Assembly (NCBI RefSeq): GCF_000328765.2 | Contig: NC_019954.2 | Span: forward strand, 1,904,516-1,968,515 | From: Tepidanaerobacter acetatoxydans Re1 | GTDB lineage: Bacteria; Bacillota; Thermosediminibacteria; Thermosediminibacterales; Tepidanaerobacteraceae | Length of the DNA: 64,000 nucleotides | Direction of reading: 5' to 3' | Shown here: piece after piece, positions 1 through 64,000 of the stretch | How the letters are laid out: each line of letters begins with the position of its first letter | Numbering within the stretch: position 1 is the first letter of the stretch | Notes under the pieces: generated by a model | What the model was told of the DNA's origin: nothing | Database searches by the model: none | What the model saw: only the letters and a program-made list of their open reading frames with translations | Translations under genes and position numbers: made by a program

Positions 1-648
1 GGAGAGTTCAACGATAGGCCGTGTTATTTTATATGTAAAATACATAGCAAGAACTATGCTGAATATTATGGAGCTTATTATAATAATAAGGTTTACATAG
101 CTTACAACAGCCATTTTCCCCTTAATCGAATAATATTCTTTTGAACCTTCTTGCAATTTATTATACAAGAGTTCATTAATATAAAGTTTAATAAATCCGG
201 CTATCTTATGAGATTCTGTAAATCTTGCAAGGTATTCACTGCTCATACGACCTCTTTTTGCATTTATTGCCGCATCTGTTTCTTTCAGTAAAGCTTTTAT
301 CATATTCCCAATATCTTTAATCATCAGACTATTACTGTCATAGCTTAGATTTCCGATAAGCTCATCAGCTTGGGTTTGAAGTTTATTGTTTAACATGTAA
401 TAGTCTAAAAGAGCCTCGGAAGATTTATTTGACAAGTATTTTTCTACGTTTATTTCAAGGGAACTTACATCGGCATATAAATTATTTAAATAAACATAAC
501 CGACAAATATATCATTAAACTTAGCAGTCACGGACCTTGCGGTATAATAGGAATAAATACTTGTCATGCCCATAAGCAATGTAACTACTAAATAATAAAC
601 AATAAGCTTTTTTCTGATTCCCGTAAAATTCAGTAATTCTTTCATCAT
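1..648 (-). CDS. Sensor histidine kinase, N-terminal part (runs off the window)
   Basis: The reading frame is open for 216 codons from an ATG at 648 to the window edge. It shows a short cytoplasmic start, a membrane segment at about residues 12-30, an extracytoplasmic region of about 150 residues without cysteines, a second membrane segment at about 180-205, and the start of a HAMP-like segment (KITRPIVELS). The kinase domain would lie outside the window. The RBS GGTGAAAT overlaps the stop of the upstream binding-protein gene, 11 bases away, so the two are co-transcribed. Known Firmicute loci pair a periplasmic-binding-protein-like lipoprotein with a LytS/YesM-type kinase and an AraC-type regulator. 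The kinase call rests on this architecture and context, because no catalytic motif is visible. Confidence 0.7.
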   Translation of the reverse strand, partial: MMKELLNFTGIRKKLIVYYLVVTLLMGMTSIYSYYTARSVTAKFNDIFVGYVYLNNLYADVSSLEINVEKYLSNKSSEALLDYYMLNNKLQTQADELIGNLSYDSNSLMIKDIGNMIKALLKETDAAINAKRGRMSSEYLARFTESHKIAGFIKLYINELLYNKLQEGSKEYYSIKGKMAVVSYVNLIIIISSIIFSIVLAMYFTYKITRPIVELS

Positions 649-659
649 AATAATTTCAC

Positions 660-1682
660 CTATTGTTCTAATTTTTCCAAGGCTTCTTTATACCTTTTGA
701 TGCTTTCCTTAGTTATGGTTTTTACGCCGGTATCGATAAATGTAGATGAATTTCCGTTTCTTTTAATTTCCAGTAAAGCTTCAATGCTTTCATAGCCCAT
801 TTTATATGGGTCACTTATAACAGTTCCATATATTATACTTTTTTCGATGTACCTTATTATCTCAGGTGCATCTCCATACCCTACAATCTTTATATTGCCC
901 ACCTTGTTTAAGTCTACTACTACCTGTGCAGCTCCCACGGTATCCACGGAATCCATGCAGTAAATGGCATCTATTGTTTTATCGCTGTTTAGAATAGATT
1001 GTGTAATATCTTCAGCGCTCATAATGCCCATCTTCGAAATAGATATATCTGTAATCTGCATCTCGGGATAGTTCTTAATTGCATTTAAAAATCCATTCAG
1101 CTTTAGGTTATGATAAGCAGTATCTTTTTGTACATCGTTACTCATGATAACAGCTATATTTGCCTTCCCTCCGGTAGCATCAACCATGATTTTACCTGCT
1201 TCCTCACCTAAAACAAAACTGTTGGTCCCTATAAAAGACTTGCGATTACTCTTATAGGCATCATTGTCAACGGTAACTACAGGAATTCCCTTGGAGTCGG
1301 CTTTATCGATTAGGTCAACAAATCTTTCGTCATATGGAACATATGTTGCTATACCATCTACATCAGAAATAATAGCAATCTCCATGTAATTTATCTGTTC
1401 ATTACTGTCATTAAAACGCGGAGCCTTAAATTCTAAGGCAACATTATTCTCCTTTGCCGAATCTGATGCTCCAAGATAAACCTCCTTCCAAAAAGGATCT
1501 ACAGAGTTTTGAGCTACCAGATAGAAGTGATAATCCGGAGGTTTTACCGGCTCCGGAGGATGGATAGTATATAGGAGAGTATACAGTTTAATAGATATAA
1601 TGCTAAAGGTTGCAATCAACACAATCAGCACCACAATAATAATATTTTTGTTGATTTTGCTAAATAGATTTGTAAGATTCAT
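660..1682 (-). CDS. Membrane-anchored sugar-binding protein (periplasmic binding protein, ribose type)
   Basis: This 340-residue protein has an uncleaved-looking N-terminal membrane anchor (about residues 13-33) followed by a type 1 periplasmic-binding fold. Landmarks are FYLVAQNSVDPFW, DGIATYVPYD, GIPVVTVDND, and DAIYCMDSVDTVGAAQVV near the C-terminal lobe. The fold binds sugars or related small ligands outside the cell. The ATG at 1682 is preferred because GGAGG lies 6 bases upstream; an ATG four codons earlier overlaps that RBS. It is translationally linked to the histidine kinase downstream, which suggests the bound ligand is presented to the kinase rather than to a transporter. No ABC permease or ATPase is visible nearby. 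The ligand is unknown. Confidence 0.8.
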   Translation of the reverse strand: MNLTNLFSKINKNIIIVVLIVLIATFSIISIKLYTLLYTIHPPEPVKPPDYHFYLVAQNSVDPFWKEVYLGASDSAKENNVALEFKAPRFNDSNEQINYMEIAIISDVDGIATYVPYDERFVDLIDKADSKGIPVVTVDNDAYKSNRKSFIGTNSFVLGEEAGKIMVDATGGKANIAVIMSNDVQKDTAYHNLKLNGFLNAIKNYPEMQITDISISKMGIMSAEDITQSILNSDKTIDAIYCMDSVDTVGAAQVVVDLNKVGNIKIVGYGDAPEIIRYIEKSIIYGTVISDPYKMGYESIEALLEIKRNGNSSTFIDTGVKTITKESIKRYKEALEKLEQ

Positions 1683-1803
1683 GTAAACCTCCATCTGAAT
1701 TACTTTTCAAGCCGGGTCAGAGCCCTTATTGCTTAAAAATGATTGCTTATGTTTTTTTACTATTTCGACATAACATAATGAAACCCTTCTGCAAAATCAA
1801 ATT

Positions 1804-2045
1804 CTATTTTGGGCATCCTCCCACTTTTATTTTATCTGATACCTTCTCAAGGCTTTCGTTAATATCTGCCTTGTGTATTTCCCCAGCAAAACCGTCTTCC
1901 ACTATATGCTAAGTGCCTCTTTAATTAAAGACGCTTGCTGTAAATCATGTTTATGATATTTCTTAAGTCCTGCCACTGTGCCCGTCCATGGGTATCTCTA
2001 ATTTGCATTTTTCTTTGGGCTCTGTCAAGCGATTTTATTAATTAA
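1804..2045 (-). pseudogene. Degenerate coding remnant, family unknown
   Basis: Two overlapping minus-strand frames each give protein-like sequence. The upstream piece runs through an ATG at 2008 and stops after IYSKRL. The downstream piece starts after an apparent frameshift and ends in KVGGCPK at 1804. Neither piece has an RBS-supported start with an adequate length. This is consistent with a gene broken by frameshift, but the reading as coding is only from residue composition. Confidence 0.25.
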
Positions 2046-2077
2046 AAGATAAAAGGCAGGCTCAACGCCCGCTTTTT
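2043..2077 (-). terminator. Probable intrinsic terminator of the AbiEi-like gene
   Basis: On the minus strand GCGGGC-GTTGA-GCCTGC forms a six-pair stem with one G-U pair, followed by a T-rich tail. It lies about 125 bases after the stop of the AbiEi-like gene. Confidence 0.5.
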
Positions 2078-2201
2078 GCTAAATATACTTTTTTTCTTTA
2101 CAGCTCCAGTTTTTGAAAAATTCAACTTCCTTTATCATCAACAGATAAGGTGGTGATATAAAATCAATAATCGTGTTAATTACGTCCCGCAATATTTCCC
2201 A

Positions 2202-2798
2202 TTACAGCCACACTCTTATATATGTCTGCACCTTATTTTTTATATTAAATATTATGGCATACTCAAACAGCTTCCTCACATTTTTCTTTGAATCTTCTAC
2301 ATAGCGTTTTATTGCATTAGTAAATACTTCCTCCTCGAGTTTCTTTTCATAGCGAAGGACATCACATATAGTGCGGTCTCTGTCATATATTTTAACTTCT
2401 ACACCATCTACCTGTATTATATCTATACCAATATCTATAAATTTCGGTTCTAGATAGAAAGGTTCTATTAAAGGATATTCAATATCATACTTAGTCTTTT
2501 GGCTATTTTTATCTACTGCTATTTGCCAAGCCGGAGGTATTCTATCTGTATATCCATAATTTAACATTGCACTTTCAAGAAAAATTACGGCTTCAGGAAA
2601 CAGCCTTGCTATAATAACTTCTTCTTTCGGAATGTAATCTGTCAGTTCATAAAAGCCATGTTTTATTCTAGAAATTATGCCTTCTTCCATCAACTTATTT
2701 ATTTTGCGACTAGAAAATCCCAAGCCATTAAGCTCTGATGTCTTAAGAACTCCACCATGCTTTTTGAATTCGTTTTTCATTTTATCGATTTTAATCAT
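2202..2798 (-). CDS. AbiEi-family antitoxin-like transcriptional regulator (orphan)
   Basis: This 198-residue protein has an N-terminal winged helix (GGVLKTSELNGLGFSSRKI, then MEEGIISRIKHGFYEL) and the AbiEi-type C-terminal region (IYDRDRTICDVLRYEKKL ... AIKRYV). In type IV abortive-infection systems the AbiEi protein represses the operon and counteracts the nucleotidyltransferase toxin AbiEii. The ATG at 2798 has GAGGTG five bases upstream, so the longer TTG start at 2810 is less likely. Length and C-terminus fit a complete family member. No abiEii-like gene follows: downstream there is only decayed sequence and a terminator. It is therefore an orphan, either a relic of a lost system or a stand-alone regulator. 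Confidence 0.75.
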   Translation of the reverse strand: MIKIDKMKNEFKKHGGVLKTSELNGLGFSSRKINKLMEEGIISRIKHGFYELTDYIPKEEVIIARLFPEAVIFLESAMLNYGYTDRIPPAWQIAVDKNSQKTKYDIEYPLIEPFYLEPKFIDIGIDIIQVDGVEVKIYDRDRTICDVLRYEKKLEEEVFTNAIKRYVEDSKKNVRKLFEYAIIFNIKNKVQTYIRVWL

Positions 2799-2977
2799 TT
2801 TACACCTCAATGTCCGCCTTTATTTTTATAAGCGGTCTTTTGAGTGCATTTTACCATAATATTACTTTTTGCGCAAGGGCCTTTATATAAAAATTTTTAA
2901 ACATCTCTATATGGAAGTAACTATTCAGAGGTCTGTCATTGTTATGAATATATACCTAAACAAAGACGCACTTAACT

Positions 2978-3001
2978 AAGGGTGGTTGATTAATCACCCT
3001 T
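2978..3001. repeat. Inverted repeat near the IS110 remnant
   Basis: AAGGGTG and CACCCTT are perfect inverted arms separated by 10 bases. The site is just outside the 3' end of the transposase remnant. It could be a terminator or an end-associated hairpin of the element. No clear T-tract follows on either strand. Confidence 0.4.
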
Positions 3002-3041
3002 CGACCAGCTCAAAGAGCAATGCCCAAAAAAAAATTATATT

Positions 3042-3580
3042 TTAGGTAGCCACTGAAACGGGAAATGACACTCCTAATTCTTGTAATTTTTTAAAGTAAT
3101 AATTAGCTTTTTTCTCTTTATTGAACTTTGTATAATAATCGCTACCTAGATCCTTAAAATGAACATTATCTTTTAACATGTGGTATATTGCAATGAGCAT
3201 GGAATGGGCTACGGCAGCAGTTGCTCTATCAGCTTACGGCTGCTTACACCGGTTAAGCTGGAAGCGAAAGAACTTAGCTTTATATTAGCACCTTCTAAGG
3301 TTTTTTCTAGACGATTAAGTTCTCTTGAACGCTCTTCGATTAGATTTTTACGGTAGCGTACTATTTCACGAAGTTCGCGTTGTTCCTTATCAGGGATAAA
3401 ACTACTCTTTAAAAGACTATGTTGTAAAAGGTCTGCTATCCATTGAGCATCTTTGATATCAGTTTTACGCCCGGGGACAGTTTTCATGTGATGTGCATCA
3501 ACAACCATCACATCAATGTTTGGTAATTCCAGAATGTTATAGATAGGTTTCCAATAAGCTCCCGTACTTCTGCTTTTTTC
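3042..3580 (-). mobile_element. IS110-family transposase remnant with internal deletion
   Basis: The minus strand carries pieces of one IS110-type (DEDD) transposase. The first piece, from about 3580 to 3210, contains STGAYWKP, VVDAHHMKTVPGRKTDIKDA and the following coiled region (RELREIVRYRKNLIEERS). The frame then stops at 3209-3211. The typical C-terminus (AVAHSMLIAIYHMLKDN ... YYFKKLQELG) continues in a different frame to a stop at 3042. The central part, including the C-terminal catalytic serine region, is missing, and the N-terminus before STGAYW is also lost. The element cannot encode an active enzyme. It sits in a decayed stretch between the antitoxin and chemoreceptor genes. Confidence 0.85.
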
Positions 3581-3630
3581 CCGTTTCTAAAGCAGACAAC
3601 AATAAGTTTTTTGTGGCGTGGAAACACGTG

Positions 3631-3668
3631 GGAATTCTGAGTGAAACGAAGTGGAGCGAAGAATCTTG
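3631..3668. repeat. Dispersed intergenic repeat of the ATTCTGAG...GAAGAATC type
   Basis: The sequence begins GGAATTCTGAGTGAAACG and ends GGAGCGAAGAATCTTG. It resembles a short repeat recalled from many clostridial and other genomes (consensus near ATTCTGAGCGAAGCGAAGAATC), often near mobile or rRNA regions. It lies directly next to the IS110 remnant. Only one copy is visible in this window, so the repeat call depends on outside knowledge. Confidence 0.4.
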
Positions 3669-3893
3669 TTTAGTTCTTGCAAATATCATGCACTGCTGTA
3701 CTTTTGCCCTGCCGAAAAATTCTACAATAATATTTTTATTATATATCAACACACATTTTATATATTATTATAGATTTTACTTGTTTATATTTATTTTTGC
3801 CGATATCTAAACCCTTGGGAATGGGCATTTGGATTTCATGTGTCAGCTATTGTCAGCTATATTTTACTTTACTGCAAGTTATTTTATTAACTA

Positions 3894-3922
3894 TGAAAAA
3901 TTTTGTTATATTATGGTATAAT
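3894..3922 (+). promoter_or_regulatory. Possible sigma-A promoter of the chemoreceptor gene
   Basis: TATAAT at 3917-3922 is a perfect -10. The hexamer 17 bases upstream, ATGAAA, matches the -35 consensus at four of six positions. It is about 64 bases before the GTG start. Confidence 0.4.
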
Positions 3923-3985
3923 TTCGATAAGATAAATTCTTTGATATCATAGGTTAATAAGAAAATTCAGAAGGAGGTATGCAAT

Positions 3986-6034
3986 GTGAAATTTAAAAGT
4001 ATTCGGACGAGAACCCTAATTTACATCCTGCCTTTAACTATCGGCATTATGGTGGCATTATCAGCATTTAGCTTTTTCTTTTTTAGAAATACTATTGACG
4101 AAGAAGTAAATAGGGGATTAGATTATCAAATACAGGAAGTTAAAGAAACAATCGATAAGCTGCTGATCCAGCACGGTAAAATACCCGAAATGCTGGCTCG
4201 CTTTGCCGAAGCAACGGGAACTAAGCTTACAAAGGAGGAATATATAGAAGTATTAAAGAAAGCGGTTATTACAAATGCAGATACTTTTGGAGCAGGAATT
4301 TGGTTTGAACCTTACTGTTATGATAATAAAATCAAATATTTTGGACCATATGTCTATAAAGAAGGAAGTGATATAAAAGTCACTCTTGAATATGAAGAAG
4401 AATCATATAATTATCCAAGCTGGCCTTGGTATCAAATGGCAGCAAATACAGAAAACAGTATTGAATGGTCCGAACCTTTCTATGATGAAACTACAAATGT
4501 AACTATGATAACTGTAAGTGCTCCATTTTATGATGAAAATGGCAAACTGCTTGGTCTTACCACAGGCGACATTGATTTAACCCACTTTCAAGAAATGATA
4601 TCTGATATCAAAGTAGGAAATAAAGGATATGCTTTTCTGCTGAGCAAAGATGGTGATTACCTCGCATCTCCCAACAGGGATGTAATTATGAAAGAAAAGA
4701 TAACAGAAAGCAAAAATGAGTCCTTGTCAGAGCTGGGATCACAAATTTTGAGCGGCACATCGGGAATAGGCTACTACACAGAAAACGAAGAAAAGATGAG
4801 GGTTGGATATAATATTATTCCAAGCACCGGATGGTTTGTCTGCACTGTTATTCCTGAAAGCGAGCTTTTCATGCCTGTTCAAAGGCTACTTTCGACCTTA
4901 CTTCTTGTTATGCTCCTTTCCATTCTGGCAGTTGTATTTGCTGTATTTCGCTATAGTAATTATATCAGCAAGAACATCTTAAAGGTTAATGAATTCTCTA
5001 AAACCATCGCTCTCGGTGATTTATCCGCGACACTTTCTTTAAAGAGCGAGGATGAACTAGGGCAAATGACAGAAAATCTAACTTCTATGGTTAAATCTGT
5101 AAGAAAGGTAATTATAAAAATTGTGCATAGCATTGAGCAACTACTTGAAACCGGAAAATTGCTCAGCACAAGCACAGAAGAAACTATGAAGGCAAGCGAA
5201 CAGGTTGCAGTTACTATGCAAAACCTTGCCGCCGATAAACAAAAGGAACAGGAAATTATTGACACTACATCTACCGGAGCGGAAGAAATAGCAAAAGGCG
5301 TAGAGCAAATTGCTCAGACTATTCAAAGCGTGACTCAATCCGCTGTCAGCAGTGTGCAGCAAGCAGGTAAAGGAGATGAGGTAGTAAATTCGGCAGTAAG
5401 CCAAATGCAGCAAATTGACAACAATACAAAGACAATCAAAGAAAAAATAACCCAGCTTGAGAAAAAATCCGATCAAATCGGAGAGATAGTCTCGCTAATC
5501 ACCTCAATTGCCGATCAAACCAATCTTCTTGCATTAAATGCTGCTATTGAAGCAGCTCATGCAGGCGACCAAGGTAAGGGTTTTGCTGTTGTGGCAGAAG
5601 AAGTAAGAAAGCTTGCGGAAGAATCAAGACAGGCCGCAAAGGGTATAGAAGAAATTATCGATGCAATCAAGACAGATGTAAAAACAGCAAGTTCAGCAGC
5701 AAAAGAAGGAACCCGATCGGCAAAGGAAGGCAGCGTACTTGTGAGCAATGCCGGCGAAGCTTTCCATATGATCTTGCAAGATGTCACGTCTATATCGAAT
5801 CAGCTTCAAGATGTGGTTGCTGTAGTTGAGGAGATATCTGCTGAAACTCAAACAATGGCAAGTTCTATGCAGCAGGTAACTTCAATTTCACAAAACTTCC
5901 TTAACAATATTGAAAGCGCAGCAGCTGCAAGCGAAGAACAGACTGCGCTTAATCGAGAAGTATCTGAAGTCGCAGTTAAGCTTTCCAATATGGCAGAGGA
6001 ATTAAGAAACTTAATAAGCAGATTTAAACTATAA
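3986..6034 (+). CDS. Methyl-accepting chemotaxis protein with dCache-type sensor
   Basis: This 682-residue transmembrane chemoreceptor passes a ligand signal to CheA/CheW. Membrane segments lie at about 13-33 and 300-320. The periplasmic region between them has dCache features ([48 protein letters not shown]). A HAMP segment follows (about 322-378), then a long helical signalling domain with the conserved hairpin tip [20 protein letters not shown]. The start is GTG with AGGAGGT eight bases upstream. It is monocistronic, with a promoter-like site before and a terminator after, and no che genes nearby. The sensor resembles those that bind amino acids or small organic acids, but the ligand cannot be read from sequence. 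Confidence 0.95.
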
Positions 6035-6045
6035 TCGATAACATT

Positions 6046-6087
6046 AAGCCGGGCCTTGGGAGGTATCTTCTATCGGTCCGGCTTTAA
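6046..6087 (+). terminator. Intrinsic terminator of the chemoreceptor gene
   Basis: AAGCCGGGCC at 6046-6055 pairs with GGTCCGGCTT at 6075-6084, with one G-U pair, followed by a short T run. It begins 12 bases after the stop codon. Confidence 0.8.
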
Positions 6088-6190
6088 AATGTTTCAAATG
6101 TGATTGCTTATTGGATTTTCTGCGGCCTTCAGCCGACAAGCACATACTTACTTCGACATTTGCAAAACATCAACAGGTATAAAACACAAG

Positions 6191-6748
6191 CTACTTAAAA
6201 GCATTTCCATCCTGAAAAGCATTACCAACCTTTTCGCCTAACACCAGATAGTCATTGTGAACCGGGTCAAAAGAGATTGGCCGTAGCTTGGCTACGTCAA
6301 TCAAACCGTCCTCACCAAGTATGCTTTCATCGGCGCTGATATTGACAATCTCTCCGATAATATTTCCATCCTCACTTACTTTTAGCAAACGACACTCTAA
6401 TGTCATTGGCAGTTCACAGATGATGGGTGCATCCACAAAGCTGCTCTTTTCAGTGGTAAATCCGGCTTTCTTTAATTTATCCGGGGTATCATTGGCGGAA
6501 ACAAGTCCTACATAATCGCAGGCCGTCACATGAGCAGCATCGCCAAAACTGATTGTAAAGGCCTCCTTGGTCTTGATATTTTTTGTGGTTTTATGATCTT
6601 CGCTAAGAGAGAGTATCACACGGTTAGTGTCGTAGATACCTCCCCATGCCGCATTCATGGCATTGGCATTGCCATTTTCATCATAACTGCCCACAATTAG
6701 AACAGGCAGAGGGTAAAACCAGGTTTTTGCTCCAAAATTTTTTCTCAT
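6191..6748 (-). CDS. Flavin reductase-like (FMN-binding split-barrel) protein
   Basis: This 185-residue protein belongs to the flavin reductase-like family, which binds FMN in a split beta-barrel. Visible landmarks are the N-terminal PLPVLIVGSYDENGNANAMN, the AWGGIYDTNRVILSLS stretch, and KTTKNIKTKEAFTISF. In anaerobes such proteins often pass electrons from ferredoxin or rubredoxin to small acceptors or work in oxygen detoxification. The start ATG has GAGGAG ten bases upstream. It stands alone, convergent with the chemoreceptor gene. The substrate cannot be assigned. Confidence 0.85.
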   Translation of the reverse strand: MRKNFGAKTWFYPLPVLIVGSYDENGNANAMNAAWGGIYDTNRVILSLSEDHKTTKNIKTKEAFTISFGDAAHVTACDYVGLVSANDTPDKLKKAGFTTEKSSFVDAPIICELPMTLECRLLKVSEDGNIIGEIVNISADESILGEDGLIDVAKLRPISFDPVHNDYLVLGEKVGNAFQDGNAFK

Positions 6749-6953
6749 ACTTTTTCGCTCCTCTTTAAATCAAGTAGTATTTTTCAATACTCCTGATTAA
6801 ATTTTTATTATTTTAAAAGAGATATCCTAATGCTAAAATAAAGCTACAGGATAGTTAGCAAAGGATGATTCTTATCACTCCTGCAAAACCTAACGGTAAA
6901 GCGGCTTCCTTCCGACAAAAGCAAAGGCAGACATCGAAAGCAAGAAAGCTTTA

Positions 6954-7321
6954 TTATTCATCCGTTCTGCCTTCACTTTTTCTTACAAGTTTATTATACT
7001 CCTTATCTGATACAAATTCACATCATTTAGTGGTAGCAGGTTGTCATAATTAGCTAATACATTAGTTAGTGCTGCTCTATAATCAAAAAATGTTATTATA
7101 TAGCATATTTCATCTTCTGAAATATTTATGCCACGTCTTACATTCAGCTTTTCTGAGACTTCTTTAACTGCTTAGTCAAGTCTTTCATTTTGGATGATAT
7201 AATCTCTTTCCATTTCTTCATCAAACTCTTTACCTGCAAGTCCTCTAGGCTTAAGTTAGTTCATCTTTGAATATATTATTTCATAGATGTTACCTGCATC
7301 GATGGTGCAGAACCATTCCAT
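6954..7321 (-). pseudogene. Pseudogene of an unrecognised small protein (two stops and a frameshift)
   Basis: From an ATG at 7321, with AGAGG upstream, the frame reads MEWFCTIDAGNIYEIIYS, then meets TAA, continues GLAGKEFDEEMERDYI, meets a second TAA after ERLD, continues EVSEKLNVRRGINISEDEIC and FDYRAALTNVLANYDNLLPL, and then shifts frame to end EFVSDKEYNKLVRKSEGRTD at 6954. About 120 residues are reconstructable. Both TAA codons could derive from CAA (Gln) by single C-to-T changes, which is typical of decay. The intact family is not recognised. Confidence 0.65.
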
Positions 7322-7439
7322 AGAAACCTCTTTCTTTCATAATAATTATAGTTTTTGTAATGTTAACTCTTTATTAATATATATTCTATGAAAACAGGAG
7401 TTTTCCTTTTTTGTAAGGAATAACAATTCGAGAAATTTT

Positions 7440-7475
7440 AAAGACCCATCTTACCTTTTCAGTAAAATGGGTCTA
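7440..7475 (-). terminator. Terminator of the rib operon
   Basis: AGACCCAT and ATGGGTCT form a strong stem with an inner AT-rich part. Reading the minus strand it follows the ribH stop by about 20 bases and is followed by TTTAAAATTT. It could also work on the plus strand. Confidence 0.7.
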
Positions 7476-7493
7476 ATATATTAATTATTTTTT

Positions 7494-7964
7494 TTAGAAA
7501 TTCAACTGCTTTTTAAGATTGGCCATTTCTATAGCACTAAGGGCAGCTTCGCTTCCTTTGTTTCCTGCTTTTGTCCCTGCTCTTTCGATGGCTTGTTCTA
7601 ATGTGTCAGTGGTTATAATTCCAAAGATTGTGGGCACCTGGGTTTGCAGGGATACCTGTGCCACCCCTTTTGCAGCTTCAGAGGATATATATTCAAAATG
7701 AGGCGTAGCTCCCCGTATCACAGCTCCAAGACATATAACCGCGTCATACTTTTTGCTCTCGGCCATAAGTTTTGCAGCAAGGGGAATTTCAAATCCTCCC
7801 GGCACCCATGCAATTTCAATATCTTCTTCTGCTGCGCCATGGCGTATGAGTGTATCTTCGGCACCTTCCAACAGTTTTTTTGTAAAAAAATCATTGAATC
7901 TGCTTACAACGATCCCGAACTTTAAGTTTTCAGCTATAAGTTTACCTTCGATTATTTTTGACAT
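7494..7964 (-). CDS. ribH: 6,7-dimethyl-8-ribityllumazine synthase
   Basis: This 156-residue enzyme condenses 5-amino-6-ribitylamino-uracil with 3,4-dihydroxy-2-butanone-4-phosphate, the penultimate step of riboflavin synthesis, in the cytoplasm. Family motifs are [29 protein letters not shown] and the phosphate-binding and catalytic segment [13 protein letters not shown] with its histidine. The length is normal. It is the last gene of ribD-ribE-ribBA-ribH, 21 bases after ribBA, and is followed by a terminator. Confidence 0.97.
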
Positions 7965-7985
7965 GTAACATTCTCCTCCCTGTTT

Positions 7986-9203
7986 TTAAAGCCAGTGACC
8001 CATTTTTTCTTTTTTTGTAGCTAAATATTTCATGTTATATTCATTAGGTTTTATTTTTATGGGAACACATTCTGTAACAGTGAGACCGTATCCTGAAAGC
8101 CCAATAAGTTTCTTTGGGTTATTGGTTAAAAGCCGCATTTTTCTTATGCCTAAGTCCCTTAGTATTTGAGCGCCTATGCCATAATCTCTAAGATCTGCCG
8201 AAAAACCCAGTTCTTCGTTAGCTTCTACGGTATCAAGACCTTCATCCTGCAGACTGTATGCCTTTATCTTATTTGCAAGGCCTATGCCTCGCCCCTCCTG
8301 CCGCATGTAAAGGAGTATGCCTTTGCCTTCACGCTGAATTTGTTCTAATGAGCTTTTTAATTGTAGTCCGCAGTCGCATCGGCGAGAGGCAAATACATCT
8401 CCTGTAAGGCATTCGGAATGGACCCTTACAAGGGGTGTATCTTCCTCGTTTATATCTCCCTTAACTAAAGCTACGTGGTTTTCCTTTGTTATGATATCTT
8501 CGTAGCAGTAAAGCCTGAAATATCCGTAATCCGTAGGTAAATCTGCCTCGGCAATTTTTTCAACAAGCTTTTCTCTTGTTTTTCTATATTTTATCAGTTC
8601 CTCAATAGTAATAATTTTTATATTGTGTGTTTTCGAAAATTCCATAAGCTCAGGGAGCCTTGCCATTTTGCCATCGTCCTTCATGATCTCGCAAATAACC
8701 CCTGCCGGATAAAGACCTGCTAGATTCGCCATATCTACCGCAGCTTCGGTATGACCGGCCCTTCTCAGCACTCCACCGGGTTTTGCCGCAAGTGGAAAGA
8801 TATGTCCCGGCCGCCGGAAATCTTCAGGCTTTGCCTTAACATAGGTCAGAGTTTTTGCGGTTAGGGCTCTGTCATATGCCGAAATTCCCGTTGAAGTATC
8901 AACATGGTCTACAGATACGGTAAAAGCCGTTCCCATATTGTCAGTATTTTTTTCTACCATAGGTGCAAGCTTTAATTGTTTGGCTCTTTCCTCAGTAATC
9001 GGTGCACAAATAAGCCCTTTACCAAAAGTAGCCATGAAGTTTATATCTTCCGCGGTCACCATTTCAGCTGCCATCAAAAGGTCTCCCTCGTTTTCACGAT
9101 TTTCATCATCAACTACTATTATCATCTTCCCTGCACAAATGTCTTCAATAGCTTCTTCTATGGTATTAAAACTAAAAATATCCTCCAATCTAAACTCCTC
9201 CAA
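7986..9203 (-). CDS. ribBA: Bifunctional DHBP synthase / GTP cyclohydrolase II
   Basis: This 405-residue fusion supplies both precursors of riboflavin. The N-terminal half (to about residue 205) is dihydroxybutanone-phosphate synthase, with [29 protein letters not shown] and the metal-binding acidic cluster. The C-terminal half is GTP cyclohydrolase II, with [10 protein letters not shown], the zinc-binding SRRCDCG cysteines and [14 protein letters not shown]. It starts five bases after the ribE stop and is controlled by the FMN riboswitch far upstream. Confidence 0.97.
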
Positions 9204-9208
9204 TTATA

Positions 9209-9847
9209 TCAATATCCCATAGAAATAAGTTTTTCCATGGTCATTGTTTCATTGCATTGCTCTTGCTTTAAAAACTTTTCGATATATTTACCTATAATAT
9301 CAGTTTCTATATTTACCAAATCGCCTGGATTCTTAAACCCAAGTGCAGTGCCGCTTAAAGTGGCAGGGATAATAGAAACCCCAAAACCTTCACTTCTTAC
9401 TTCCTGCACCGTAAGGCTTATCCCGTCAATAGCTACCGAGCCTTTTAAAACTATGTATTTTAAAAGCTCTTGTCCTGCCGTGATGTATAATGTGAAAAAA
9501 TCATCGCTCTTTTTAATTTCGCGGGTAGTGCCCACCCCATCAACATGTCCTTGAACAATATGACCGTCTAATCTGCCTTGTGCCTTTAAAGCCCTTTCAA
9601 GATTTACCTTGCTTTTTGGCAGAAGTTTTCCTAAATTTGTGCTCTGTAAGGTCGCAGACATTATATCAGCTGAAAATCCCGCTGCTTTTATATCTTTTAC
9701 TGTAAGGCACACACCGTTTACCGCAATGCTGTCGCCGTATTTAAGCCCTTCAAGAATTTTCTTGCAGGAAACATGCAGCATTGCTCCGCAAGTTTTGTGC
9801 TGCAGGTTGGATATCTCTCCTACTTCTTCTATAATTCCGGTAAACAC
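9209..9847 (-). CDS. ribE: Riboflavin synthase, alpha subunit
   Basis: This 212-residue enzyme dismutates two lumazine molecules to riboflavin. Two lumazine-binding halves are visible, with VFTGIIEEVG at the N-terminus, GDSIAVNGVCLTV in the first barrel and GSVAIDGISLTV in the second, and GHIVQGHVDGVG between. The start is the GTG at 9847, which has GGGAGG six bases upstream. An ATG six codons earlier sits before that RBS and would overlap the end of ribD, so it is not used here. Length with the GTG start matches the family. Confidence 0.95.
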   Translation of the reverse strand: MFTGIIEEVGEISNLQHKTCGAMLHVSCKKILEGLKYGDSIAVNGVCLTVKDIKAAGFSADIMSATLQSTNLGKLLPKSKVNLERALKAQGRLDGHIVQGHVDGVGTTREIKKSDDFFTLYITAGQELLKYIVLKGSVAIDGISLTVQEVRSEGFGVSIIPATLSGTALGFKNPGDLVNIETDIIGKYIEKFLKQEQCNETMTMEKLISMGY

Positions 9848-9861
9848 TAAGTAACCTCCCT

Positions 9862-10947
9862 TCATCCTTTTTTAGAATACATTGTAAGCATGATATCTTC
9901 GCCGACTTTTTCTGCATCGTCAATATAAAAATCATACACATCTTTCATTTCTCTTAGAAAAAGATTTTCCACATAATCCTTGCCATCACCTCCGATAATC
10001 TTTGGAGAAAGGAAAACTATTAATTTATCTAAAAGCCCTTCTATAAGAAATGAAGTAAATACCTTGGCGCCTCCTTCCACTAAAATACTGTAAATTCCAC
10101 TATTATAGAGAGCCTTCAATAGTTCATTAAGGTTTACTTTATTCTGAGATGTCATTATAATATCTGCACCCATCTCCTCAAGCTTTTGCAAGCGCCCTTT
10201 GTCAGCCTGCGCTGTAGTGGCTAAAATAACTTTACCTTTGCCTTGCAAGAGTTTTGACTCGATGGGAATTACGGCCGATGAATCTAGGACTATCTTTACC
10301 GGATTTGCTGCGTTATTTGCCAGACGGCAGTCAAGGATCGGGTCATCCGCCAGAACTGTTCCTATACCCACTAAAATAGCATCATACATGCTTCTTATCT
10401 CGTGACCCTTTTTTCTAGCAGCATCACATGTTATCCATTTTGATTTTCCGGAAGATAAGGCAATCTTTCCATCAACGCTCTGAGCTATTTTTGCTATGAC
10501 AAAGGGGGTTTGCTCGGAAATGTTTTTAATAAAAACTTCATTTAACTTTGATGCTTTATTCTTTAGAACGCCTACCGAAACTTCTATCCCGGCATTTTGC
10601 AATTGCGAAAACCCTTTTCCGGCAACTTTGGAATTGGGATCTTCTATGGCTGCAACTACTCTTGCTATTTGGGCTTTTATCAGTGCTTCAGTGCAAGGCG
10701 GCGTTTTCCCGTAGTGACAGCAAGGTTCCAGATTTACATAAATAGTTGCTCCTTTTGCATTAAGTCCGGCTTCCTTTAGAGCCTCTATTTCGGCATGAGG
10801 TCCCCCTGCCTTTTTATGATAGCCTTCCCCTACAATTTTGCCGTCTTTTACGATAACTGCCCCTACCATGGGATTTTCTCCCGTTGTTTTTCTGCCCTTT
10901 TCTGCAAGCTCCAATGCCCTTTGCATAAAATACTCATCAGTTTCCAT
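9862..10947 (-). CDS. ribD: Bifunctional riboflavin-specific deaminase / reductase
   Basis: This 361-residue enzyme carries out the deamination and side-chain reduction of the pyrimidine intermediate. The N-terminal deaminase holds the zinc motif HAEIEAL and PCCHYGKTPPC. The C-terminal reductase (from about residue 145) has KIAQSVDGKIAL, SKWIT, DAILVGIGTVLADDP and EGGAKVFTSF. It is the first gene of the rib operon. A GAGGGAT RBS lies before its ATG, and the attenuator hairpin of the riboswitch lies immediately upstream. Confidence 0.97.
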   Translation of the reverse strand: METDEYFMQRALELAEKGRKTTGENPMVGAVIVKDGKIVGEGYHKKAGGPHAEIEALKEAGLNAKGATIYVNLEPCCHYGKTPPCTEALIKAQIARVVAAIEDPNSKVAGKGFSQLQNAGIEVSVGVLKNKASKLNEVFIKNISEQTPFVIAKIAQSVDGKIALSSGKSKWITCDAARKKGHEIRSMYDAILVGIGTVLADDPILDCRLANNAANPVKIVLDSSAVIPIESKLLQGKGKVILATTAQADKGRLQKLEEMGADIIMTSQNKVNLNELLKALYNSGIYSILVEGGAKVFTSFLIEGLLDKLIVFLSPKIIGGDGKDYVENLFLREMKDVYDFYIDDAEKVGEDIMLTMYSKKG

Positions 10948-10968
10948 AAAATCCCTCGCTTTTTATGT

Positions 10969-11006
10969 AAAATAAAAATGCCCCGGAAAATACACTCTCC
11001 AGGGCA
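10969..11006 (-). terminator. Attenuator (intrinsic terminator) controlled by the FMN riboswitch
   Basis: On the minus strand TGCCCTGGA and TCCGGGGCA form a stem of about nine pairs, followed by TTTTTATTTT. It lies between the riboswitch aptamer and the ribD RBS. Expected behaviour: FMN binding lets this hairpin form and stops transcription. Confidence 0.85.
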
Positions 11007-11029
11007 AATACACCTATAAAAATATAATG

Positions 11030-11157
11030 AACCTTCTTCCATCCAGACTATACTGTCGGCTTTGGATTTGCACCAAATCGGCTCCTCATCGAAGTTCGCG
11101 GGCTTACTCTCTCGAGCTTACCGCCGGTGGGGAATTTCACCCCGCCCTGAAGGTTGT
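11030..11157 (-). promoter_or_regulatory. FMN riboswitch (RFN element)
   Basis: Reading the minus strand the element opens with AACCTTCAGGGCGGGGTGAA and closes with GTCTGGATGGAAGAAGGTT, so that the terminal arms pair. The conserved inner stretches CCCCACCGGCGGTAA, AGCCCGCGA and GATTTGGTGCAAATCC are present. These are diagnostic of the FMN aptamer. It precedes the rib operon and acts through the attenuator at 10969-11006. Confidence 0.97.
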
Positions 11158-11188
11158 TATCTTTAAAGTTTTAAATTGATTATGAGTT

Positions 11189-11217
11189 ATGATATCATAT
11201 AAAGATTATATTTTCAA
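11189..11217 (-). promoter_or_regulatory. Sigma-A promoter of the rib operon
   Basis: The -35 is TTGAAA (complement of 11212-11217), the spacer 17 bases, and the -10 TATCAT (complement of 11189-11194). It sits about 30 bases before the riboswitch and only a few bases after the end of the PTS IIA gene. Confidence 0.75.
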
Positions 11218-11224
11218 GGGATTT

Positions 11225-11641
11225 TTATCGCTTCAAAACGCTGTCTGATTTTTTATATCTTTCCACTTTGTCACTGATTATTATCTGTCTTCCTATGCTA
11301 ATTAGTTCTTCGTAAGATGGCATAAAATCTAAAGTTCCAAGATGTATATGTCCAGGAAGTAAAGCTGAGGTATTTTTATCAAATACAAGCGTGGAATGAC
11401 CTAATTCTTTTAAATTTTTATTTGCTACACTTCCTACTGCAGTAATTTTAAAGTATATACCACTTATGCTTAAAATATCTCCAGATTTTATATCTTCTTT
11501 CATAAAAGCAAGTCGATGCAAAACACAATAAGGAGCTAGCTCTTTAGGGGCATTTTCGCAAAAAAGTATAACCATCCCTTCATTAAACAAAGATTCTGCT
11601 TTTTCACCTATATCTGTTATAGTAGACAAAAGCTTCACCAT
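11225..11641 (-). CDS. PTS glucitol/sorbitol-type IIA component
   Basis: This 138-residue cytoplasmic phosphocarrier matches the glucitol/sorbitol IIA family (GutA/SrlB type). It shows the N-terminal TDIGEKAESLFNEGMVILF, the APKELAPYCVLHR stretch that carries a candidate phospho-accepting histidine, and the C-terminal LLPGHIHLG. It would pass phosphate from HPr to the IIB domain two genes upstream. It is the last gene of the cluster, 33 bases after the broken dehydrogenase gene. The rib promoter begins just after its stop. Substrate is a hexitol or similar polyol by family, not proven. Confidence 0.88.
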   Translation of the reverse strand: MVKLLSTITDIGEKAESLFNEGMVILFCENAPKELAPYCVLHRLAFMKEDIKSGDILSISGIYFKITAVGSVANKNLKELGHSTLVFDKNTSALLPGHIHLGTLDFMPSYEELISIGRQIIISDKVERYKKSDSVLKR

Positions 11642-11674
11642 AAAGGCATCCTCCGCTCTGTTGTAGAATTTTTA

Positions 11675-12701
11675 TTAATGGTCAATTATAACCGGAGAGC
11701 CTTTTTCTAGACTTTGATGCACAGCCTGGGCAATTCGAGTAGCTTCAATACCATCTTTGCCATCAGCCAAAAATGGCTTGTTTTGCTCTAGATCTTTAAT
11801 AAAATCAGCAAGCGGCTGAATTCCGAACCCAAAAGGCTTATTATCAAAATAATTAATAAAATAAGGATTTGGCGTAAACGACTTTATATTATCAAATATC
11901 TCTAAGCCTCTATTTTGCGAATCCATTCTGATGTATCTATTGTTGCCTAAAATTAGTGTTTTGCCATCATTTGATTTGGGAAATGACGAAGGAATTATCC
12001 ATGAATTTTCAACAGTCCATACAGCCCCATTTTCAAAGGTAATCATTGCTTGAATGCTATCATATGTATCAATACCCCTTAATTTCAACTCTTCTTTTTG
12101 TCCCTTTGCATATACCTCTTTTGCCTCACATTGCATGTACCATCTTATTAAATCGTAACAATGAACTCCCAAAAAGAAAGCAGGGGAACTAAGATAAGAC
12201 CAACTCAACCACTTAGTTGGAACATCTATAATATCATCCATGCTCATATAGCCATGAAGTATTTTATCAGATTTCTCTGATTCTAAATTATTTTTTATAG
12301 AAATAGCCGCAGGATCCCATCTTTTATGAAAGTCTACCGCTACCCTTACCCCGTTTTTAATGGCAGAGTCATTAATACTTAAGCATTCCTCAACCGACAA
12401 AGCCATAGGTTTTTCAATTAACACATGCTTTTTTGCGTTTATCGCCTTTATTGCAGGTTCATAATTAAAAGGATCTGGAGTAGCAATAACTACAGCATCT
12501 ATATCTTCGCTGTCGAACATTTCTTCAATATCAGTAAATGTTTTAACATCGTATTTTTCTCATATAAGTTCAGCCCTTAGCCCTTGCTTTATTAATGTCA
12601 CAGATGCACTTCAAATTTGCTAATTGACTAGATGCTAAAAAAGCTACATGATTTTCTCCATAAATCCCCGTTCCAATTACAGCAATATTAATTTTTTCCA
12701 T
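11675..12701 (-). pseudogene. Gfo/Idh/MocA-family dehydrogenase, frameshifted
   Basis: From an ATG at 12701, with GGGAGGA upstream, the frame reads MEKINIAVIGTGIYGENHVA, a Rossmann NAD(P)-binding start, and continues to CDINKARAKG before TGA. The following frame has a second stop just before EKYDVKTFTDIEEMFDSEDI. From there it is open through VVIATPDPFNYEPAIKAI, LIEKPMALSVEECL and VAVDFHKRWDPAA to the end at 11675, giving 281 residues. At least one frameshift and one in-frame stop therefore separate the NAD-binding start from the rest. The enzyme would have oxidised the polyol or its phosphate. A sequencing error cannot explain the TGA and the shift together unless two errors fall within 40 bases. 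Confidence 0.8.
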
Positions 12702-12768
12702 ATTTTCCTCCCGAAACTTATGTTTTTCCTTTATTAATACTCATTTACCCCTTCTTAAAAATATCAAA

Positions 12769-13740
12769 TTAAAATAACCCAATACTCATAAAATAACCAA
12801 GTAAAACAGCAAGCGGACCCGTGATTTGTCTTGAAAGTAAAAATGCGGGGGTTCCGTATTCAATTGTTTGTGGTTGCGCCTCTTGCATTGATAGGCCAAC
12901 AGGAACAAAATCTGCTCCTACTTGCACATCTATCGCAAATAAAGCTGGTAAAGCTAAGGCTACAGGTACATTACCTATCGCTATTTCGGCACCTATGACA
13001 ACGCTAAGGACTTGCTGAATCGCCGCTCCAGGACCTAGCAAAGGTGAAAGAAATGGGATGCCGCAAATAAATGCTATTACAATTAACCCCCATAATGAAC
13101 TTGTCAATGGAGATAGTGCATTTGCTACATAAGTGCCTACTCCGCTATGTAAAATTAATGTTACTATTACACTAATAAACGCCATAAAGGGAATAACCAT
13201 ATGAATAACGGTTTGGACAGCTTCCTTCCCTGAACCATAAAGCATAGAAATTACTTTGGACATTGCACTAGCAAGTTTTTCTATTAGTTTAACAAAATTC
13301 TTCTCCGTATTTTTTTCCTGCATAAAATTATCTGCTGAACTTCTTCTGTTTTCTACCCGATTCGTCTCTTCTTTTTCAATAAGTTCTATATTTTCTTTTG
13401 TTACACCTGAAACATAAATATTCTCTTTTATATATTTTGCCAAAGGTCCTGAAGGACCAATCGCATTAATGTTAATTGTTGGAATGCCTTTCTGTGGGTA
13501 TAGGCCGCATCGCAACGAGCCACCACAATTTACTACAATACAGATCACTTCATCATCAGGAACAGATGTATTAAATCCGTTAACTATTTCGGCTCCTAGT
13601 AATTTACCTATATATTCAGCTATTGGATCTATGTTTCTGCCGGTCATCGAAACAATTTTATTACATTTTCCTTTACGTTCTAGGTATAACGGTCCGCCAA
13701 ATCCGCCCTTTCCTTTTGTTACTTTCACTACTTTTGACAA
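12769..13740 (-). CDS. PTS glucitol/sorbitol-type IIB component
   Basis: This 323-residue protein matches the GutE/SrlE family. The cytoplasmic IIB part (about 1-130) opens with VKVTKGKGGFGGPLYLERKG and carries the NCGGSLRCGLYPQKGIPT motif with candidate phospho-cysteines. The C-terminal half (about 165-323) has four to five membrane segments, including GLIVIAFICGIPFLSPLLG and the GAAIQQVLS loop. It transfers phosphate to the incoming polyol together with the IIC protein encoded 36 bases upstream. It is complete and in frame, in contrast to the dehydrogenase gene that follows. Confidence 0.92.
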   Translation of the reverse strand: MSKVVKVTKGKGGFGGPLYLERKGKCNKIVSMTGRNIDPIAEYIGKLLGAEIVNGFNTSVPDDEVICIVVNCGGSLRCGLYPQKGIPTININAIGPSGPLAKYIKENIYVSGVTKENIELIEKEETNRVENRRSSADNFMQEKNTEKNFVKLIEKLASAMSKVISMLYGSGKEAVQTVIHMVIPFMAFISVIVTLILHSGVGTYVANALSPLTSSLWGLIVIAFICGIPFLSPLLGPGAAIQQVLSVVIGAEIAIGNVPVALALPALFAIDVQVGADFVPVGLSMQEAQPQTIEYGTPAFLLSRQITGPLAVLLGYFMSIGLF

Positions 13741-13776
13741 ATTTATTCCCCCCGTAGTAAATAAATATTTTATAAT

Positions 13777-14313
13777 TTATAAAAAATCTACATTATACTC
13801 ATTGCGCCTACTTATTTTCATAAATATATATTCGGTTAAAACTCCTCTTATTAAACCCAAAATCATTCCTGCTAATATGTATCTAACAGCTAGGGTCGTT
13901 GTAGAATATCCTGCTTTTTTTACTCCTTCTGCTATGCCCAGCCACACAAATAGCTCGAAGGGAACCGTATGTGGAAAAAGTGATGTAAGTGGATGCGCCG
14001 TAGCACCTAAGGCATCTTCGTATCCCGGCTTACATTTTTCAGGCAGAAATCTTCCCAATGCTACACCGCCGGGGCTAGAAAAGAAGAACCATGCTATGGA
14101 TGGCAGAAAACCATATGTTAGGATTTTATTTTTGCCAAATGCAATTGCTAACTTATTTATTTTTTCTTCTCCTATGAGTTTAATAATAAAATTCATTCCC
14201 GTTAACAGCGCTATAAGCATAGGTATAATGTCAATTATCATACCAGAAAAAGTTTCACCCGATTTTTGCATTAATTCAATAAGATTTGTTGCCAAAGAAA
14301 CTAGAAAATCCAT
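13777..14313 (-). CDS. PTS glucitol/sorbitol-type IIC component
   Basis: This 178-residue integral membrane protein matches the GutA/SrlA-type IIC, the polyol channel of the PTS. Motifs are KSGETFSGMIIDIIPMLIAL, SSPGGVALGRFLPEKCKPGY and LTSLFPHTVPFELFVWLG. The ATG at 14313 has GGGAGGA seven bases upstream; an in-frame ATG five codons earlier overlaps that RBS. It is the first gene of the IIC-IIB-(dehydrogenase)-IIA cluster. No GutR/GutM-type regulator gene is next to it, so its control is unknown. Confidence 0.92.
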   Translation of the reverse strand: MDFLVSLATNLIELMQKSGETFSGMIIDIIPMLIALLTGMNFIIKLIGEEKINKLAIAFGKNKILTYGFLPSIAWFFFSSPGGVALGRFLPEKCKPGYEDALGATAHPLTSLFPHTVPFELFVWLGIAEGVKKAGYSTTTLAVRYILAGMILGLIRGVLTEYIFMKISRRNEYNVDFL

Positions 14314-15000
14314 TTGTATTCCTCCCATCTAGTATTTTCAAAAAATTCTATGCTATTTTTAAAGAATATTCAAAATATATACTCTGCAATTATTGCTTTT
14401 TTAATATAATTATAGTAAGATAAAATTCGTAAAGGCCTTAAATTGACAATACATTTATTTGTTTATATAGGTATTTAGCTCACAATCTTTACTATTATTC
14501 ATTATCTTAAGCATCTGTATCTATTTTAGAAAATTAGAATTCTATTCTTTAAGTCGATATTTTGTCTATTAATAGTCAAATAGTCTAAATAACTGCATAT
14601 AATATTCATTTCACCACCCTTCAAAAATATGAAACAGATAAAAGAAAGCCTTCTAAAAAAGATCATTAAGGTTTTATCCCAGGGTTCCAGTAAACCGATA
14701 AGTTAGTTTTTGACCAAGATAGCTATTGCAGAACTAATAAATAATTTCCATTGAATTCAAATTTACCCAAAAGATTCTACTAATATAATTAAGAAAGCTT
14801 GTGACAATGGTATCCCTCCCCTAGCTTTTAAATTATTTCTTATAAGAGCAATTGTAAAAATCAAAAGAAACATGAATTGTAAAGATCAGAGTAACTTTAA
14901 GTATTTTTTCTTGATTATTAGTATAACTCGTTTTTTAGAGAATATCAAGCATAAATTTCTTTTTTACGAGAATAATATATTTATGAAGGGACTCATTTTT
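14314..15000. other. Gene-free stretch with weak coding traces
   Basis: About 690 bases between the divergent PTS and HTH genes. The plus strand around 14632-14760 has a protein-like start (MKQIKESLLKKIIKVLSQGS) followed by several stops. It may be a decayed gene, but no family is recognisable. The rest is AT-rich. The promoters of both flanking genes must lie here; none is clear enough to place. Confidence 0.35.
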
Positions 15001-15384
15001 ATGGAAAGTCTAAAGACAATCGGGGAAAGAATCAAATATGCTCGAAAGTTAAAAGGTCTGACTCAAAATGATATTTATAAACTTACAGGTATCTCTAGCG
15101 GAAATCTCAGTGACATCGAAAATAATAAAGTGTTGCCTTCTGCTAATGCTTTAATATCGTTAAAGCGAGAATTGGGAGTTTCTATAGATTGGATTTTAAC
15201 TGGTGAAGCAGATGTTGCTTTTGATAAAAAACAAAATAAATCCCCTAGCGATATAGGGAAGCTTTCCCCTAATGAAATCGATATTTTACTCAAATATAGA
15301 AAACTTGATGATGTTGATAAGGAAGAAATAGATGCAATCATAGATATAAAGCTTCATAGAAAAAATAAAAAATATTTAAGTTAA
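15001..15384 (+). CDS. XRE-family helix-turn-helix regulator
   Basis: This 127-residue protein has a Cro/CI-type HTH at about residues 6-62 (GERIKYARKLKGLTQNDIYK, TGISSGNLSDIENNK, PSANALISLKRELGVSIDWI) and a charged tail. Such proteins are small DNA-binding repressors, often of phage or mobile origin, but also of stress operons. The ATG at 15001 with AGGGA about ten bases upstream is chosen; upstream in-frame starts have no RBS. It is monocistronic and ends at a strong bidirectional terminator. Its target is unknown; the divergent PTS cluster is a candidate only by position. Confidence 0.85.
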   Translation: MESLKTIGERIKYARKLKGLTQNDIYKLTGISSGNLSDIENNKVLPSANALISLKRELGVSIDWILTGEADVAFDKKQNKSPSDIGKLSPNEIDILLKYRKLDDVDKEEIDAIIDIKLHRKNKKYLS

Positions 15385-15481
15385 CTCAGGATTTAATAAA
15401 TTAACTCAAGGAAAAAAGCTGTTTTCTAATTTTTATCAAGGTCTAAAAACAATGGAAAGATAAAGAAATTGCTAACGAAGA

Positions 15482-15533
15482 TAAAAACTAACCCCTCAGC
15501 TTTGCAAGTTGCATTGCCAAGGGGTTAGTTTTT
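15482..15533. terminator. Strong bidirectional terminator
   Basis: AAAAACTAACCCCT and AGGGGTTAGTTTTT are perfect inverted arms of 14 bases, giving A/T tracts on both sides. It separates the HTH gene (plus) from the symporter gene (minus), whose stop is two bases away. Confidence 0.92.
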
Positions 15534-15535
15534 AT

Positions 15536-17026
15536 CTAAATTAATTCATTTGGCTTTGATTTGCCCCAGAAAACTTCTATAACTTTCTTTGGAGGTTTTG
15601 GAGTTGCTAAACTTACAAAAACTGTGAGCAGGCCGGAAACAATAAGTCCCATTACAATCCCATGCATCCCGAGGTTAAATGGGATAATATTTCCTTGCAC
15701 GAGAATGAAAGTGACCATGCCGCCCATCATCCCTGCTAAGGCACCGTATTCATTGGTGCGCCACCAGTAAAGCCCCAATAACATGGGCCAGAAAAAGGAT
15801 GACGTTAAACCACCTATTGCAAATAGTATGAACCACTGTAATGCTGCCGGTGGGTTAATAGCTATTATTAACGGTATTAGCGCGGCAATTATCGTTGCTA
15901 TTGTAGTTATTCTTTTTACTTTTTTGGGATCTTTGGTTGGTTTTATGGTTAAATACATGTCTCTTACTAAAGCTGAACTTATAACAATGATGACAGCTGC
16001 GATAGAGGACTGAATAGCAGCAGCTACCCCCGCCAATGTCAAGCCTGCCATCCATCCAGGCATTATATTTACTGATAAATAGGGAATTACATAGTCCGGT
16101 ACATCTAAATTGGGAACCACGGCTCTTGCTAAGTTTCCTGCCCATACAATCATAGCGCTCCATATAAACACTACAACTGCGCCTATTATCATGGCATTGT
16201 GCATACCTTTTGTATCTTTATACATTAGGCAACCCATAGCTCCATGCGGTTGACCTATAGTAACAAGGCCCAGTGAAACAAACATCGAAAAGGCATAAGC
16301 GGGATTCCAAACCCAAGGAGTTACCAAATTAGGATCGATGTCAATAATAGTTCTGTAAGTAGCTTCTAAAGGACTCACTTTTGCTAGTAGCATGACAAAT
16401 AACATCACTATTGCCAAAGTCATAACTATCCCTTGAAAGACTGTAGCAGTCGATACGCCTTTAATTCCGCCCGTAACAGTGTAAATTAAAATTACCATAC
16501 CAAATATCATTAGAGCTGTAACATATGGTAGACCGGTCATTACTTCAATTAATCTGCTTCCTCCGCTAAGTTGAGCTACTACATTAGACGTATAAAAAAT
16601 CCAAATAGCAATGGCACTAAACCACCTTACAGCTTTGCTGTTATTGTATCTATATGTCAAGATGTCTTGATATGATTGAGCATCTATACGTCGTGCGATA
16701 ATACCTAATTTTTTTCCTATCTGTCCTAATACAACAAAGTTCATAAAGCTCTGAGACAAAACCACAAAGGGAAATACTAGACCGACACTATATGCAAGCC
16801 CCGGACTTCCTAAAAATGTGCCGGCACTGCATAAGCCTGCAGCGAGCATAAATACAATTACAAGTGTTCCCATTCCACGACCGCCGGTATAAAATTCACT
16901 TAGGTAATCGTCTAATTTTGTTTTAGCCATTGAGCGTCTTGAGTATTCTCCGATTCCAAGTAGTATCAAGGAATATACTATAAAAGAAATTATTACAGTA
17001 GTTCTAGCGCCTGATATATCCATCAT
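15536..17026 (-). CDS. Sodium:solute symporter (SSS family)
   Basis: This 496-residue protein has about 13 membrane segments. SSS landmarks include GGRGMGTLVIVFMLAAGLCS, GTFLGSPGLAYSVG, YTVTGGIKGVSTATVFQGIV and AGVAAAIQSSIAAVIIV. The family imports small organic solutes with Na+; the closest pattern is the pantothenate/proline branch. Its start overlaps the end of the small DUF997-type gene by four bases. This two-part arrangement is typical of sodium/pantothenate-type symporters. As the last gene of the ygeX operon it probably imports the amino acid or N-acyl amino acid degraded by the upstream enzymes. Confidence 0.92.
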   Translation of the reverse strand: MMDISGARTTVIISFIVYSLILLGIGEYSRRSMAKTKLDDYLSEFYTGGRGMGTLVIVFMLAAGLCSAGTFLGSPGLAYSVGLVFPFVVLSQSFMNFVVLGQIGKKLGIIARRIDAQSYQDILTYRYNNSKAVRWFSAIAIWIFYTSNVVAQLSGGSRLIEVMTGLPYVTALMIFGMVILIYTVTGGIKGVSTATVFQGIVMTLAIVMLFVMLLAKVSPLEATYRTIIDIDPNLVTPWVWNPAYAFSMFVSLGLVTIGQPHGAMGCLMYKDTKGMHNAMIIGAVVVFIWSAMIVWAGNLARAVVPNLDVPDYVIPYLSVNIMPGWMAGLTLAGVAAAIQSSIAAVIIVISSALVRDMYLTIKPTKDPKKVKRITTIATIIAALIPLIIAINPPAALQWFILFAIGGLTSSFFWPMLLGLYWWRTNEYGALAGMMGGMVTFILVQGNIIPFNLGMHGIVMGLIVSGLLTVFVSLATPKPPKKVIEVFWGKSKPNELI

Positions 17027-17340
17027 TGCTCACCTCTTTTTTCTTTTATTTGTTTAATCCACGGTTCTACGCTGACAGGAATGAATATTTTTGAAACCAG
17101 ATAGTATATTAAAATTAGGAATAATACTGTAATCAGTAAGGCATAAAACCACCATGCAGGCATCCCCAATATAAAATTGTAATTTCTAGGATCGCCCTTC
17201 CCGACAGTATATGCAACTATAAGCATTATAAATGTGTAGCATAGTTGGACCGCAAAAACAATAAGCATTTCCTTTTTAGCTATCACAAATCTTTCATCGA
17301 CTTCTATATCTTTCATGTCATAGTCTTGATCATTTTTCAT
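17023..17340 (-). CDS. YhdT/DUF997-family small membrane subunit
   Basis: This 105-residue protein has two membrane segments (about 26-45 and 62-86) after an acidic N-terminus, and a conserved NFILGMPAWWFYALLIT stretch. YhdT-family proteins are encoded directly before SSS-type permeases such as PanF and are taken to be accessory subunits. The four-base overlap with the symporter gene supports translational coupling. Function is inferred from context. Confidence 0.85.
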   Translation of the reverse strand: MKNDQDYDMKDIEVDERFVIAKKEMLIVFAVQLCYTFIMLIVAYTVGKGDPRNYNFILGMPAWWFYALLITVLFLILIYYLVSKIFIPVSVEPWIKQIKEKRGEQ

Positions 17341-17371
17341 TTCTTCCTCACCTCCCTTAAAATTTTAATAC

Positions 17372-18967
17372 CTAACTGAATCTTAAAACCTTGCCTGCTT
17401 TTTTAGGTTGCGGCTCACCACAATCTACAAGTATTTGCCCGTTTACAATTACACAATCAATTCCCTCAGGGTACTGGATAGGATTAACATAATCGGCAGT
17501 ATCTTTTACTTTTTCAGGATCGAAAATAACTATATCTGCCGCATAATTTTTCTTTAGAAGTCCTCTATCTTTTAATCCTAAAACACTTGCAGGCTTTCCT
17601 GTCATTTTGTAAATTGCTGTCTCTAAATCTAGCACCTTTTCTTCCCGAACATATTTGCCTAAAATACGAGGAAATGTCCCGTACAGCCGAGGATGTGGTT
17701 TTGCTCCCATAATGCCGTCAGTGCATACATTATGTTCTTTTCTTTTCATAATCTCTACAACATGTTCTTCTTTTCCGTAAAAGTCCACCATTCCTACAAC
17801 ATTTTCTTCTTCAAGCAGTAAGTCAAATACCGCTTCAAATGGGTCTTTTCCTCTCATTTCGCCGATTTCAACCAAATTCTTTCCAACTACATCTCGGTTC
17901 TTTTCCGTTTTAACAAATGTGACATAAATGCCATCGAGGCCTGCAAAATCAATAAAATTATCCCATCCAGGTATTCCATTAGTTATGTCTTCTTTCATCT
18001 TTTTCCTTAATTCCGGGCTTTTAAGTCGTTCTAGAAGTTTATCTGTGCCTCCATCGTGAGCCCATGGCGGCAGAATTACTCCGAGCATTGTGCTGCCAGC
18101 TACATATGGATATTGATCAAAGGATACAGTAATGCCTTCTTCATGTGCTTTATCCAGCTTCTCCATTACTTTTGGAAATTTATCCCAATTTTTCTTGCCG
18201 GCTACTTTAAAATGAGAAAAATGGACTCTGCAACCGCTCTCTTTCCCAATGGTGAGAATTTCATCCATTGAGTCCAATATGCTATCTGCTTCACTGCGCT
18301 GATGTGTTACAAAAACAGCGCCTGTATTATGCAATACTTTTCCTAGAGTAATAAATTCATCAACTTTGGCATAACAGCAAGGCGGATATATCATTCCTGT
18401 AGACATGCCAAAGGCGCCTTCTTTAATGCTATTTTCTAAAAGTTTTTCCATTGATTTAAGTTCTTCAGTAGTCGGCAAGCGGTCGTCAAGCCCCATAGCC
18501 GAAAGGCGTAGATTGCCATGAGGCGCTAAAAATGCAATATTCGGGCCAAGCTCAAGCTCTTCTAGCCGGCTCAAGTATTCGCCTGTACTCCTCCATGTCC
18601 ACTCTACTTCATATTCGCCTTCTAAGCCTGCCATAGCTTTCTTCCAAGAAGAAATGTATTCATCTTTTATAGGTGCAAGCGACATCCCATCTTGACCAAT
18701 AACTTCAGTTGTAACTCCCTGGCGAATCTTTGGCGAAACAAAAGGTTCTGCAAATACGTGTAAATCCGAGTGACTGTGGGTATCGATGAATCCGGGGGAT
18801 ACTACCTTATCTGATGCATCAATTATTGTTTTACTTTCAGCATCCTTAAGGTCGCCGTCTATTGCTTCGATCTTACCATCCTTTATACCTATATCTGCCT
18901 TCTTGCCTTTGGCACCTGTTCCATCGACCACAAGGCCATTTTTAATTATGATATCGAAAACGCTCAT
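17372..18967 (-). CDS. N-acyl-D-amino-acid deacylase (D-aminoacylase family)
   Basis: This 531-residue amidohydrolase would cleave N-acyl-D-amino acids, or related compounds, to the free amino acid and a carboxylate. Metal-site motifs are VSPGFIDTHSHSDLH near residue 60, VFVTHQRSEAD near 220 and RVHFSHFKVAGKKNW near 245. The C-terminal ADIVIFDPEKVKDTADY is typical of the D-aminoacylase/dihydroorotase-like group. The gene lies 17 bases after ygeY and before the symporter genes. With YgeX, which acts on D- and L-diaminopropionate, it suggests uptake and breakdown of modified D-amino acids. The exact substrate is open. Confidence 0.85.
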   Translation of the reverse strand: MSVFDIIIKNGLVVDGTGAKGKKADIGIKDGKIEAIDGDLKDAESKTIIDASDKVVSPGFIDTHSHSDLHVFAEPFVSPKIRQGVTTEVIGQDGMSLAPIKDEYISSWKKAMAGLEGEYEVEWTWRSTGEYLSRLEELELGPNIAFLAPHGNLRLSAMGLDDRLPTTEELKSMEKLLENSIKEGAFGMSTGMIYPPCCYAKVDEFITLGKVLHNTGAVFVTHQRSEADSILDSMDEILTIGKESGCRVHFSHFKVAGKKNWDKFPKVMEKLDKAHEEGITVSFDQYPYVAGSTMLGVILPPWAHDGGTDKLLERLKSPELRKKMKEDITNGIPGWDNFIDFAGLDGIYVTFVKTEKNRDVVGKNLVEIGEMRGKDPFEAVFDLLLEEENVVGMVDFYGKEEHVVEIMKRKEHNVCTDGIMGAKPHPRLYGTFPRILGKYVREEKVLDLETAIYKMTGKPASVLGLKDRGLLKKNYAADIVIFDPEKVKDTADYVNPIQYPEGIDCVIVNGQILVDCGEPQPKKAGKVLRFS

Positions 18968-18984
18968 CTAAAACCCTCCTTGAT

Positions 18985-20166
18985 TTAGCTTAATAAAGCC
19001 TTGATTATTTCATAATAGCCGCATGTTGCTTTTAGAAGCTGCTCGATTTCTATATATTCATCTACTATATGGGCAAGACTCTCTTTAGACGGACCAAAAC
19101 CCAGTGTTTTAATATTCGCCTCTCCCGCATAGTGACTGCCGTTAGTGCAAAAAGAGTAATGGGTTATTTCAGGCTGAAAGCCTGCGCTTTTTAGCCCCTC
19201 ATAGGTTTTTTGGATAAAATCTTCTTTTTCATCGTAGAGCCATGCCGGGAAAAATCTTTCTCCCTGTATTTTTGTGCCTGTATAGCACTTTTCCTCCCCT
19301 AAAGCATAGGACACTTTTGCTTTAAAGTTCGGGTCATCTTTTTCCATCCTTGCAATAATATCTTTTATTGGCTGCAAAACACTTTCTTTTGTTTCGCCCA
19401 CCAAAAGCCTCCTGTCAAATGTTGCTCTGCAATAATCAGGCACCACGGATGCTCCGGGATAAGGCGATGATTTTATATCTGTAAGTTCTAAGATTCCATC
19501 TCCCAGGAAGTCGTGATGGACGGGCTTTATTTTGCGGATTTCATCAATCAAATTTGTCATACTATAGACAGCATTTATTCCTGCTTTAGGATTTGAAGAG
19601 TGGGCGCTTTTGCCAAAAGTCTCTATGACTATTTCCGCTCTTCCTCTCTGCCCGCGCTTAATGTTGCACTCTGAAGCTTCTCCTATGACAACATAATCAG
19701 GGTTTACTTTTTCGCTGACTTTTCTAGATGCTATTCCCTCAAAGCATTCCTCGTAGACAACACCTGCAATATATATATCTCCAGCAAAATCCTTCTTTGT
19801 GCTTCTTGCATAATTTGCAGCCGCACACACCATCGCGCTTATAGCGCCTTTCATATCTGAAGCTCCTCTGCCATATATCCTCCTTTCTTCGATAATCCCT
19901 TCAAAAGGTGCCTTGCTCCACTGACTTTCGTCAGCAGGTACAGTATCCATATGACCGTCAAACAAAATAACTTTGCCGGGTTTACTACCTCTCATATGGC
20001 CTATTACATTACCATAATCATCAGTTAAAATCTCATCAAACCCCATTGCCTTGAAAGTATCAGCCAGTTTTGCGGCAAGCATTTCCTCCTGGCCGGAATA
20101 GCTTCTGATTCTTATTAAATCTTGACATAGATTTATTACTTCTTTTTGTTGATTTTCTGTTAGCAT
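18985..20166 (-). CDS. ygeY: YgeY-family M20 metallopeptidase (selenium-metabolism-linked hydrolase)
   Basis: This 393-residue M20-type metallohydrolase is close to YgeY. The metal-binding motifs are visible: LFDGHMDTVPADESQW, GRGASDMKGAISAM, the catalytic and ligand glutamates in VVYEECFEGIA, and the dimerisation-domain stretch GKSAHSSNPKAG. The ATG at 20166 has GAGAGGTGA seven bases upstream, so the earlier ATG, inside the end of ygeX, is unlikely. In Escherichia coli ygeY follows ygeX in a cluster linked to xanthine and selenium enzymes. No selenium gene is visible here. The actual substrate, a peptide or N-substituted amino acid, is not known. Confidence 0.88.
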   Translation of the reverse strand: MLTENQQKEVINLCQDLIRIRSYSGQEEMLAAKLADTFKAMGFDEILTDDYGNVIGHMRGSKPGKVILFDGHMDTVPADESQWSKAPFEGIIEERRIYGRGASDMKGAISAMVCAAANYARSTKKDFAGDIYIAGVVYEECFEGIASRKVSEKVNPDYVVIGEASECNIKRGQRGRAEIVIETFGKSAHSSNPKAGINAVYSMTNLIDEIRKIKPVHHDFLGDGILELTDIKSSPYPGASVVPDYCRATFDRRLLVGETKESVLQPIKDIIARMEKDDPNFKAKVSYALGEEKCYTGTKIQGERFFPAWLYDEKEDFIQKTYEGLKSAGFQPEITHYSFCTNGSHYAGEANIKTLGFGPSKESLAHIVDEYIEIEQLLKATCGYYEIIKALLS

Positions 20167-20188
20167 TTCTTTTTCACCTCTCATATTT

Positions 20189-21421
20189 TTACAAAAGATC
20201 GTATGAAGGATATTTTCCATCCCAAACTATTTTTCTGTAATCCACCGGATCTGTATCGCCTTCTGTGCTTATAAGGAGGATTTTTGACTTTTCGTCAATC
20301 CTAAGTAGATCCTTCATTTTGCTGAGTTTTTCAGCTTCTGCTATCAAACTTAAAACTCCCATGCCTACAGCTCCTGACTCTCCGGAAATTACTTGCGCAT
20401 CTCCTTTTATCGGGCTGCCAAGTATCCTTACACCTCTTGCTGCCGTATTATCAGAACATATAGCATACATATCAGCATAATCTCTTAAAATTTCCCAACT
20501 TATTATATTTGGCACGCCGCATGCAAGCCCTGACATAATGGTATCAAGACTGCCTTTTACGGCATGGGGCTTTCCATCATTTGCCTTCGCTGATTCATAT
20601 ATACATGCAGCTTTTTCAGGCTCAATTATAAGTGTTACAGGTCTTTCTTCCTTATAACGTGATGCTAAATAGCCCTGTACAGCTCCTGCAAATGAACCTA
20701 CCCCTGCCTGAAGAAAAACATGCGTGGGTTTATCGTCGCCAAGTGCCTTGATTTGCTCTATTGCTTCATCAATTAACGTGCCATATCCTTGCATTATCCA
20801 AAAAGGTATGTCTTCATATCCTTCCCAGGCTGTATCTTGCACAATAACTCCTCCGTGCTTTTCGGCATATTTCATTGCAATTTTTACAGAATCGTCGTAA
20901 TTGTATTCTGTAATTGATGCCTCAGCACCCTCATTTATTATATTTTGCAGGCGAATTTTTGAAGAACCCTTTGGCATAAAAACTACGCATTTTTGCCCCA
21001 GCTGCCTCGCTGCCCATGCTACGCCCCGCCCATGATTACCATCGGTAGCAGTTACAAAAGTGATATCTCCTATTTTTTCTCTAGTTTCCTTCGAACGCAG
21101 TTTTTCAAAGGTTATTTCTTCTTGTGGCATGCCAAGCTTTTGGCCTAAATACATGCCTATAGCAAAGGAGCCGCCCAAAACTTTAAAAGCATTAAGACCG
21201 AATCTATAAGATTCGTCCTTTACCCAGATTTTATTTACCTCAAATCTTTTAGCAAGGTTGTCTAAAGTATGCAGCGGTGTCACTGAATATTCAGGAAAGC
21301 TTTTGTGAAAATTACGCACCTTTTTAACTTGCTCTTGTGACATAACATCTACAGAAACCTTTTCGCTATAATTTTTTCTAGCATTGTTATTATAAATAAA
21401 CTTAATCGGTAAATCGTTCAT
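20189..21421 (-). CDS. ygeX: Diaminopropionate ammonia-lyase
   Basis: This 410-residue PLP enzyme converts D- or L-2,3-diaminopropionate to pyruvate and two ammonia. The PLP lysine lies in RFGLNAFKVLGGSFAIG, the cofactor-phosphate region is TVAC-like glycine-rich GVGSFAGAVQGYL, and FVTATDGNHGRGVAWAARQL is the fold II dehydratase motif. It is the first gene of a five-gene operon. A sigma-54 promoter lies 58 bases before the start, and three palindromic activator sites further upstream. Ammonia and pyruvate released here can feed fermentation through the hydrogenase and Rnf systems encoded in this window. Confidence 0.93.
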   Translation of the reverse strand: MNDLPIKFIYNNNARKNYSEKVSVDVMSQEQVKKVRNFHKSFPEYSVTPLHTLDNLAKRFEVNKIWVKDESYRFGLNAFKVLGGSFAIGMYLGQKLGMPQEEITFEKLRSKETREKIGDITFVTATDGNHGRGVAWAARQLGQKCVVFMPKGSSKIRLQNIINEGAEASITEYNYDDSVKIAMKYAEKHGGVIVQDTAWEGYEDIPFWIMQGYGTLIDEAIEQIKALGDDKPTHVFLQAGVGSFAGAVQGYLASRYKEERPVTLIIEPEKAACIYESAKANDGKPHAVKGSLDTIMSGLACGVPNIISWEILRDYADMYAICSDNTAARGVRILGSPIKGDAQVISGESGAVGMGVLSLIAEAEKLSKMKDLLRIDEKSKILLISTEGDTDPVDYRKIVWDGKYPSYDLL

Positions 21422-21478
21422 TAGTCGATACCTGCCTTTTAGTATTTTAAAGCTTCATGATTCTTTACTAAAATATAA

Positions 21479-21494
21479 TGCAAGTATTATGCCT
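21479..21494 (-). promoter_or_regulatory. Sigma-54 promoter of the ygeX operon
   Basis: On the minus strand AGGCAT-N5-TTGCA matches the -24/-12 consensus TGGCAC-N5-TTGCA at the invariant GG and GC. The spacing is exact. It lies 58 bases upstream of ygeX and downstream of three palindromes suited to an activator. Confidence 0.8.
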
Positions 21495-21510
21495 AAACTT
21501 TCGAAATCAA

Positions 21511-21546
21511 TGATAAAAAATAAAAGCCTTGTATCAGAAGGCTTTA
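21511..21546 (-). terminator. Terminator of the sigma-54 activator gene
   Basis: AAAGCCTT and AAGGCTTT form the stem around an eight-base loop, followed on the minus strand by TATTTTTTA. It lies between the activator sites and the ygeX promoter, so read-through from the regulator gene is blocked. Confidence 0.75.
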
Positions 21547-21600
21547 AGCGGTTTTTCGAATAATTAATTTTTATATTGTTTCTTTGAAGTTTCGATTATA

Positions 21601-21701
21601 TTTATCATTATGATAAATATAATTACCTAAAAGCAGTTTTGGCTAATGTTGAAGGCGTGACATCATTTATCAAAATGATATATGATTATCAAAATGATAA
21701 T
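21601..21701. promoter_or_regulatory. Three palindromic activator sites (TTTATCA-N3-TGATAAA)
   Basis: The sites are 21601-21617 (perfect), 21666-21682 (one arm TGATATA) and 21685-21701 (ATTATCA/TGATAAT). Centres are at 21609, 21674 and 21693, that is 115-200 bases upstream of the sigma-54 promoter. The same motif occurs at the promoter of the adjacent activator gene. They are the likely upstream activating sequences for that protein. Confidence 0.75.
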
Positions 21702-21709
21702 TGGTAAGT

Positions 21710-23458
21710 TTATTGTATATCATACTTTTTAAGTTTTCTGTACAACGTAGCAATTCCTATACCGAGCGCATCCGCAGCTTGCTGCTTCCCTGCTACGGTA
21801 TTTCCATATAAATGAAGGGCACGCTCTATTAAACCCTTTTCCAGCTCTTCCAATGTAATTAAGCTGTCATCTCTATTTAAATCACTCTTTATTTTTTGAG
21901 GAAGTAAGTTTACAGTTATTATGCCTTTGTCGTCTAGCATGTTTATCATGTACTCCACTGCATTCTCAAGTTCACGGACATTTCCGGGCCAGCTGTAACT
22001 ATATAACAAATCCCAAACCTTGCTTTCAAAGCCGATAACTTTCTTTTTAAAGAGCGCCGAATATTTATGAACAAAGTAATCTGTCAGCACCCGTATATCA
22101 TCTTTACGTTCACGAAGGGGCGGTATATAAAAGGGTATGACATTGAGCCTGTAATAAAGATCCTCGCGGAACGCCCCTTCTTCAATAAGTTTTTCAAGGT
22201 TTTTATTTGTTGCGGCAATTATCCTGACATCGACAGGCACAGGCGTATTTGAACCTAACCTTACAATCTCTTTTTGTTCAAAAACTCTAAGAAGTTTTGC
22301 TTGCAGGTAAAGAGGCATATCACCTATCTCATCCAGAAAAAGAGTGCCTTTATTAGTAAACTCTATCTTGCCGATTTTGCCGTTGGGGTCTGCTCCGGTA
22401 AACGCTCCTTTTACATATCCAAAAAGCTCACTTTCAAGAAGTGTGTCAGGCACTGCCGCACAGTTAATTGCTACAAAAGGTTTGTTTTTTCTATCGCTTT
22501 CGGCATGTATGGCTCTGGCAAATATCTCTTTTCCCGTGCCGCTTTCCCCTGTGATAAGAACCGTTGAAGATGATAGAGCGATCTTTTTGACCTTATTTTT
22601 AAGCATTTTTATTGATTCGGATTCACCGATAATATTTTCGAGATTCACATTCTCTCTTGTAGTTGTTGCAGAAAACATTTTCTGTTTTAGTGAGTTTAAA
22701 TCAGTAAATATGAATACTTTGCTATAATTAAAGTCACCTTCAAAAATTTCATATTCCTCTCCAATTAACATATAATTTTTAGTTCCTGCCTTAAATTCAT
22801 ATTCTTTCATATTTAAAAGAGAATTTCCGGTTGCTCTTATTTTTATTTTGGGGAATATATCTGCCGTATCATTTATACTAAAAATACTCTTTGCTATACT
22901 GTTTGCCTTTAAAATTTTTTCATTCTTATCTAACACAATGACCCCTTGATCTATTTTATCGATTATGTCATTTAACATATCTATAAGAGTGAGCATATTC
23001 TGCTTTTCAATTTCTTCTTTTGCTTTTGATGAAATAAGATCAGACATCTGCTCTAGAAATTCCATAAAGGTCTCTGAATTACTTAAAATGTGTTCCTTCT
23101 GTATCTCGCTAAAGCACACAAAGCCCATCACGCCTACAACCTTTTCTCCAATTTTTATGGGCATGCTCATTTCAAAGGTTTCTTCACAATGACCTTCTTG
23201 AGCGATTTTAGGGCAGTTTTTGCATATTTCATGCTTGCCGGGTTCTGAAATAATTTGCTGTTTACCTGTTTTCATGACATCCTTATACACATAGCCTTCA
23301 TTTTCCATATTCTTGTTTATTCTGCCGGAAAACATGCCTGTGCCCGCTATACGCTCAAAATTATCATCTACGATTTCCACATCAACACCCAAAACTTGAG
23401 ATAAGACTTTGGCGTATTTTTCAACAGTATTCTGCATGCTTTTTAAAATACTTGCCAA
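21710..23458 (-). CDS. Sigma-54-dependent activator of the ygeX operon (YgeV-like)
   Basis: This protein of about 582 residues has an N-terminal sensory region with a cysteine cluster (HEICKNCPKIAQEGHC), a PAS-like segment, an AAA+ domain with Walker A ITGESGTGKE, the sigma-54 loop GAFTGAD and Walker B TLFLDEIGDMP, and a Fis-type HTH (KQQAADALGIGIATLYRKLK). The best start is the TTG at 23458, seven bases after AGGAGG. A GTG 17 codons upstream has no RBS and lies inside a predicted operator. Cysteines in the sensor could bind a metal or Fe-S cluster, or sense redox. Its gene position and family match E. coli ygeV next to ygeWXY. Confidence 0.88.
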   Translation of the reverse strand: MASILKSMQNTVEKYAKVLSQVLGVDVEIVDDNFERIAGTGMFSGRINKNMENEGYVYKDVMKTGKQQIISEPGKHEICKNCPKIAQEGHCEETFEMSMPIKIGEKVVGVMGFVCFSEIQKEHILSNSETFMEFLEQMSDLISSKAKEEIEKQNMLTLIDMLNDIIDKIDQGVIVLDKNEKILKANSIAKSIFSINDTADIFPKIKIRATGNSLLNMKEYEFKAGTKNYMLIGEEYEIFEGDFNYSKVFIFTDLNSLKQKMFSATTTRENVNLENIIGESESIKMLKNKVKKIALSSSTVLITGESGTGKEIFARAIHAESDRKNKPFVAINCAAVPDTLLESELFGYVKGAFTGADPNGKIGKIEFTNKGTLFLDEIGDMPLYLQAKLLRVFEQKEIVRLGSNTPVPVDVRIIAATNKNLEKLIEEGAFREDLYYRLNVIPFYIPPLRERKDDIRVLTDYFVHKYSALFKKKVIGFESKVWDLLYSYSWPGNVRELENAVEYMINMLDDKGIITVNLLPQKIKSDLNRDDSLITLEELEKGLIERALHLYGNTVAGKQQAADALGIGIATLYRKLKKYDIQ

Positions 23459-23501
23459 CTTTATTTCCTCCTGTAAGCTATCTTTTAGTAAAAATTTTGT
23501 T

Positions 23502-23518
23502 TTTATCACTTTGATAAT
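23502..23518. promoter_or_regulatory. Autoregulatory operator of the activator gene
   Basis: TTTATCA-CTT-TGATAAT has the same form as the three sites before ygeX. It lies 44 bases upstream of the chosen TTG start, just after a possible promoter (TTGATT, 17 bases, TGATAA on the minus strand). Binding here would repress or tune the regulator's own transcription. Confidence 0.65.
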
Positions 23519-23586
23519 TTAAGTTTATCAGTTTTAAAAAATAATACAATCAAGCAGAATCATTTACAGTTTTTTCTCAGAAACAA

Positions 23587-23650
23587 TAATACACATTCTA
23601 TACAGTTAGTATTTTACGTATTTAGTTTATAATACACATTAATACACATG
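23587..23650 (+). repeat. Direct repeats TAATACACAT, probable LevR-type activator sites
   Basis: Three copies of TAATACACAT lie at 23587-23596, 23630-23639 and 23640-23649; the first two share an eleventh base. They lie 36-110 bases upstream of the sigma-54 promoter of the PTS operon, the place where the cognate activator should bind. Confidence 0.6.
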
Positions 23651-23658
23651 TGAAATTG

Positions 23659-23675
23659 CCTTGATATAATCAAGG
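23659..23675. promoter_or_regulatory. Palindrome between activator repeats and promoter
   Basis: CCTTGATATAATCAAGG is a perfect palindrome around a one-base centre. It sits ten bases before the -24 element. It may be a binding site for a second regulator or a DNA-bending protein. Confidence 0.4.
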
Positions 23676-23685
23676 TTTTAAGATA

Positions 23686-23701
23686 TGGCATGCTTTTTGC
23701 T
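23686..23701 (+). promoter_or_regulatory. Sigma-54 promoter of the PTS operon
   Basis: TGGCAT-GCTTT-TTGCT matches the -24/-12 consensus at all invariant positions with the exact spacing. It is about 45 bases before the first PTS gene. Confidence 0.9.
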
Positions 23702-23744
23702 TATATGTTAATTTCAGATAATACTATAAGATAAAAAAGAAAGG

Positions 23745-25019
23745 ATGATTATTTTGGACGCTATTATGAATTTTTTAAATGACCACTTTATGCCTTTCGC
23801 AGGAAGGCTTGCGGAGCAGAGACATCTTAAAGCATTGCGTGAGGGAATTGTTGCCATAATGCCGCTTTTACTGGTAGGTTCTCTATTTTTGATAATAGCT
23901 GACCCGCCTATAGAGGCTCTAGATGCAGCAGTTGCACCTTTTAGCGGTGAACTTTCCAAGGTTTCTAACGCTACTTTTGGAATCCTTGCACTTGTAGCAT
24001 CTTTTTCGGTTGCATACTCACTCTCGAATTCTTACAAGCTTGACAGCCTAGCATCCGGTATAATAAGTGTATCAGCATTTTTACTTTCGATGCCAGCTAC
24101 AGATAATGGTAATATTCCTGCCGAATGGCTGGGAAGCAAAGGCTTATTCGTTGCTATGATAATAGCTATACTGGCAGTAGAAATTCAAAGATTTTTTATG
24201 GAGAAAAACATTTTTATAAAAATGCCGGCTGAGGTTCCGCCTTTTGTTGCCAGGTCTTTTGCAGCTTTGCTTCCGGGATTTGTTGCGTTGCTTTTAGTTT
24301 GGATTGTTAACATTGTATTATTGACAACTACAAAATTGACCTTGCCTGAAGCAATTAACATTGTTCTCGGTATACCTATCATGAACTTAGGCTCTTCTCT
24401 ACCTGCCACTCTCATAGCAATAGTTGTAATTCAGCTTCTTTGGTGTGTAGGAATACAAGGTGCTGATATTGTAGCAGTCTTTTTAGGGCCGGTATGGTTA
24501 TCTTTATCCGAACAAAATGCAGTAGCTAAAGTAGCGGGAGAAATGCTGCCAAACATTATAACAAACCAGTTTATTTATGTATTTGTTTTTGTCGGCGGTG
24601 CCGGTGCAACTTTTGCTCTTGCTCTTTTGTTATTAAATGCTAAGTCTTCACAGTTAAAAGCTATTGGTAAAGTTGGTATATGGCCCACAATGTTTAACAT
24701 TAATGAACCCATAACTTTCGGTATGCCAATAATAATGAATCCTGTAATGTTTATTCCGTTTATACTGGCTCCCTTGGCAGCAGCTGTTACGACATATGCC
24801 GCAATGGCAACTAATTTAGTTGCAAGGCCTTATGCAATAGTCCCTTGGACAACTCCCGTTTTTATCAGTGGCTTCTTAACAACCGGAGATTGGAAAGCCG
24901 TTATACTGCAATTAGTTAATATTATTATTGCCGCTATCATCTATTATCCATTCCTTAAAATGTGGGATAAGATGAAACTCGAGGAAGAAACAAAACAAGT
25001 AACGGAGGTAAATATATGA
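23745..25019 (+). CDS. PTS lactose/cellobiose-family IIC component
   Basis: This 424-residue permease has about ten membrane segments. Family landmarks are MPFAGRLAEQRHLKALREGI near the N-terminus, MPLLLVGSLFLIIADPP, GDWKAVILQL, and the conserved FNINEPITFGMPI that binds sugar. The ATG at 23745 is very close to the AAAGG RBS, and the in-frame TTG at 23754 has better spacing, so the true start may be three codons later. It is the first gene of IIC-IIB-IIA-DUF7916, driven by the sigma-54 promoter. The sugar is probably a beta-linked disaccharide or similar, inferred from family only; no glycosidase gene is in the operon. Confidence 0.93.
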   Translation: MIILDAIMNFLNDHFMPFAGRLAEQRHLKALREGIVAIMPLLLVGSLFLIIADPPIEALDAAVAPFSGELSKVSNATFGILALVASFSVAYSLSNSYKLDSLASGIISVSAFLLSMPATDNGNIPAEWLGSKGLFVAMIIAILAVEIQRFFMEKNIFIKMPAEVPPFVARSFAALLPGFVALLLVWIVNIVLLTTTKLTLPEAINIVLGIPIMNLGSSLPATLIAIVVIQLLWCVGIQGADIVAVFLGPVWLSLSEQNAVAKVAGEMLPNIITNQFIYVFVFVGGAGATFALALLLLNAKSSQLKAIGKVGIWPTMFNINEPITFGMPIIMNPVMFIPFILAPLAAAVTTYAAMATNLVARPYAIVPWTTPVFISGFLTTGDWKAVILQLVNIIIAAIIYYPFLKMWDKMKLEEETKQVTEVNI

Positions 25020-25324
25020 AAATATTATTAGTTTGCGCAGGCGGTATGTCGACAAGCCTGATTGTTGAAAAAATGAAAAGGGAAATTGAGAAACGAAAAA
25101 TAGAAGACATTAAAGTTGACGCTAATACTATTGAGGAATTAGAGCAAGTCATTGATGATTATGATATAGTTATGGTTGGTCCACAAATTCGATATAAAGA
25201 ACCATATATAAAAAGCCTATGTGCTCAAAGAGGCAAGAAATATACAATAATTCCACCTGCTATATATGGAGCAGTAGACAGCGCCAAGATTCTAGATCTT
25301 GCTATAAACCTTATAAACAATTAA
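25016..25324 (+). CDS. PTS lactose/cellobiose-family IIB component
   Basis: This 102-residue cytoplasmic protein carries the phospho-cysteine in ILLVCAGGMSTSLIVEKM (Cys7). It receives phosphate from the IIA protein and passes it to the sugar. It overlaps the IIC gene by four bases. The C-terminal stretch PPAIYGAVDSAKILDLAINL is typical of the family. Confidence 0.95.
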   Translation: MKILLVCAGGMSTSLIVEKMKREIEKRKIEDIKVDANTIEELEQVIDDYDIVMVGPQIRYKEPYIKSLCAQRGKKYTIIPPAIYGAVDSAKILDLAINLINN

Positions 25325-25338
25325 AGGAGTTCTTGAAA

Positions 25339-25665
25339 ATGGATTATGAACAGATCATTTTAGCTATTATAGCTCATGCCGGAAATGCACGCAGTCTCTC
25401 CTTTGAGGCATTGCAACTTGCGAAAGAAGGCAATCTTCAAGGTGCTTATCAAAAAATGAATGAAGCTAAAGCGGAATTACTTAATGCTCATAATGTACAA
25501 AGTGATATTTTGCATAAAGAAGCTGCCGGTGAAAAATACGAGATTAGTCTACTGCTTATTCACGCTCAAGATCATCTTATGGCAGCAACATTGGCAAAGG
25601 ACCTTATAGAAGAATTTATTGAGCTTTATGAAAATGCTTTCAAAAACAAAAAATCGACAGAATAA
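25339..25665 (+). CDS. PTS lactose/cellobiose-family IIA component
   Basis: This 108-residue trimeric helical phosphocarrier shows IILAIIAHAGNARSLSFEAL and the phospho-histidine region LLIHAQDHLM. The start is the ATG at 25339, with AAAGGAG before it; the frame is open further upstream inside the IIB gene but has no signal there. It lies 14 bases after IIB. Confidence 0.95.
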   Translation: MDYEQIILAIIAHAGNARSLSFEALQLAKEGNLQGAYQKMNEAKAELLNAHNVQSDILHKEAAGEKYEISLLLIHAQDHLMAATLAKDLIEEFIELYENAFKNKKSTE

Positions 25666-25687
25666 ATAGAAGTTGGAGTGAACTTTT

Positions 25688-26644
25688 GTGAAAAGAACAT
25701 TTGAATTGAATTTTGAAGACATGATGAATATCTCAAAAAAGGATTTGCTTTTATCAATAAGCTCATCAGAAGGCAGAACAGTGATGGCGGAAACAGATGT
25801 CGCAAAACAACCTATAGTATACGGTGTAAGCAATCCGGAACTTGCTGCCGCCTTTGGTGCAGATATGATTACACTGAATTTATTCGATTTTGACGCACCA
25901 TTCATCTTCGGTATAGATGATAAAGACTTGGCAATATCAGATGCATCTGATATGGTAAATAAATCTGCTGAAATTCAAAAAATCCTTCATAGAAATTCTG
26001 CTGATAGGGATTATATACGCAAAATAAAAAATGTAGTTGGAAGATTGCTGGGTGTAAACATGGAGCCGATTCCAAAAAATATTAATTATTGCGAGGGCAG
26101 AAAACTAAACAAGAAAAATTTGGAGAAAGCGTCAGAACTGGGTTTTGACTACATAGTCATAACCGGAAATCCCAAAACAGGAATTACAAATGAGGATATC
26201 TTAAACGGCATAAAAGAAGCTGCGGATATTTTAGGTGATAAAGCTATAATAATCGCAGGGAAGATGCATGGTGCCGGCAGTGATAATATTTACGATCCAA
26301 AAGTGCTCCAAGACTTTTCTAAGGCAGGTGCAGATATTATTTTAATAGGAGCACCGGGAACGATACCCGGATTGGATTTTGAACTATGCCGCCGTCAAAT
26401 AAGCGCAATTCACGAAACTGGAAAAATGGCTTTAACTGCCATAGGGACTTCACAAGAAGGTGCGAATTTAAACGTGATACAAGATATGGCCTTAATGTCA
26501 AAAATGGCAGGAGCAGATATTCAACACATCGGTGATGCAGGTTATGGCGGTATTGCTTTACCGGAAAATATAGCAGCACTTTCTATTGCGATAAGAGGAA
26601 AAAGACACACATATCGCAGGATGGCTTATTCGTTAAGAAAATAG
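25688..26644 (+). CDS. DUF7916-family TIM-barrel protein of a PTS operon
   Basis: This 318-residue protein is predicted to be a TIM-barrel. It has VSNPELAAAFGADMITLNLF, FDYIVITGNPKTGI, IIAGKMHGAGSDN, AGADIILIGAPGTIPG and HIGDAGYGGIALPEN, with phosphate-binding-like glycine loops. Homologues often lie in PTS operons and have been labelled as hydrolase- or phosphonomutase-like, but the reaction is not known. Here it is the last gene of a sigma-54-driven PTS operon, with a GTG start and a GGAG RBS. A role in metabolising the imported sugar phosphate, for example as an aldolase or epimerase, is inference only. Confidence 0.8.
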   Translation: MKRTFELNFEDMMNISKKDLLLSISSSEGRTVMAETDVAKQPIVYGVSNPELAAAFGADMITLNLFDFDAPFIFGIDDKDLAISDASDMVNKSAEIQKILHRNSADRDYIRKIKNVVGRLLGVNMEPIPKNINYCEGRKLNKKNLEKASELGFDYIVITGNPKTGITNEDILNGIKEAADILGDKAIIIAGKMHGAGSDNIYDPKVLQDFSKAGADIILIGAPGTIPGLDFELCRRQISAIHETGKMALTAIGTSQEGANLNVIQDMALMSKMAGADIQHIGDAGYGGIALPENIAALSIAIRGKRHTYRRMAYSLRK

Positions 26645-26655
26645 ATTTTAAATGC

Positions 26656-26698
26656 AAGTATCGCAAAACTTCAAAGGTGTTTTGCGATACTTTTTTTT
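26656..26698 (+). terminator. Terminator of the PTS operon
   Basis: AAGTATCGCAAAAC and GTTTTGCGATACTT form a 14-pair stem, followed by eight T residues. It begins 12 bases after the last stop codon. Confidence 0.95.
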
Positions 26699-26751
26699 AA
26701 AACTGTATATTTTTATTTATTATATGACCATTTATTACAGCACAAGTATCA

Positions 26752-29487
26752 TCACACAAAATGAATAACCTTTACCAAATTTGCATATATCTCATCCGGA
26801 AATTTGATATCAAAGGATTTCGCCATAGATTGTAAGGCTGACTTGATTATATAAAAATCCTCTTCGTATTCTTTTTTCAAAAAATCAGTTTGGCTGTAAT
26901 CAGTTCGGTGTTTAAAGTTTCCTGTTTGAATTTTTTCTATAGCACACGCAATGTGCAGAACAAATCCCGCCAGCATATCTTCATTCAGATTTATATTATG
27001 AGCTTTTAGATTTTTATAAAAAGCAATAAATTCATCTATATATTTTTCAGCATCAATATTAGCATTTTCTCTTATTACTTCTCGCATTTGGTCTAAGAGT
27101 TCGATATTCTTATCATGTTGTTTGGAATATACGAAGCTTTTGAACTTACCTTTAATAAGATCCTTCGGCGAAAAATATGTTAGGGTTTTATCTTGGGGTT
27201 TTACCGAGCTTATAACTGCTATAATGTTTTTTTCTTGCTTTATCTGAGAAATTTTCCTATTGTATTCTTCGATTGAGGCAATATCTATAGGAATTATATC
27301 TGCCTTACAGCCGGTTTTTTCTATTATTTCTTCTGCCATTCCCTTCATTTTTAAAGCAGCACCTTCGCCTGTAAAACATGCAGTTACAATTACATCATCT
27401 TTTATGCCATTACTATAATCAATACTGTTAGAATAAAGGCGCCCGATATATGGGCTTAAATTTACAACCGCATCGTATACTTCGTCAAGGCTTGACATCA
27501 TAGCCGCTTTTCTTGAAGCTTCCAGTACCATTGGTGTGCTTACCATTTCTACGGTTTTTATGGGTATACCCGTTCGTTCATGTATTATATCGCCAAAAAA
27601 TACCAGTGACCCCATATCTACCAAGATAATTACGCCTTTTCCTTCATCAATTTTTGTAACAAGTTGCGTAAGTTCCTCAAGGCAAGTCTCCGGTTTTTTA
27701 TCCAGGGGCATGTTGTATCCTACGGCATGCCTTTCTCCCAAAAGTTTTGCTGTTACATCAACCATCGAAGTAGCTGTGCTTTCCCCGTGCATTGCAACTA
27801 AAACGCCTACTCTTGCCGAATCCTTTTTTTTCGTGTAATCCTCTGCTATTAAAAACATAGTTATAAATCCAATTTCATCTTGCGGTACATCAATTCCAAA
27901 GTTTTCTTTTATCAGTTCAGGCATCTTAGTTGCGGTACTAAACTCTGCAGGATAAGACTTTTTAATTTCTTCAGTATGCGGATTTAAAATTGATTTGCCG
28001 GCTTTAATTCTTTCCAGAGTGCTGGAAACGTGCATTGATATGCCATATAAAACCCTGTCGCTGAAATTTTTACCCAATTTATTTGAGGCATAGGCCAAAA
28101 AAGTTCTTGCTACTTCTACAACCTTTTTATCAACCACCTTGTAAAGCTGCTCCATATTTTGCTCATTAAGCTTTGACATATATTTCTTAATGGCAGTTTC
28201 TATATCAAGATATAGTATTAAGTCGATGTCTTTTTCAGCTAACCCCTTCTTCTTTAATAGACTCCTTTTCTCCTCAATGGCTTCATAGATATTAAACGTA
28301 TCTGTCGTTTTATAGGCCTCAGACTTATCTTCACTAGCACCAAAAATCATTTCACTATCTAATTTGAGTTTTTCCAGTTTATCTCTATATTCTTTATAAT
28401 GTAATAATCCATTTCTTACATACTCAGGCAGGTCTTCACTGCGAATATACAGATTATTTTCTTTACCGGAGATATAGTGGATGAAGGCTTTTGCACAGCT
28501 TAATTTTATATCACTTTTAAGCTGTCCGATGTTGTTTGGACAATCATATAGCATCAAAGCTTTAATTGAATTTGCAGGAACATGTATATCTGTCTTTAAG
28601 TATCCGGATTCTGCCGTAAAAAAAGCTCTAATCAGCTGCAATCGCTCGCTAAATGTCCGTTTTCTAAGCGGCGGAAGTTTTATTACCATAGGTATGCGCC
28701 GCATAAAGGTTGCAAGAAGCGCAGATTCCGGATTTTCCGTAGTAGCGCATATTATAAGAATTTGTGCTTTATGTGCTGTATCTATTTCGCCAAGCCTTCT
28801 GTATAGCCCTTTATCTATAAGATAAAACAGCATTTCTTGGCCTTCAGGTGGCAATCTGTGAACTTCGTCAAGGAAAAGAATGCCTCCGTCAGCCTTGCCG
28901 ACCAGACCCGCCCTATCCCTGTCAGCTCCCGTATATGTTCCCTTTTTCACTCCGAATAATTGCGATATAAGCAGTTGTGGATTGTGAGCATAGTCGGCAC
29001 AGTTAAATGAAATAAAAGGAGCCTTATCGTCAAATACTCCGATTTGTTTGGCATACTTAAGCATAACTTCGGCAAACATGGATTTGCCCGTGCCCGTTTC
29101 TCCCAGAAGTAGAGTATGAAGACCCATGGGAGGATACATAATAGCTGCCTTAGCTTGGAGGACAGCAGTTTTAAGGCTGTCATTTGCCCCGATGATTTTA
29201 TCGATTATGTTTTGTTCCAATGCATTGTTAAATTTCTCTGAAGTTTTATGCACATTTACTGTATCAATATCGTCCATGTTTACACTATAAAGCACCGGTT
29301 TTCCGGTAGTTTTTTTTAATTTACCTTCTCTTACCAGACGGTTTAAATCAGCAGAAGTATTTGAGCGGTAGATATCTAAACTCTCAGCAACTTCTTTTGC
29401 GCAAACTCCTTTAATCTTCCCGGTTTGCTCAAGCTGTTGAATACACAGCGATTTTACCATTTCATAAACCTTCTGATAACGTTTCAT
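26752..29487 (-). CDS. LevR/CelR-type sigma-54 activator with PRD and EIIA domains
   Basis: This protein of about 911 residues contains, in order, a winged-helix DNA-binding domain (to about residue 70), an AAA+ domain with Walker A LLLGETGTGKS, a variant sigma-54 loop GTYTGAD and Walker B ILFLDEVHRLP, a first PRD, a mannose-type EIIA domain (VLVAMHGESTATSMV with its histidine), an EIIB-like segment (TACFTGEGAALKMK), and a C-terminal PRD (VLHIACAIEKIQTG). PTS phosphorylation of the PRDs and EIIA controls such activators. It is convergent with the PTS operon it probably controls. The ATG at 29487 has AGGG upstream; a GTG six codons earlier is possible. Confidence 0.93.
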   Translation of the reverse strand: MKRYQKVYEMVKSLCIQQLEQTGKIKGVCAKEVAESLDIYRSNTSADLNRLVREGKLKKTTGKPVLYSVNMDDIDTVNVHKTSEKFNNALEQNIIDKIIGANDSLKTAVLQAKAAIMYPPMGLHTLLLGETGTGKSMFAEVMLKYAKQIGVFDDKAPFISFNCADYAHNPQLLISQLFGVKKGTYTGADRDRAGLVGKADGGILFLDEVHRLPPEGQEMLFYLIDKGLYRRLGEIDTAHKAQILIICATTENPESALLATFMRRIPMVIKLPPLRKRTFSERLQLIRAFFTAESGYLKTDIHVPANSIKALMLYDCPNNIGQLKSDIKLSCAKAFIHYISGKENNLYIRSEDLPEYVRNGLLHYKEYRDKLEKLKLDSEMIFGASEDKSEAYKTTDTFNIYEAIEEKRSLLKKKGLAEKDIDLILYLDIETAIKKYMSKLNEQNMEQLYKVVDKKVVEVARTFLAYASNKLGKNFSDRVLYGISMHVSSTLERIKAGKSILNPHTEEIKKSYPAEFSTATKMPELIKENFGIDVPQDEIGFITMFLIAEDYTKKKDSARVGVLVAMHGESTATSMVDVTAKLLGERHAVGYNMPLDKKPETCLEELTQLVTKIDEGKGVIILVDMGSLVFFGDIIHERTGIPIKTVEMVSTPMVLEASRKAAMMSSLDEVYDAVVNLSPYIGRLYSNSIDYSNGIKDDVIVTACFTGEGAALKMKGMAEEIIEKTGCKADIIPIDIASIEEYNRKISQIKQEKNIIAVISSVKPQDKTLTYFSPKDLIKGKFKSFVYSKQHDKNIELLDQMREVIRENANIDAEKYIDEFIAFYKNLKAHNINLNEDMLAGFVLHIACAIEKIQTGNFKHRTDYSQTDFLKKEYEEDFYIIKSALQSMAKSFDIKFPDEIYANLVKVIHFV

Positions 29488-29582
29488 TATGTGCCCTACT
29501 TTCACAGTTGTTATTATTCACATTCTGCCACATTTTGTAATCTCGCGATAATATAGGCAGCGTATTTTACTAAACTAATATT

Positions 29583-29936
29583 TCATTCCCCTATCTCGTT
29601 AGATGTTGACATTCCCTCTGCTATATAAATCTCAATTTGTATCTTGTCAATAATTTCTGCAATGGCTACATCCTTTGTTACAAATCGCACCACTGCATAT
29701 GTTGTGGTGTCAAATGTATCATAAACTCTGCCGGCACTATAACATCCAAGCGGAACGGTATGAACACTGTTAGCCACATAGCCCACTATGCCGACTGGAT
29801 CTAACAGTGCCATAATTGCTTCTCCGTCATAGTCATTTTCAAAATCCTTAACAAGTCGCAAGAATTGTCCCGGTTTAAATATCCTTGACCCAAAATAATG
29901 ATTTAGCCCTACTATCGCCACATAAATTGGTTTCAT
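29583..29936 (-). CDS. Stand-alone HIRAN-domain protein
   Basis: This 117-residue protein is almost only a HIRAN domain: VAIVGLNHYFG, KPGQFLRLVKDFENDYDGEA, DPVGIVGYVANSVHTV, SAGRVYDTF and FVTKDVAIAEII. HIRAN domains bind DNA ends or unpaired DNA and are usually fused to SNF2/Rad5-type helicases. This one has no helicase attached. The ATG at 29936 has GGGGGT about eight bases upstream. It lies 64 bases after brxA on the same strand, so it can be transcribed with the BREX-like operon. A role as a DNA-recognition part of that system is an inference from position. Confidence 0.75.
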   Translation of the reverse strand: MKPIYVAIVGLNHYFGSRIFKPGQFLRLVKDFENDYDGEAIMALLDPVGIVGYVANSVHTVPLGCYSAGRVYDTFDTTTYAVVRFVTKDVAIAEIIDKIQIEIYIAEGMSTSNEIGE

Positions 29937-30000
29937 GCTATCATACCCCCAAATAAAATAACTGGGCAATAAATGTTTTAATTTAGCAAGAAAATTAATT

Positions 30001-30708
30001 CTATGCTAGGGAAATGGCCACATCACTTCCCATTTTAACTAAAGCAAATTCATCAGATAATGCAAAATCTTCCATTTTGTATTGGATTTCAAAGGGAAAG
30101 ACACTCTTTATATTATTTGCTTTGAAAAATTCTATATAATCTTTGTTATTTACCGAAAGATACGCTTTTAAATAAAGAAGTTTTAGCGAGGTATTTTCTA
30201 TTTTTATAGGTGTCTTCTTCTTAAATTTACCATTACCCCTTCGCTCTAAAACCTGCCAATCAACCATTGAACTCATGATTTTCTGTACTGCATATTTTAC
30301 AGTGCTGCGCTCTCCCCAAATTTCATAAATGCGCTTTTCCACCAACGACAAAGTGACATCATCTTGAAAATCAGTAATAGCGCCTATAATTGTAGATATA
30401 TCCCTAAAAATAGGATAAACCGCAAACATCATTGTCCAATGAAGCAGTAATCGCTCTTGATTAAAGACTTTATTTGAAAGTATAATTGCCTCACTTTTTA
30501 TACATTCTAATTCTTCCGGGATATTTACCCATATAGCCATCAGCTTATCCCTGGCTTTTCGCCTTGTAATATCGCCGGGAATTTCTTGTTTCAAGTATTC
30601 TTCCAAGGTCTCTCTTATTAAACTAATATCGCTTTCATTACTTGCAATCTCCATCGTCTTATCCAGCCACTCACCTTTTAAAAATCTGTCAAGACCAACT
30701 ATTCGCAT
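30001..30708 (-). CDS. brxA: BrxA-like protein of a type 3 BREX-like system
   Basis: This 235-residue protein has no catalytic motif. It is mostly helical: EYLKQEIPGDITRRKARDKL, then NQERLLLHWTMMFAVYPIF, and a charged C-terminal half with KKKTPIKIENTSLKLLYLKA. The BrxA name rests on size and on position after pglZ, where type 3 BREX operons have brxA; sequence similarity could not be scored. BrxA proteins are small helical DNA-binding components. It starts three bases after the pglZ stop, so translation is coupled. It is the last core gene of the operon. Confidence 0.6.
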   Translation of the reverse strand: MRIVGLDRFLKGEWLDKTMEIASNESDISLIRETLEEYLKQEIPGDITRRKARDKLMAIWVNIPEELECIKSEAIILSNKVFNQERLLLHWTMMFAVYPIFRDISTIIGAITDFQDDVTLSLVEKRIYEIWGERSTVKYAVQKIMSSMVDWQVLERRGNGKFKKKTPIKIENTSLKLLYLKAYLSVNNKDYIEFFKANNIKSVFPFEIQYKMEDFALSDEFALVKMGSDVAISLA

Positions 30709-30711
30709 GAT

Positions 30712-32631
30712 TTATTCTTCCTTCCTTATATGGATAAATGGTACGATTACTTCTTCAATGGAAATACCGCCATGAGTAAGATTTTTTTCATTATCCTTGC
30801 CGTAAGAGTAACATCCGTCACTGATAATATAGTTATACTCCTCAGGAAGACCGTAACCTGCCCATTTGTATGCCTTGTACCTTTTTAAAGCCGTTTCATA
30901 ATTCTTCCCCTGTTCATAAATCCTTACCCTGTCAGCGGCCCTATCCACCGCCAAGCCTTCCCGAAGGTTGCCCTGACCCACACTGCTAACATGACCGTGG
31001 TCTGACGTAATGTAAACATCAAAATTCCGTTCTAAAAGAGTCTGCAGGAATTTTTTAAAACCTTCTTTTTCCATCCAAAGCCGAAGATTTTGATGCAGTC
31101 CTGCTCGAAGCATTTGCTGACCATGAACCATATCATCTATCATATTTACAACCAAGCCTAGCATCTTAGATTTAGGGTTTTCAACGATATCTCTTAATCC
31201 ATTTTCGTTAAAATGTTTTATGCCTCGCATGTAATAAATAGCATCAGGTCTAATGCCACGCTCTGCCCAAAATTTCTTCCAATGACGTTCATCTTCACTA
31301 GTGCTGAAAATAGTTTTGCCGAAATACCTAGGAATTTGCCCGGAGAATATCGCTTGCCTGGATATCGAAGTAATCGTGGGAATCCAAGCAAAACAAAATT
31401 TTTCTTCAAAGCGGCAACTCGAATTCCGATTCAAATACCGGCTAATGATAAGCCAGTCGTCAAGCGCCATACCATCAACTACAATAAGAGCAGCTTTTTG
31501 CGTAGCATCTTTTCCCATTCTATAGTTAATATACCAGGGGATGTGATGAACCATAACCGGAGCACGAGCATACGACAATGATGGTAATAGATTATAGTTG
31601 TCAAAAAGCCAAGTGCGAAACCTGCTGTTTAGCATATCGGAAATCGATATGAAAGCCTTCTCATCAAGCCTTCCTTGGATTCGTTCATCATTGTAAATAA
31701 CCAATATTTCAGCCCAATCTTTTGCTGCTTGTAACCAGTCTTTATAAGAAGTTATATTATCGAGTGTATCATAAAGGCGATCCAATAAATTATTATAAAT
31801 TGCCCTAAGTTGGCCAAGTTCATCTATCAGTATTCCTCGGTGCACCCACAGAGGCACGTTGTCAATGTTATCACTTCGGACAGGAGTTAGATAGCCTTCA
31901 TCAAAAAGACTGCCCAAATATATTTTAATATCTTTATGAGAAAAGTCCACCGCACTTTTTATAGGCAAAGTGCTAGTTAAACCCTTTACAAAGATTTCCC
32001 ACTGTCCCTGCAGGTAATCAAAGAAAGAGTCGGCACCCTCTAATAGTTTTTTCACCGGATATTCCTTAAAATCTTCCTTGCACATTAGTAAATCAGCAAG
32101 ATAATCTGAAACTACTTGAGGCAGCGAATCATTTTCATAGTAAAAATCGATCAAAGCCTTTATTAGGTCTGTAAATTTGTTAATTGTTTCAGGGTATATG
32201 CCAAAAAGGTTTTTTAAAATAAAATCTAGTGTTTCCCGCTGGCTAAGGTTTTGGCCCATATACTTATATACCCTATATAGCCTATTATAAAGCTCACTGT
32301 CCAGTTCCTTTAATATACTATAAGAAAGGCCCGGAAACAATTCCTTAAGTGAAAGAGTAATATTATAGAAACTGCTTTCAATATCATATGGCATATAGTT
32401 GTGATAGCCTGTCACCTTAAGTACAAGTTTCACGTTGCAATCGGGTTTTTCTCGAAAGTTTTTCTCGAAAAAATACCTAAATGCAATGGAATCATCATAA
32501 TTTACTAATTGAAAGCCCTGTGAGGTAATAGAAGTTAGGATATCTTCCGATGAAGTAATATCATCAATATCATATAATAATATGAATGGTATAGGGCTTT
32601 GCTTAAGTTTTGCAATAACTGCTGATTTCAT
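30712..32631 (-). CDS. pglZ: PglZ alkaline-phosphatase-fold protein (BREX)
   Basis: This 639-residue protein has the PglZ domain in its C-terminal half. The alkaline-phosphatase fold motifs are AALIVVDGMALDDW (about residue 380), TSDHGHVSSVGQG (about 545) and NLTHGGISIEEVIVPF near the end, which would hold the metal-binding Asp and His residues. PglZ is the one protein shared by all BREX types and is needed for both methylation and phage exclusion; it acts as a nuclease or phosphatase. It begins 12 bases after the methyltransferase gene. In known type 3 operons a helicase gene lies between these two. Confidence 0.92.
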   Translation of the reverse strand: MKSAVIAKLKQSPIPFILLYDIDDITSSEDILTSITSQGFQLVNYDDSIAFRYFFEKNFREKPDCNVKLVLKVTGYHNYMPYDIESSFYNITLSLKELFPGLSYSILKELDSELYNRLYRVYKYMGQNLSQRETLDFILKNLFGIYPETINKFTDLIKALIDFYYENDSLPQVVSDYLADLLMCKEDFKEYPVKKLLEGADSFFDYLQGQWEIFVKGLTSTLPIKSAVDFSHKDIKIYLGSLFDEGYLTPVRSDNIDNVPLWVHRGILIDELGQLRAIYNNLLDRLYDTLDNITSYKDWLQAAKDWAEILVIYNDERIQGRLDEKAFISISDMLNSRFRTWLFDNYNLLPSLSYARAPVMVHHIPWYINYRMGKDATQKAALIVVDGMALDDWLIISRYLNRNSSCRFEEKFCFAWIPTITSISRQAIFSGQIPRYFGKTIFSTSEDERHWKKFWAERGIRPDAIYYMRGIKHFNENGLRDIVENPKSKMLGLVVNMIDDMVHGQQMLRAGLHQNLRLWMEKEGFKKFLQTLLERNFDVYITSDHGHVSSVGQGNLREGLAVDRAADRVRIYEQGKNYETALKRYKAYKWAGYGLPEEYNYIISDGCYSYGKDNEKNLTHGGISIEEVIVPFIHIRKEE

Positions 32632-32643
32632 GGGAAGTTCCTC

Positions 32644-35193
32644 CTAATCCCCCAGTCTAGTCAATGCGTTATCGTAGTACATCAAGAGGGTAGTGTCTTC
32701 TTGCAACACAGATTCCGGCAGGCGCTCGCCTATTTTAACAATGGTATTATAATCCTTTTTGCTCCAACAGTCCTTAAACCCTGCCCGAACGGCTTCAGTC
32801 CTGAAGTAGCGCAGCTTGCCGCGGCCAGTCTTATATTCCTCAAAATCTTTTAAAAGCCGCCGTTCCCGGAGTTTTTCCAAGTCTGACTGTTTGCTTGTAT
32901 CCGGCACGTACCAGCGACCCTTTTCATCCTGCAGAAAGCTTTCCTGTAGTAAATCGCCAAGTTCCGGCATATTCTCATGACGCAATTGCTTGAGCTCTTG
33001 TAAAAATTTAGGCTGTATATCCTGATAGGTCTTAGGCCCCTTTGAAAGTTCTTGTCTTAGCCACTGAATTGCAGTCTTCTCATCAAGAATCAGAAAAGAT
33101 AACTGTTCATTTAACTCCAATTCCATTCGCTTTTGCTCATACTTACTAACCTGATCCGGTAAAAAGTACATACCGTCCCGTTCTGGAAACCGCTGCTTTA
33201 GCCCTTGATAAAAATCTGCTGCTCCCATTGGAACTGTCGCCCCACGCTGAATATGATATGCTACCATGCTATCATAAAGCAGATAATTTTGCCTCTCCGG
33301 AATAACATCAAGTCTTCCGCCGCTTTCCAACGTCACCGGCAGCCGCTCCAGGTGTTGGCGTACAAAATTCCATACACCTTCTTCAGTACCTGCCTGCCGC
33401 ACAAAATCTTGCACAAAACGGTCTTTGGGTTTATAGGCAGAGATTATAAGGTCTTGCTTTACCGCCATTGTAGTTGTAACCTGTTTGAAACTCCCTTGCT
33501 GTTTATTTAAACTGCGGACATTTGCCACAACAAAACCTGCTCTCATAATTGCTTCTTGAATGGCATTCCATACACTGTTTTTAGAATTATGAAATTCAAC
33601 CGTCATCCAGCGCCCGGGTTTTAATATCCGATGCATCTCTTTAAAACATCTTTCCATAATTCTTTGGTATTCCACTAAACCCTTTCCCTGTGTTTTGTTT
33701 ATTATGGCTTCTGATTCGTTATTTGTAAAAACTTTCAGCCATGCCTCCCACAGAAAGTTGAGCTCCGAATACATGAGATTTGCTCCAAATGGCGGATCGG
33801 TGAAGATGTAGTCGATGCTGTTACTAGGAATATTTTTGAGGTCTGTCGAAGATGAACAATTAATTATAGATAAAGGTTTTTTACAAATAATTGAAAATGC
33901 TTTGGAAAAGTCCCGTATCTTTCCATCAAAGGTATTAAGAATATTAGCTTCAGCAAGTAGTGAAGCTACATAAAGGGTTCCACTGATAGGTCCATTACCT
34001 CGCCTACCTAAATTATATCTAGAAAGCTTTGAAGAAAGAGTCGCACATATAGATTGAAAGGCAACTAAAGACCGAAGATTTTCTTTTGCCTTATCGCATA
34101 TCGCACTTAACATCCACAAATTCCTTTTAGTATAAAAGTGATGGATATGTGTTATCCCAGCAATGTCATTTCTTCGTGACTCATCTCCCTCCGGCATACG
34201 GTCCGTAGGATACCAATAAGGGATATCCATCTCCTCAATCTTCTGGAGTAATTTCAAATCCTCCTCATCTGGAGTCTTTTCAAATCTTTTGCGGCCAACT
34301 GAATAGTTTATCATTACAGGTACTTGTTTTACCTGTTCTATCATCTTGCCTAATGCCTTATCATATATGGTTGTTTTTGCCTTCTCAACATTCCTCTTGT
34401 CAGTTAGCAATCCGCAGTGAGGACAGTGGAATTTATCCATGACCTTGCCCGTTTTTTTGTTTACCGCTATATTCCAAAAAATCATTTCTTCCATACAATT
34501 AGGACATAGAAAAACATCGGACCATACCGTATAGTTTATCCGTCCCTTTATGGGTTTGCCGTCAATGCTTAGTTGGGATGTACCATTAATAGTATGATTA
34601 GTTTCATACATCCAACCGCATTCATCTTCCACTTCTTGTAATATCCTTTTAGCTTCCTTTTCAAATTCCTCCACGTCCACTGGGGTATTGTAATTATATG
34701 CTATAAAGGTAGCCGCCGGCGATAGGTCGCATAGAACTGCTCTTCTAGCTCCCCATTCTATGGTTTTGCCGTCCTGTCTGGCTTCTTGTTCTAATTTTAT
34801 TTTAAAATCCTCGTCAGGATTCTCGCACATTGCAGCAGCTACTCCGGTCATGCCGGTACCGCAAAAGCCGTCAAAAACTATATCACCCGGTTTTGTGTAG
34901 TGTAAAATATATCGCATGATGGCTTTATGTGGCACCTTAGTATGATAGGAATGGGCGTTGTATATGGGGTCGTTCTTGCCTTCGGATACATCAGCAGTAT
35001 ATGGCTCCACATTGTATTCATCTGTGGACTCGTCATAAGAAGTTCCGTATTTTTCTATAAATTCACCTATGAACGGGTTTGGGCATGCGGTGTAATACGG
35101 CGGATCCGAAAGTGCTATAATATCTTCATCCTTTCCTAGTGGAAAGCCTTCAATATTCCTTACTTTGTCAAGTATTTCTTTTGTTAGTTTCAC
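32644..35193 (-). CDS. pglX: BREX type 3-like adenine DNA methyltransferase (PglX-type)
   Basis: This 849-residue methyltransferase has an N-terminal ALSDPPYYTACPNPFIGEFI segment, the SAM-binding motif IVFDGFCGTGMTGVAAA at about 106-120, and a catalytic TDPPFGANLMYSELNF at about 465-480, consistent with N6-adenine methylation. A zinc-ribbon-like insert lies at about 230-260 (CPNC ... CPHC). The C-terminal third is probably a DNA-recognition and partner-binding region. In BREX the enzyme marks host DNA at one strand of a non-palindromic site so that it escapes exclusion. It is 13 bases after brxC and 12 before pglZ. Confidence 0.9.
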   Translation of the reverse strand: MKLTKEILDKVRNIEGFPLGKDEDIIALSDPPYYTACPNPFIGEFIEKYGTSYDESTDEYNVEPYTADVSEGKNDPIYNAHSYHTKVPHKAIMRYILHYTKPGDIVFDGFCGTGMTGVAAAMCENPDEDFKIKLEQEARQDGKTIEWGARRAVLCDLSPAATFIAYNYNTPVDVEEFEKEAKRILQEVEDECGWMYETNHTINGTSQLSIDGKPIKGRINYTVWSDVFLCPNCMEEMIFWNIAVNKKTGKVMDKFHCPHCGLLTDKRNVEKAKTTIYDKALGKMIEQVKQVPVMINYSVGRKRFEKTPDEEDLKLLQKIEEMDIPYWYPTDRMPEGDESRRNDIAGITHIHHFYTKRNLWMLSAICDKAKENLRSLVAFQSICATLSSKLSRYNLGRRGNGPISGTLYVASLLAEANILNTFDGKIRDFSKAFSIICKKPLSIINCSSSTDLKNIPSNSIDYIFTDPPFGANLMYSELNFLWEAWLKVFTNNESEAIINKTQGKGLVEYQRIMERCFKEMHRILKPGRWMTVEFHNSKNSVWNAIQEAIMRAGFVVANVRSLNKQQGSFKQVTTTMAVKQDLIISAYKPKDRFVQDFVRQAGTEEGVWNFVRQHLERLPVTLESGGRLDVIPERQNYLLYDSMVAYHIQRGATVPMGAADFYQGLKQRFPERDGMYFLPDQVSKYEQKRMELELNEQLSFLILDEKTAIQWLRQELSKGPKTYQDIQPKFLQELKQLRHENMPELGDLLQESFLQDEKGRWYVPDTSKQSDLEKLRERRLLKDFEEYKTGRGKLRYFRTEAVRAGFKDCWSKKDYNTIVKIGERLPESVLQEDTTLLMYYDNALTRLGD

Positions 35194-35206
35194 TTACATT
35201 CCTCCA

Positions 35207-38200
35207 TTATTTCAGCATTATCCGCACACGATCGACATCCATTCCCTTTACCATCTCATCAATATAATCGTTCAAGCGCTGTTTCATATCAGATACAGTA
35301 ACCGGTCCGCCTTTAAATATTGCCCTTACCAAATCTTCAGTGGTAATCTCTACCTTATCAAGACCCTTCATTAGTATATTAATCGTTGAAACAAGCTGTG
35401 AATCGATTTTATCAGGAAGCCGCTGATTTTGGGTAATACTCTCTAAAGCTTGCCGTTGAGGCTTATCTAGTAAAGCAATGTTCTCCTTTACTTTTTCATC
35501 TTCTAAAATCTCAAGGACTATCTTTTCCCATTGGAAAAATAGCTCTTCCATAGATTTCTCAATGGCTTCCACCACTCCAAATACCGGCTGCTCATCTTCA
35601 TCAGGTGTATATCCGCAGTGGGGGCATAATGGACTCATATTAATATCATCTTCAATTAAGCTAAAACATGTTTTCAATTTCAAAAGTCTATTGCACATTT
35701 TTTCATAGGGTTTTGGATAAATTAAATCACCAACACAAGTAAGCATATCCAGATTATGTTTTAATCTACTTTCTAAAAGCTTTTGTTTTTGCTTATCGCC
35801 GTTTAAATCCAGGCGATATTTTTTATGAAGCTTGATATAAATAGAAATATATTCTTTCTTCAGTGCTTGAAGTTTACCTACATATTCTTTGATATACGTA
35901 TCTGTCAGTTCCTGCGGCTTTTGTACCTTGTCTAGTGCTTCACCTCGGACCTTTTGGACTTTTTGATTCCACTTATCATCTTTAAGTATCATACATGTAC
36001 GTGTAAGATAGGATACATAAGGATCAACCTTTAGTTTAAAATCCCTTATATTCAAGATTTCTTGCATTATTTCAATGTTAGCTAAGGAACTTGCTACCTC
36101 GTCTTCTGAAAACCTGAAGTTCTTTAACTTTGCGGGGGTGTTATATTGTTTTATGGCATCAAGGAAATCCTTTAGCGTTTTTAAGCTTTCCTTATAGTTT
36201 TCTTTTGTATCTTCATCTATTGCAGGTTTATCCCAAAGTGCCAAATCACCTATGAGAAATTGCTGTGTTTCGATTACCCTTTTGGTCAATTCCTCTGCTC
36301 GAACAAGCATTTTTTCTATGGCAGCTTCTCGCGTGTTGGGATTGGTTATTTGACCAGGCGGCAGCCCCAACCCTTCGAAAAGTTTTTTTAATATTTTTAC
36401 AGGGACACCTTCCGGCACCTGACAGTATTTGAATAAAATCAAATCTGCAGGATTGGCGGCAGCTATTTCTTCCATTTTTGTAGCATCAAAAGTATGTCCA
36501 GAAATGGTCAAAGTAGCATGACCACTATATACTAATGCGCAAAGTATCAATGTGACCCATACATCTTCTAATTGAAATTCTTTATCAAGTGTAACTTCAC
36601 TTAAATATTCTAAGATATCTTCTCTGTTTAGCACATGTTTTTCCGGCAAATTTTCTAAAAGCTTGATGTAACGGCGCGCATAAATTGATTTTTCCGGTGC
36701 AATCATATCACCTTCCAAAAGCCCCAGAGAATCTAGCACTTTGGCACCCAGTTCATTTTTTCTTCCGGCAAGATAGTTTAATCCTGCTTTAAAAAGTTCT
36801 TTCATATTCTCGCGTGTTACTTGTGTATAAAATCTTGGGTAATAAGGATATTTATCATTAAAATAAGTCGAAAGACATGCAGAAGCAGTCATATCCACAA
36901 ATTCCTTTACGGTATGCTCTTCGGCAGCTTTACCTTTTAGCCAGTATTGTATAGTCTGTTGCTCGCCGGCAGTCTTTACTATAAAGCACTCCTTGACATG
37001 TTCTTTTATCCACTGAACAATTGCCTTTAGATAACCTTCGGCTTTTTTAAAATAAGTCTGTTTACTATCTGCTGAGGATACCATCGCAAGTTCCATAGAA
37101 GCAGCATACAGCTTTATATATTCATCAACTTTTTCATCTCTGTTTATGAATTCAAATATTACCTCATCTTTCTCAATTTCACCTTGATAGACGTTGTTGC
37201 CATATGGGCGTAAAAAATATATGTAAAAATCTCTAGGGGGTTGAGCAGTAGTGCGTTCATTGGGAGCGCCAAAGAACAGATAACCATATCGCTCAACCTT
37301 CTTCTCCTCCCAAATAATCTCATACTGCCATATCCTTCGGCCGGTTTTATGTTCAGGCCTTTCCCAGTTCAATACCTTAAGCAGTGCGTCATAATAGTAT
37401 TTATTGAGCATATCATCATCCATGAAATCGGCTTTTGCTTGAATTTTTGCATCATAATCTATATCTTTCTTTAAATCCAGATAGTACTGCTCGTTATCTC
37501 GGTTATAAGAGATAAATTGGCCGCTAACGGTCTTTAAGATTTCCCGGACCGCTGTTTCTACCGTAGTCTTTAAAAAACTTTCCTCTACTTCAGGCATAGG
37601 TGTATATATACAAAGGTCATCCTTCATGTTATCGACAGTTATGCCAATGGGTGCATTAATATCACCAGTGGTTAGTCTGTGAACACTTAGAGCGTGGATG
37701 ATTCGCAGAGCTATAGGTCGGTACTGAGGCCTTGTATATGATTTTAGTATAAGGTCTTCTAATACACTGCTTTTTTCCACTACCTCCCGAAGGTCGGGGT
37801 CTGAGCGCACGGAAATATTTTCCTTTATATACTCCCAGTATGAGTCATATGAGATGATTCCGGTCTCGTTTTCAGGAACATCTTTGTCTAAGATTTTTTT
37901 GATAGTATGTGTTATGGTCTTTAAAACCTCTCGTTTTTCTGCTATGTAAACTTTTTCGAAGATTTCTATATACGCCGGATGAATTGGATATAGATTTACA
38001 TAATCTTCCAATCTATCAGCCATATTTGAATATAGATGGGAAAACTTGGTCAGGTGTTCTCGTATCCACGCCTTTTGCCGTTCATCTTTTTTCAGTATCC
38101 GCTCTGATACAACAAAAGATATGTCCTGCTTCCGGATTACTACTTGTTCATATCTATCCCTTACACGTCTAAGTGAGTCGGCAACAAATGCAAACTGCCC

Positions 38201-38902
38201 GCTGTCAAAAAGGGATTCTTGAACCCCTGCTATGAAACGTAGCCGACAGCTCTTCGATATTTCGCCGATTTCGCGGAGAAAATTAAGCGCAAGGACTACT
38301 TTTTGTTCGGTAAGGCCTCGAAGATAATCCAGAAATTCATCCGCAACTATCAAATAACCTTTATCAGGATATTTTTCTTGAAATAGTGCCATCATCTCTA
38401 AAAGGTAATCTTTAGTATTAGAGGCTTCCTCCATGGATGGGAAACGGTAGTCGATGCCTCTTTTTGCCAAATCTTTCTCCAGGTGCCCTATAACTAAGTC
38501 TCGAAGGTCCATCTTTGAAGTGCCGATTTCAAACCTCAAGACTTCAAATTTGCCGGCAATGCTTTGAGCTGCTTCTTGAAATATTTGGTTATTTACCAGC
38601 TCAAGCATCTTTTTATCTTCGGCTACGGCAGATAGTACTGACATTAGATGAGATTTACCCGTACCATAGTTGCCAACGATAAATATACCCTTATTATCAA
38701 AGGAATTTTCGAACTGCAGCTGGGGAATAACTATGTCTTTTAATGTTTTTGCCATACTATCTGACATTACATAAGTTTTAACCAGCCTCATAGCCTCCTG
38801 AGGCTGGTCTGCTTCTACCAATTTTATAACGGATTCTACCGGATCAAAACTGACAAGTTCCCTGTATTTCACTGGAAACACTCCCTCTATTAATCTAGTC
38901 AT
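35207..38902 (-). CDS. brxC: BrxC-like large ATPase (DUF6079-type)
   Basis: This 1231-residue ATPase has Walker A GNYGTGKSHLMS at residues 77-88 and Walker B KGYLIVADEFLDYLRG near 190. The middle and C-terminal parts are helical, with a zinc-binding-like CPHCGYTPDEDEQP near residue 1090. The size and layout match BrxC of type 3 BREX (also annotated DUF6079), an ATPase needed for defence. It starts 14 bases after brxF and forms the core of the five-gene operon. The call is firm as a BREX-type ATPase; the subtype depends on the neighbouring BrxF and PglX-type genes. Confidence 0.85.
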   Translation of the reverse strand: MTRLIEGVFPVKYRELVSFDPVESVIKLVEADQPQEAMRLVKTYVMSDSMAKTLKDIVIPQLQFENSFDNKGIFIVGNYGTGKSHLMSVLSAVAEDKKMLELVNNQIFQEAAQSIAGKFEVLRFEIGTSKMDLRDLVIGHLEKDLAKRGIDYRFPSMEEASNTKDYLLEMMALFQEKYPDKGYLIVADEFLDYLRGLTEQKVVLALNFLREIGEISKSCRLRFIAGVQESLFDSGQFAFVADSLRRVRDRYEQVVIRKQDISFVVSERILKKDERQKAWIREHLTKFSHLYSNMADRLEDYVNLYPIHPAYIEIFEKVYIAEKREVLKTITHTIKKILDKDVPENETGIISYDSYWEYIKENISVRSDPDLREVVEKSSVLEDLILKSYTRPQYRPIALRIIHALSVHRLTTGDINAPIGITVDNMKDDLCIYTPMPEVEESFLKTTVETAVREILKTVSGQFISYNRDNEQYYLDLKKDIDYDAKIQAKADFMDDDMLNKYYYDALLKVLNWERPEHKTGRRIWQYEIIWEEKKVERYGYLFFGAPNERTTAQPPRDFYIYFLRPYGNNVYQGEIEKDEVIFEFINRDEKVDEYIKLYAASMELAMVSSADSKQTYFKKAEGYLKAIVQWIKEHVKECFIVKTAGEQQTIQYWLKGKAAEEHTVKEFVDMTASACLSTYFNDKYPYYPRFYTQVTRENMKELFKAGLNYLAGRKNELGAKVLDSLGLLEGDMIAPEKSIYARRYIKLLENLPEKHVLNREDILEYLSEVTLDKEFQLEDVWVTLILCALVYSGHATLTISGHTFDATKMEEIAAANPADLILFKYCQVPEGVPVKILKKLFEGLGLPPGQITNPNTREAAIEKMLVRAEELTKRVIETQQFLIGDLALWDKPAIDEDTKENYKESLKTLKDFLDAIKQYNTPAKLKNFRFSEDEVASSLANIEIMQEILNIRDFKLKVDPYVSYLTRTCMILKDDKWNQKVQKVRGEALDKVQKPQELTDTYIKEYVGKLQALKKEYISIYIKLHKKYRLDLNGDKQKQKLLESRLKHNLDMLTCVGDLIYPKPYEKMCNRLLKLKTCFSLIEDDINMSPLCPHCGYTPDEDEQPVFGVVEAIEKSMEELFFQWEKIVLEILEDEKVKENIALLDKPQRQALESITQNQRLPDKIDSQLVSTINILMKGLDKVEITTEDLVRAIFKGGPVTVSDMKQRLNDYIDEMVKGMDVDRVRIMLK

Positions 38903-38916
38903 TTCAATAGCGGCGG

Positions 38917-39402
38917 TTAAAAACTAGCCTTATAGTTCTGGTCTATATCAATAATTGTATAATCGACCTCAACAGGGTATTTTACATATTCTCTATGGCC
39001 GGGTTTAGCATAAATCAGAATATCATCTTTGATGATGCCTGGCCAATCAGATATGAGTTTTCTGTGCCGCGAGATATTTTTTAGAAGTACCATGGGGTCT
39101 GTATTCAGCGGTTTTTCAAACAGTATTTCGATGTGGTCAAAAATAACTGTTTCAGCACTGATGCCATTTATGATTTCATCAATGCACTGATTCACAAATA
39201 GGCTGTGTTCATGGCTTGGAATCATCATCAAGCGTTCTGACAGGGCGAGGTTAAGGTTTACATAAGCATAGTTGCCGCTTTCAGCTATCTGCTTTAAAAG
39301 AAGGCTTTTTTTATGCGAATCGTCACCGGCAATTAGAAGTAGTTGGTAGAACTTATGTGAAAAAATCATAAGTGCATTTGTTATCTCGTCTGTTAACCCC
39401 AT
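38917..39402 (-). CDS. brxF: BrxF-like small P-loop protein
   Basis: This 161-residue protein has a P-loop-like N-terminus, LLLIAGDDSHKKSLLLKQIA, and an aspartate-ending beta strand, TVIFDHIEIL, as Walker B. BrxF is the small ATPase that marks type 3 BREX. Here the Walker A glycine before the lysine is replaced (GDDSHKKS instead of GxxxxGKS), so ATP binding may be weak or lost. It opens the operon and has a strong GGGAGG RBS. The name rests on gene order, size and the P-loop trace. Confidence 0.75.
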   Translation of the reverse strand: MGLTDEITNALMIFSHKFYQLLLIAGDDSHKKSLLLKQIAESGNYAYVNLNLALSERLMMIPSHEHSLFVNQCIDEIINGISAETVIFDHIEILFEKPLNTDPMVLLKNISRHRKLISDWPGIIKDDILIYAKPGHREYVKYPVEVDYTIIDIDQNYKASF

Positions 39403-39726
39403 AAAAATCGCCTCCCGATTTTCAATCTGTTTCGAAAAAATATCTGCATTTAGTTTTTCCTACACTAATATCTATATTTCGTTATAATTTAAAGAAATCC
39501 TTCTAACGATTTAGAGGGTATTACGAATATATGGTATCAGTCAGCTATGATTTACATTATTATCACTCAAGCGACAAACTGACTGAAGTAAATGACATAT
39601 CGCCTTTATTTTGCCAGTTATTTGTTATAGAATATACTTATGTTTTCAAAGGTTTTACCGCTTTAATATAACATCGGCCTTGCTTTAAAGAATTGTATTT
39701 ATAGGTGAAAAAGGAGGTAGGGTTTT
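39403..39726. other. Divergent promoter region of the BREX-like operon and the repeat protein
   Basis: About 320 AT-rich bases. One sigma-A-like promoter is visible on the plus strand at 39611-39638. The minus-strand promoter of brxF cannot be placed with confidence. No operator repeat stands out. Confidence 0.5.
39611..39638 (+). promoter_or_regulatory. Probable sigma-A promoter of the repeat-protein gene
   Basis: TTGCCA, a 16-base spacer and TATACT lie 90 bases upstream of the start codon. Confidence 0.55.
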
Positions 39727-40233
39727 ATGGGAACAGTTTCGGGAAGAATCGGCGGCGCTATCGGAGGATATGATATCAATGCCACTGTAGAAAACGGAGT
39801 AATTTCCGGCAGAATCGGTGGGATGATTTTTGGAGACGATATAGATTTAAAATATTCTATGAAAGAAGGATTTATAAACGGCAGATTGGGCGGGGCAATA
39901 ATCGGAAAAAGCGTTGAAGGGAAGATAAGCCCTGATTTTCTCTCAGTGCGAATAGGCGGAATGATCGACGGTAACGACCTTGAGCTTGAAACCCGCAACA
40001 ATTCAGTATACGGACGATGCGGTGGGCCTGTAATTGGCTTTGAGGTGGAAATTGATATTTTAGAAAATCAGGTCACAGGGCGGCTAGGCGGGGATGTTAT
40101 CGGAATGGATGTTGCCGGATATGTAACAGATGTAGAACCTATAGTCGCCGGAGCACTATTTGCAATGACTTACTATATATATAAAGTGAATCACCAAGAC
40201 GGCGGCAGCCATGGTAGTTCAGCCAATAATTAG
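39727..40233 (+). CDS. Glycine-rich tandem-repeat protein (G-R-[IL]-G-G repeats), function unknown
   Basis: This 168-residue protein consists of six imperfect repeats with a period of 22-24 residues. Each opens with GR(I/L)GG, then two to four residues and G-x-(D/E/S)-(I/V/L). The units begin near residues 6, 28, 52, 74, 96 and 118, for example GRIGGAIGGYDI, GRLGGAIIGKSV and GRLGGDVIGMDV. A short tail with a possible membrane-associated helix (PIVAGALFAMTYYIY) and a Gly/Ser/His-rich end follow. No signal peptide or catalytic motif is visible. The regular alternation of short strands and Gly turns suggests a beta-solenoid or barrel. The RBS AGGAGGT is strong. The gene is monocistronic, divergent from the BREX-like operon. 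Confidence 0.85.
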   Translation: MGTVSGRIGGAIGGYDINATVENGVISGRIGGMIFGDDIDLKYSMKEGFINGRLGGAIIGKSVEGKISPDFLSVRIGGMIDGNDLELETRNNSVYGRCGGPVIGFEVEIDILENQVTGRLGGDVIGMDVAGYVTDVEPIVAGALFAMTYYIYKVNHQDGGSHGSSANN

Positions 40234-40329
40234 CTCTAATATTATTCGCTATAAAGATGAATTAGATTAGATCTCACATAATAGTAATTATTTGCAGTTA
40301 GCTAACAACATAATTCCTTTTTATTTTCC

Positions 40330-40377
40330 TATTTTAAAATCCATCTCACTGTAAAAGCAAGATGGATTTTAAAATAT
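40330..40377. terminator. Hairpin between convergent genes, probable terminator
   Basis: TATTTTAAAATCCATCT and AGATGGATTTTAAAATA are perfect arms around a 13-base loop. The T-rich 3' arm can serve as the release tract on both strands. It lies between the repeat-protein gene and nhaC, which converge. Confidence 0.75.
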
Positions 40378-40499
40378 CCAATTCTTCTATTTGGTTTACA
40401 CCTGCAATGCTTATCTTTGATCCAGTGCGATAAACCTTTTGTAATCAAGATTTAGGCCGAACTTCATGTAAAATCGGTTTGAGTATGGTCTTGTTAATT

Positions 40500-41894
40500 T
40501 TAACTATCTACTTCCGGTTCAGCCGGAAACGTTGCAAAACCTACAAAAGCATAGATTATAGCAATAATCGGAGCGATAAAGGGGAGGTAACAGTAAGGTA
40601 TATATTCAAAACCAACATTGAGAACATTTTGTGCATAAACAGATGCAACTCCCCACGGTAATGCTCCGCACATTAAAGTGGCACCGGTTTCAAGAGTTCT
40701 CGAAAGAACGCTGGTGTGTATCTTCATCTCGTGAAATGCAGGCTCTAAAGTCCTGCCGGGAACTATAATGGATACCATCATTTCTCCCGTTGCAAGCAGC
40801 ATTAGATAGGCACCGGCTAGTGAAGCTAAGATTAAGTCTCTTGGCTTTTTTATATGTTTCATAAGGTTTTCAAGTAATACTTGTAATATCCCGCACTTTT
40901 CTAATATACCTCCCATAGCAGTTCCCGCCATAATTATGGCAACAGTACTCATCATAGAATTTATCCCGCCTTGAGTAAGGAGTTTATCTATAAGCTCATG
41001 ACCGGTGTTAGAGATAAATCCATTAGCTCCCACCTCAATTATGCCTGCAAGACTAGCTCCTTGAGTAAATATCGATAAAGCACCTGCCGAAATAAAACTA
41101 ATCATCAGTGCAGCAATGGCAGGCAACTTTAATACTGAAAGGATAATTACAATTGCCGGCGGAATTAAAGTCATAATAGAAAGATTAAAATTGCTGCTTA
41201 GGGTTGTCAAAATGCTTTCTACAGTTCCAAAATCGACATTGCCTGCTACTGCATAATTTCGCCCAATAAGGGTATATATAAGTAAACATATTATTGCACC
41301 GGGCCCTGATACATACAGCATTGAACGAACGTGGTCGAATAACTTGGTTCCGGTCATGGCTGCCGTAAGGTTAGTAGAGTCTGACAGTGGTGAAACTTTG
41401 TCTCCAAACATAGCACCGCAAACTATAGCTCCGGCTGTTATTGCTCTTGGAATGCTTAGGCCTTCAGCGACACCCATAAGGACAATACCCATAGTTGCAA
41501 TCGTGCCGAAAGAACTGCCTATCAATAACGAAGTTAAAGAACAAAGCATAAATCCAACGGGTAAAAATATTTGAGGCGTAAGTAGTTTTAATCCGTAATA
41601 AATCATAGTTTGAATAGTGCCGCCTAAAATCCAGGTGCCAACAACCATACCGATTACTATCAATATTATGCAAGCACCTAAACCATTCCTTATTCCGTCA
41701 AGCATACCTTGTTCAATATCTTCCCATGAATAGCCTAAATACATAGCTATAAGGGCAGCAGCCGCAGCCCCAAACACTAAAGCAGTCTCTAAAACAAGTG
41801 CGGTTCTAATCGAAATTAAAATCAAAACTATGACTAATATCATGGCTATTACAGCTTCACCTATTGTGGGCCTTCTTTTTCTTTCTGTGGACAT
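40500..41894 (-). CDS. NhaC-family Na+/H+ antiporter or related organic acid/amino acid exchanger
   Basis: This 464-residue protein has about 11-12 membrane segments. NhaC-family motifs are GLGACIILIVIGMVVGTWIL, GSSFGTIATMGIVLMGVAEG, and AGAIVCGAMFGDKVSPLSDS, which carries the conserved polar residues of the ion site. The ATG at 41894 has AGGGGA seven bases upstream. It lies 295 bases after tyrosine phenol-lyase on the same strand. The family includes plain Na+/H+ antiporters and malate-lactate exchangers. Proximity suggests a role in tyrosine or pyruvate-derived acid transport, or in pH balance when ammonia is released. Sequence alone does not decide. Confidence 0.85.
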   Translation of the reverse strand: MSTERKRRPTIGEAVIAMILVIVLILISIRTALVLETALVFGAAAAALIAMYLGYSWEDIEQGMLDGIRNGLGACIILIVIGMVVGTWILGGTIQTMIYYGLKLLTPQIFLPVGFMLCSLTSLLIGSSFGTIATMGIVLMGVAEGLSIPRAITAGAIVCGAMFGDKVSPLSDSTNLTAAMTGTKLFDHVRSMLYVSGPGAIICLLIYTLIGRNYAVAGNVDFGTVESILTTLSSNFNLSIMTLIPPAIVIILSVLKLPAIAALMISFISAGALSIFTQGASLAGIIEVGANGFISNTGHELIDKLLTQGGINSMMSTVAIIMAGTAMGGILEKCGILQVLLENLMKHIKKPRDLILASLAGAYLMLLATGEMMVSIIVPGRTLEPAFHEMKIHTSVLSRTLETGATLMCGALPWGVASVYAQNVLNVGFEYIPYCYLPFIAPIIAIIYAFVGFATFPAEPEVDS

Positions 41895-42083
41895 CTTTAC
41901 ATCCCCTCTCATTATTATTAACTGAATTTTCTTTATATAGCACTGATGCATCTTCTCATACTTATTTATAAATGATTAATGTAAATCAAGTTACTTAATG
42001 TATTTTAAGCACCTTGGTTCTATTCCTGAATTTAAATTTACTAGAACATTTTAAAATTCTTATTTTATGATTTATGTTAATAT

Positions 42084-42134
42084 TGGTCTCCTCCCCATGG
42101 AAACTTAAGTATTTCAGTTAGGAAAGAGACCAAT
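42084..42134. other. Hairpin between tpl and nhaC
   Basis: ATTGGTCTC at 42084-42092 and GAGACCAAT at about 42125-42133 are perfect inverted arms with a loop of about 32 bases. There is no long T-tract. It may be a partial terminator that lowers nhaC expression relative to tpl, or an mRNA-processing site. Confidence 0.4.
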
Positions 42135-42189
42135 TGTTAGTTCTTAACTTCTTTTAATATTCTTTACTTATCTTAAGTATATAAGTATC

Positions 42190-43590
<1,401 letters not shown>

Positions 43591-43628
43591 TTATTCACAA
43601 AGACTTTTGTCTTTCGTTGTTGTACAAG

Positions 43629-43644
43629 TGCAATAATCGTGCCA
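43629..43644 (-). promoter_or_regulatory. Sigma-54 promoter of tpl
   Basis: On the minus strand TGGCAC-GATTA-TTGCA is a perfect match to the -24/-12 consensus. The -12 element is 60 bases before the tpl start. Confidence 0.93.
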
Positions 43645-43709
43645 CTAAAAAATATAGGCTAGGAAACGCTTTATACCTAGCCTTACAGCTTTTTAGTGTC
43701 TTAGATAGC

Positions 43710-43767
43710 TGTAAACTTTTTTTACAGAGATTGTAATGTATATTTACAATTGTAAAAATTATTTACA
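43710..43767. promoter_or_regulatory. Three tandem TyrR-like boxes (TGTAAA-N5-TTTACA)
   Basis: The sites are 43710-43726 (perfect arms), 43732-43748 (TGTAAT/TTTACA) and 43751-43767 (perfect arms). Centres are 22 and 19 bases apart. The last overlaps the end of the TyrR-like gene. E. coli TyrR boxes are TGTAAA-N6-TTTACA, so these are one base shorter. They lie 65-140 bases upstream of the sigma-54 promoter, as expected of activator sites. Confidence 0.8.
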
Positions 43768-45336
43768 TATACCGTATCTTTTGATTTTATTTATTACGGT
43801 AGTATGAGATATATTCAAAACTTCCGCTATTTTCCTTGAAGATCGATATTCTTCATAGGCTTTTTCTAGATAATTTTGCTCTATTTTTTCTAAAAGTTTA
43901 GGTAAATCAACCGGTAATATTTCCTTTATTGTTTGATTATTTTTTTTTGCCTTAATTTGCTCAGCTTGACTTATAAGCAAATGTTCTTCAGTTATTTTAT
44001 CTTCTGCTAAAATAGTCGCCCTTTCCAATACATTCTGTAATTCTCTTGCATTTCCCGGCCAGTCGTGGTTTAGGAGTTCATTTAATGCCTCTTGTGTAAT
44101 AACTAACTTTTCTTTTCCCATATTTGTTCCAAAATTTTCTACGAAATGTTCGGCTAATGTAATTATATCTTCTTTTCTTTCTCTAAGCGGAGGAATAAAT
44201 ATAGGTATTACATTTAATCTATAATATAAATCTTCGCGAAAAGTTCCTTCTTTGATCATTTTTTCTAAATTTCTATGAGTGGCAGAAATTATCCTTACAT
44301 CAATTTTTACTTCATTTTTCCCACCAATTCGGCGAATCTTTTGTTCTTGAATAGCCCGCAGTATTTTGGCTTGAAGATGCGTCGGTAAATCACCTATTTC
44401 ATCAAGAAATAATGTTCCGTGGGTCGCCAGTTCAAAAAACCCCTGTTTACCCGAAGAACTTGCCCCAGTAAAAGCACCTCTCTCATATCCGAAAAATTCA
44501 CTTTCCAGTAAAGTATCGGGAATTGCTGCACAATTAACTGCAACAAAAGGTCCGCTGCATCGATTACTTTCTACATGTATTGCCCGAGCAAAAAGCTCTT
44601 TTCCCGTCCCGCTTTCTCCTCGAATCATTACGCTAGAATTGCTTGGTGCCACTGATTTTGCGATACTTATAGTCTCCTTTAATGCTCTGCTTTCCCCTAT
44701 TATATCGTCAAATGTCATCATTGAAGGTCGAGTTATAGAATGCATTAAACGTCTTATATCTGTCATTTCTCTTAAAATTATTAAAGCACCTGTTTTAACT
44801 TCCATATCATTTTTTATAATTCTTATATCCGAAATTATATTTACTTTTTTATTTCTAAATGTACCGTTTAATTCAACCCCATCTCTATCTTCTATATCAA
44901 GTTGTGGGTCATAGACATTTTTGGGAATTATTTCATTAATATTCTGATTAATATCATTTTCGTTTAGATTAAAAATCATTTTGGCTTTAGTATTAAAGTA
45001 AATTATACTACCATAGCTATCAACAGCTATAAGACCATCATTCATGCTGTTTACTACTGTCTGCAGTTCCTTTTGCTGTTTCTCGTAGTCCATCATGTTA
45101 ATTTCTATTATATCATGAATCTCTTTTATATTTTTTCGCATATGCTCTTTAAAATCATCCCAACAAATATCACCCCACTCTACCTGTACCGACATATATG
45201 GTGGATTAACTTCCATTGTCATAATATTAAGGTTGTAAGAAGCTATTGCCTGCAAGATATCGTTAGCCATACCTACTCTGTTTTTAATTCCAATAAATCT
45301 TATTCTCTTACTCTTCTTGCTTTTGCTTGGGCCCAA
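43759..45336 (-). CDS. TyrR-like sigma-54-dependent activator (ACT-PAS-AAA+-HTH)
   Basis: This protein of about 525 residues has an N-terminal ACT-like domain (RIRFIGIKNRVGMANDILQA), a PAS domain (MNDGLIAVDSYGSIIYFNTK), an AAA+ domain with Walker A IRGESGTGKE, GAFTGAS and Walker B LFLDEIGDLP, and a C-terminal HTH (SRKIAEVLNISHTTVINKIK). The order matches TyrR, but E. coli TyrR has lost the sigma-54 loop while this protein keeps it. The TTG at 45336 is eight bases after GGAGG, so it is the likely start; a TTG five codons upstream lies within the RBS. It should bind the boxes after its own gene and activate tpl in response to an aromatic amino acid. Confidence 0.9.
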   Translation of the reverse strand: MGPSKSKKSKRIRFIGIKNRVGMANDILQAIASYNLNIMTMEVNPPYMSVQVEWGDICWDDFKEHMRKNIKEIHDIIEINMMDYEKQQKELQTVVNSMNDGLIAVDSYGSIIYFNTKAKMIFNLNENDINQNINEIIPKNVYDPQLDIEDRDGVELNGTFRNKKVNIISDIRIIKNDMEVKTGALIILREMTDIRRLMHSITRPSMMTFDDIIGESRALKETISIAKSVAPSNSSVMIRGESGTGKELFARAIHVESNRCSGPFVAVNCAAIPDTLLESEFFGYERGAFTGASSSGKQGFFELATHGTLFLDEIGDLPTHLQAKILRAIQEQKIRRIGGKNEVKIDVRIISATHRNLEKMIKEGTFREDLYYRLNVIPIFIPPLRERKEDIITLAEHFVENFGTNMGKEKLVITQEALNELLNHDWPGNARELQNVLERATILAEDKITEEHLLISQAEQIKAKKNNQTIKEILPVDLPKLLEKIEQNYLEKAYEEYRSSRKIAEVLNISHTTVINKIKRYGICK

Positions 45337-45692
45337 CTTCTTCCCCTCCAAAAATGATTTCTAACAACCCTGAAAATGAACTATCTGCCTCAAATATCAA
45401 ATTTAATTATATAAAAAAAATTAAAAATAATCAAAGGTATAAATTAATTGTTATAGGTTGAAAGCCCATCAGCTTTCTTTTTGATTTTGGAATGTTAAGG
45501 TATCGTGAATATATGAAAATTCTCATCATGAATAGTATAAGCTATTTTAAAGGTTTTTCATTTATATATACCCTGGTTATCCAATTTCTATTAGAACTTA
45601 CACCAAATATATACCCAAGGAATAGTATGGTATTGAAAGGCATCCTGCTATGAGACTCAACACAATATATAAATTCCTAGGAGGGAGATAAC
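45337..45692. other. Divergent promoter region of the TyrR-like gene and cotJ
   Basis: About 355 AT-rich bases. The cotJ operon should be read by the sporulation factor sigma-E, but no convincing -35/-10 pair was found. A small hairpin with a T run lies at about 45459-45485 on the plus strand. Confidence 0.5.
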
Positions 45693-45869
45693 ATGTCAGT
45701 ACCTGAAGATGTTGGTAAGGAAAAAGGGTTATTGGCTGCCTATAAACTTGCCGAAGTTTATATTCCCATTCAAGTTTACGGAGAAACCTTTGACCCAAAG
45801 GCAGCATTAATGCGCGGGACATTGTTCCCTGAATTATATAGACCCTATCCCGTAAGACCTAAAGTATAG
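45693..45869 (+). CDS. cotJA: Spore coat protein CotJA
   Basis: This 58-residue protein is short but typical: AAYKLAEVYIPIQVYGETFD and LMRGTLFPELYRPYP match CotJA. It opens the cotJABC operon, whose products form part of the inner spore coat and are made in the mother cell. A GGAGGGAG RBS precedes the ATG. It is 19 bases before cotJB. Confidence 0.93.
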   Translation: MSVPEDVGKEKGLLAAYKLAEVYIPIQVYGETFDPKAALMRGTLFPELYRPYPVRPKV

Positions 45870-45888
45870 ATTTAAAGAGGTGATTTGA

Positions 45889-46170
45889 ATGTATTCAAAA
45901 GATATGATAAATCTTTTAAAAGAAATCATGGCGGTAGACTTTGTGCTCTATGAATTGGGGCTTTTCTTGGATACCCATCCGAACGAAAAAAGAGCTTTAG
46001 AAGATCATAATAGTTTCACAAAAAAATCTTATCAGCTAAAAACCGTCTATGAAGAAAAGTATGGTCCCTTGCATATCAATTCGATATCAGGGTTTCCATA
46101 TCAGTATATAAATGAACCTTGGCCATGGGAAATACAATATTTAGGGAGGGAAAGCGATGTGGTATTATGA
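45889..46170 (+). CDS. cotJB: Spore coat protein CotJB
   Basis: This 93-residue protein has LLKEIMAVDFVLYELGLFLD, TKKSYQLKTVYEEKYGPL and the C-terminal YINEPWPWEIQ. It matches CotJB in length and pattern. It overlaps cotJC by 14 bases, which suggests coupled translation and a fixed ratio of the two proteins in the coat. Confidence 0.95.
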   Translation: MYSKDMINLLKEIMAVDFVLYELGLFLDTHPNEKRALEDHNSFTKKSYQLKTVYEEKYGPLHINSISGFPYQYINEPWPWEIQYLGRESDVVL

Positions 46171-46729
46171 GAAAAAACTTCAATATCCTGCCAATGTTTC
46201 GCGTACAGATTTAGGCATGGCCAAATTTCTTTACGCTCAGTATGGAGGCCCCGATAGCGAACTTTCCGCTGCTGTAAGATATCTAACTCAGCGCTACACC
46301 ATGCCGATACCGCAGGCTAAAGCCGTATTAACAGATATAGGCACTGAAGAATTTGCCCACTGGGAAATTATCGGTACACTGATATATAAGCTTACTGACG
46401 GTGCTACTCCTGAACAAATGAGGAGAGCCGGTTTAGGCGATTATTACGCCCAGCACGATAATGCCCTTTACCCTGCTGATGCGGCAGGAGTTCCATGGAC
46501 CGCTGCATATATACAGTCAACAGGAGATCCAATAACTGACTTGCACGAAGACATGGCAGCTGAACAAAAAGCCCGAACTACCTATGAACACTTAATAAAT
46601 CTGACAGATGATCCAGGTATAATTGCTGCCCTCTCATTTTTGAGAGAAAGAGAAGTCGTTCATTTTCAACGTTTTGGGGAGACACTGATGCTCGTAAGGG
46701 AATACTTGAATAAAAAACATGTATATTAA
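46157..46729 (+). CDS. cotJC: Spore coat protein CotJC (manganese-catalase family)
   Basis: This 190-residue protein belongs to the manganese-catalase family. It has the metal-ligand pattern TDIGTEEFAHWEIIG and a second site with DLHEDMAAEQKARTTYEHL and REREVVHFQRFGE, which supply Glu and His ligands for a dimanganese centre. In spores it is a coat protein and may remove hydrogen peroxide. It ends the operon, followed by a terminator. Confidence 0.96.
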   Translation: MWYYEKKLQYPANVSRTDLGMAKFLYAQYGGPDSELSAAVRYLTQRYTMPIPQAKAVLTDIGTEEFAHWEIIGTLIYKLTDGATPEQMRRAGLGDYYAQHDNALYPADAAGVPWTAAYIQSTGDPITDLHEDMAAEQKARTTYEHLINLTDDPGIIAALSFLREREVVHFQRFGETLMLVREYLNKKHVY

Positions 46730-46775
46730 ATAAATCGCCGTTAAGTTTTACTTTACAACAATTCTCCAAATCGGA

Positions 46776-46808
46776 AAAAGCCTTCGGTAAAAACCGAAGG
46801 CTTTATAT
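46776..46808. terminator. Terminator of the cotJ operon
   Basis: AAAAAGCCTTCGG and CCGAAGGCTTTAT form a stem of about ten pairs around a five-base loop. It lies 47 bases after cotJC and before the converging rnfB end. Confidence 0.9.
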
Positions 46809-46869
46809 GCTAAGTTTTATATAATTTTTCAGCAAGCACATCATGCTTGATTTACATTTGCATTTTCTA

Positions 46870-47907
46870 TCATTTTACAGCAGTACAAGTATCACAATTA
46901 CTTATATCTTTTTGGCCATTTCTTACCATTTTGATGGCATCTTTGCGGCATTTCTCTTGACAGATGCCACAACCGATACATATATCTTGATCGACTTTAT
47001 GCACCTTTTTTACCTCGCCTGAAATTGCATTCACCGGGCAATTTTTTGCACATAGTGTACACCCGATGCATTTTTCTTCTATAATAACGGCCTTTTTTCG
47101 TTCGGCAAAAATCGATGTTATAGTTCCGGTAGGGCATTTTTCTACACACAACATGCAATTACGGCATTTCTCATAGTCAATCGCTGCTACATTATTGTTA
47201 ACATGTATGGCATCAAACGGGCATACTTTCTCGCATTGTTTGCAAGCTATACATCCAATACTGCATACGGCTCTGGTGTCTTTTGCTTTCATGGTAGCTC
47301 GGCAGCTTACACGAACCTCATTTTTTTCAGGAATCAAAGCCAAAACATCCTTTGGACATTCTTGCACACAAAGGCTGCAGCCAATGCATTTTTGTTCATT
47401 TACATTTGGAAGACCATTCTCACTCATAGTTATGGCACCAACAGGACAAACTTTTTTACAATCACCAAATCCTATACATGCAAATGGGCATGCCTTAGGA
47501 CCGTTGTTTATCATAGATGCAGCTTTGCATGTTTTTATTCCATGATACTCAGATTTAAGCTTAGCTTCGGTCTTTCCTCCTTGGCATAAAACTCTGGCTA
47601 CCTTTCTCTCCGTTGAAGCTATAGCCTCATCCATACCCATGATTTTTGCTATTTTTTCAGCAACAGGTGCGCCTCCAACAGGACAAGTATTAACTGGAGC
47701 CTTACCTTCCACAATTGCTTTAGCCAAACCTGAACAGCCGGGGTATCCGCATGCACCACAGTTAGCTCCGGGCAAGGCCTCAATTATGGCATCAACTCTC
47801 GGGTCTGTCTCTACAGCCAGCTTTTTAGACGCAAGAGCAAGCCCTCCGCCCAATAACAAACCCAAACCGCCCATGCTTATTACGGAAGTTATTATTATAT
47901 CCGCCAT
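46870..47907 (-). CDS. rnfB: Rnf complex subunit B (multi-cluster ferredoxin)
   Basis: This 345-residue membrane-anchored iron-sulfur protein takes electrons from reduced ferredoxin. An N-terminal helix (about 4-26) is followed by the Rnf-type four-cysteine domain GANCGACGYPGCSGLAKAI, and then six ferredoxin-like cysteine motifs, among them KCIGCSLCVQECPKDVL, CIACKQCEKVCPFDAI and DICIGCGICQEKCRKDAI. That makes up to seven [4Fe-4S] sites, more than in proteobacterial RnfB and in line with long clostridial forms. In the last motif the usual Pro after the fourth Cys is Arg. It is the last gene of rnfCDGEAB. Confidence 0.96.
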   Translation of the reverse strand: MADIIITSVISMGGLGLLLGGGLALASKKLAVETDPRVDAIIEALPGANCGACGYPGCSGLAKAIVEGKAPVNTCPVGGAPVAEKIAKIMGMDEAIASTERKVARVLCQGGKTEAKLKSEYHGIKTCKAASMINNGPKACPFACIGFGDCKKVCPVGAITMSENGLPNVNEQKCIGCSLCVQECPKDVLALIPEKNEVRVSCRATMKAKDTRAVCSIGCIACKQCEKVCPFDAIHVNNNVAAIDYEKCRNCMLCVEKCPTGTITSIFAERKKAVIIEEKCIGCTLCAKNCPVNAISGEVKKVHKVDQDICIGCGICQEKCRKDAIKMVRNGQKDISNCDTCTAVK

Positions 47908-47932
47908 CTTATTTACCTCCCTCCTCCGGTAT

Positions 47933-48523
47933 TTATGCTAATGGAACAAGTCCCGTAAATCCTAAAAATATTAAAGACAGCAGGCCTGCCGTAATAAAAA
48001 CTATGGCCGGCCCTCTTAAAGCTTCCGGGACATCCGCAAACTCTAAATCTTCGCGAATACCGGACATCAATGCTAGAGCCAATGTAAATCCCAAACCAGC
48101 TCCTAAACCAAGTGCAATGCTTTTTATAAGATTGTAATTGTTCATTGGTATCAGGAGAGCCACTGCCATTACTATACAGTTGGTGGTTATTAAAGGCAAG
48201 AAAATGCCAAATGCATTATATAAGGCCGGACTGACTTTTAATATTACCATTTCCACCAGCTGCACCAGTGACGCTATTACTAAGATAAAGGAAACTATCT
48301 GCAAAAAGGGTTCTAGCCCAAAAGGTGCTAATACATAGTTTTGTATAAAATAAGCTGCTACTGCCGTCATAGTCAAAACAAAGGTTGTTGCTATGCCCAT
48401 TCCTATGGCAGTCTCAGTTTTATTTGAAACACCGAGAAAGGGACAGTTTCCCAGAAATCTTGAAAATACAAAATTGTTAACAAAAATTGAACCTATTATA
48501 ATAAAAAACAATTCTTTTGCCAT
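47933..48523 (-). CDS. rnfA: Rnf complex subunit A
   Basis: This 196-residue protein has six membrane segments with the conserved NNFVFSRFLGNCPFLGVSNK near the N-terminus and TNCIVMAVALLIPMNNY in the middle. The cysteines in these two stretches are the ones thought to hold an iron-sulfur centre at the RnfA-RnfE interface. It is one of the two ion-path subunits. The gene is 25 bases upstream of rnfB. Confidence 0.97.
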   Translation of the reverse strand: MAKELFFIIIGSIFVNNFVFSRFLGNCPFLGVSNKTETAIGMGIATTFVLTMTAVAAYFIQNYVLAPFGLEPFLQIVSFILVIASLVQLVEMVILKVSPALYNAFGIFLPLITTNCIVMAVALLIPMNNYNLIKSIALGLGAGLGFTLALALMSGIREDLEFADVPEALRGPAIVFITAGLLSLIFLGFTGLVPLA

Positions 48524-48554
48524 CTGTCACCACACCCCTTCAATGGCTATCAGT

Positions 48555-49151
48555 TTATTCAACTTGCTTTCTGGTAATCATATTCATTAATCCCACCAAT
48601 ATACCCATTACGATAAAGGCACCGGGAGGCATTATCATAATTGTCCAAGGAGTAAATCCTTCTCCCATTATAGGATAACCAAATAGCGTCCCTGCTCCCA
48701 TCAATTCTCTTATCATACTGATTAAGGTAATAGCCCATGTGTAGCCTAAACCCATCCCTAAAGCATCGGCCGTGGCTCGAACAGGTCCCACCTTTGATGC
48801 AAAGGCTTCGGCTCGTGCCAAGACAATGCAGTTTACTACAATGAGAGGAATGAATATTCCCATAACCTCATATAATGATGGAAAATATGCTTTCATAAAA
48901 AGGTCGACAACTGTAGTAAAGGTTGCAACTACTATAATATAACAGGGTATTCTAACCTTCGCAGGAATTATATTTCTAAGTAATGATATTAATATGCTAG
49001 AACATGTCAGCACAAAAGTCAGTGCCATACCCATTGCAATGCCGTTGTTTGCGGCAGTGGTTACAGCCAATGCAGAACAAATTCCTATGACCATCCTAAA
49101 TATTGGATTTTCATTCCATATACCGTTAATAAAATCCTTAAATAATTGCAT
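48555..49151 (-). CDS. rnfE: Rnf complex subunit E
   Basis: This 198-residue protein is homologous to RnfA and has six membrane segments, with FRMVIGICSALAVTTAANNG and PLIVVNCIVLARAEAFASK. The conserved cysteines in these stretches fit an interface iron-sulfur centre with RnfA. It follows rnfG by two bases. Confidence 0.97.
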   Translation of the reverse strand: MQLFKDFINGIWNENPIFRMVIGICSALAVTTAANNGIAMGMALTFVLTCSSILISLLRNIIPAKVRIPCYIIVVATFTTVVDLFMKAYFPSLYEVMGIFIPLIVVNCIVLARAEAFASKVGPVRATADALGMGLGYTWAITLISMIRELMGAGTLFGYPIMGEGFTPWTIMIMPPGAFIVMGILVGLMNMITRKQVE

Positions 49152-49153
49152 AA

Positions 49154-49696
49154 CTAGAAATCGCCTCCCACAGGATATATTTTCACAACATTATCCAGTG
49201 AAGTTTTAACTGCCTTTGCTACGGCTGTGGAAGATATTGTGGCACCTGATATTGCCTGCACATCTTCTTTGGCAATGAATTTATCTTCTACTGATTTCCC
49301 ATTAAACTGTTTTGTGAAAGCCTCTTCCTTTATTTTTGCACCAAGACCAGGGGTTTCACTCATTGAAAGAACTTCTACACCTGTAAGCTTGCCTTCCGAA
49401 GGGTTATAACCCACCATCAGCTCAATAGCCCCATTAAAACCCGAACCGACAGCTTTAAATGCAATCCCCTTCTTGTTGCCCTGTTCATCAAGGCCTAAAT
49501 AAATTGTCATGTCTTCTTTTTGGACTACTTCCATCTTTGCAGCACCCGGAATTACTTTAAGCACCGATTGTTCTAATTTTTGCCTTGCCTGTTCCTGAAT
49601 TTTCGGATTCGTTACTTCATAGGATAATGCCAGCACAGCTCCAGATGCAATAGAAATAATCATAAGCACTATAATCATTTTTGCATACTGATTCAT
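49154..49696 (-). CDS. rnfG: Rnf complex subunit G (covalent FMN)
   Basis: This 180-residue protein has one N-terminal membrane helix (about 6-26) and an FMN-binding domain outside or at the membrane. The flavinylation motif is visible in AISGATISSTAVAKAV near residue 155, where a threonine receives FMN through a phosphoester bond. ApbE, encoded in this window, would catalyse that. ETPGLGAKIKEEAFTKQF is also conserved. It overlaps rnfD by four bases. Confidence 0.96.
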   Translation of the reverse strand: MNQYAKMIIVLMIISIASGAVLALSYEVTNPKIQEQARQKLEQSVLKVIPGAAKMEVVQKEDMTIYLGLDEQGNKKGIAFKAVGSGFNGAIELMVGYNPSEGKLTGVEVLSMSETPGLGAKIKEEAFTKQFNGKSVEDKFIAKEDVQAISGATISSTAVAKAVKTSLDNVVKIYPVGGDF

Positions 49697-50616
49697 TTGG
49701 CTTTCACCTCCCCATAGATTTTAGGTACAGTAAAGCGATTTATCAATGGGGTAAAAGCATTCATCAAAAGAATGGAAAAAGATACGCCTTCAGGATATCC
49801 TCCGTAAAATCTTATAATTACTGTCAACAAACCCGCACCAATACCAAAAATGAGTTTACCAGGCCCGCTCAGCGGTGTTGTTACCATATCCGTTGCCATA
49901 AAGAAAGCTCCGAGCATAAGGCCTCCTGAAAGCAAATTGAAAATGGGATCTTGACCAAGGATTACCGATAGAATCGCTACGGTTCCCAGATAGCTCGCCG
50001 GTATTTTCCAATCAACATACCCCTTAAATATAAGGTACATACCACCAATAATAATAAGCAATGCGCAAGTTTCTCCCAGAGAACCTCCTACATTCCCGAA
50101 AAAGAGCTTTGTATAATCCGTTGTGATTCCCTGCATCTTCATCAGTGAAAGCGGAGTTGCTCCCGTAGTACCATCAACAGGATTTATCCATGTAGTCATC
50201 GGAGTTGTAAATGATATCATTAAAAATACTCTGCCGATAAGAGCAGGATTAAACGGATTTGAGCCTAAACCACCATAAATCTGTTTTCCCAAAGCGATTG
50301 CTGCTACCGCACCAACTACAGCCATCCAATAAGGCAGACCCGGCGGTAAATTAAGAGCTAATAGCATACCGGTTACCAAGGCACTGCCGTCTGTTATAGT
50401 AATAGGCTTATTCCTCAGCTTTTGGAATACAGCTTCAGTTAATATTGCCGAAAGACTAGTTATAATAACAAGAGCTAAGGCTCGGAAGCCGAAATAATAT
50501 ATTCCGGCAAAGGTAGGCAATAATAATGCTATTGCTACACTGAACATTATTCCCGAAACACTTTCTCCCGAATGTATATGAGGAGAAGACGTGGTAATTA
50601 ACCTATAATCATCCAT
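49693..50616 (-). CDS. rnfD: Rnf complex subunit D (covalent FMN)
   Basis: This 307-residue protein has eight to nine membrane segments. SSPHIHSGESVSGIMFSVAI at the N-terminus and NPFNPALIGRVFLMISF in the middle match RnfD. The likely flavin-attachment threonine is in DGTTGATPLSLMK. RnfD carries electrons through the membrane and forms part of the ion path. The gene is 77 bases after rnfC with its own GGGAGG RBS. Confidence 0.96.
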   Translation of the reverse strand: MDDYRLITTSSPHIHSGESVSGIMFSVAIALLLPTFAGIYYFGFRALALVIITSLSAILTEAVFQKLRNKPITITDGSALVTGMLLALNLPPGLPYWMAVVGAVAAIALGKQIYGGLGSNPFNPALIGRVFLMISFTTPMTTWINPVDGTTGATPLSLMKMQGITTDYTKLFFGNVGGSLGETCALLIIIGGMYLIFKGYVDWKIPASYLGTVAILSVILGQDPIFNLLSGGLMLGAFFMATDMVTTPLSGPGKLIFGIGAGLLTVIIRFYGGYPEGVSFSILLMNAFTPLINRFTVPKIYGEVKAK

Positions 50617-50693
50617 CCATAACTACCTCCCATCTCGTTACTTTGTTTAAGCGTGAACAGTTAAATAATTTTACTGAAAAGTTTATTTTTTAT

Positions 50694-52016
50694 TTATTTA
50701 TTTTTCTTCTTCAATGCTATAATATGACTCTTGGCAACTCTTATATGCTGAGTTAATGGTATATGAGCCGGGCATACGTATGAGCAGCATCCGCACTCGA
50801 TGCAATCTAATGCATGGTAATTTTCTGCTTCTGCCCACATGCCTCTTTCAGTAAATTTAGCAAGATTTGTCGGCAAAAGATTTATGGGACATGCATCAAC
50901 GCATCGGGCACATCGTATGCAGGGCGAAGGTTCAAATAACTTAACATCCGACTTTTCCAAGACTAATATACCTGAAGTACCTTTTATCGCCGGCACATCA
51001 AGCTCAGATTGAGCCAATCCCATCATAGGACCTCCCATAAGAACTTTACCCGGTATGCCTTTAAAACCACCGCACTGTTCAATAATATCTATCAAGGAAG
51101 TCCCAATCCTTATTAAAAGGTTCTTAGGCTCCTTTATTCCTGAGCCGGTTACCGTAGTTATCCTTTCAATCAAAGGCATGCCGGTCTTCAATGCACTTGC
51201 AATAGCCGCACATGTCCCTGCATTGTTTACGATAACCCCTACATCCATAGGCAGACCGCCTGAAGGAACTTCTCGACCGGTAACAGCTTTTATTAGCTGT
51301 TTTTCGCCTCCTTGTGGGTATTTAGTAGCTAAGACCACTACTTCAATACCTTTCTTACCTGCAATTGCTTTGCTGATTGAATCTATCGCATCCGGTTTAT
51401 TGTCTTCTATTCCTATGAAGCTTTTTTTGACACCCGTTGCCTTCATAATGGCCTCAAGACCAAATATGACATCTTCAGGGCGTTCAAGTAACAATCTATG
51501 GTCTGCCGTAATGTATGGCTCACATTCGGCAGCATTTACAATAATAGTATCAATATTCTTTTCTGGAGGTACAGATAATTTGACCTGAGTAGGGAAACCG
51601 GCACCGCCAAGACCTGTTATTCCGGCTTCTCTTATAAGGTTTTTTATCTCATCCTGTGTCAATTGTTCGATTGGTTTAGAAGGTACTACACCTTCAAATA
51701 ATTCGTCTTTTCCGTCAGATTCGATAACAACCGACATCATTAGTCCTCCACCCGGCCAAGACCTAGGTTCTACAGCAACTACTTTCCCCGAAACACTGGC
51801 ATGAACAGGTGCTGACACAAAAGCTTTTGCCTCGCCAATCTTTTGACCTTTCTTAACCAAATCTCCGACTTTTACTATCGGCTCACATGGAGCACCTATA
51901 TGCATGCCCATAGGAATTGTAACCTTCTTAGGCAGGACAGCCTTTTCAATTGGTTTATTTTTTGTTAAATCTTTATTATACGGAGGATGTATACCTCCTT
52001 TGAAGGTTTTAAGCAT
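50694..52016 (-). CDS. rnfC: Rnf complex subunit C (NADH-binding)
   Basis: This 440-residue peripheral subunit passes electrons to NAD+. A NuoF-like NAD/FMN-binding region has REAGITGLGGAGFPTQVKL, and TIIVNAAECEPYITADHRLL. Two [4Fe-4S] motifs lie near the C-terminus: CIRCARCVDACPINLLP and CIECGCCSYVCPAHIPL. It is first in the operon, as in most clostridial Rnf clusters. The complex couples ferredoxin oxidation by NAD+ to Na+ or H+ export. Which ion is used cannot be read from sequence here. Confidence 0.97.
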   Translation of the reverse strand: MLKTFKGGIHPPYNKDLTKNKPIEKAVLPKKVTIPMGMHIGAPCEPIVKVGDLVKKGQKIGEAKAFVSAPVHASVSGKVVAVEPRSWPGGGLMMSVVIESDGKDELFEGVVPSKPIEQLTQDEIKNLIREAGITGLGGAGFPTQVKLSVPPEKNIDTIIVNAAECEPYITADHRLLLERPEDVIFGLEAIMKATGVKKSFIGIEDNKPDAIDSISKAIAGKKGIEVVVLATKYPQGGEKQLIKAVTGREVPSGGLPMDVGVIVNNAGTCAAIASALKTGMPLIERITTVTGSGIKEPKNLLIRIGTSLIDIIEQCGGFKGIPGKVLMGGPMMGLAQSELDVPAIKGTSGILVLEKSDVKLFEPSPCIRCARCVDACPINLLPTNLAKFTERGMWAEAENYHALDCIECGCCSYVCPAHIPLTQHIRVAKSHIIALKKKNK

Positions 52017-52160
52017 TGTTTCACCTCTTCCTTTGAGCTTGAGCTAACTTAAATACTATTCGACAATATTTATTAAAAACCTCTTATTTTTAGAAAAAGT
52101 TTTTGATAAAGTATATAGTATACACTTTTATTAACTCTTTTTATATAATATCATATTCGG

Positions 52161-52192
52161 AAAAAAATTTTATTTATCTTGTGCAGATAAAT
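52161..52192 (-). terminator. Possible terminator of the formate/nitrite channel gene
   Basis: ATTTATCT-N5-AGATAAAT forms an eight-pair AT-rich stem, followed on the minus strand by AAAATTTTTTT. It is weak but placed correctly, between focA-like and rnfC. Confidence 0.5.
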
Positions 52193-52245
52193 TTTGTGTC
52201 GATTTTAATCTAAAATCCTTCAAGTTAATATTTGATATTTCCCTT

Positions 52246-53085
52246 TTACTTTTTAAAATTCATTTTATCAGGAGTATATCTATAAACATACCAATAAGAC
52301 AAGCCGATTATGATAGCCCCGCCTAAAATATTTCCGACAGTAACGGGAACCAGATTTGCCAAAAGTCCGCTCAAATTTAATTTACCAAGAGATGCCGCCG
52401 CAATTTGACCTGCTTTAAGATAATCTGCATTTGATTTAGCAAAAATGCCTGCCGGTATAAAATACATGTTAGCAACACTGTGTTCAAAACCGGACATTAC
52501 GAAAAGCATAATAGGAAACCAGATAGCAGAAATTTTACTTACAATATCTTTAGCGGCAGTTGCCATCCAAACAGCTAAAACTACCATAATATTGCACAAC
52601 AACCCCCTAATCAACGCTTGACTAAAAGGTAATGAAACTTTAGCAATAGCTGTCTTGATTGCGGCTGCACCCAAAAGCCCACCGGCACTGTCAAAAAGGC
52701 CGCTGCGGCTGACCAAAAATGCAAACAGAACTGATCCTATAAAGTTTGCTATGTATACTACAATCCAATTTCTGAGAAGTTCACTGAAACTTATTTTTTT
52801 ATCCATAAGTCCGATTATCATCAGATTGTTGCCGGTAAAAAGCTCTGCTCCGGCAAGTACAACAAGAATTAATCCTACTGGGAACACCGCTCCGCTAGCA
52901 AATTTAGATAAGCCAGGATTTTTAATAGCATAAGATATGGTTTGCGATGCAAAACCTGCAAAAGCTATATAAATTCCAGCTAAAACCCCTAAAATAAATA
53001 AGTTGGTTATAGAATTTTTTGCTTTACTTACAGAAATATTGTCATATACCTCTGCTACTTCTTTAGGACTATAAAAATTATTCAT
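52246..53085 (-). CDS. Formate/nitrite transporter family channel
   Basis: This 279-residue protein of the FNT family has six membrane segments. Landmarks are GVLAGIYIAFAGFASQTI, GAELFTGNNLMIIGL and the C-terminal TVGNILGGAIIIGLSYWYVY. The channel moves formate, nitrite or hydrosulfide with protons. Formate is most likely in this hydrogen- and formate-producing context, but formate dehydrogenase or pyruvate formate-lyase genes are not in the window. Two Rex-type operators flank its promoter, which points to control by the NADH/NAD+ ratio. It is a single-gene unit between the rnf and hyd operons. Confidence 0.88.
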   Translation of the reverse strand: MNNFYSPKEVAEVYDNISVSKAKNSITNLFILGVLAGIYIAFAGFASQTISYAIKNPGLSKFASGAVFPVGLILVVLAGAELFTGNNLMIIGLMDKKISFSELLRNWIVVYIANFIGSVLFAFLVSRSGLFDSAGGLLGAAAIKTAIAKVSLPFSQALIRGLLCNIMVVLAVWMATAAKDIVSKISAIWFPIMLFVMSGFEHSVANMYFIPAGIFAKSNADYLKAGQIAAASLGKLNLSGLLANLVPVTVGNILGGAIIIGLSYWYVYRYTPDKMNFKK

Positions 53086-53099
53086 TATTTAAACCTCCT

Positions 53100-53117
53100 T
53101 TGTTAATTTTTTAACAT
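53100..53117. promoter_or_regulatory. Rex operator, promoter-proximal, of the formate/nitrite channel
   Basis: TTGTTAA-TTTT-TTAACAT differs from the Rex consensus TTGTTAA-N4-TTAACAA in one base. It lies downstream of the promoter and reaches to 15 bases before the start codon, so bound Rex would block elongation or initiation. Confidence 0.85.
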
Positions 53118-53147
53118 TAATTTTAAAAATAAAAAAATATTAACCTG

Positions 53148-53176
53148 ATTATATAACAGAACTAATCTGTATTCAA
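53148..53176 (-). promoter_or_regulatory. Sigma-A promoter of the formate/nitrite channel gene
   Basis: On the minus strand TTGAAT, a 17-base spacer and TATAAT lie between the two Rex operators. Confidence 0.75.
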
Positions 53177-53189
53177 CAAGTTTTAATAT

Positions 53190-53207
53190 TTGTTAATTAA
53201 TTAGCAA
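53190..53207. promoter_or_regulatory. Rex operator, upstream, of the formate/nitrite channel
   Basis: TTGTTAA-TTAA-TTAGCAA differs from consensus in one base. It lies 14 bases upstream of the -35. Together with the site at 53100 it brackets the promoter. Confidence 0.7.
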
Positions 53208-53222
53208 AAAGTTAAGAAAATA

Positions 53223-53265
53223 GGTGGAAAGTAAGGCTATATCACATGTTCCTTAACTTTCCACC
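53223..53265 (-). terminator. Terminator of the rex-hyd operon
   Basis: GGTGGAAAGT and ACTTTCCACC pair as the outer stem and AAGG with CCTT inside. On the minus strand the stem is followed by TATTTTCTT. It lies 33 bases after the hydA stop. Confidence 0.85.
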
Positions 53266-53297
53266 CTGATATGTCAAATAATATCTATCCTATTTGC

Positions 53298-55052
53298 TTA
53301 CTGTTTAGTTGCAGGATATAATTCGCGCTTTGTATAGTGTGTATGAAGTAACTCATGTGATTTTTCACCAAGAGGCTCTCCCAAAAACTCTTTATACAAA
53401 GCCTTGACTGCTGGATTTTCATGAGATTTTCTCAGCGGCATATTACGGTCAACCTCATATATAGCCTTTGCTCTTTCTTCTCTATAGTCGGCTTCCCAGC
53501 GTTCATCGGCGCTTAGTATAGGCTGGCCTCCACCTCCAACGCATCCTCCTGGACAGGCCATAATTTCTATAAAATGATAGTTTGCTTCACCATTTTTTAC
53601 CCTATCCAAAACAGCCCTGGCATTGGATAGGCCGTGTGCTACCGCAATATTAACCTTAATGCCTTCTATATCGATGGTAGCTTCTTTTACTCCTTCAACA
53701 CCTCTAACTTCTGTAAAATCTATATTTTTCAATTCCTTCTTTGTTACTATTTCATAAACGGTCCTTAAGGCAGCTTCCATAACACCACCGGTAGCTCCAA
53801 ATATGGCACCGGCTCCCGTAGATATTCCCAATGGTTCGTCAAATTCTTCATCCGGTAGCTTGTTTGGGTTTATTCCGGCTTCTTTAAGCATCCTTGAAAG
53901 TTCACGGGTAGTCAGTGCTACATCTACATCTTGATATCCGCTGGAGAACATTTCTGGACGCTTACATTCATATTTTTTTGCAGTACACGGCATAATGGAA
54001 ACTGAGAAAATCTTCGATGGATCTATTCCCATTTTTTCCGCATAATAGGTCTTAACAAGAGCTCCAAACATTTGCTGCGGTGACTTGCATGTAGAAAGAT
54101 TGTCAAGAAATTCAGGATAGTAGTGCTCGCAGAACTTAATCCAGCCGGGACTGCATGATGTGATAAGCGGAAGTTTACCGCCGTTTTGCAGTCTATCCAG
54201 AAATTCCGAACCTTCTTCTAAAATAGTAAGGTCAGCAGAAAAGTCCGTATCAAAGACCTTGTCGAAGCCGAGTCTTCTCAAGGCTGCCGGTAATTTCTTA
54301 GTAACAATAGTGCCCAATTCCCCACCGAATTCTTCACCTAATGATACCCTAATAGCTGGTGCAGTTTGAACTATAACATATTTTTCAGGGTCAGCTAAAG
54401 CTTTCCAAACTTTATCTGTATCGTCTTTTTCTTTTAAAGCACCGACCGGGCATGCCATTATGCACTGACCGCAATTAACACACGAAACTTCACTGAGGCT
54501 CATGTCGTATACCGGTGCAATTACAGTATTGAATCCACGGTAGTTAGGGGATATAACACCTACGCCCTGCACTTTATGGCATGTGCTTACACACCTTCTG
54601 CACAAAATGCATTTTGATGTATCCCTTACTATAGAAGGTGAAAAATCATCATATTGTGCTTTGCTTTTTTCACCGGGATACCTTATTGCTTGAACACCAA
54701 GCTCTTCCGACAACTTCTGAAGCTCGCAATTGAGATTTCTTATACATGTCGGACATTCTAAATTATGGTCTGAAAGCAGCAATTCTAAAGTTACTTTTCG
54801 CGACTCTCTTACAGCCGCTGAATTGGTAATAACCTCCATACCATCCGACACAGGTAAAACACAAGCTGTCTGTAATGACTTAGCTCCTTTTACTTCTACA
54901 ACACACATTCGGCAGGCACCTATTTCGTTTACTCCTTTTAAAAAGCAAAGTGTAGGAATTCTGATTCCGGCTTTTCGGGCAGCCTCAAGCACTGTAGCAT
55001 CTTTTGGAGCTTGCACTTTTATACCGTCTATCGTCAATGTCACCATATCCAT
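53298..55052 (-). CDS. hydA: [FeFe] hydrogenase catalytic subunit HydA (NADH-linked, multimeric type)
   Basis: This 584-residue enzyme makes or consumes H2. An N-terminal [2Fe-2S] domain (C36 region, GACRMCVVEV) is followed by the His-ligated [4Fe-4S] motif DHNLECPTCIRNLNCELQ, two ferredoxin clusters (CILCRRCVSTCHKVQ, CVNCGQCIMACPVGAL), and the H-cluster domain with ITSCSPGWIKF, IMPCTAKKYECKRP and IMACPGGCVGGGGQP. With HydB and HydC it forms the NADH-dependent, and in relatives electron-bifurcating, complex that oxidises NADH and reduced ferredoxin together. It is the last gene of the rex operon. Confidence 0.96.
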   Translation of the reverse strand: MDMVTLTIDGIKVQAPKDATVLEAARKAGIRIPTLCFLKGVNEIGACRMCVVEVKGAKSLQTACVLPVSDGMEVITNSAAVRESRKVTLELLLSDHNLECPTCIRNLNCELQKLSEELGVQAIRYPGEKSKAQYDDFSPSIVRDTSKCILCRRCVSTCHKVQGVGVISPNYRGFNTVIAPVYDMSLSEVSCVNCGQCIMACPVGALKEKDDTDKVWKALADPEKYVIVQTAPAIRVSLGEEFGGELGTIVTKKLPAALRRLGFDKVFDTDFSADLTILEEGSEFLDRLQNGGKLPLITSCSPGWIKFCEHYYPEFLDNLSTCKSPQQMFGALVKTYYAEKMGIDPSKIFSVSIMPCTAKKYECKRPEMFSSGYQDVDVALTTRELSRMLKEAGINPNKLPDEEFDEPLGISTGAGAIFGATGGVMEAALRTVYEIVTKKELKNIDFTEVRGVEGVKEATIDIEGIKVNIAVAHGLSNARAVLDRVKNGEANYHFIEIMACPGGCVGGGGQPILSADERWEADYREERAKAIYEVDRNMPLRKSHENPAVKALYKEFLGEPLGEKSHELLHTHYTKRELYPATKQ

Positions 55053-55079
55053 GAGTTTTTATCTCTCCCTTCTCTAATG

Positions 55080-56873
55080 CTATATTTTAACAATGGCACC
55101 AAACGGGCATCTGTCAAAACAACTGTTACATTTTATACACTTGTCTGTATCTATTTTATGAGGCTGCCTTCTTTCTCCGCTGATCGCTTGAGTAGGACAA
55201 ACTTTTAGACACATTCCGCAGCCTTTGCATTTATCAGCTATGATTTCGTAATGCACTAAAGCCTTACAGGCACCGGCAGGGCATTTTTTATCTTTAATAT
55301 GTGCTTCATATTCATCTCTGAAGTACCTAATTGTGGACAACACCGGATTGGGAGCTGTTTGACCAAGACCGCACAATGCAGAAGCCTTTATACTATTGGC
55401 TAGATTTTCCAAAAGTTCTATATCTCCTTCTTCTCCCTCACCGTTGGTTATCCTTTCAAGAATTTCCAGCATTCGCTTAGTTCCAATCCTGCAAGGCGGG
55501 CATTTGCCGCAGGATTCTTCTTGGGTAAAGGTTAAAAAGAATTTAGCTATATCCACCATACAGTTGTCTTCATCCATGACGATCATTCCGCCTGAACCCA
55601 TCATCGAGCCTGCTTGAATCAGTGTATCATACTCAATGGGCATATCTAGAAGAGATGCAGGCAGACATCCGCCGGAAGGACCTCCGGTTTGAACTGCCTT
55701 GAATTTTTTATTATTCGGTATACCGCCGCAAATATCGTAAATAACTTCTTTAAGCGTAGTTCCCATGGGAATCTCTACAAGACCTGTATGATTGATTTTA
55801 CCGCCCACAGCAAATACTTTAGTTCCCTTGCTTTTCTCAGATCCTACACTTGAAAACCACTTTGCACCTTTGAGAATGATTTCGGGTACATTGGCATATG
55901 TTTCAACATTATTTATAATTGTGGGTTTATCCCAAAGTCCTTTATTTGCCGGAAACGGCGGCCTGGGTCTCGGCTCACCGCGGCGCCCTTCAACAGAAGC
56001 AAGTAGTGCCGTTTCTTCACCGCATACAAAAGCTCCTGAGCCAAGTCTTATAAAGATGTCAAAACTAAAATCTGTTCCCAGAATGTTTTTACCTAACAGG
56101 CCGTGGTTTCTAGCTTGTTCAATAGCTATTTCCAGACGTTTTACGGCTATGGGATACTCTGCCCTTACATATATATAGCCTTCACTTGCTCCAATGGCAT
56201 ATCCTGCAATCTCCATGGCTTCCAGCACCGTATGCGGATCGCCTTCTAATATACTGCGATCCATGAAAGCCCCCGGGTCTCCTTCATCGGCATTACATAC
56301 CACATATTTTATGTCGCCTTGAGCATTTGCAGCAAACTGCCATTTAGTTCCTGTTGAAAATCCTCCGCCTCCGCGGCCTCTTAGCCCGGACTGTTTTACT
56401 TCATCGATTACTTGCTGTGGAGTCATTTCGGTTAATGCCTTGGCTAAAGCTCTGTAACCGTCATTTGCAATGTATTCCTCAATTATCTCCGGATTAATGA
56501 GTCCGCAATGCCTTAGCGCAATGCGCTTTTGTCTTTTATAAAAATCAATATCCATCAAAGAACGATAGCGCTCTTTTGTATCTCGTTCTTTATATAAAAG
56601 GCGTTCAACAATACGGCCTTTTAACAAATGCTCTTCAACAATTTCCGGCACATCTTCCGCTTTTACTGTGCAGTAATAACTTCCCTCCGGATAAATAAGC
56701 ACATTAGGTCCCAGTTCACAAAGGCCTAAACAGCCTGTCTGAACTACTTTTACTTCTTTAGAAAGCCCTTTCTTTTCGATTTCTTTTTCAAAAGCTTCCA
56801 TTATGGGTTCACTGCCGGAAGCTACACATCCGGTGCCTTTGCAGACCAGAACATGAGCCCTGTATATTTCCAT
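55080..56873 (-). CDS. hydB: NADH-binding subunit HydB (NuoF-like)
   Basis: This 597-residue flavoprotein takes part in hydride transfer from NADH. An N-terminal thioredoxin-like [2Fe-2S] domain (VCKGTGCVASGSEPIM, GCLGLCELGPN) is joined to a NuoF core with SGLRGRGGGGFSTGTKW (NAD) and ADEGDPGAFMDRSILEGDPH (FMN), the ESCGKCPPCRIGTKRM [4Fe-4S] site and two C-terminal ferredoxin motifs (CKGCGMCLKVCPTQAI, CIKCNSCFDRCPFGAI). This four-part layout is that of HydB of bifurcating hydrogenases. RBS GGAGG precedes the ATG. Confidence 0.96.
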   Translation of the reverse strand: MEIYRAHVLVCKGTGCVASGSEPIMEAFEKEIEKKGLSKEVKVVQTGCLGLCELGPNVLIYPEGSYYCTVKAEDVPEIVEEHLLKGRIVERLLYKERDTKERYRSLMDIDFYKRQKRIALRHCGLINPEIIEEYIANDGYRALAKALTEMTPQQVIDEVKQSGLRGRGGGGFSTGTKWQFAANAQGDIKYVVCNADEGDPGAFMDRSILEGDPHTVLEAMEIAGYAIGASEGYIYVRAEYPIAVKRLEIAIEQARNHGLLGKNILGTDFSFDIFIRLGSGAFVCGEETALLASVEGRRGEPRPRPPFPANKGLWDKPTIINNVETYANVPEIILKGAKWFSSVGSEKSKGTKVFAVGGKINHTGLVEIPMGTTLKEVIYDICGGIPNNKKFKAVQTGGPSGGCLPASLLDMPIEYDTLIQAGSMMGSGGMIVMDEDNCMVDIAKFFLTFTQEESCGKCPPCRIGTKRMLEILERITNGEGEEGDIELLENLANSIKASALCGLGQTAPNPVLSTIRYFRDEYEAHIKDKKCPAGACKALVHYEIIADKCKGCGMCLKVCPTQAISGERRQPHKIDTDKCIKCNSCFDRCPFGAIVKI

Positions 56874-56906
56874 TTTTACAACCTCCTCAAGTCCTCGTAA
56901 TTATTA

Positions 56907-57281
56907 TCATATATTTGGTACTACATATTCATCAACAACTTGGTTATTAATAATATGCTTGACAACAACTTCCCTAGCCTTTTCTGGAGTCATATTTACA
57001 TAAGTCACTTTTGGATTATCCGGTTTAATAACATCCACAAGCGGTTCATACTGGCAAAGACCAATGCAGCCTGTTTCAGTTACAATAACATCATCAATGT
57101 TTCTCTTTTTTAATTCATCTAATATTGCTAACATAACAGCTCTGGCACCGGCAGCAATGCCACAAGTCCCCATGCCTACAACTACACGGGTCTTAGTTTC
57201 ATTGTCAACTCTTAAATTTATCATATCTTTGGCCTGTTCTCTGATTTTCTCAAGATCCTCTATCGACTTGATTACTGACAT
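56907..57281 (-). CDS. Thioredoxin-like [2Fe-2S] ferredoxin in the hyd operon
   Basis: This 124-residue protein has the thioredoxin-like ferredoxin pattern, VVVGMGTCGIAAGARAVM and VTETGCIGLCQYEPLVDV, with four cysteines for one [2Fe-2S] cluster. It resembles the C-terminal half of NuoE and the N-terminal domain of HydB. The ATG at 57281 follows GGAGGTG by seven bases. It lies between the HATPase and hydB genes, an order common in Thermoanaerobacterales-type hyd operons. It may be an extra electron carrier of the complex; its exact place is unproven. Confidence 0.9.
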   Translation of the reverse strand: MSVIKSIEDLEKIREQAKDMINLRVDNETKTRVVVGMGTCGIAAGARAVMLAILDELKKRNIDDVIVTETGCIGLCQYEPLVDVIKPDNPKVTYVNMTPEKAREVVVKHIINNQVVDEYVVPNI

Positions 57282-57282
57282 T

Positions 57283-57831
57283 TTACGCACCTCCGTTAAT
57301 TTCCTTTAAGTTGTCTTGTATAAATCTTTTAATCCAATCCAACACCATAGGATTATTTATCGGCACTTCTTGAAGTATCTTCTTTACTTCACGAGTATCC
57401 AGTACAAATGCTTTATCTCCTACACAATGTCGATATATAAAATCCACATCAGGATGCACGGCAACTAAAGAAACCATAGTATCAGCCATGCTGCCTATAG
57501 GAGCTCTGTCAATATGCTTAAGGACAAAAGTTGCTATAACTTCTGTTCCCTTGCCTTTTTCAGAGTAAACTTTCAAATCTCCTCCACAGCTTTTAGCCGC
57601 TTGAGCAAAAAGCGGTATACCCATTCCCACTTTTCGAGTTGTCCTTGTAGTGAAAAACGGATCAATAACTTTCTTAGACATTTCCTCGTCCATGCCTGCC
57701 CCGTTATCTTTAATTTTTATTGTGAGTAAATCATTTTTTACATCTTCAATAATGTCAATTTCAACAAGGGATGCTTTAGCCCCTAGCGAGTTTTGAACTA
57801 CATCTAAAATATGCAGAGAAAGCTCTTTCAT
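57283..57831 (-). CDS. HATPase-domain protein in the hyd operon
   Basis: This 182-residue protein has a GHKL-type ATP-binding domain: the N-box IVEIDI...DNGAGMDEEMSKK, FFTTRTTRKVGMGIPLFAQA and SEKGKGTEVIATF. It has no dimerisation/phosphoacceptor histidine domain and no membrane segment, so it is not a normal sensor kinase. The C-terminal 70 residues are specific to it. Homologues sit beside nuoE in hyd operons. Its start abuts the nuoE stop by two bases. It could be a regulator of the complex or of a partner sigma/anti-sigma pathway; this is not known. Confidence 0.85.
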   Translation of the reverse strand: MKELSLHILDVVQNSLGAKASLVEIDIIEDVKNDLLTIKIKDNGAGMDEEMSKKVIDPFFTTRTTRKVGMGIPLFAQAAKSCGGDLKVYSEKGKGTEVIATFVLKHIDRAPIGSMADTMVSLVAVHPDVDFIYRHCVGDKAFVLDTREVKKILQEVPINNPMVLDWIKRFIQDNLKEINGGA

Positions 57832-57833
57832 AA

Positions 57834-58322
57834 TTATTCAAATTTCTTAAGAATATCAGGAATCTTGTCGGGGGTTAATCTGCCGTATACTTCATCATTG
57901 ATAATAATAGCCGGGGCCAGGCCACAAGCACCTATGCAGCGGCAGGCATTGAGGGAAAATTTACCGTCATCGGTTGTATCTCCGACTTCAATTCCTAGCT
58001 CAGTTTTTAATCTATCAAGTACCTTCTCGGCTCCTCTTACATAACAGGCAGTTCCCAAACATGTGCGTATTTGATACTTACCTTTTGGTTTAAGACTAAA
58101 AAAAGAGTAAAATGTGATGGTGCTATAGACTTCACTTAAAGTAATATCTAGAGTTTCTGCTACCATTTCTTGAACTTCTATGGGGAGATAACCCATAATA
58201 TTCTGAGCTTCTTGGAGCGCCTGCAATAAAGTTCCCTTCTGGCCTTTATACTTTTTTAACATTTCTTCGATTTGTTTGAGCTTATCAGTAAATTCTTGCT
58301 GCTGATTTAAAGCTACCGCCAT
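57834..58322 (-). CDS. hydC: NuoE-like subunit HydC ([2Fe-2S])
   Basis: This 162-residue protein matches NuoE/HydC. The N-terminal helical part has KGQKGTLLQALQEAQNIMGY, followed by VYSTITFYSFF and the four [2Fe-2S] cysteines in TCLGTACYVRGAEKV and ACRCIGACGLAPAII. It binds next to HydB and passes electrons between flavin and clusters. The ATG at 58322 has GGAGAG nine bases upstream; an ATG two codons earlier is too close to it. Confidence 0.95.
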   Translation of the reverse strand: MAVALNQQQEFTDKLKQIEEMLKKYKGQKGTLLQALQEAQNIMGYLPIEVQEMVAETLDITLSEVYSTITFYSFFSLKPKGKYQIRTCLGTACYVRGAEKVLDRLKTELGIEVGDTTDDGKFSLNACRCIGACGLAPAIIINDEVYGRLTPDKIPDILKKFE

Positions 58323-58384
58323 ATTCATTCTCTCCTTTGTATGTTATAGTTCTCTCTTTCACTATTTACTTTAATAATTAGCAA

Positions 58385-59131
58385 CTACTCTTTAATAAAT
58401 ACATTCCTCCCCTCTAAGCCTCTAAAAGCCATCGCGATTTCGCTGTATTCTAAAGATTCTATATAGAAAAAGGTTTTCTGGTAAACCATTTCTTTCAAGC
58501 TGTGAGCATCAGAAGATGTTATTAAAGTATATTTATTAATACCGTGAAACGATTTTCTGAAATCCGCTTCTGAAATTGCTCTGGAAAATTCTACCGCATC
58601 TATTTTTAATTTCTCTGGAATAAAGCCGAGCTGACTAACAATGCTGTAATGTTTTCTGTCTACATGTGCAGGAATTAATAAACCGTTTAGCTTCGATACC
58701 TTTTCCGATATTTCTTCTACCGTCAGCGAGGTCGACGTCAAAAGCATTCGATTTTCTTCACCCAAGATGTTTCCCTGGCCATCCACAATCCATTGATGAC
58801 CAAAGTAACGCGGTTTATTCTCTATCTGTGGTAAACAGCAATAAACATATTCTTGCCATTCTAACACCTCATCTAGATTTTCAAAAAAACACAGCATATG
58901 GACTTCTTCAGCGCTTTGTACTTCAATTCCCGGAATGACGAGAATATCATAATCCTTTGCAGTTTCTAACATGCTCTTTGCATTTTTTGCCGAATTATGG
59001 TCGCATACACCTAATATTTTAGTGCCCATCAGTTTTGCCATATTTAATATGTTTATCGGAACCATGTCATCATCGGCGCAAGGTGATAAGCAAGTATGAA
59101 TATGAAGATCTGCAGGAAACTCGGCAAGCAT
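58385..59131 (-). CDS. PHP-domain phosphoesterase-like protein
   Basis: This 248-residue protein has the PHP metal-binding pattern: ADLHIHTCLSPCADDDM at the N-terminus, VCDHNSAKNAKSM, PGIEVQSAEEVHMLCFF, PAHVDRKHYSIV and TSSDAHSLKEM at the C-terminus. PHP proteins are metal-dependent phosphoesterases, also acting on nucleic acids. Homologues occur in the same place in hyd operons of related anaerobes but the substrate is not known. Its ATG overlaps the DRTGG gene stop by one base. Confidence 0.9.
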   Translation of the reverse strand: MLAEFPADLHIHTCLSPCADDDMVPINILNMAKLMGTKILGVCDHNSAKNAKSMLETAKDYDILVIPGIEVQSAEEVHMLCFFENLDEVLEWQEYVYCCLPQIENKPRYFGHQWIVDGQGNILGEENRMLLTSTSLTVEEISEKVSKLNGLLIPAHVDRKHYSIVSQLGFIPEKLKIDAVEFSRAISEADFRKSFHGINKYTLITSSDAHSLKEMVYQKTFFYIESLEYSEIAMAFRGLEGRNVFIKE

Positions 59132-59475
59132 TACTTAGACTCCCTTGATAACAGATTATACAGTATACCGCATAATTCAAAAATTGATTTTTCACTGGAG
59201 TAAATTGGTATGTTCTCCTCTTCCGCTTTTTTTAATGTGTTTTCTTCAATATTGACATTTTCAGCCACAATTATTGCTGCAAGATTTAAGAGTGAAGCCA
59301 CCGCCACTATATTCTGATGGCTTTGAATTGTTATCCAAACCTCATTTTCCTTAGCATGAGCCATTACCCAACTCAAAAGATCCGAAGCATATCCGCCTCG
59401 AACATCTCTATCAAGGTTTGTGCTTTTAGTAACTAACTTTAAGTTAAGTATTTCTTGCATTTCTTTTAAATTCAC
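59131..59475 (-). CDS. DRTGG-domain protein
   Basis: This 114-residue protein has a DRTGG-like fold: MNLKEMQEILNLKLV, then the DRDVRGGYASDLLSWVMAHA motif and the QSHQNIVAVASLLNLAAIIV stretch. DRTGG domains are ligand-binding modules found with CBS and phosphotransacetylase domains. It lies between the H-cluster protein and the PHP gene. The same kind of domain forms the front half of the HATPase protein encoded two genes upstream, so the two may pair. Confidence 0.85.
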   Translation of the reverse strand: MNLKEMQEILNLKLVTKSTNLDRDVRGGYASDLLSWVMAHAKENEVWITIQSHQNIVAVASLLNLAAIIVAENVNIEENTLKKAEEENIPIYSSEKSIFELCGILYNLLSRESK

Positions 59476-59487
59476 CGGTTATCACTC

Positions 59488-60819
59488 CTACCTTTCCTTT
59501 GTATCCATGGTTGGAGGCAACTTTTGTGCAAGGTCATACATCTCGCCGGCCAGGTGTTTTACTCTATCTCTAAGCTTAAATATGCAATCTTCTTCATTTG
59601 CTTGACCTTTTACAATATCTTCGGCCAGGGCCCTGCAATTAGGCGAGCCGCAGCTGCCGCAATCCAGTCCCGGAAGATCCTTTACTGTTTTTTCTAAAAG
59701 TTCCATCTTGCGGATTGCTTCAACCAAATCATCGTCTAATTTAAGAGAAGATTTTGGAAGAATTTTTCCTTCTAAATTAAAATATCCATTCTTAAACTGC
59801 TCTACAACTTCATTTTTATTAATGGGACTGTTAGAACCAAGTTTTTCTGATAATCTTCGTATTTTGACCCGTGCTATATACTGACTTTCTACAGTAAGTG
59901 CACCGCCGATACATCCGCCTATGCATGCTTGACACTCAATATAGTCTATGTCAAAAAGTTTGTTCATTTCAACTTCTTCTAATACTTCTATACAATTGTG
60001 AATTCCATCTACAGCCAAGTAATTGTCGCCGCCTATGGCTAAGTTTTCTCCACCGGCCCTGCCCCATCCTATTCCAAGGCCGGAAGAACTGTTAAATATT
60101 GATTCAAATTCTTCGCCGTCCAGATTTTTTACTATATCACCAAAAATCCCAGAAATCGAAATTACTCCATCTACATAGGATTTATCTGAACCTATGGGCT
60201 GTCTGACGGAGGTAGCTTTGGCAGGACAAGGGCTGATAAAAAAGACTCCAATTTCCTCTGCCTTATAGCCAAACTCTTTGTTTAAAATCTCCTTGGCACG
60301 TCTTGCAGCAATTTCCATTGGCGATTTGATGGGTATAATGTTTTTTATGAGTTCCGGAAATCTTACTTGTATAAGACGCATAACAGCAGGGCAAGATGAC
60401 GAAATAAGCGGTCTTACATCTTTATGTGTGCTAATATATTCCCTAATAGCAATAGTAACTTCTTCAGCTGCTAATGGAACCTCGTAAACCTCGTCAAACC
60501 CGATTTTCTTTAGTGCATATATGATATTCTTCGTTGAGGTGCCTTCCTTAAATTGACCGAAAAGGCTGGGAGCGGGAAGTGCTACCTTGAACTTGAATTC
60601 TTTCAATCTTGATATACTATCTGTAGCTGCATATTTTGCACTATTAGGGCATATCCGTATGCACTCGCCGCAGTCTATGCATTTATTATCTAAAATATGT
60701 GCCTTCCCATTTCTTACTCTTATTGCTTCAGTGGGACATCCCTTAATACAATTTGTGCAACCCTTACATTTATCAACATCAAGAGTAACCGAATGATAAT
60801 GTTGTTGCAAAAAAATCAC
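59488..60819 (-). CDS. [FeFe] hydrogenase-like H-cluster protein, probable redox sensor
   Basis: This 443-residue protein has two N-terminal ferredoxin motifs (KCKGCTNCIKGCPTEAI, KCIDCGECIRICPNSA), an H-cluster-type domain and a C-terminal Fe-S motif (LDCGSCGSPNCRALAEDI). The three H-cluster loops are divergent, SSSCPAVMRLI, SPCPAKATS and ECQACIGGCIGGAL, but the four cluster cysteines appear to be kept. It lacks the N-terminal 2Fe-2S region of HydA. Such short, divergent forms are thought to be sensory hydrogenases. The GTG start is uncertain; a TTG three codons later has better RBS spacing. Neighbouring DRTGG/HATPase genes support a signalling role. Confidence 0.85.
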   Translation of the reverse strand: MIFLQQHYHSVTLDVDKCKGCTNCIKGCPTEAIRVRNGKAHILDNKCIDCGECIRICPNSAKYAATDSISRLKEFKFKVALPAPSLFGQFKEGTSTKNIIYALKKIGFDEVYEVPLAAEEVTIAIREYISTHKDVRPLISSSCPAVMRLIQVRFPELIKNIIPIKSPMEIAARRAKEILNKEFGYKAEEIGVFFISPCPAKATSVRQPIGSDKSYVDGVISISGIFGDIVKNLDGEEFESIFNSSSGLGIGWGRAGGENLAIGGDNYLAVDGIHNCIEVLEEVEMNKLFDIDYIECQACIGGCIGGALTVESQYIARVKIRRLSEKLGSNSPINKNEVVEQFKNGYFNLEGKILPKSSLKLDDDLVEAIRKMELLEKTVKDLPGLDCGSCGSPNCRALAEDIVKGQANEEDCIFKLRDRVKHLAGEMYDLAQKLPPTMDTKER

Positions 60820-60834
60820 CAGCTTTCAGCCATG

Positions 60835-61638
60835 CTATAAATTAATAACCATTCTTACTTTTGTTCCTTTTCCAACAACAGAATCTATCTCGAAAACATC
60901 GGTAAATTTCTTCATATTAGGAAGACCCATACCTGCACCAAAGCCCAATTCTCTTATACGAGCCGGAGCAGTAGAATATCCCTCTTCCAAAGCCTTTTGT
61001 ACATCTGGAATTCCAGGGCCTTGGTCTTCAGCAACTAATTCTATATATGCGGGTGTAATAGCAAAAATAAGTTGCCCTTTATGAGCATGGATTACAATAT
61101 TCATTTCGGCTTCATATGCAGCAATAGAAACCCTTCTTATAATCGAAGGATCTATTCCTATTTGTTTCAATACCATTTTCGCTTGTTCGGCTGCCTTACC
61201 GGCATTATTAAAATCGTTGCCGATTATGTCATAAGTAAGTTTCATGGTCTGAGCCGACTCGGCTCGTTCGGACCTCAAACTCATATCTTTTGTATGAGCT
61301 TGTCTAAGGCCTGCCTCATACAAGATTCCGCATGTTTCATACAGCGGCAAACTAGTCCTCAACAGCGGAACTTTGACTTGTCGTGCCAGTTCTATGACAT
61401 CCTTAGGAGGAATTTTGCCTCGCACAAACGTAATCGCAACAAAATCGCCCATAACCGCTGTTTGTATAATCTGTCTATGGGTTAGGCCCGTTAGAAGAAC
61501 GGCATTGATTTTAGTATCCGCTAAAATATCACTCATGAGATCCGCACCGCAAGCGCTCAAAACTTCAGTATCTAAAAATTCATCTCCCCAAAGCACTTCA
61601 GCCTGAAGCAGCTCCTTTATTTTTGACAGTTTCATCAA
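60835..61638 (-). CDS. DRTGG-HATPase fusion protein (anti-sigma-factor-like)
   Basis: This 267-residue protein joins a DRTGG-like domain (about 1-125: LSACGADLMSDILADTKIN, GLTHRQIIQTAVMGD) to an anti-sigma-factor-like HATPase (about 130-267: AAYEAEMNIVIHAHKG, VAEDQGPGIPDVQKA, GFGAGMGLPNMKKF, GKGTKVRMVI). It has no histidine phosphoacceptor. It sits between rex, which it overlaps by four bases, and the H-cluster protein gene. A plausible model is that it reads the state of that protein and acts on a partner by phosphorylation or binding. The partner is not visible. Confidence 0.9.
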   Translation of the reverse strand: MMKLSKIKELLQAEVLWGDEFLDTEVLSACGADLMSDILADTKINAVLLTGLTHRQIIQTAVMGDFVAITFVRGKIPPKDVIELARQVKVPLLRTSLPLYETCGILYEAGLRQAHTKDMSLRSERAESAQTMKLTYDIIGNDFNNAGKAAEQAKMVLKQIGIDPSIIRRVSIAAYEAEMNIVIHAHKGQLIFAITPAYIELVAEDQGPGIPDVQKALEEGYSTAPARIRELGFGAGMGLPNMKKFTDVFEIDSVVGKGTKVRMVINL

Positions 61639-62264
61639 GCATCCTCCAGATAATATGTCAAATATTCCAATTGAGCAGATAAATCAACTCTCCTTAAGAT
61701 TATATTTTCATCTACGGTAATATTTATGGGAGCAAAATTTATTATCCCTCTTATACCTGCTTTTACTAATTTATCGGCTACTTCTTGGGCTGCCTGCGCC
61801 GGTACTGCAATAATTCCCAGAGTTATTTTTAGCTCCTTAACTTTTTCGTTTAAAGAATCTAGATGGCAGATGTTTATATTAGATATTTTTTTTCCTACTT
61901 TTTTTGGATCATTATCAAAGATACAAGCTATATCAAATCCTCTTTGATAGAAACCCTTATATTGAGAAAGGGCTTTTCCTAAATTGCCGGCTCCAACAAT
62001 GGCTACCGACCAATGTTTGTCCAGTCCTAAAATCTTCATTATATAATTATAAAGCTCTTTAGAATTATAGCCTACTCCTCTTGTTCCAAATTCTCCAAAA
62101 TATGCTAAGTCTTTACGAACTTGAGCAGGAGTGACACCGGTTGCCTTCGCAATATGCTGCGACGACACGGTTGTTATCCCTTTTTCGTGAGCTTCAATTA
62201 AATATCTTGAATATAATGATAAACGACCGATGGTAGCGTCCGGTATTTTAATCTTTTTTAGCAT
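61635..62264 (-). CDS. rex: Redox-sensing transcriptional repressor Rex
   Basis: This 209-residue repressor senses NADH/NAD+. The winged helix has IPDATIGRLSLYSRYL, VSSQHIAKATGVTPAQVRKD and LAYFGEFGTRGVGYN. The Rossmann domain has VAIVGAGNLGKALSQY and GIIAVPAQAAQEVAD. The ATG at 62264 is used although its GGAG RBS is 14 bases away; an earlier GTG at 62300 has none. It is the first gene of a ten-gene operon ending with hydA, and its own promoter holds a perfect Rex operator, so it is autoregulated. Confidence 0.97.
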   Translation of the reverse strand: MLKKIKIPDATIGRLSLYSRYLIEAHEKGITTVSSQHIAKATGVTPAQVRKDLAYFGEFGTRGVGYNSKELYNYIMKILGLDKHWSVAIVGAGNLGKALSQYKGFYQRGFDIACIFDNDPKKVGKKISNINICHLDSLNEKVKELKITLGIIAVPAQAAQEVADKLVKAGIRGIINFAPINITVDENIILRRVDLSAQLEYLTYYLEDA

Positions 62265-62344
62265 AGCTATGCAACACTCCTTCGCAACTAATTTTAGCAC
62301 AACAGTACTCTTTTTACAATAGAAAAAGTGAAATAAGTCACAAT

Positions 62345-62372
62345 GTTATATTATTATCAAAATCTTTGTTAA
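62345..62372 (-). promoter_or_regulatory. Sigma-A promoter of the rex-hyd operon
   Basis: On the minus strand TTAACA, a 16-base spacer and TATAAC lie about 80 bases upstream of the rex ATG. The -35 is inside the Rex operator. Confidence 0.65.
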
Positions 62373-62383
62373 TTATTTAACAA
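62366..62383. promoter_or_regulatory. Rex operator of the rex-hyd operon
   Basis: TTGTTAATTATTTAACAA is a perfect palindromic Rex site. It overlaps the -35 of the predicted promoter, so NADH-free Rex would prevent transcription of the hydrogenase operon. Confidence 0.93.
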
Positions 62384-62397
62384 ATTCAATCCATAAT

Positions 62398-63456
62398 CTA
62401 CTCAATGCAACTTTCCATTTTGAAACGTTTATTTGTAACTTTGAAATTGTATTTATTGATTCCGGAACTTGCATATACTTTATAATCGCCGGTTACAAAA
62501 ACTGCCTCTATGTTTTTTTGACCATTTACAAATTTTATTCCATCACTTAACCCCATGGAAAAGACAACAGTTGACAGTGCATCCGCATCTATGGAACTAT
62601 CTGATATAATTGTTACACTCATTAAACCATTTTCTATCGGAAATCCCGTATTTGTATCTAGGATATGATGATACTTCTTTCCATTCTCTTCAAAATACCT
62701 TTCATAAGGTCCGGAAGTAACTAAGGTTTTATCTGCCACTTCTACCGTAGCAAAGATGCTTCCCCTTACATCAAAAGGATCTTGCAAGCCTATTTTCCAC
62801 GGCGTACCATCAGGTTTTGTACCTATAGCATAAAGATTGCCGCCTAAATCAATCAATCCGCTTTCTACGCCACTTTGCATTAAAACCTTAACCGACTCGT
62901 CTGCAGCATATCCTTTTGCAATTCCGCCCAAATCCAAAGCCATGCCTGCCTTTTTTAAAAATACGGCATTTTGGCTTTCATCAAGTTTTACTTGTGTGTA
63001 ATCAATCAGTGATAAAGCTTTTTTTATTTCAGTAAGCGCAGGAATATGTGCCTTATCGGTACCAATACCCCATAACCTTACCAAAGGACCCACTGTTATA
63101 TCAAATTTACCTTTTGACAGTCTGGAATACTGCAGACCCTTTTTAATAACGAAAAAAGTATCCGGGCTTACCTCGCAAAGCTCCTTTCCGGCTTTTTTGT
63201 TTAGCTCGATTAACTCGCTTGATTCAGCGTTTACCGTCATTTTTTTTTCAATATCGGCAATTCGATCAAATGCTTTATCGATAGCTTCAGAGGCATAAGG
63301 CCCAAAAGCCTCTATACTTATTACGGTATCGAGCAAAAAATTTGTCTTCGTAACCGGTTCACTGTTCTCGGAATTGCCACAAGCAGAAATACAAAAGATA
63401 AAAATAACAAGAAGGGTAAGGGCTTGTAATTTTGTTTTTAAAACATCGTATTTCAT
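62398..63456 (-). CDS. apbE: ApbE, FAD:protein FMN transferase
   Basis: This 352-residue lipoprotein attaches FMN to threonines of RnfG and RnfD. An N-terminal signal with lipobox FCISAC fixes it outside the membrane. ApbE features are FLLDTVISIEAFG, KGLQYSRLSKGKFDITVGPL, MALDLGGIAKGYAADES, and the metal site SDSSIDADALSTVVFSMG. It lies directly upstream of rex on the same strand but before the Rex operator, so it belongs to a separate unit. Its substrates are encoded 13 kb away in this window. Confidence 0.95.
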   Translation of the reverse strand: MKYDVLKTKLQALTLLVIFIFCISACGNSENSEPVTKTNFLLDTVISIEAFGPYASEAIDKAFDRIADIEKKMTVNAESSELIELNKKAGKELCEVSPDTFFVIKKGLQYSRLSKGKFDITVGPLVRLWGIGTDKAHIPALTEIKKALSLIDYTQVKLDESQNAVFLKKAGMALDLGGIAKGYAADESVKVLMQSGVESGLIDLGGNLYAIGTKPDGTPWKIGLQDPFDVRGSIFATVEVADKTLVTSGPYERYFEENGKKYHHILDTNTGFPIENGLMSVTIISDSSIDADALSTVVFSMGLSDGIKFVNGQKNIEAVFVTGDYKVYASSGINKYNFKVTNKRFKMESCIE

Positions 63457-63495
63457 ATCTATTTCCTCCCTTCGTAAAAAGTTTTTGTATTTCTG

Positions 63496-64000
63496 CTATT
63501 CCTTTATTGAGTGAATAAATATCCCGCTTTGTAATTTTGGTTCAAACCAAGTAGATTTCGGTGGCATTATCAAACCCGCATCGGCAATTTTCATAAGATC
63601 ATCTATAGGTGTAGCAAACAGTGCAAAAGCTATACGCATCTGGCCACTGTCCACACGTCTTATTAATTCCTCCACACCTTTTACTCCACCTACAAAGTCA
63701 ATCCGATCGTCAGTCCTTGGGTCAGTGATGCCAAAAACAGGTGAGATTATTAGATTGTGGAGTATTGATACATCTAAACTTTCTACAAGATCATCTCTAT
63801 TAAAGCTGTTAGTTCTAACTTTAAAGCCATACCATTGTCCGCCCATATACATACCAAAAAAATGCTTTGCTTTGGGTTTGAAAGCTTCTTTGCCTTTATA
63901 TATAAGTTCAAAATTTTTATCAATTTTCTCAAGTAATTCTTTTTCGCCAAGACCGTTTAATTTTTTTATTACTCTGTTATATTCAAGTATGGTCAGCTGT
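63496..64000 (-). CDS. DUF1015-family protein, C-terminal part (runs off the window)
   Basis: The frame is open from the window edge for 168 codons to the stop at 63496. It shows QLTILEYNRVIKKLNGLGEK, AKHFFGMYMGGQWYGFKV, LIISPVFGITDPRTDDRI, DFVGGVKGVEELIRRV and the C-terminal MPPKSTWFEPKLQSGIFIHS, all typical of DUF1015. The biochemical role of this family is not known to me. It is 39 bases before apbE, so the two may be co-transcribed. Confidence 0.9.
   Translation of the reverse strand, partial: QLTILEYNRVIKKLNGLGEKELLEKIDKNFELIYKGKEAFKPKAKHFFGMYMGGQWYGFKVRTNSFNRDDLVESLDVSILHNLIISPVFGITDPRTDDRIDFVGGVKGVEELIRRVDSGQMRIAFALFATPIDDLMKIADAGLIMPPKSTWFEPKLQSGIFIHSIKE

Follow-up and report, generated by a model that had tools for sequence, protein, structure and literature searches.

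The window, a 64,000-nucleotide stretch of the genome of Tepidanaerobacter acetatoxydans Re1, carries on its minus strand, from position 39402 to 30001, the genes brxF-brxC-pglX-pglZ-brxA. All five open reading frames are present, and the tight spacing reported in the first-pass annotation (intergenic gaps of 14, 13, 12 and 3 nt) is exact. The identities proposed there are likewise borne out by a BREX profile search, which returned strong type 3 matches for all five products. The first gene, brxF (38917..39402), codes for a 161-aa type 3 BrxF/inactive-STAND component (PADLOC PDLC02497, 3e-63; NCBIfam NF033453, 133 bits at a cut-off of 50 bits). It is followed by brxC (35207..38902), the product of which is a 1231-aa AAA+ ATPase of the DUF6079 family (PDLC02482, 1862 bits; Pfam PF19557 (DUF6079), 1417 bits) that keeps the P-loop GNYGTGKS at residues 77-84 as well as D188/E189. 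The gene pglX, or brxXI (32644..35193), starts with GTG and encodes an 849-aa adenine methyltransferase with a nested target-recognition insert (PDLC02541 (PglXI), 1439 bits; PF01555), in which four cysteines (C230, C233, C257, C260) and a DPPF motif (466-469) are retained, all of them invariant in a residue comparison with helicase-bearing loci. The product of pglZ (30712..32631) is a 639-aa type 3 PglZ of the alkaline-phosphatase superfamily, which acts as a nuclease in type 1 (PDLC02556, 1065 bits; NF033449 "BREX-3 PglZ", 846 bits at a cut-off of 250 bits), and brxA (30001..30708) encodes a 235-aa DNA-binding component (PDLC02437, 347 bits). No transposon ends or paired repeats were found around the operon, and the results of promoter and terminator scans were no better than chance.

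According to the PADLOC, NCBIfam and Pfam profiles, the locus possesses the BrxF, DUF6079 BrxC, PglXI, type 3 PglZ and BrxA of type 3 BREX. Compared with the canonical locus, brxF-brxC-pglXI-brxHII-pglZ-brxA in the type 3 passages of PMC12839542 and PMC10799925, five of the six components are there, alike in order, strand and subfamily. The canonical locus, however, has brxHII as its sixth core gene, whereas in the window the methyltransferase gene and pglZ are separated by a junction of only 12 nt (32632..32643, minus strand) at the position taken by brxHII in most type 3 loci. The absence of any trace of a lost gene from this junction, claimed earlier on the basis of spacing, was corroborated by tblastn with all collected BrxHII proteins, which revealed no BrxHII remnant between positions 26000 and 41000 of the window. 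A search of the whole source genome (G000, one 2.76-Mb contig) with two BrxHII proteins did not reveal the gene either, the best matches being partial and to generic SF2/SNF2 helicases, so for this genome there is no support for a borrowed helicase in the sense of a BrxHII encoded at another site. Since BrxHII is missing from both the locus and the genome, the locus is filed as a BrxHII-less variant rather than as a canonical six-gene type 3 system. The proteins are not placed in another defence family: no Drm model of DISARM is among the matches listed for seven scanned proteins, which include the five core gene products, and BrxC has no DUF499 match at E 0.01, its full-length match being to DUF6079. 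BREX-related (BR) type 3 systems, as outlined in PMC12839542, have a related methyltransferase, a PglZ and an iSTAND protein in common with the window, but they use a DUF499 ATPase and keep the helicase. As for the premise that known type 3 loci carry brxHII, it holds as the usual state and fails as a universal one: the count in PMC12839542 gives BrxHII in 702 taxa, or 77% of type 3 systems. That the gene is missing in about a quarter of type 3 taxa follows from this count, and the novelty is therefore lower than was assumed at first; the type 3 section of PMC12839542 and the passages of other papers that were consulted contain no discussion of BrxHII-less type 3 as a variant.

Comparison of the locus in relatives showed that the helicase-less order is conserved and that the strain is not alone in lacking brxHII. 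All three Tepidanaerobacter genomes searched (3/3) have brxF-brxC-pglX-pglZ-brxA without a helicase and with identical gaps, the 12 nt between pglX and pglZ being found also in the congener G001 and in G002, another species of the genus. The same order occurs in two further genera of the family, intact in G010 and with a split pglX in G003. In G004 the copy is broken and lies in pieces, and a fragment in G008 comprises pglZ-brxA-HIRAN. A scan of genome contigs with one protein had as its sole find a near-identical locus of Tepidanaerobacter sp. EBM-38. G001 has, in addition, a second and distinct type 3 locus (L033) that includes BrxHII. This locus is nearly identical to the helicase-bearing type 3 BREX L068 of G109, a member of another family (BrxHII 98%, BrxF 99%), which points to recent horizontal transfer; in the sub-branch formed by L067, L068 and L033 an extra ORF (785, 930 and 190 aa, respectively) is located between pglX and brxHII.

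In a phylum-wide sample, BrxC matches were detected in 48 of 398 genomes. The helicase state was scorable and BrxC was long enough in 38 loci: BrxHII precedes pglZ in 26 of them, 2 have a helicase after brxA and 10 have none, a helicase-less fraction that is no census because the sample is enriched for relatives of the window. The ten include the window, two congeners and an Enterococcus faecium plasmid. In the BrxC tree (IQ-TREE, 38 rows), the window and four relatives form a clade with 100/100 support that is nested inside helicase-bearing loci. At least six changes are needed to explain the helicase-less label across the 38 loci, and the AU test rejects a tree that unites all helicase-less loci in one clade (p about 1e-165). 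One must bear in mind that L004, L064 and some other loci sit on long branches, and hence their exact positions in the tree are unsure; the window clade is independent of them. With a BrxC divergence between its genera of about 0.7 changes per site, this clade is an old one.

The five proteins look active. Positions that never vary among the helicase-bearing relatives carry the same residue in the window almost without exception (109/109 in BrxC, 134/136 in PglX, 45/46 in PglZ), and those retained in PglZ include D386, D499, H503, D544, H545 and H620. Between the three Tepidanaerobacter copies, dN/dS amounts to 0.0-0.16 for BrxC, PglZ and BrxA, 0.25-0.33 for BrxF and 0.27-0.37 for PglX. The fate of the copies in G003, with its split pglX, and in G004 indicates that decay does happen in the family, and it might be supposed that the window, too, represents an early pseudogene, in which the helicase has just been lost and the locus is decaying, or else an assembly artefact. 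Such an explanation has next to no probability, being contradicted already by conservation: three separately sequenced genomes share the intact order and the 12-nt spacing, the genes are under purifying selection, and the clade has diverged too far in BrxC to be recent. On the same grounds, and given the position of the clade among helicase-bearing loci, the stable minimal variant postulated in the first-pass annotation is upheld.

A further observation concerns the methyltransferase. Comparison of the three Tepidanaerobacter strains revealed a swapped target-recognition segment in pglX (33790..34330, minus strand; about residues 290-468), with protein identity of 26-60% in its core versus 92-100% in most windows on either side. 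The G001 copy, and it alone, has a further segment of lower identity at residues 531-580. The position of the variable segment matches the nested target-recognition domain assigned to type 3 methyltransferases in PMC12839542, so the swap between strains reads as an exchange of specificity, which would be expected if specificity is under selection. Swaps of this kind would arise as well in a modification-only relic, where PglX still methylates, possibly regulating genes or protecting against another system, and where the loss of BrxHII has ended restriction. The helicase is indeed the sole missing part, and methylation has no obvious need for it. Nevertheless, a relic of this sort is improbable, since relaxation would be expected once restriction was gone, yet PglZ, BrxC and BrxA have kept their invariant residues at the low dN/dS given above, and the helicase-less state has outlasted the divergence of several genera.

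The five-gene order without brxHII is also found on the E. faecium conjugative plasmid pP47-180 (NZ_CP091103, L004), where the gap between pglX and pglZ is 8 nt according to the ORF call. This locus differs from the window in that it belongs to a distant lineage (BrxC 37% identical), has a shorter PglZ (488 aa) and lost its helicase independently. Its operon is followed by a gene for a 325-aa protein without a family match, and a comparable match to brxC was obtained on a second E. faecium plasmid, CP063640. L057 and L063, which are related to the E. faecium locus and come from other families, are like the window in having no BrxHII between the methyltransferase gene and pglZ, but they harbour a DrmD-like SNF2 helicase directly after brxA (12299-14668 in L057, 12374-15577 in L063), of which the window has no counterpart. 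The profile match of the L063 helicase (1245 bits over the whole length) identifies it as DrmD-type, not BrxHII. It appears, then, that some BrxHII-less lineages have regained a helicase.

Between the window and G002, the block of five genes (30001-39395) has an identity of about 97%. Beginning at the start of brxF and ending just past brxA, almost all 100-nt windows reach 93-100% identity once the recognition segment is set aside, as opposed to about 60-80% in the flanks; brxA has a dS of 0.07-0.14, and a chromosomal DEAD-box gene one of 2.3. A near-identical block between diverged flanks, together with a diverged chromosomal gene, argues for a recent exchange of the five genes as a unit at the same chromosomal site. 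On the far side, the operon is flanked by a resident gene for a 168-aa GRIGG-repeat protein (39727..40233, plus strand), which has no Pfam or PADLOC match and the homologue of which lies at the same place in G002 (dS 0.97). This gene flanks the operon in two species and is probably truncated in G001. Between it and an antiporter gene there is an intergenic perfect inverted repeat of 17 nt with a 13-nt loop (40330-40376).

At the other end, the interval delimited in the first-pass annotation, which starts at 29583, takes in a sixth ORF that was left unmentioned. It encodes a stand-alone HIRAN-domain protein of 117 aa (29583..29936 from its ATG, minus strand), located 64 nt past brxA. All members of its family (19/19) match PF08797, the score of the window's own protein being just below the Pfam cut-off. 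The AlphaFold model reached a pLDDT of 85 with 19 sequences (39.5 with 4), and in a fold search of the PDB it resembled the HIRAN domain of human HLTF and lp_0118 with a TM of about 0.55, a likeness at the fold level only; a PDB search with the HIRAN HMM profile gave no match. As the modelled fold is akin to a DNA-binding domain, and as a HIRAN gene follows brxA in the three Tepidanaerobacter genomes and in G008, the protein could be imagined as a DNA-end or nick sensor that functionally replaces the helicase in a six-gene system. This is very improbable. The exchanged block stops at brxA, and the dS of HIRAN against G002 (1.7-2.5) is chromosome-like, far from that of brxA; a BREX gene was beside HIRAN in none of the 15 other contexts examined (0/15), and the clade members G003 and G010 have no HIRAN. 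Taking dS, the scattered contexts and the absence from clade members together, HIRAN was rejected as a sixth BREX component, and since the exchanged block ends at brxA, it is probably part of the resident chromosomal flank. The movement of the five genes as a unit argues against HIRAN as a component and, at the same time, supports the self-sufficiency of the five.

That transfer bears as well on the idea that the system works with a helicase or motor encoded elsewhere, either a chromosomal SNF2 protein or the type 1 motor BrxL. Both are at hand in the source genome: an SNF2 helicase of 1030 aa (C1:2,101,636-2,104,728) and a type 1 BREX with BrxL (C1:566-580 kb). BrxL is present also in G002 and G008, and the DrmD-like helicases beside brxA in L057 and L063 could be taken as a precedent. 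This possibility nonetheless seems rather doubtful. The operon crossed between species without any helicase, and the SNF2 protein, which obtained its top scores with the ZorD and DpdE models, belongs by its matches to other families and lies away from the operon. G001, G003, G010, G123, G288 and G335 have no BrxL despite their helicase-less loci. Genome searches for BrxHII gave no matches in G123 and G288 and only partial ones in G003 and G010; with G003 and G010 (both of the window clade) and G123 lacking a close BrxHII as well as BrxL, the helicase-less order evidently occurs without either. Neither BrxL nor a helicase elsewhere therefore explains the pattern; BrxL was rejected as a helper because its distribution does not track the helicase-less state. 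The type 1-like locus itself (L035, C1:566093-579712) is composed of BrxC, a PsyrA-like gene, PglX, an 852-aa PglZ and BrxL.

It is thus likely that the type 3 BREX of the window is complete and functional, and that it does not require BrxHII, the loss of which lies far back. How such a system may work can be sketched by analogy with the type 1 model as summarised in PMC12839542. PglX would methylate host adenines at the site dictated by its nested recognition domain, and unmarked incoming DNA would be detected by the BrxC ATPase, BrxF, BrxA and PglX acting as one assembly, with BrxC, BrxF and BrxA serving for sensing and as a scaffold. PglZ would be the likely effector, nicking DNA or halting phage replication. 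The ATP-driven work might be done by BrxC, or by host helicases, in place of BrxHII. Both methylation and phage restriction would then proceed without BrxHII.

The presence of BrxHII in most type 3 loci (77% of the taxa counted in PMC12839542) suggests that it confers some benefit, and the simplest reading is that it adds something useful in many hosts while the core reaction can run without it. Since the helicase-less state is family-wide and has at least six origins in the sampled loci, the helicase looks optional, not missing. With some reserve, we lean towards regarding BrxHII as an add-on to a five-protein unit, BrxF-BrxC-PglX-PglZ-BrxA, that marks self and restricts phage. The helicase would have been discarded repeatedly, in separate lineages, and in some cases one of the DrmD type added. 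The BrxHII-less type 3 BREX is a real variant, conserved and repeatedly evolved, and not a new kind of system. As its existence was already implicit in the published count, the result clarifies what was known, with a consequence that can be tested, and is not the discovery of a new system. For annotation, it means that rules demanding BrxHII would overlook such loci or give them a wrong label. For the biology of type 3 BREX, this natural, intact and repeatedly evolved five-gene form is the smallest unit for asking what BrxHII does, and the sister strain G001 carries both forms, with and without BrxHII, side by side.
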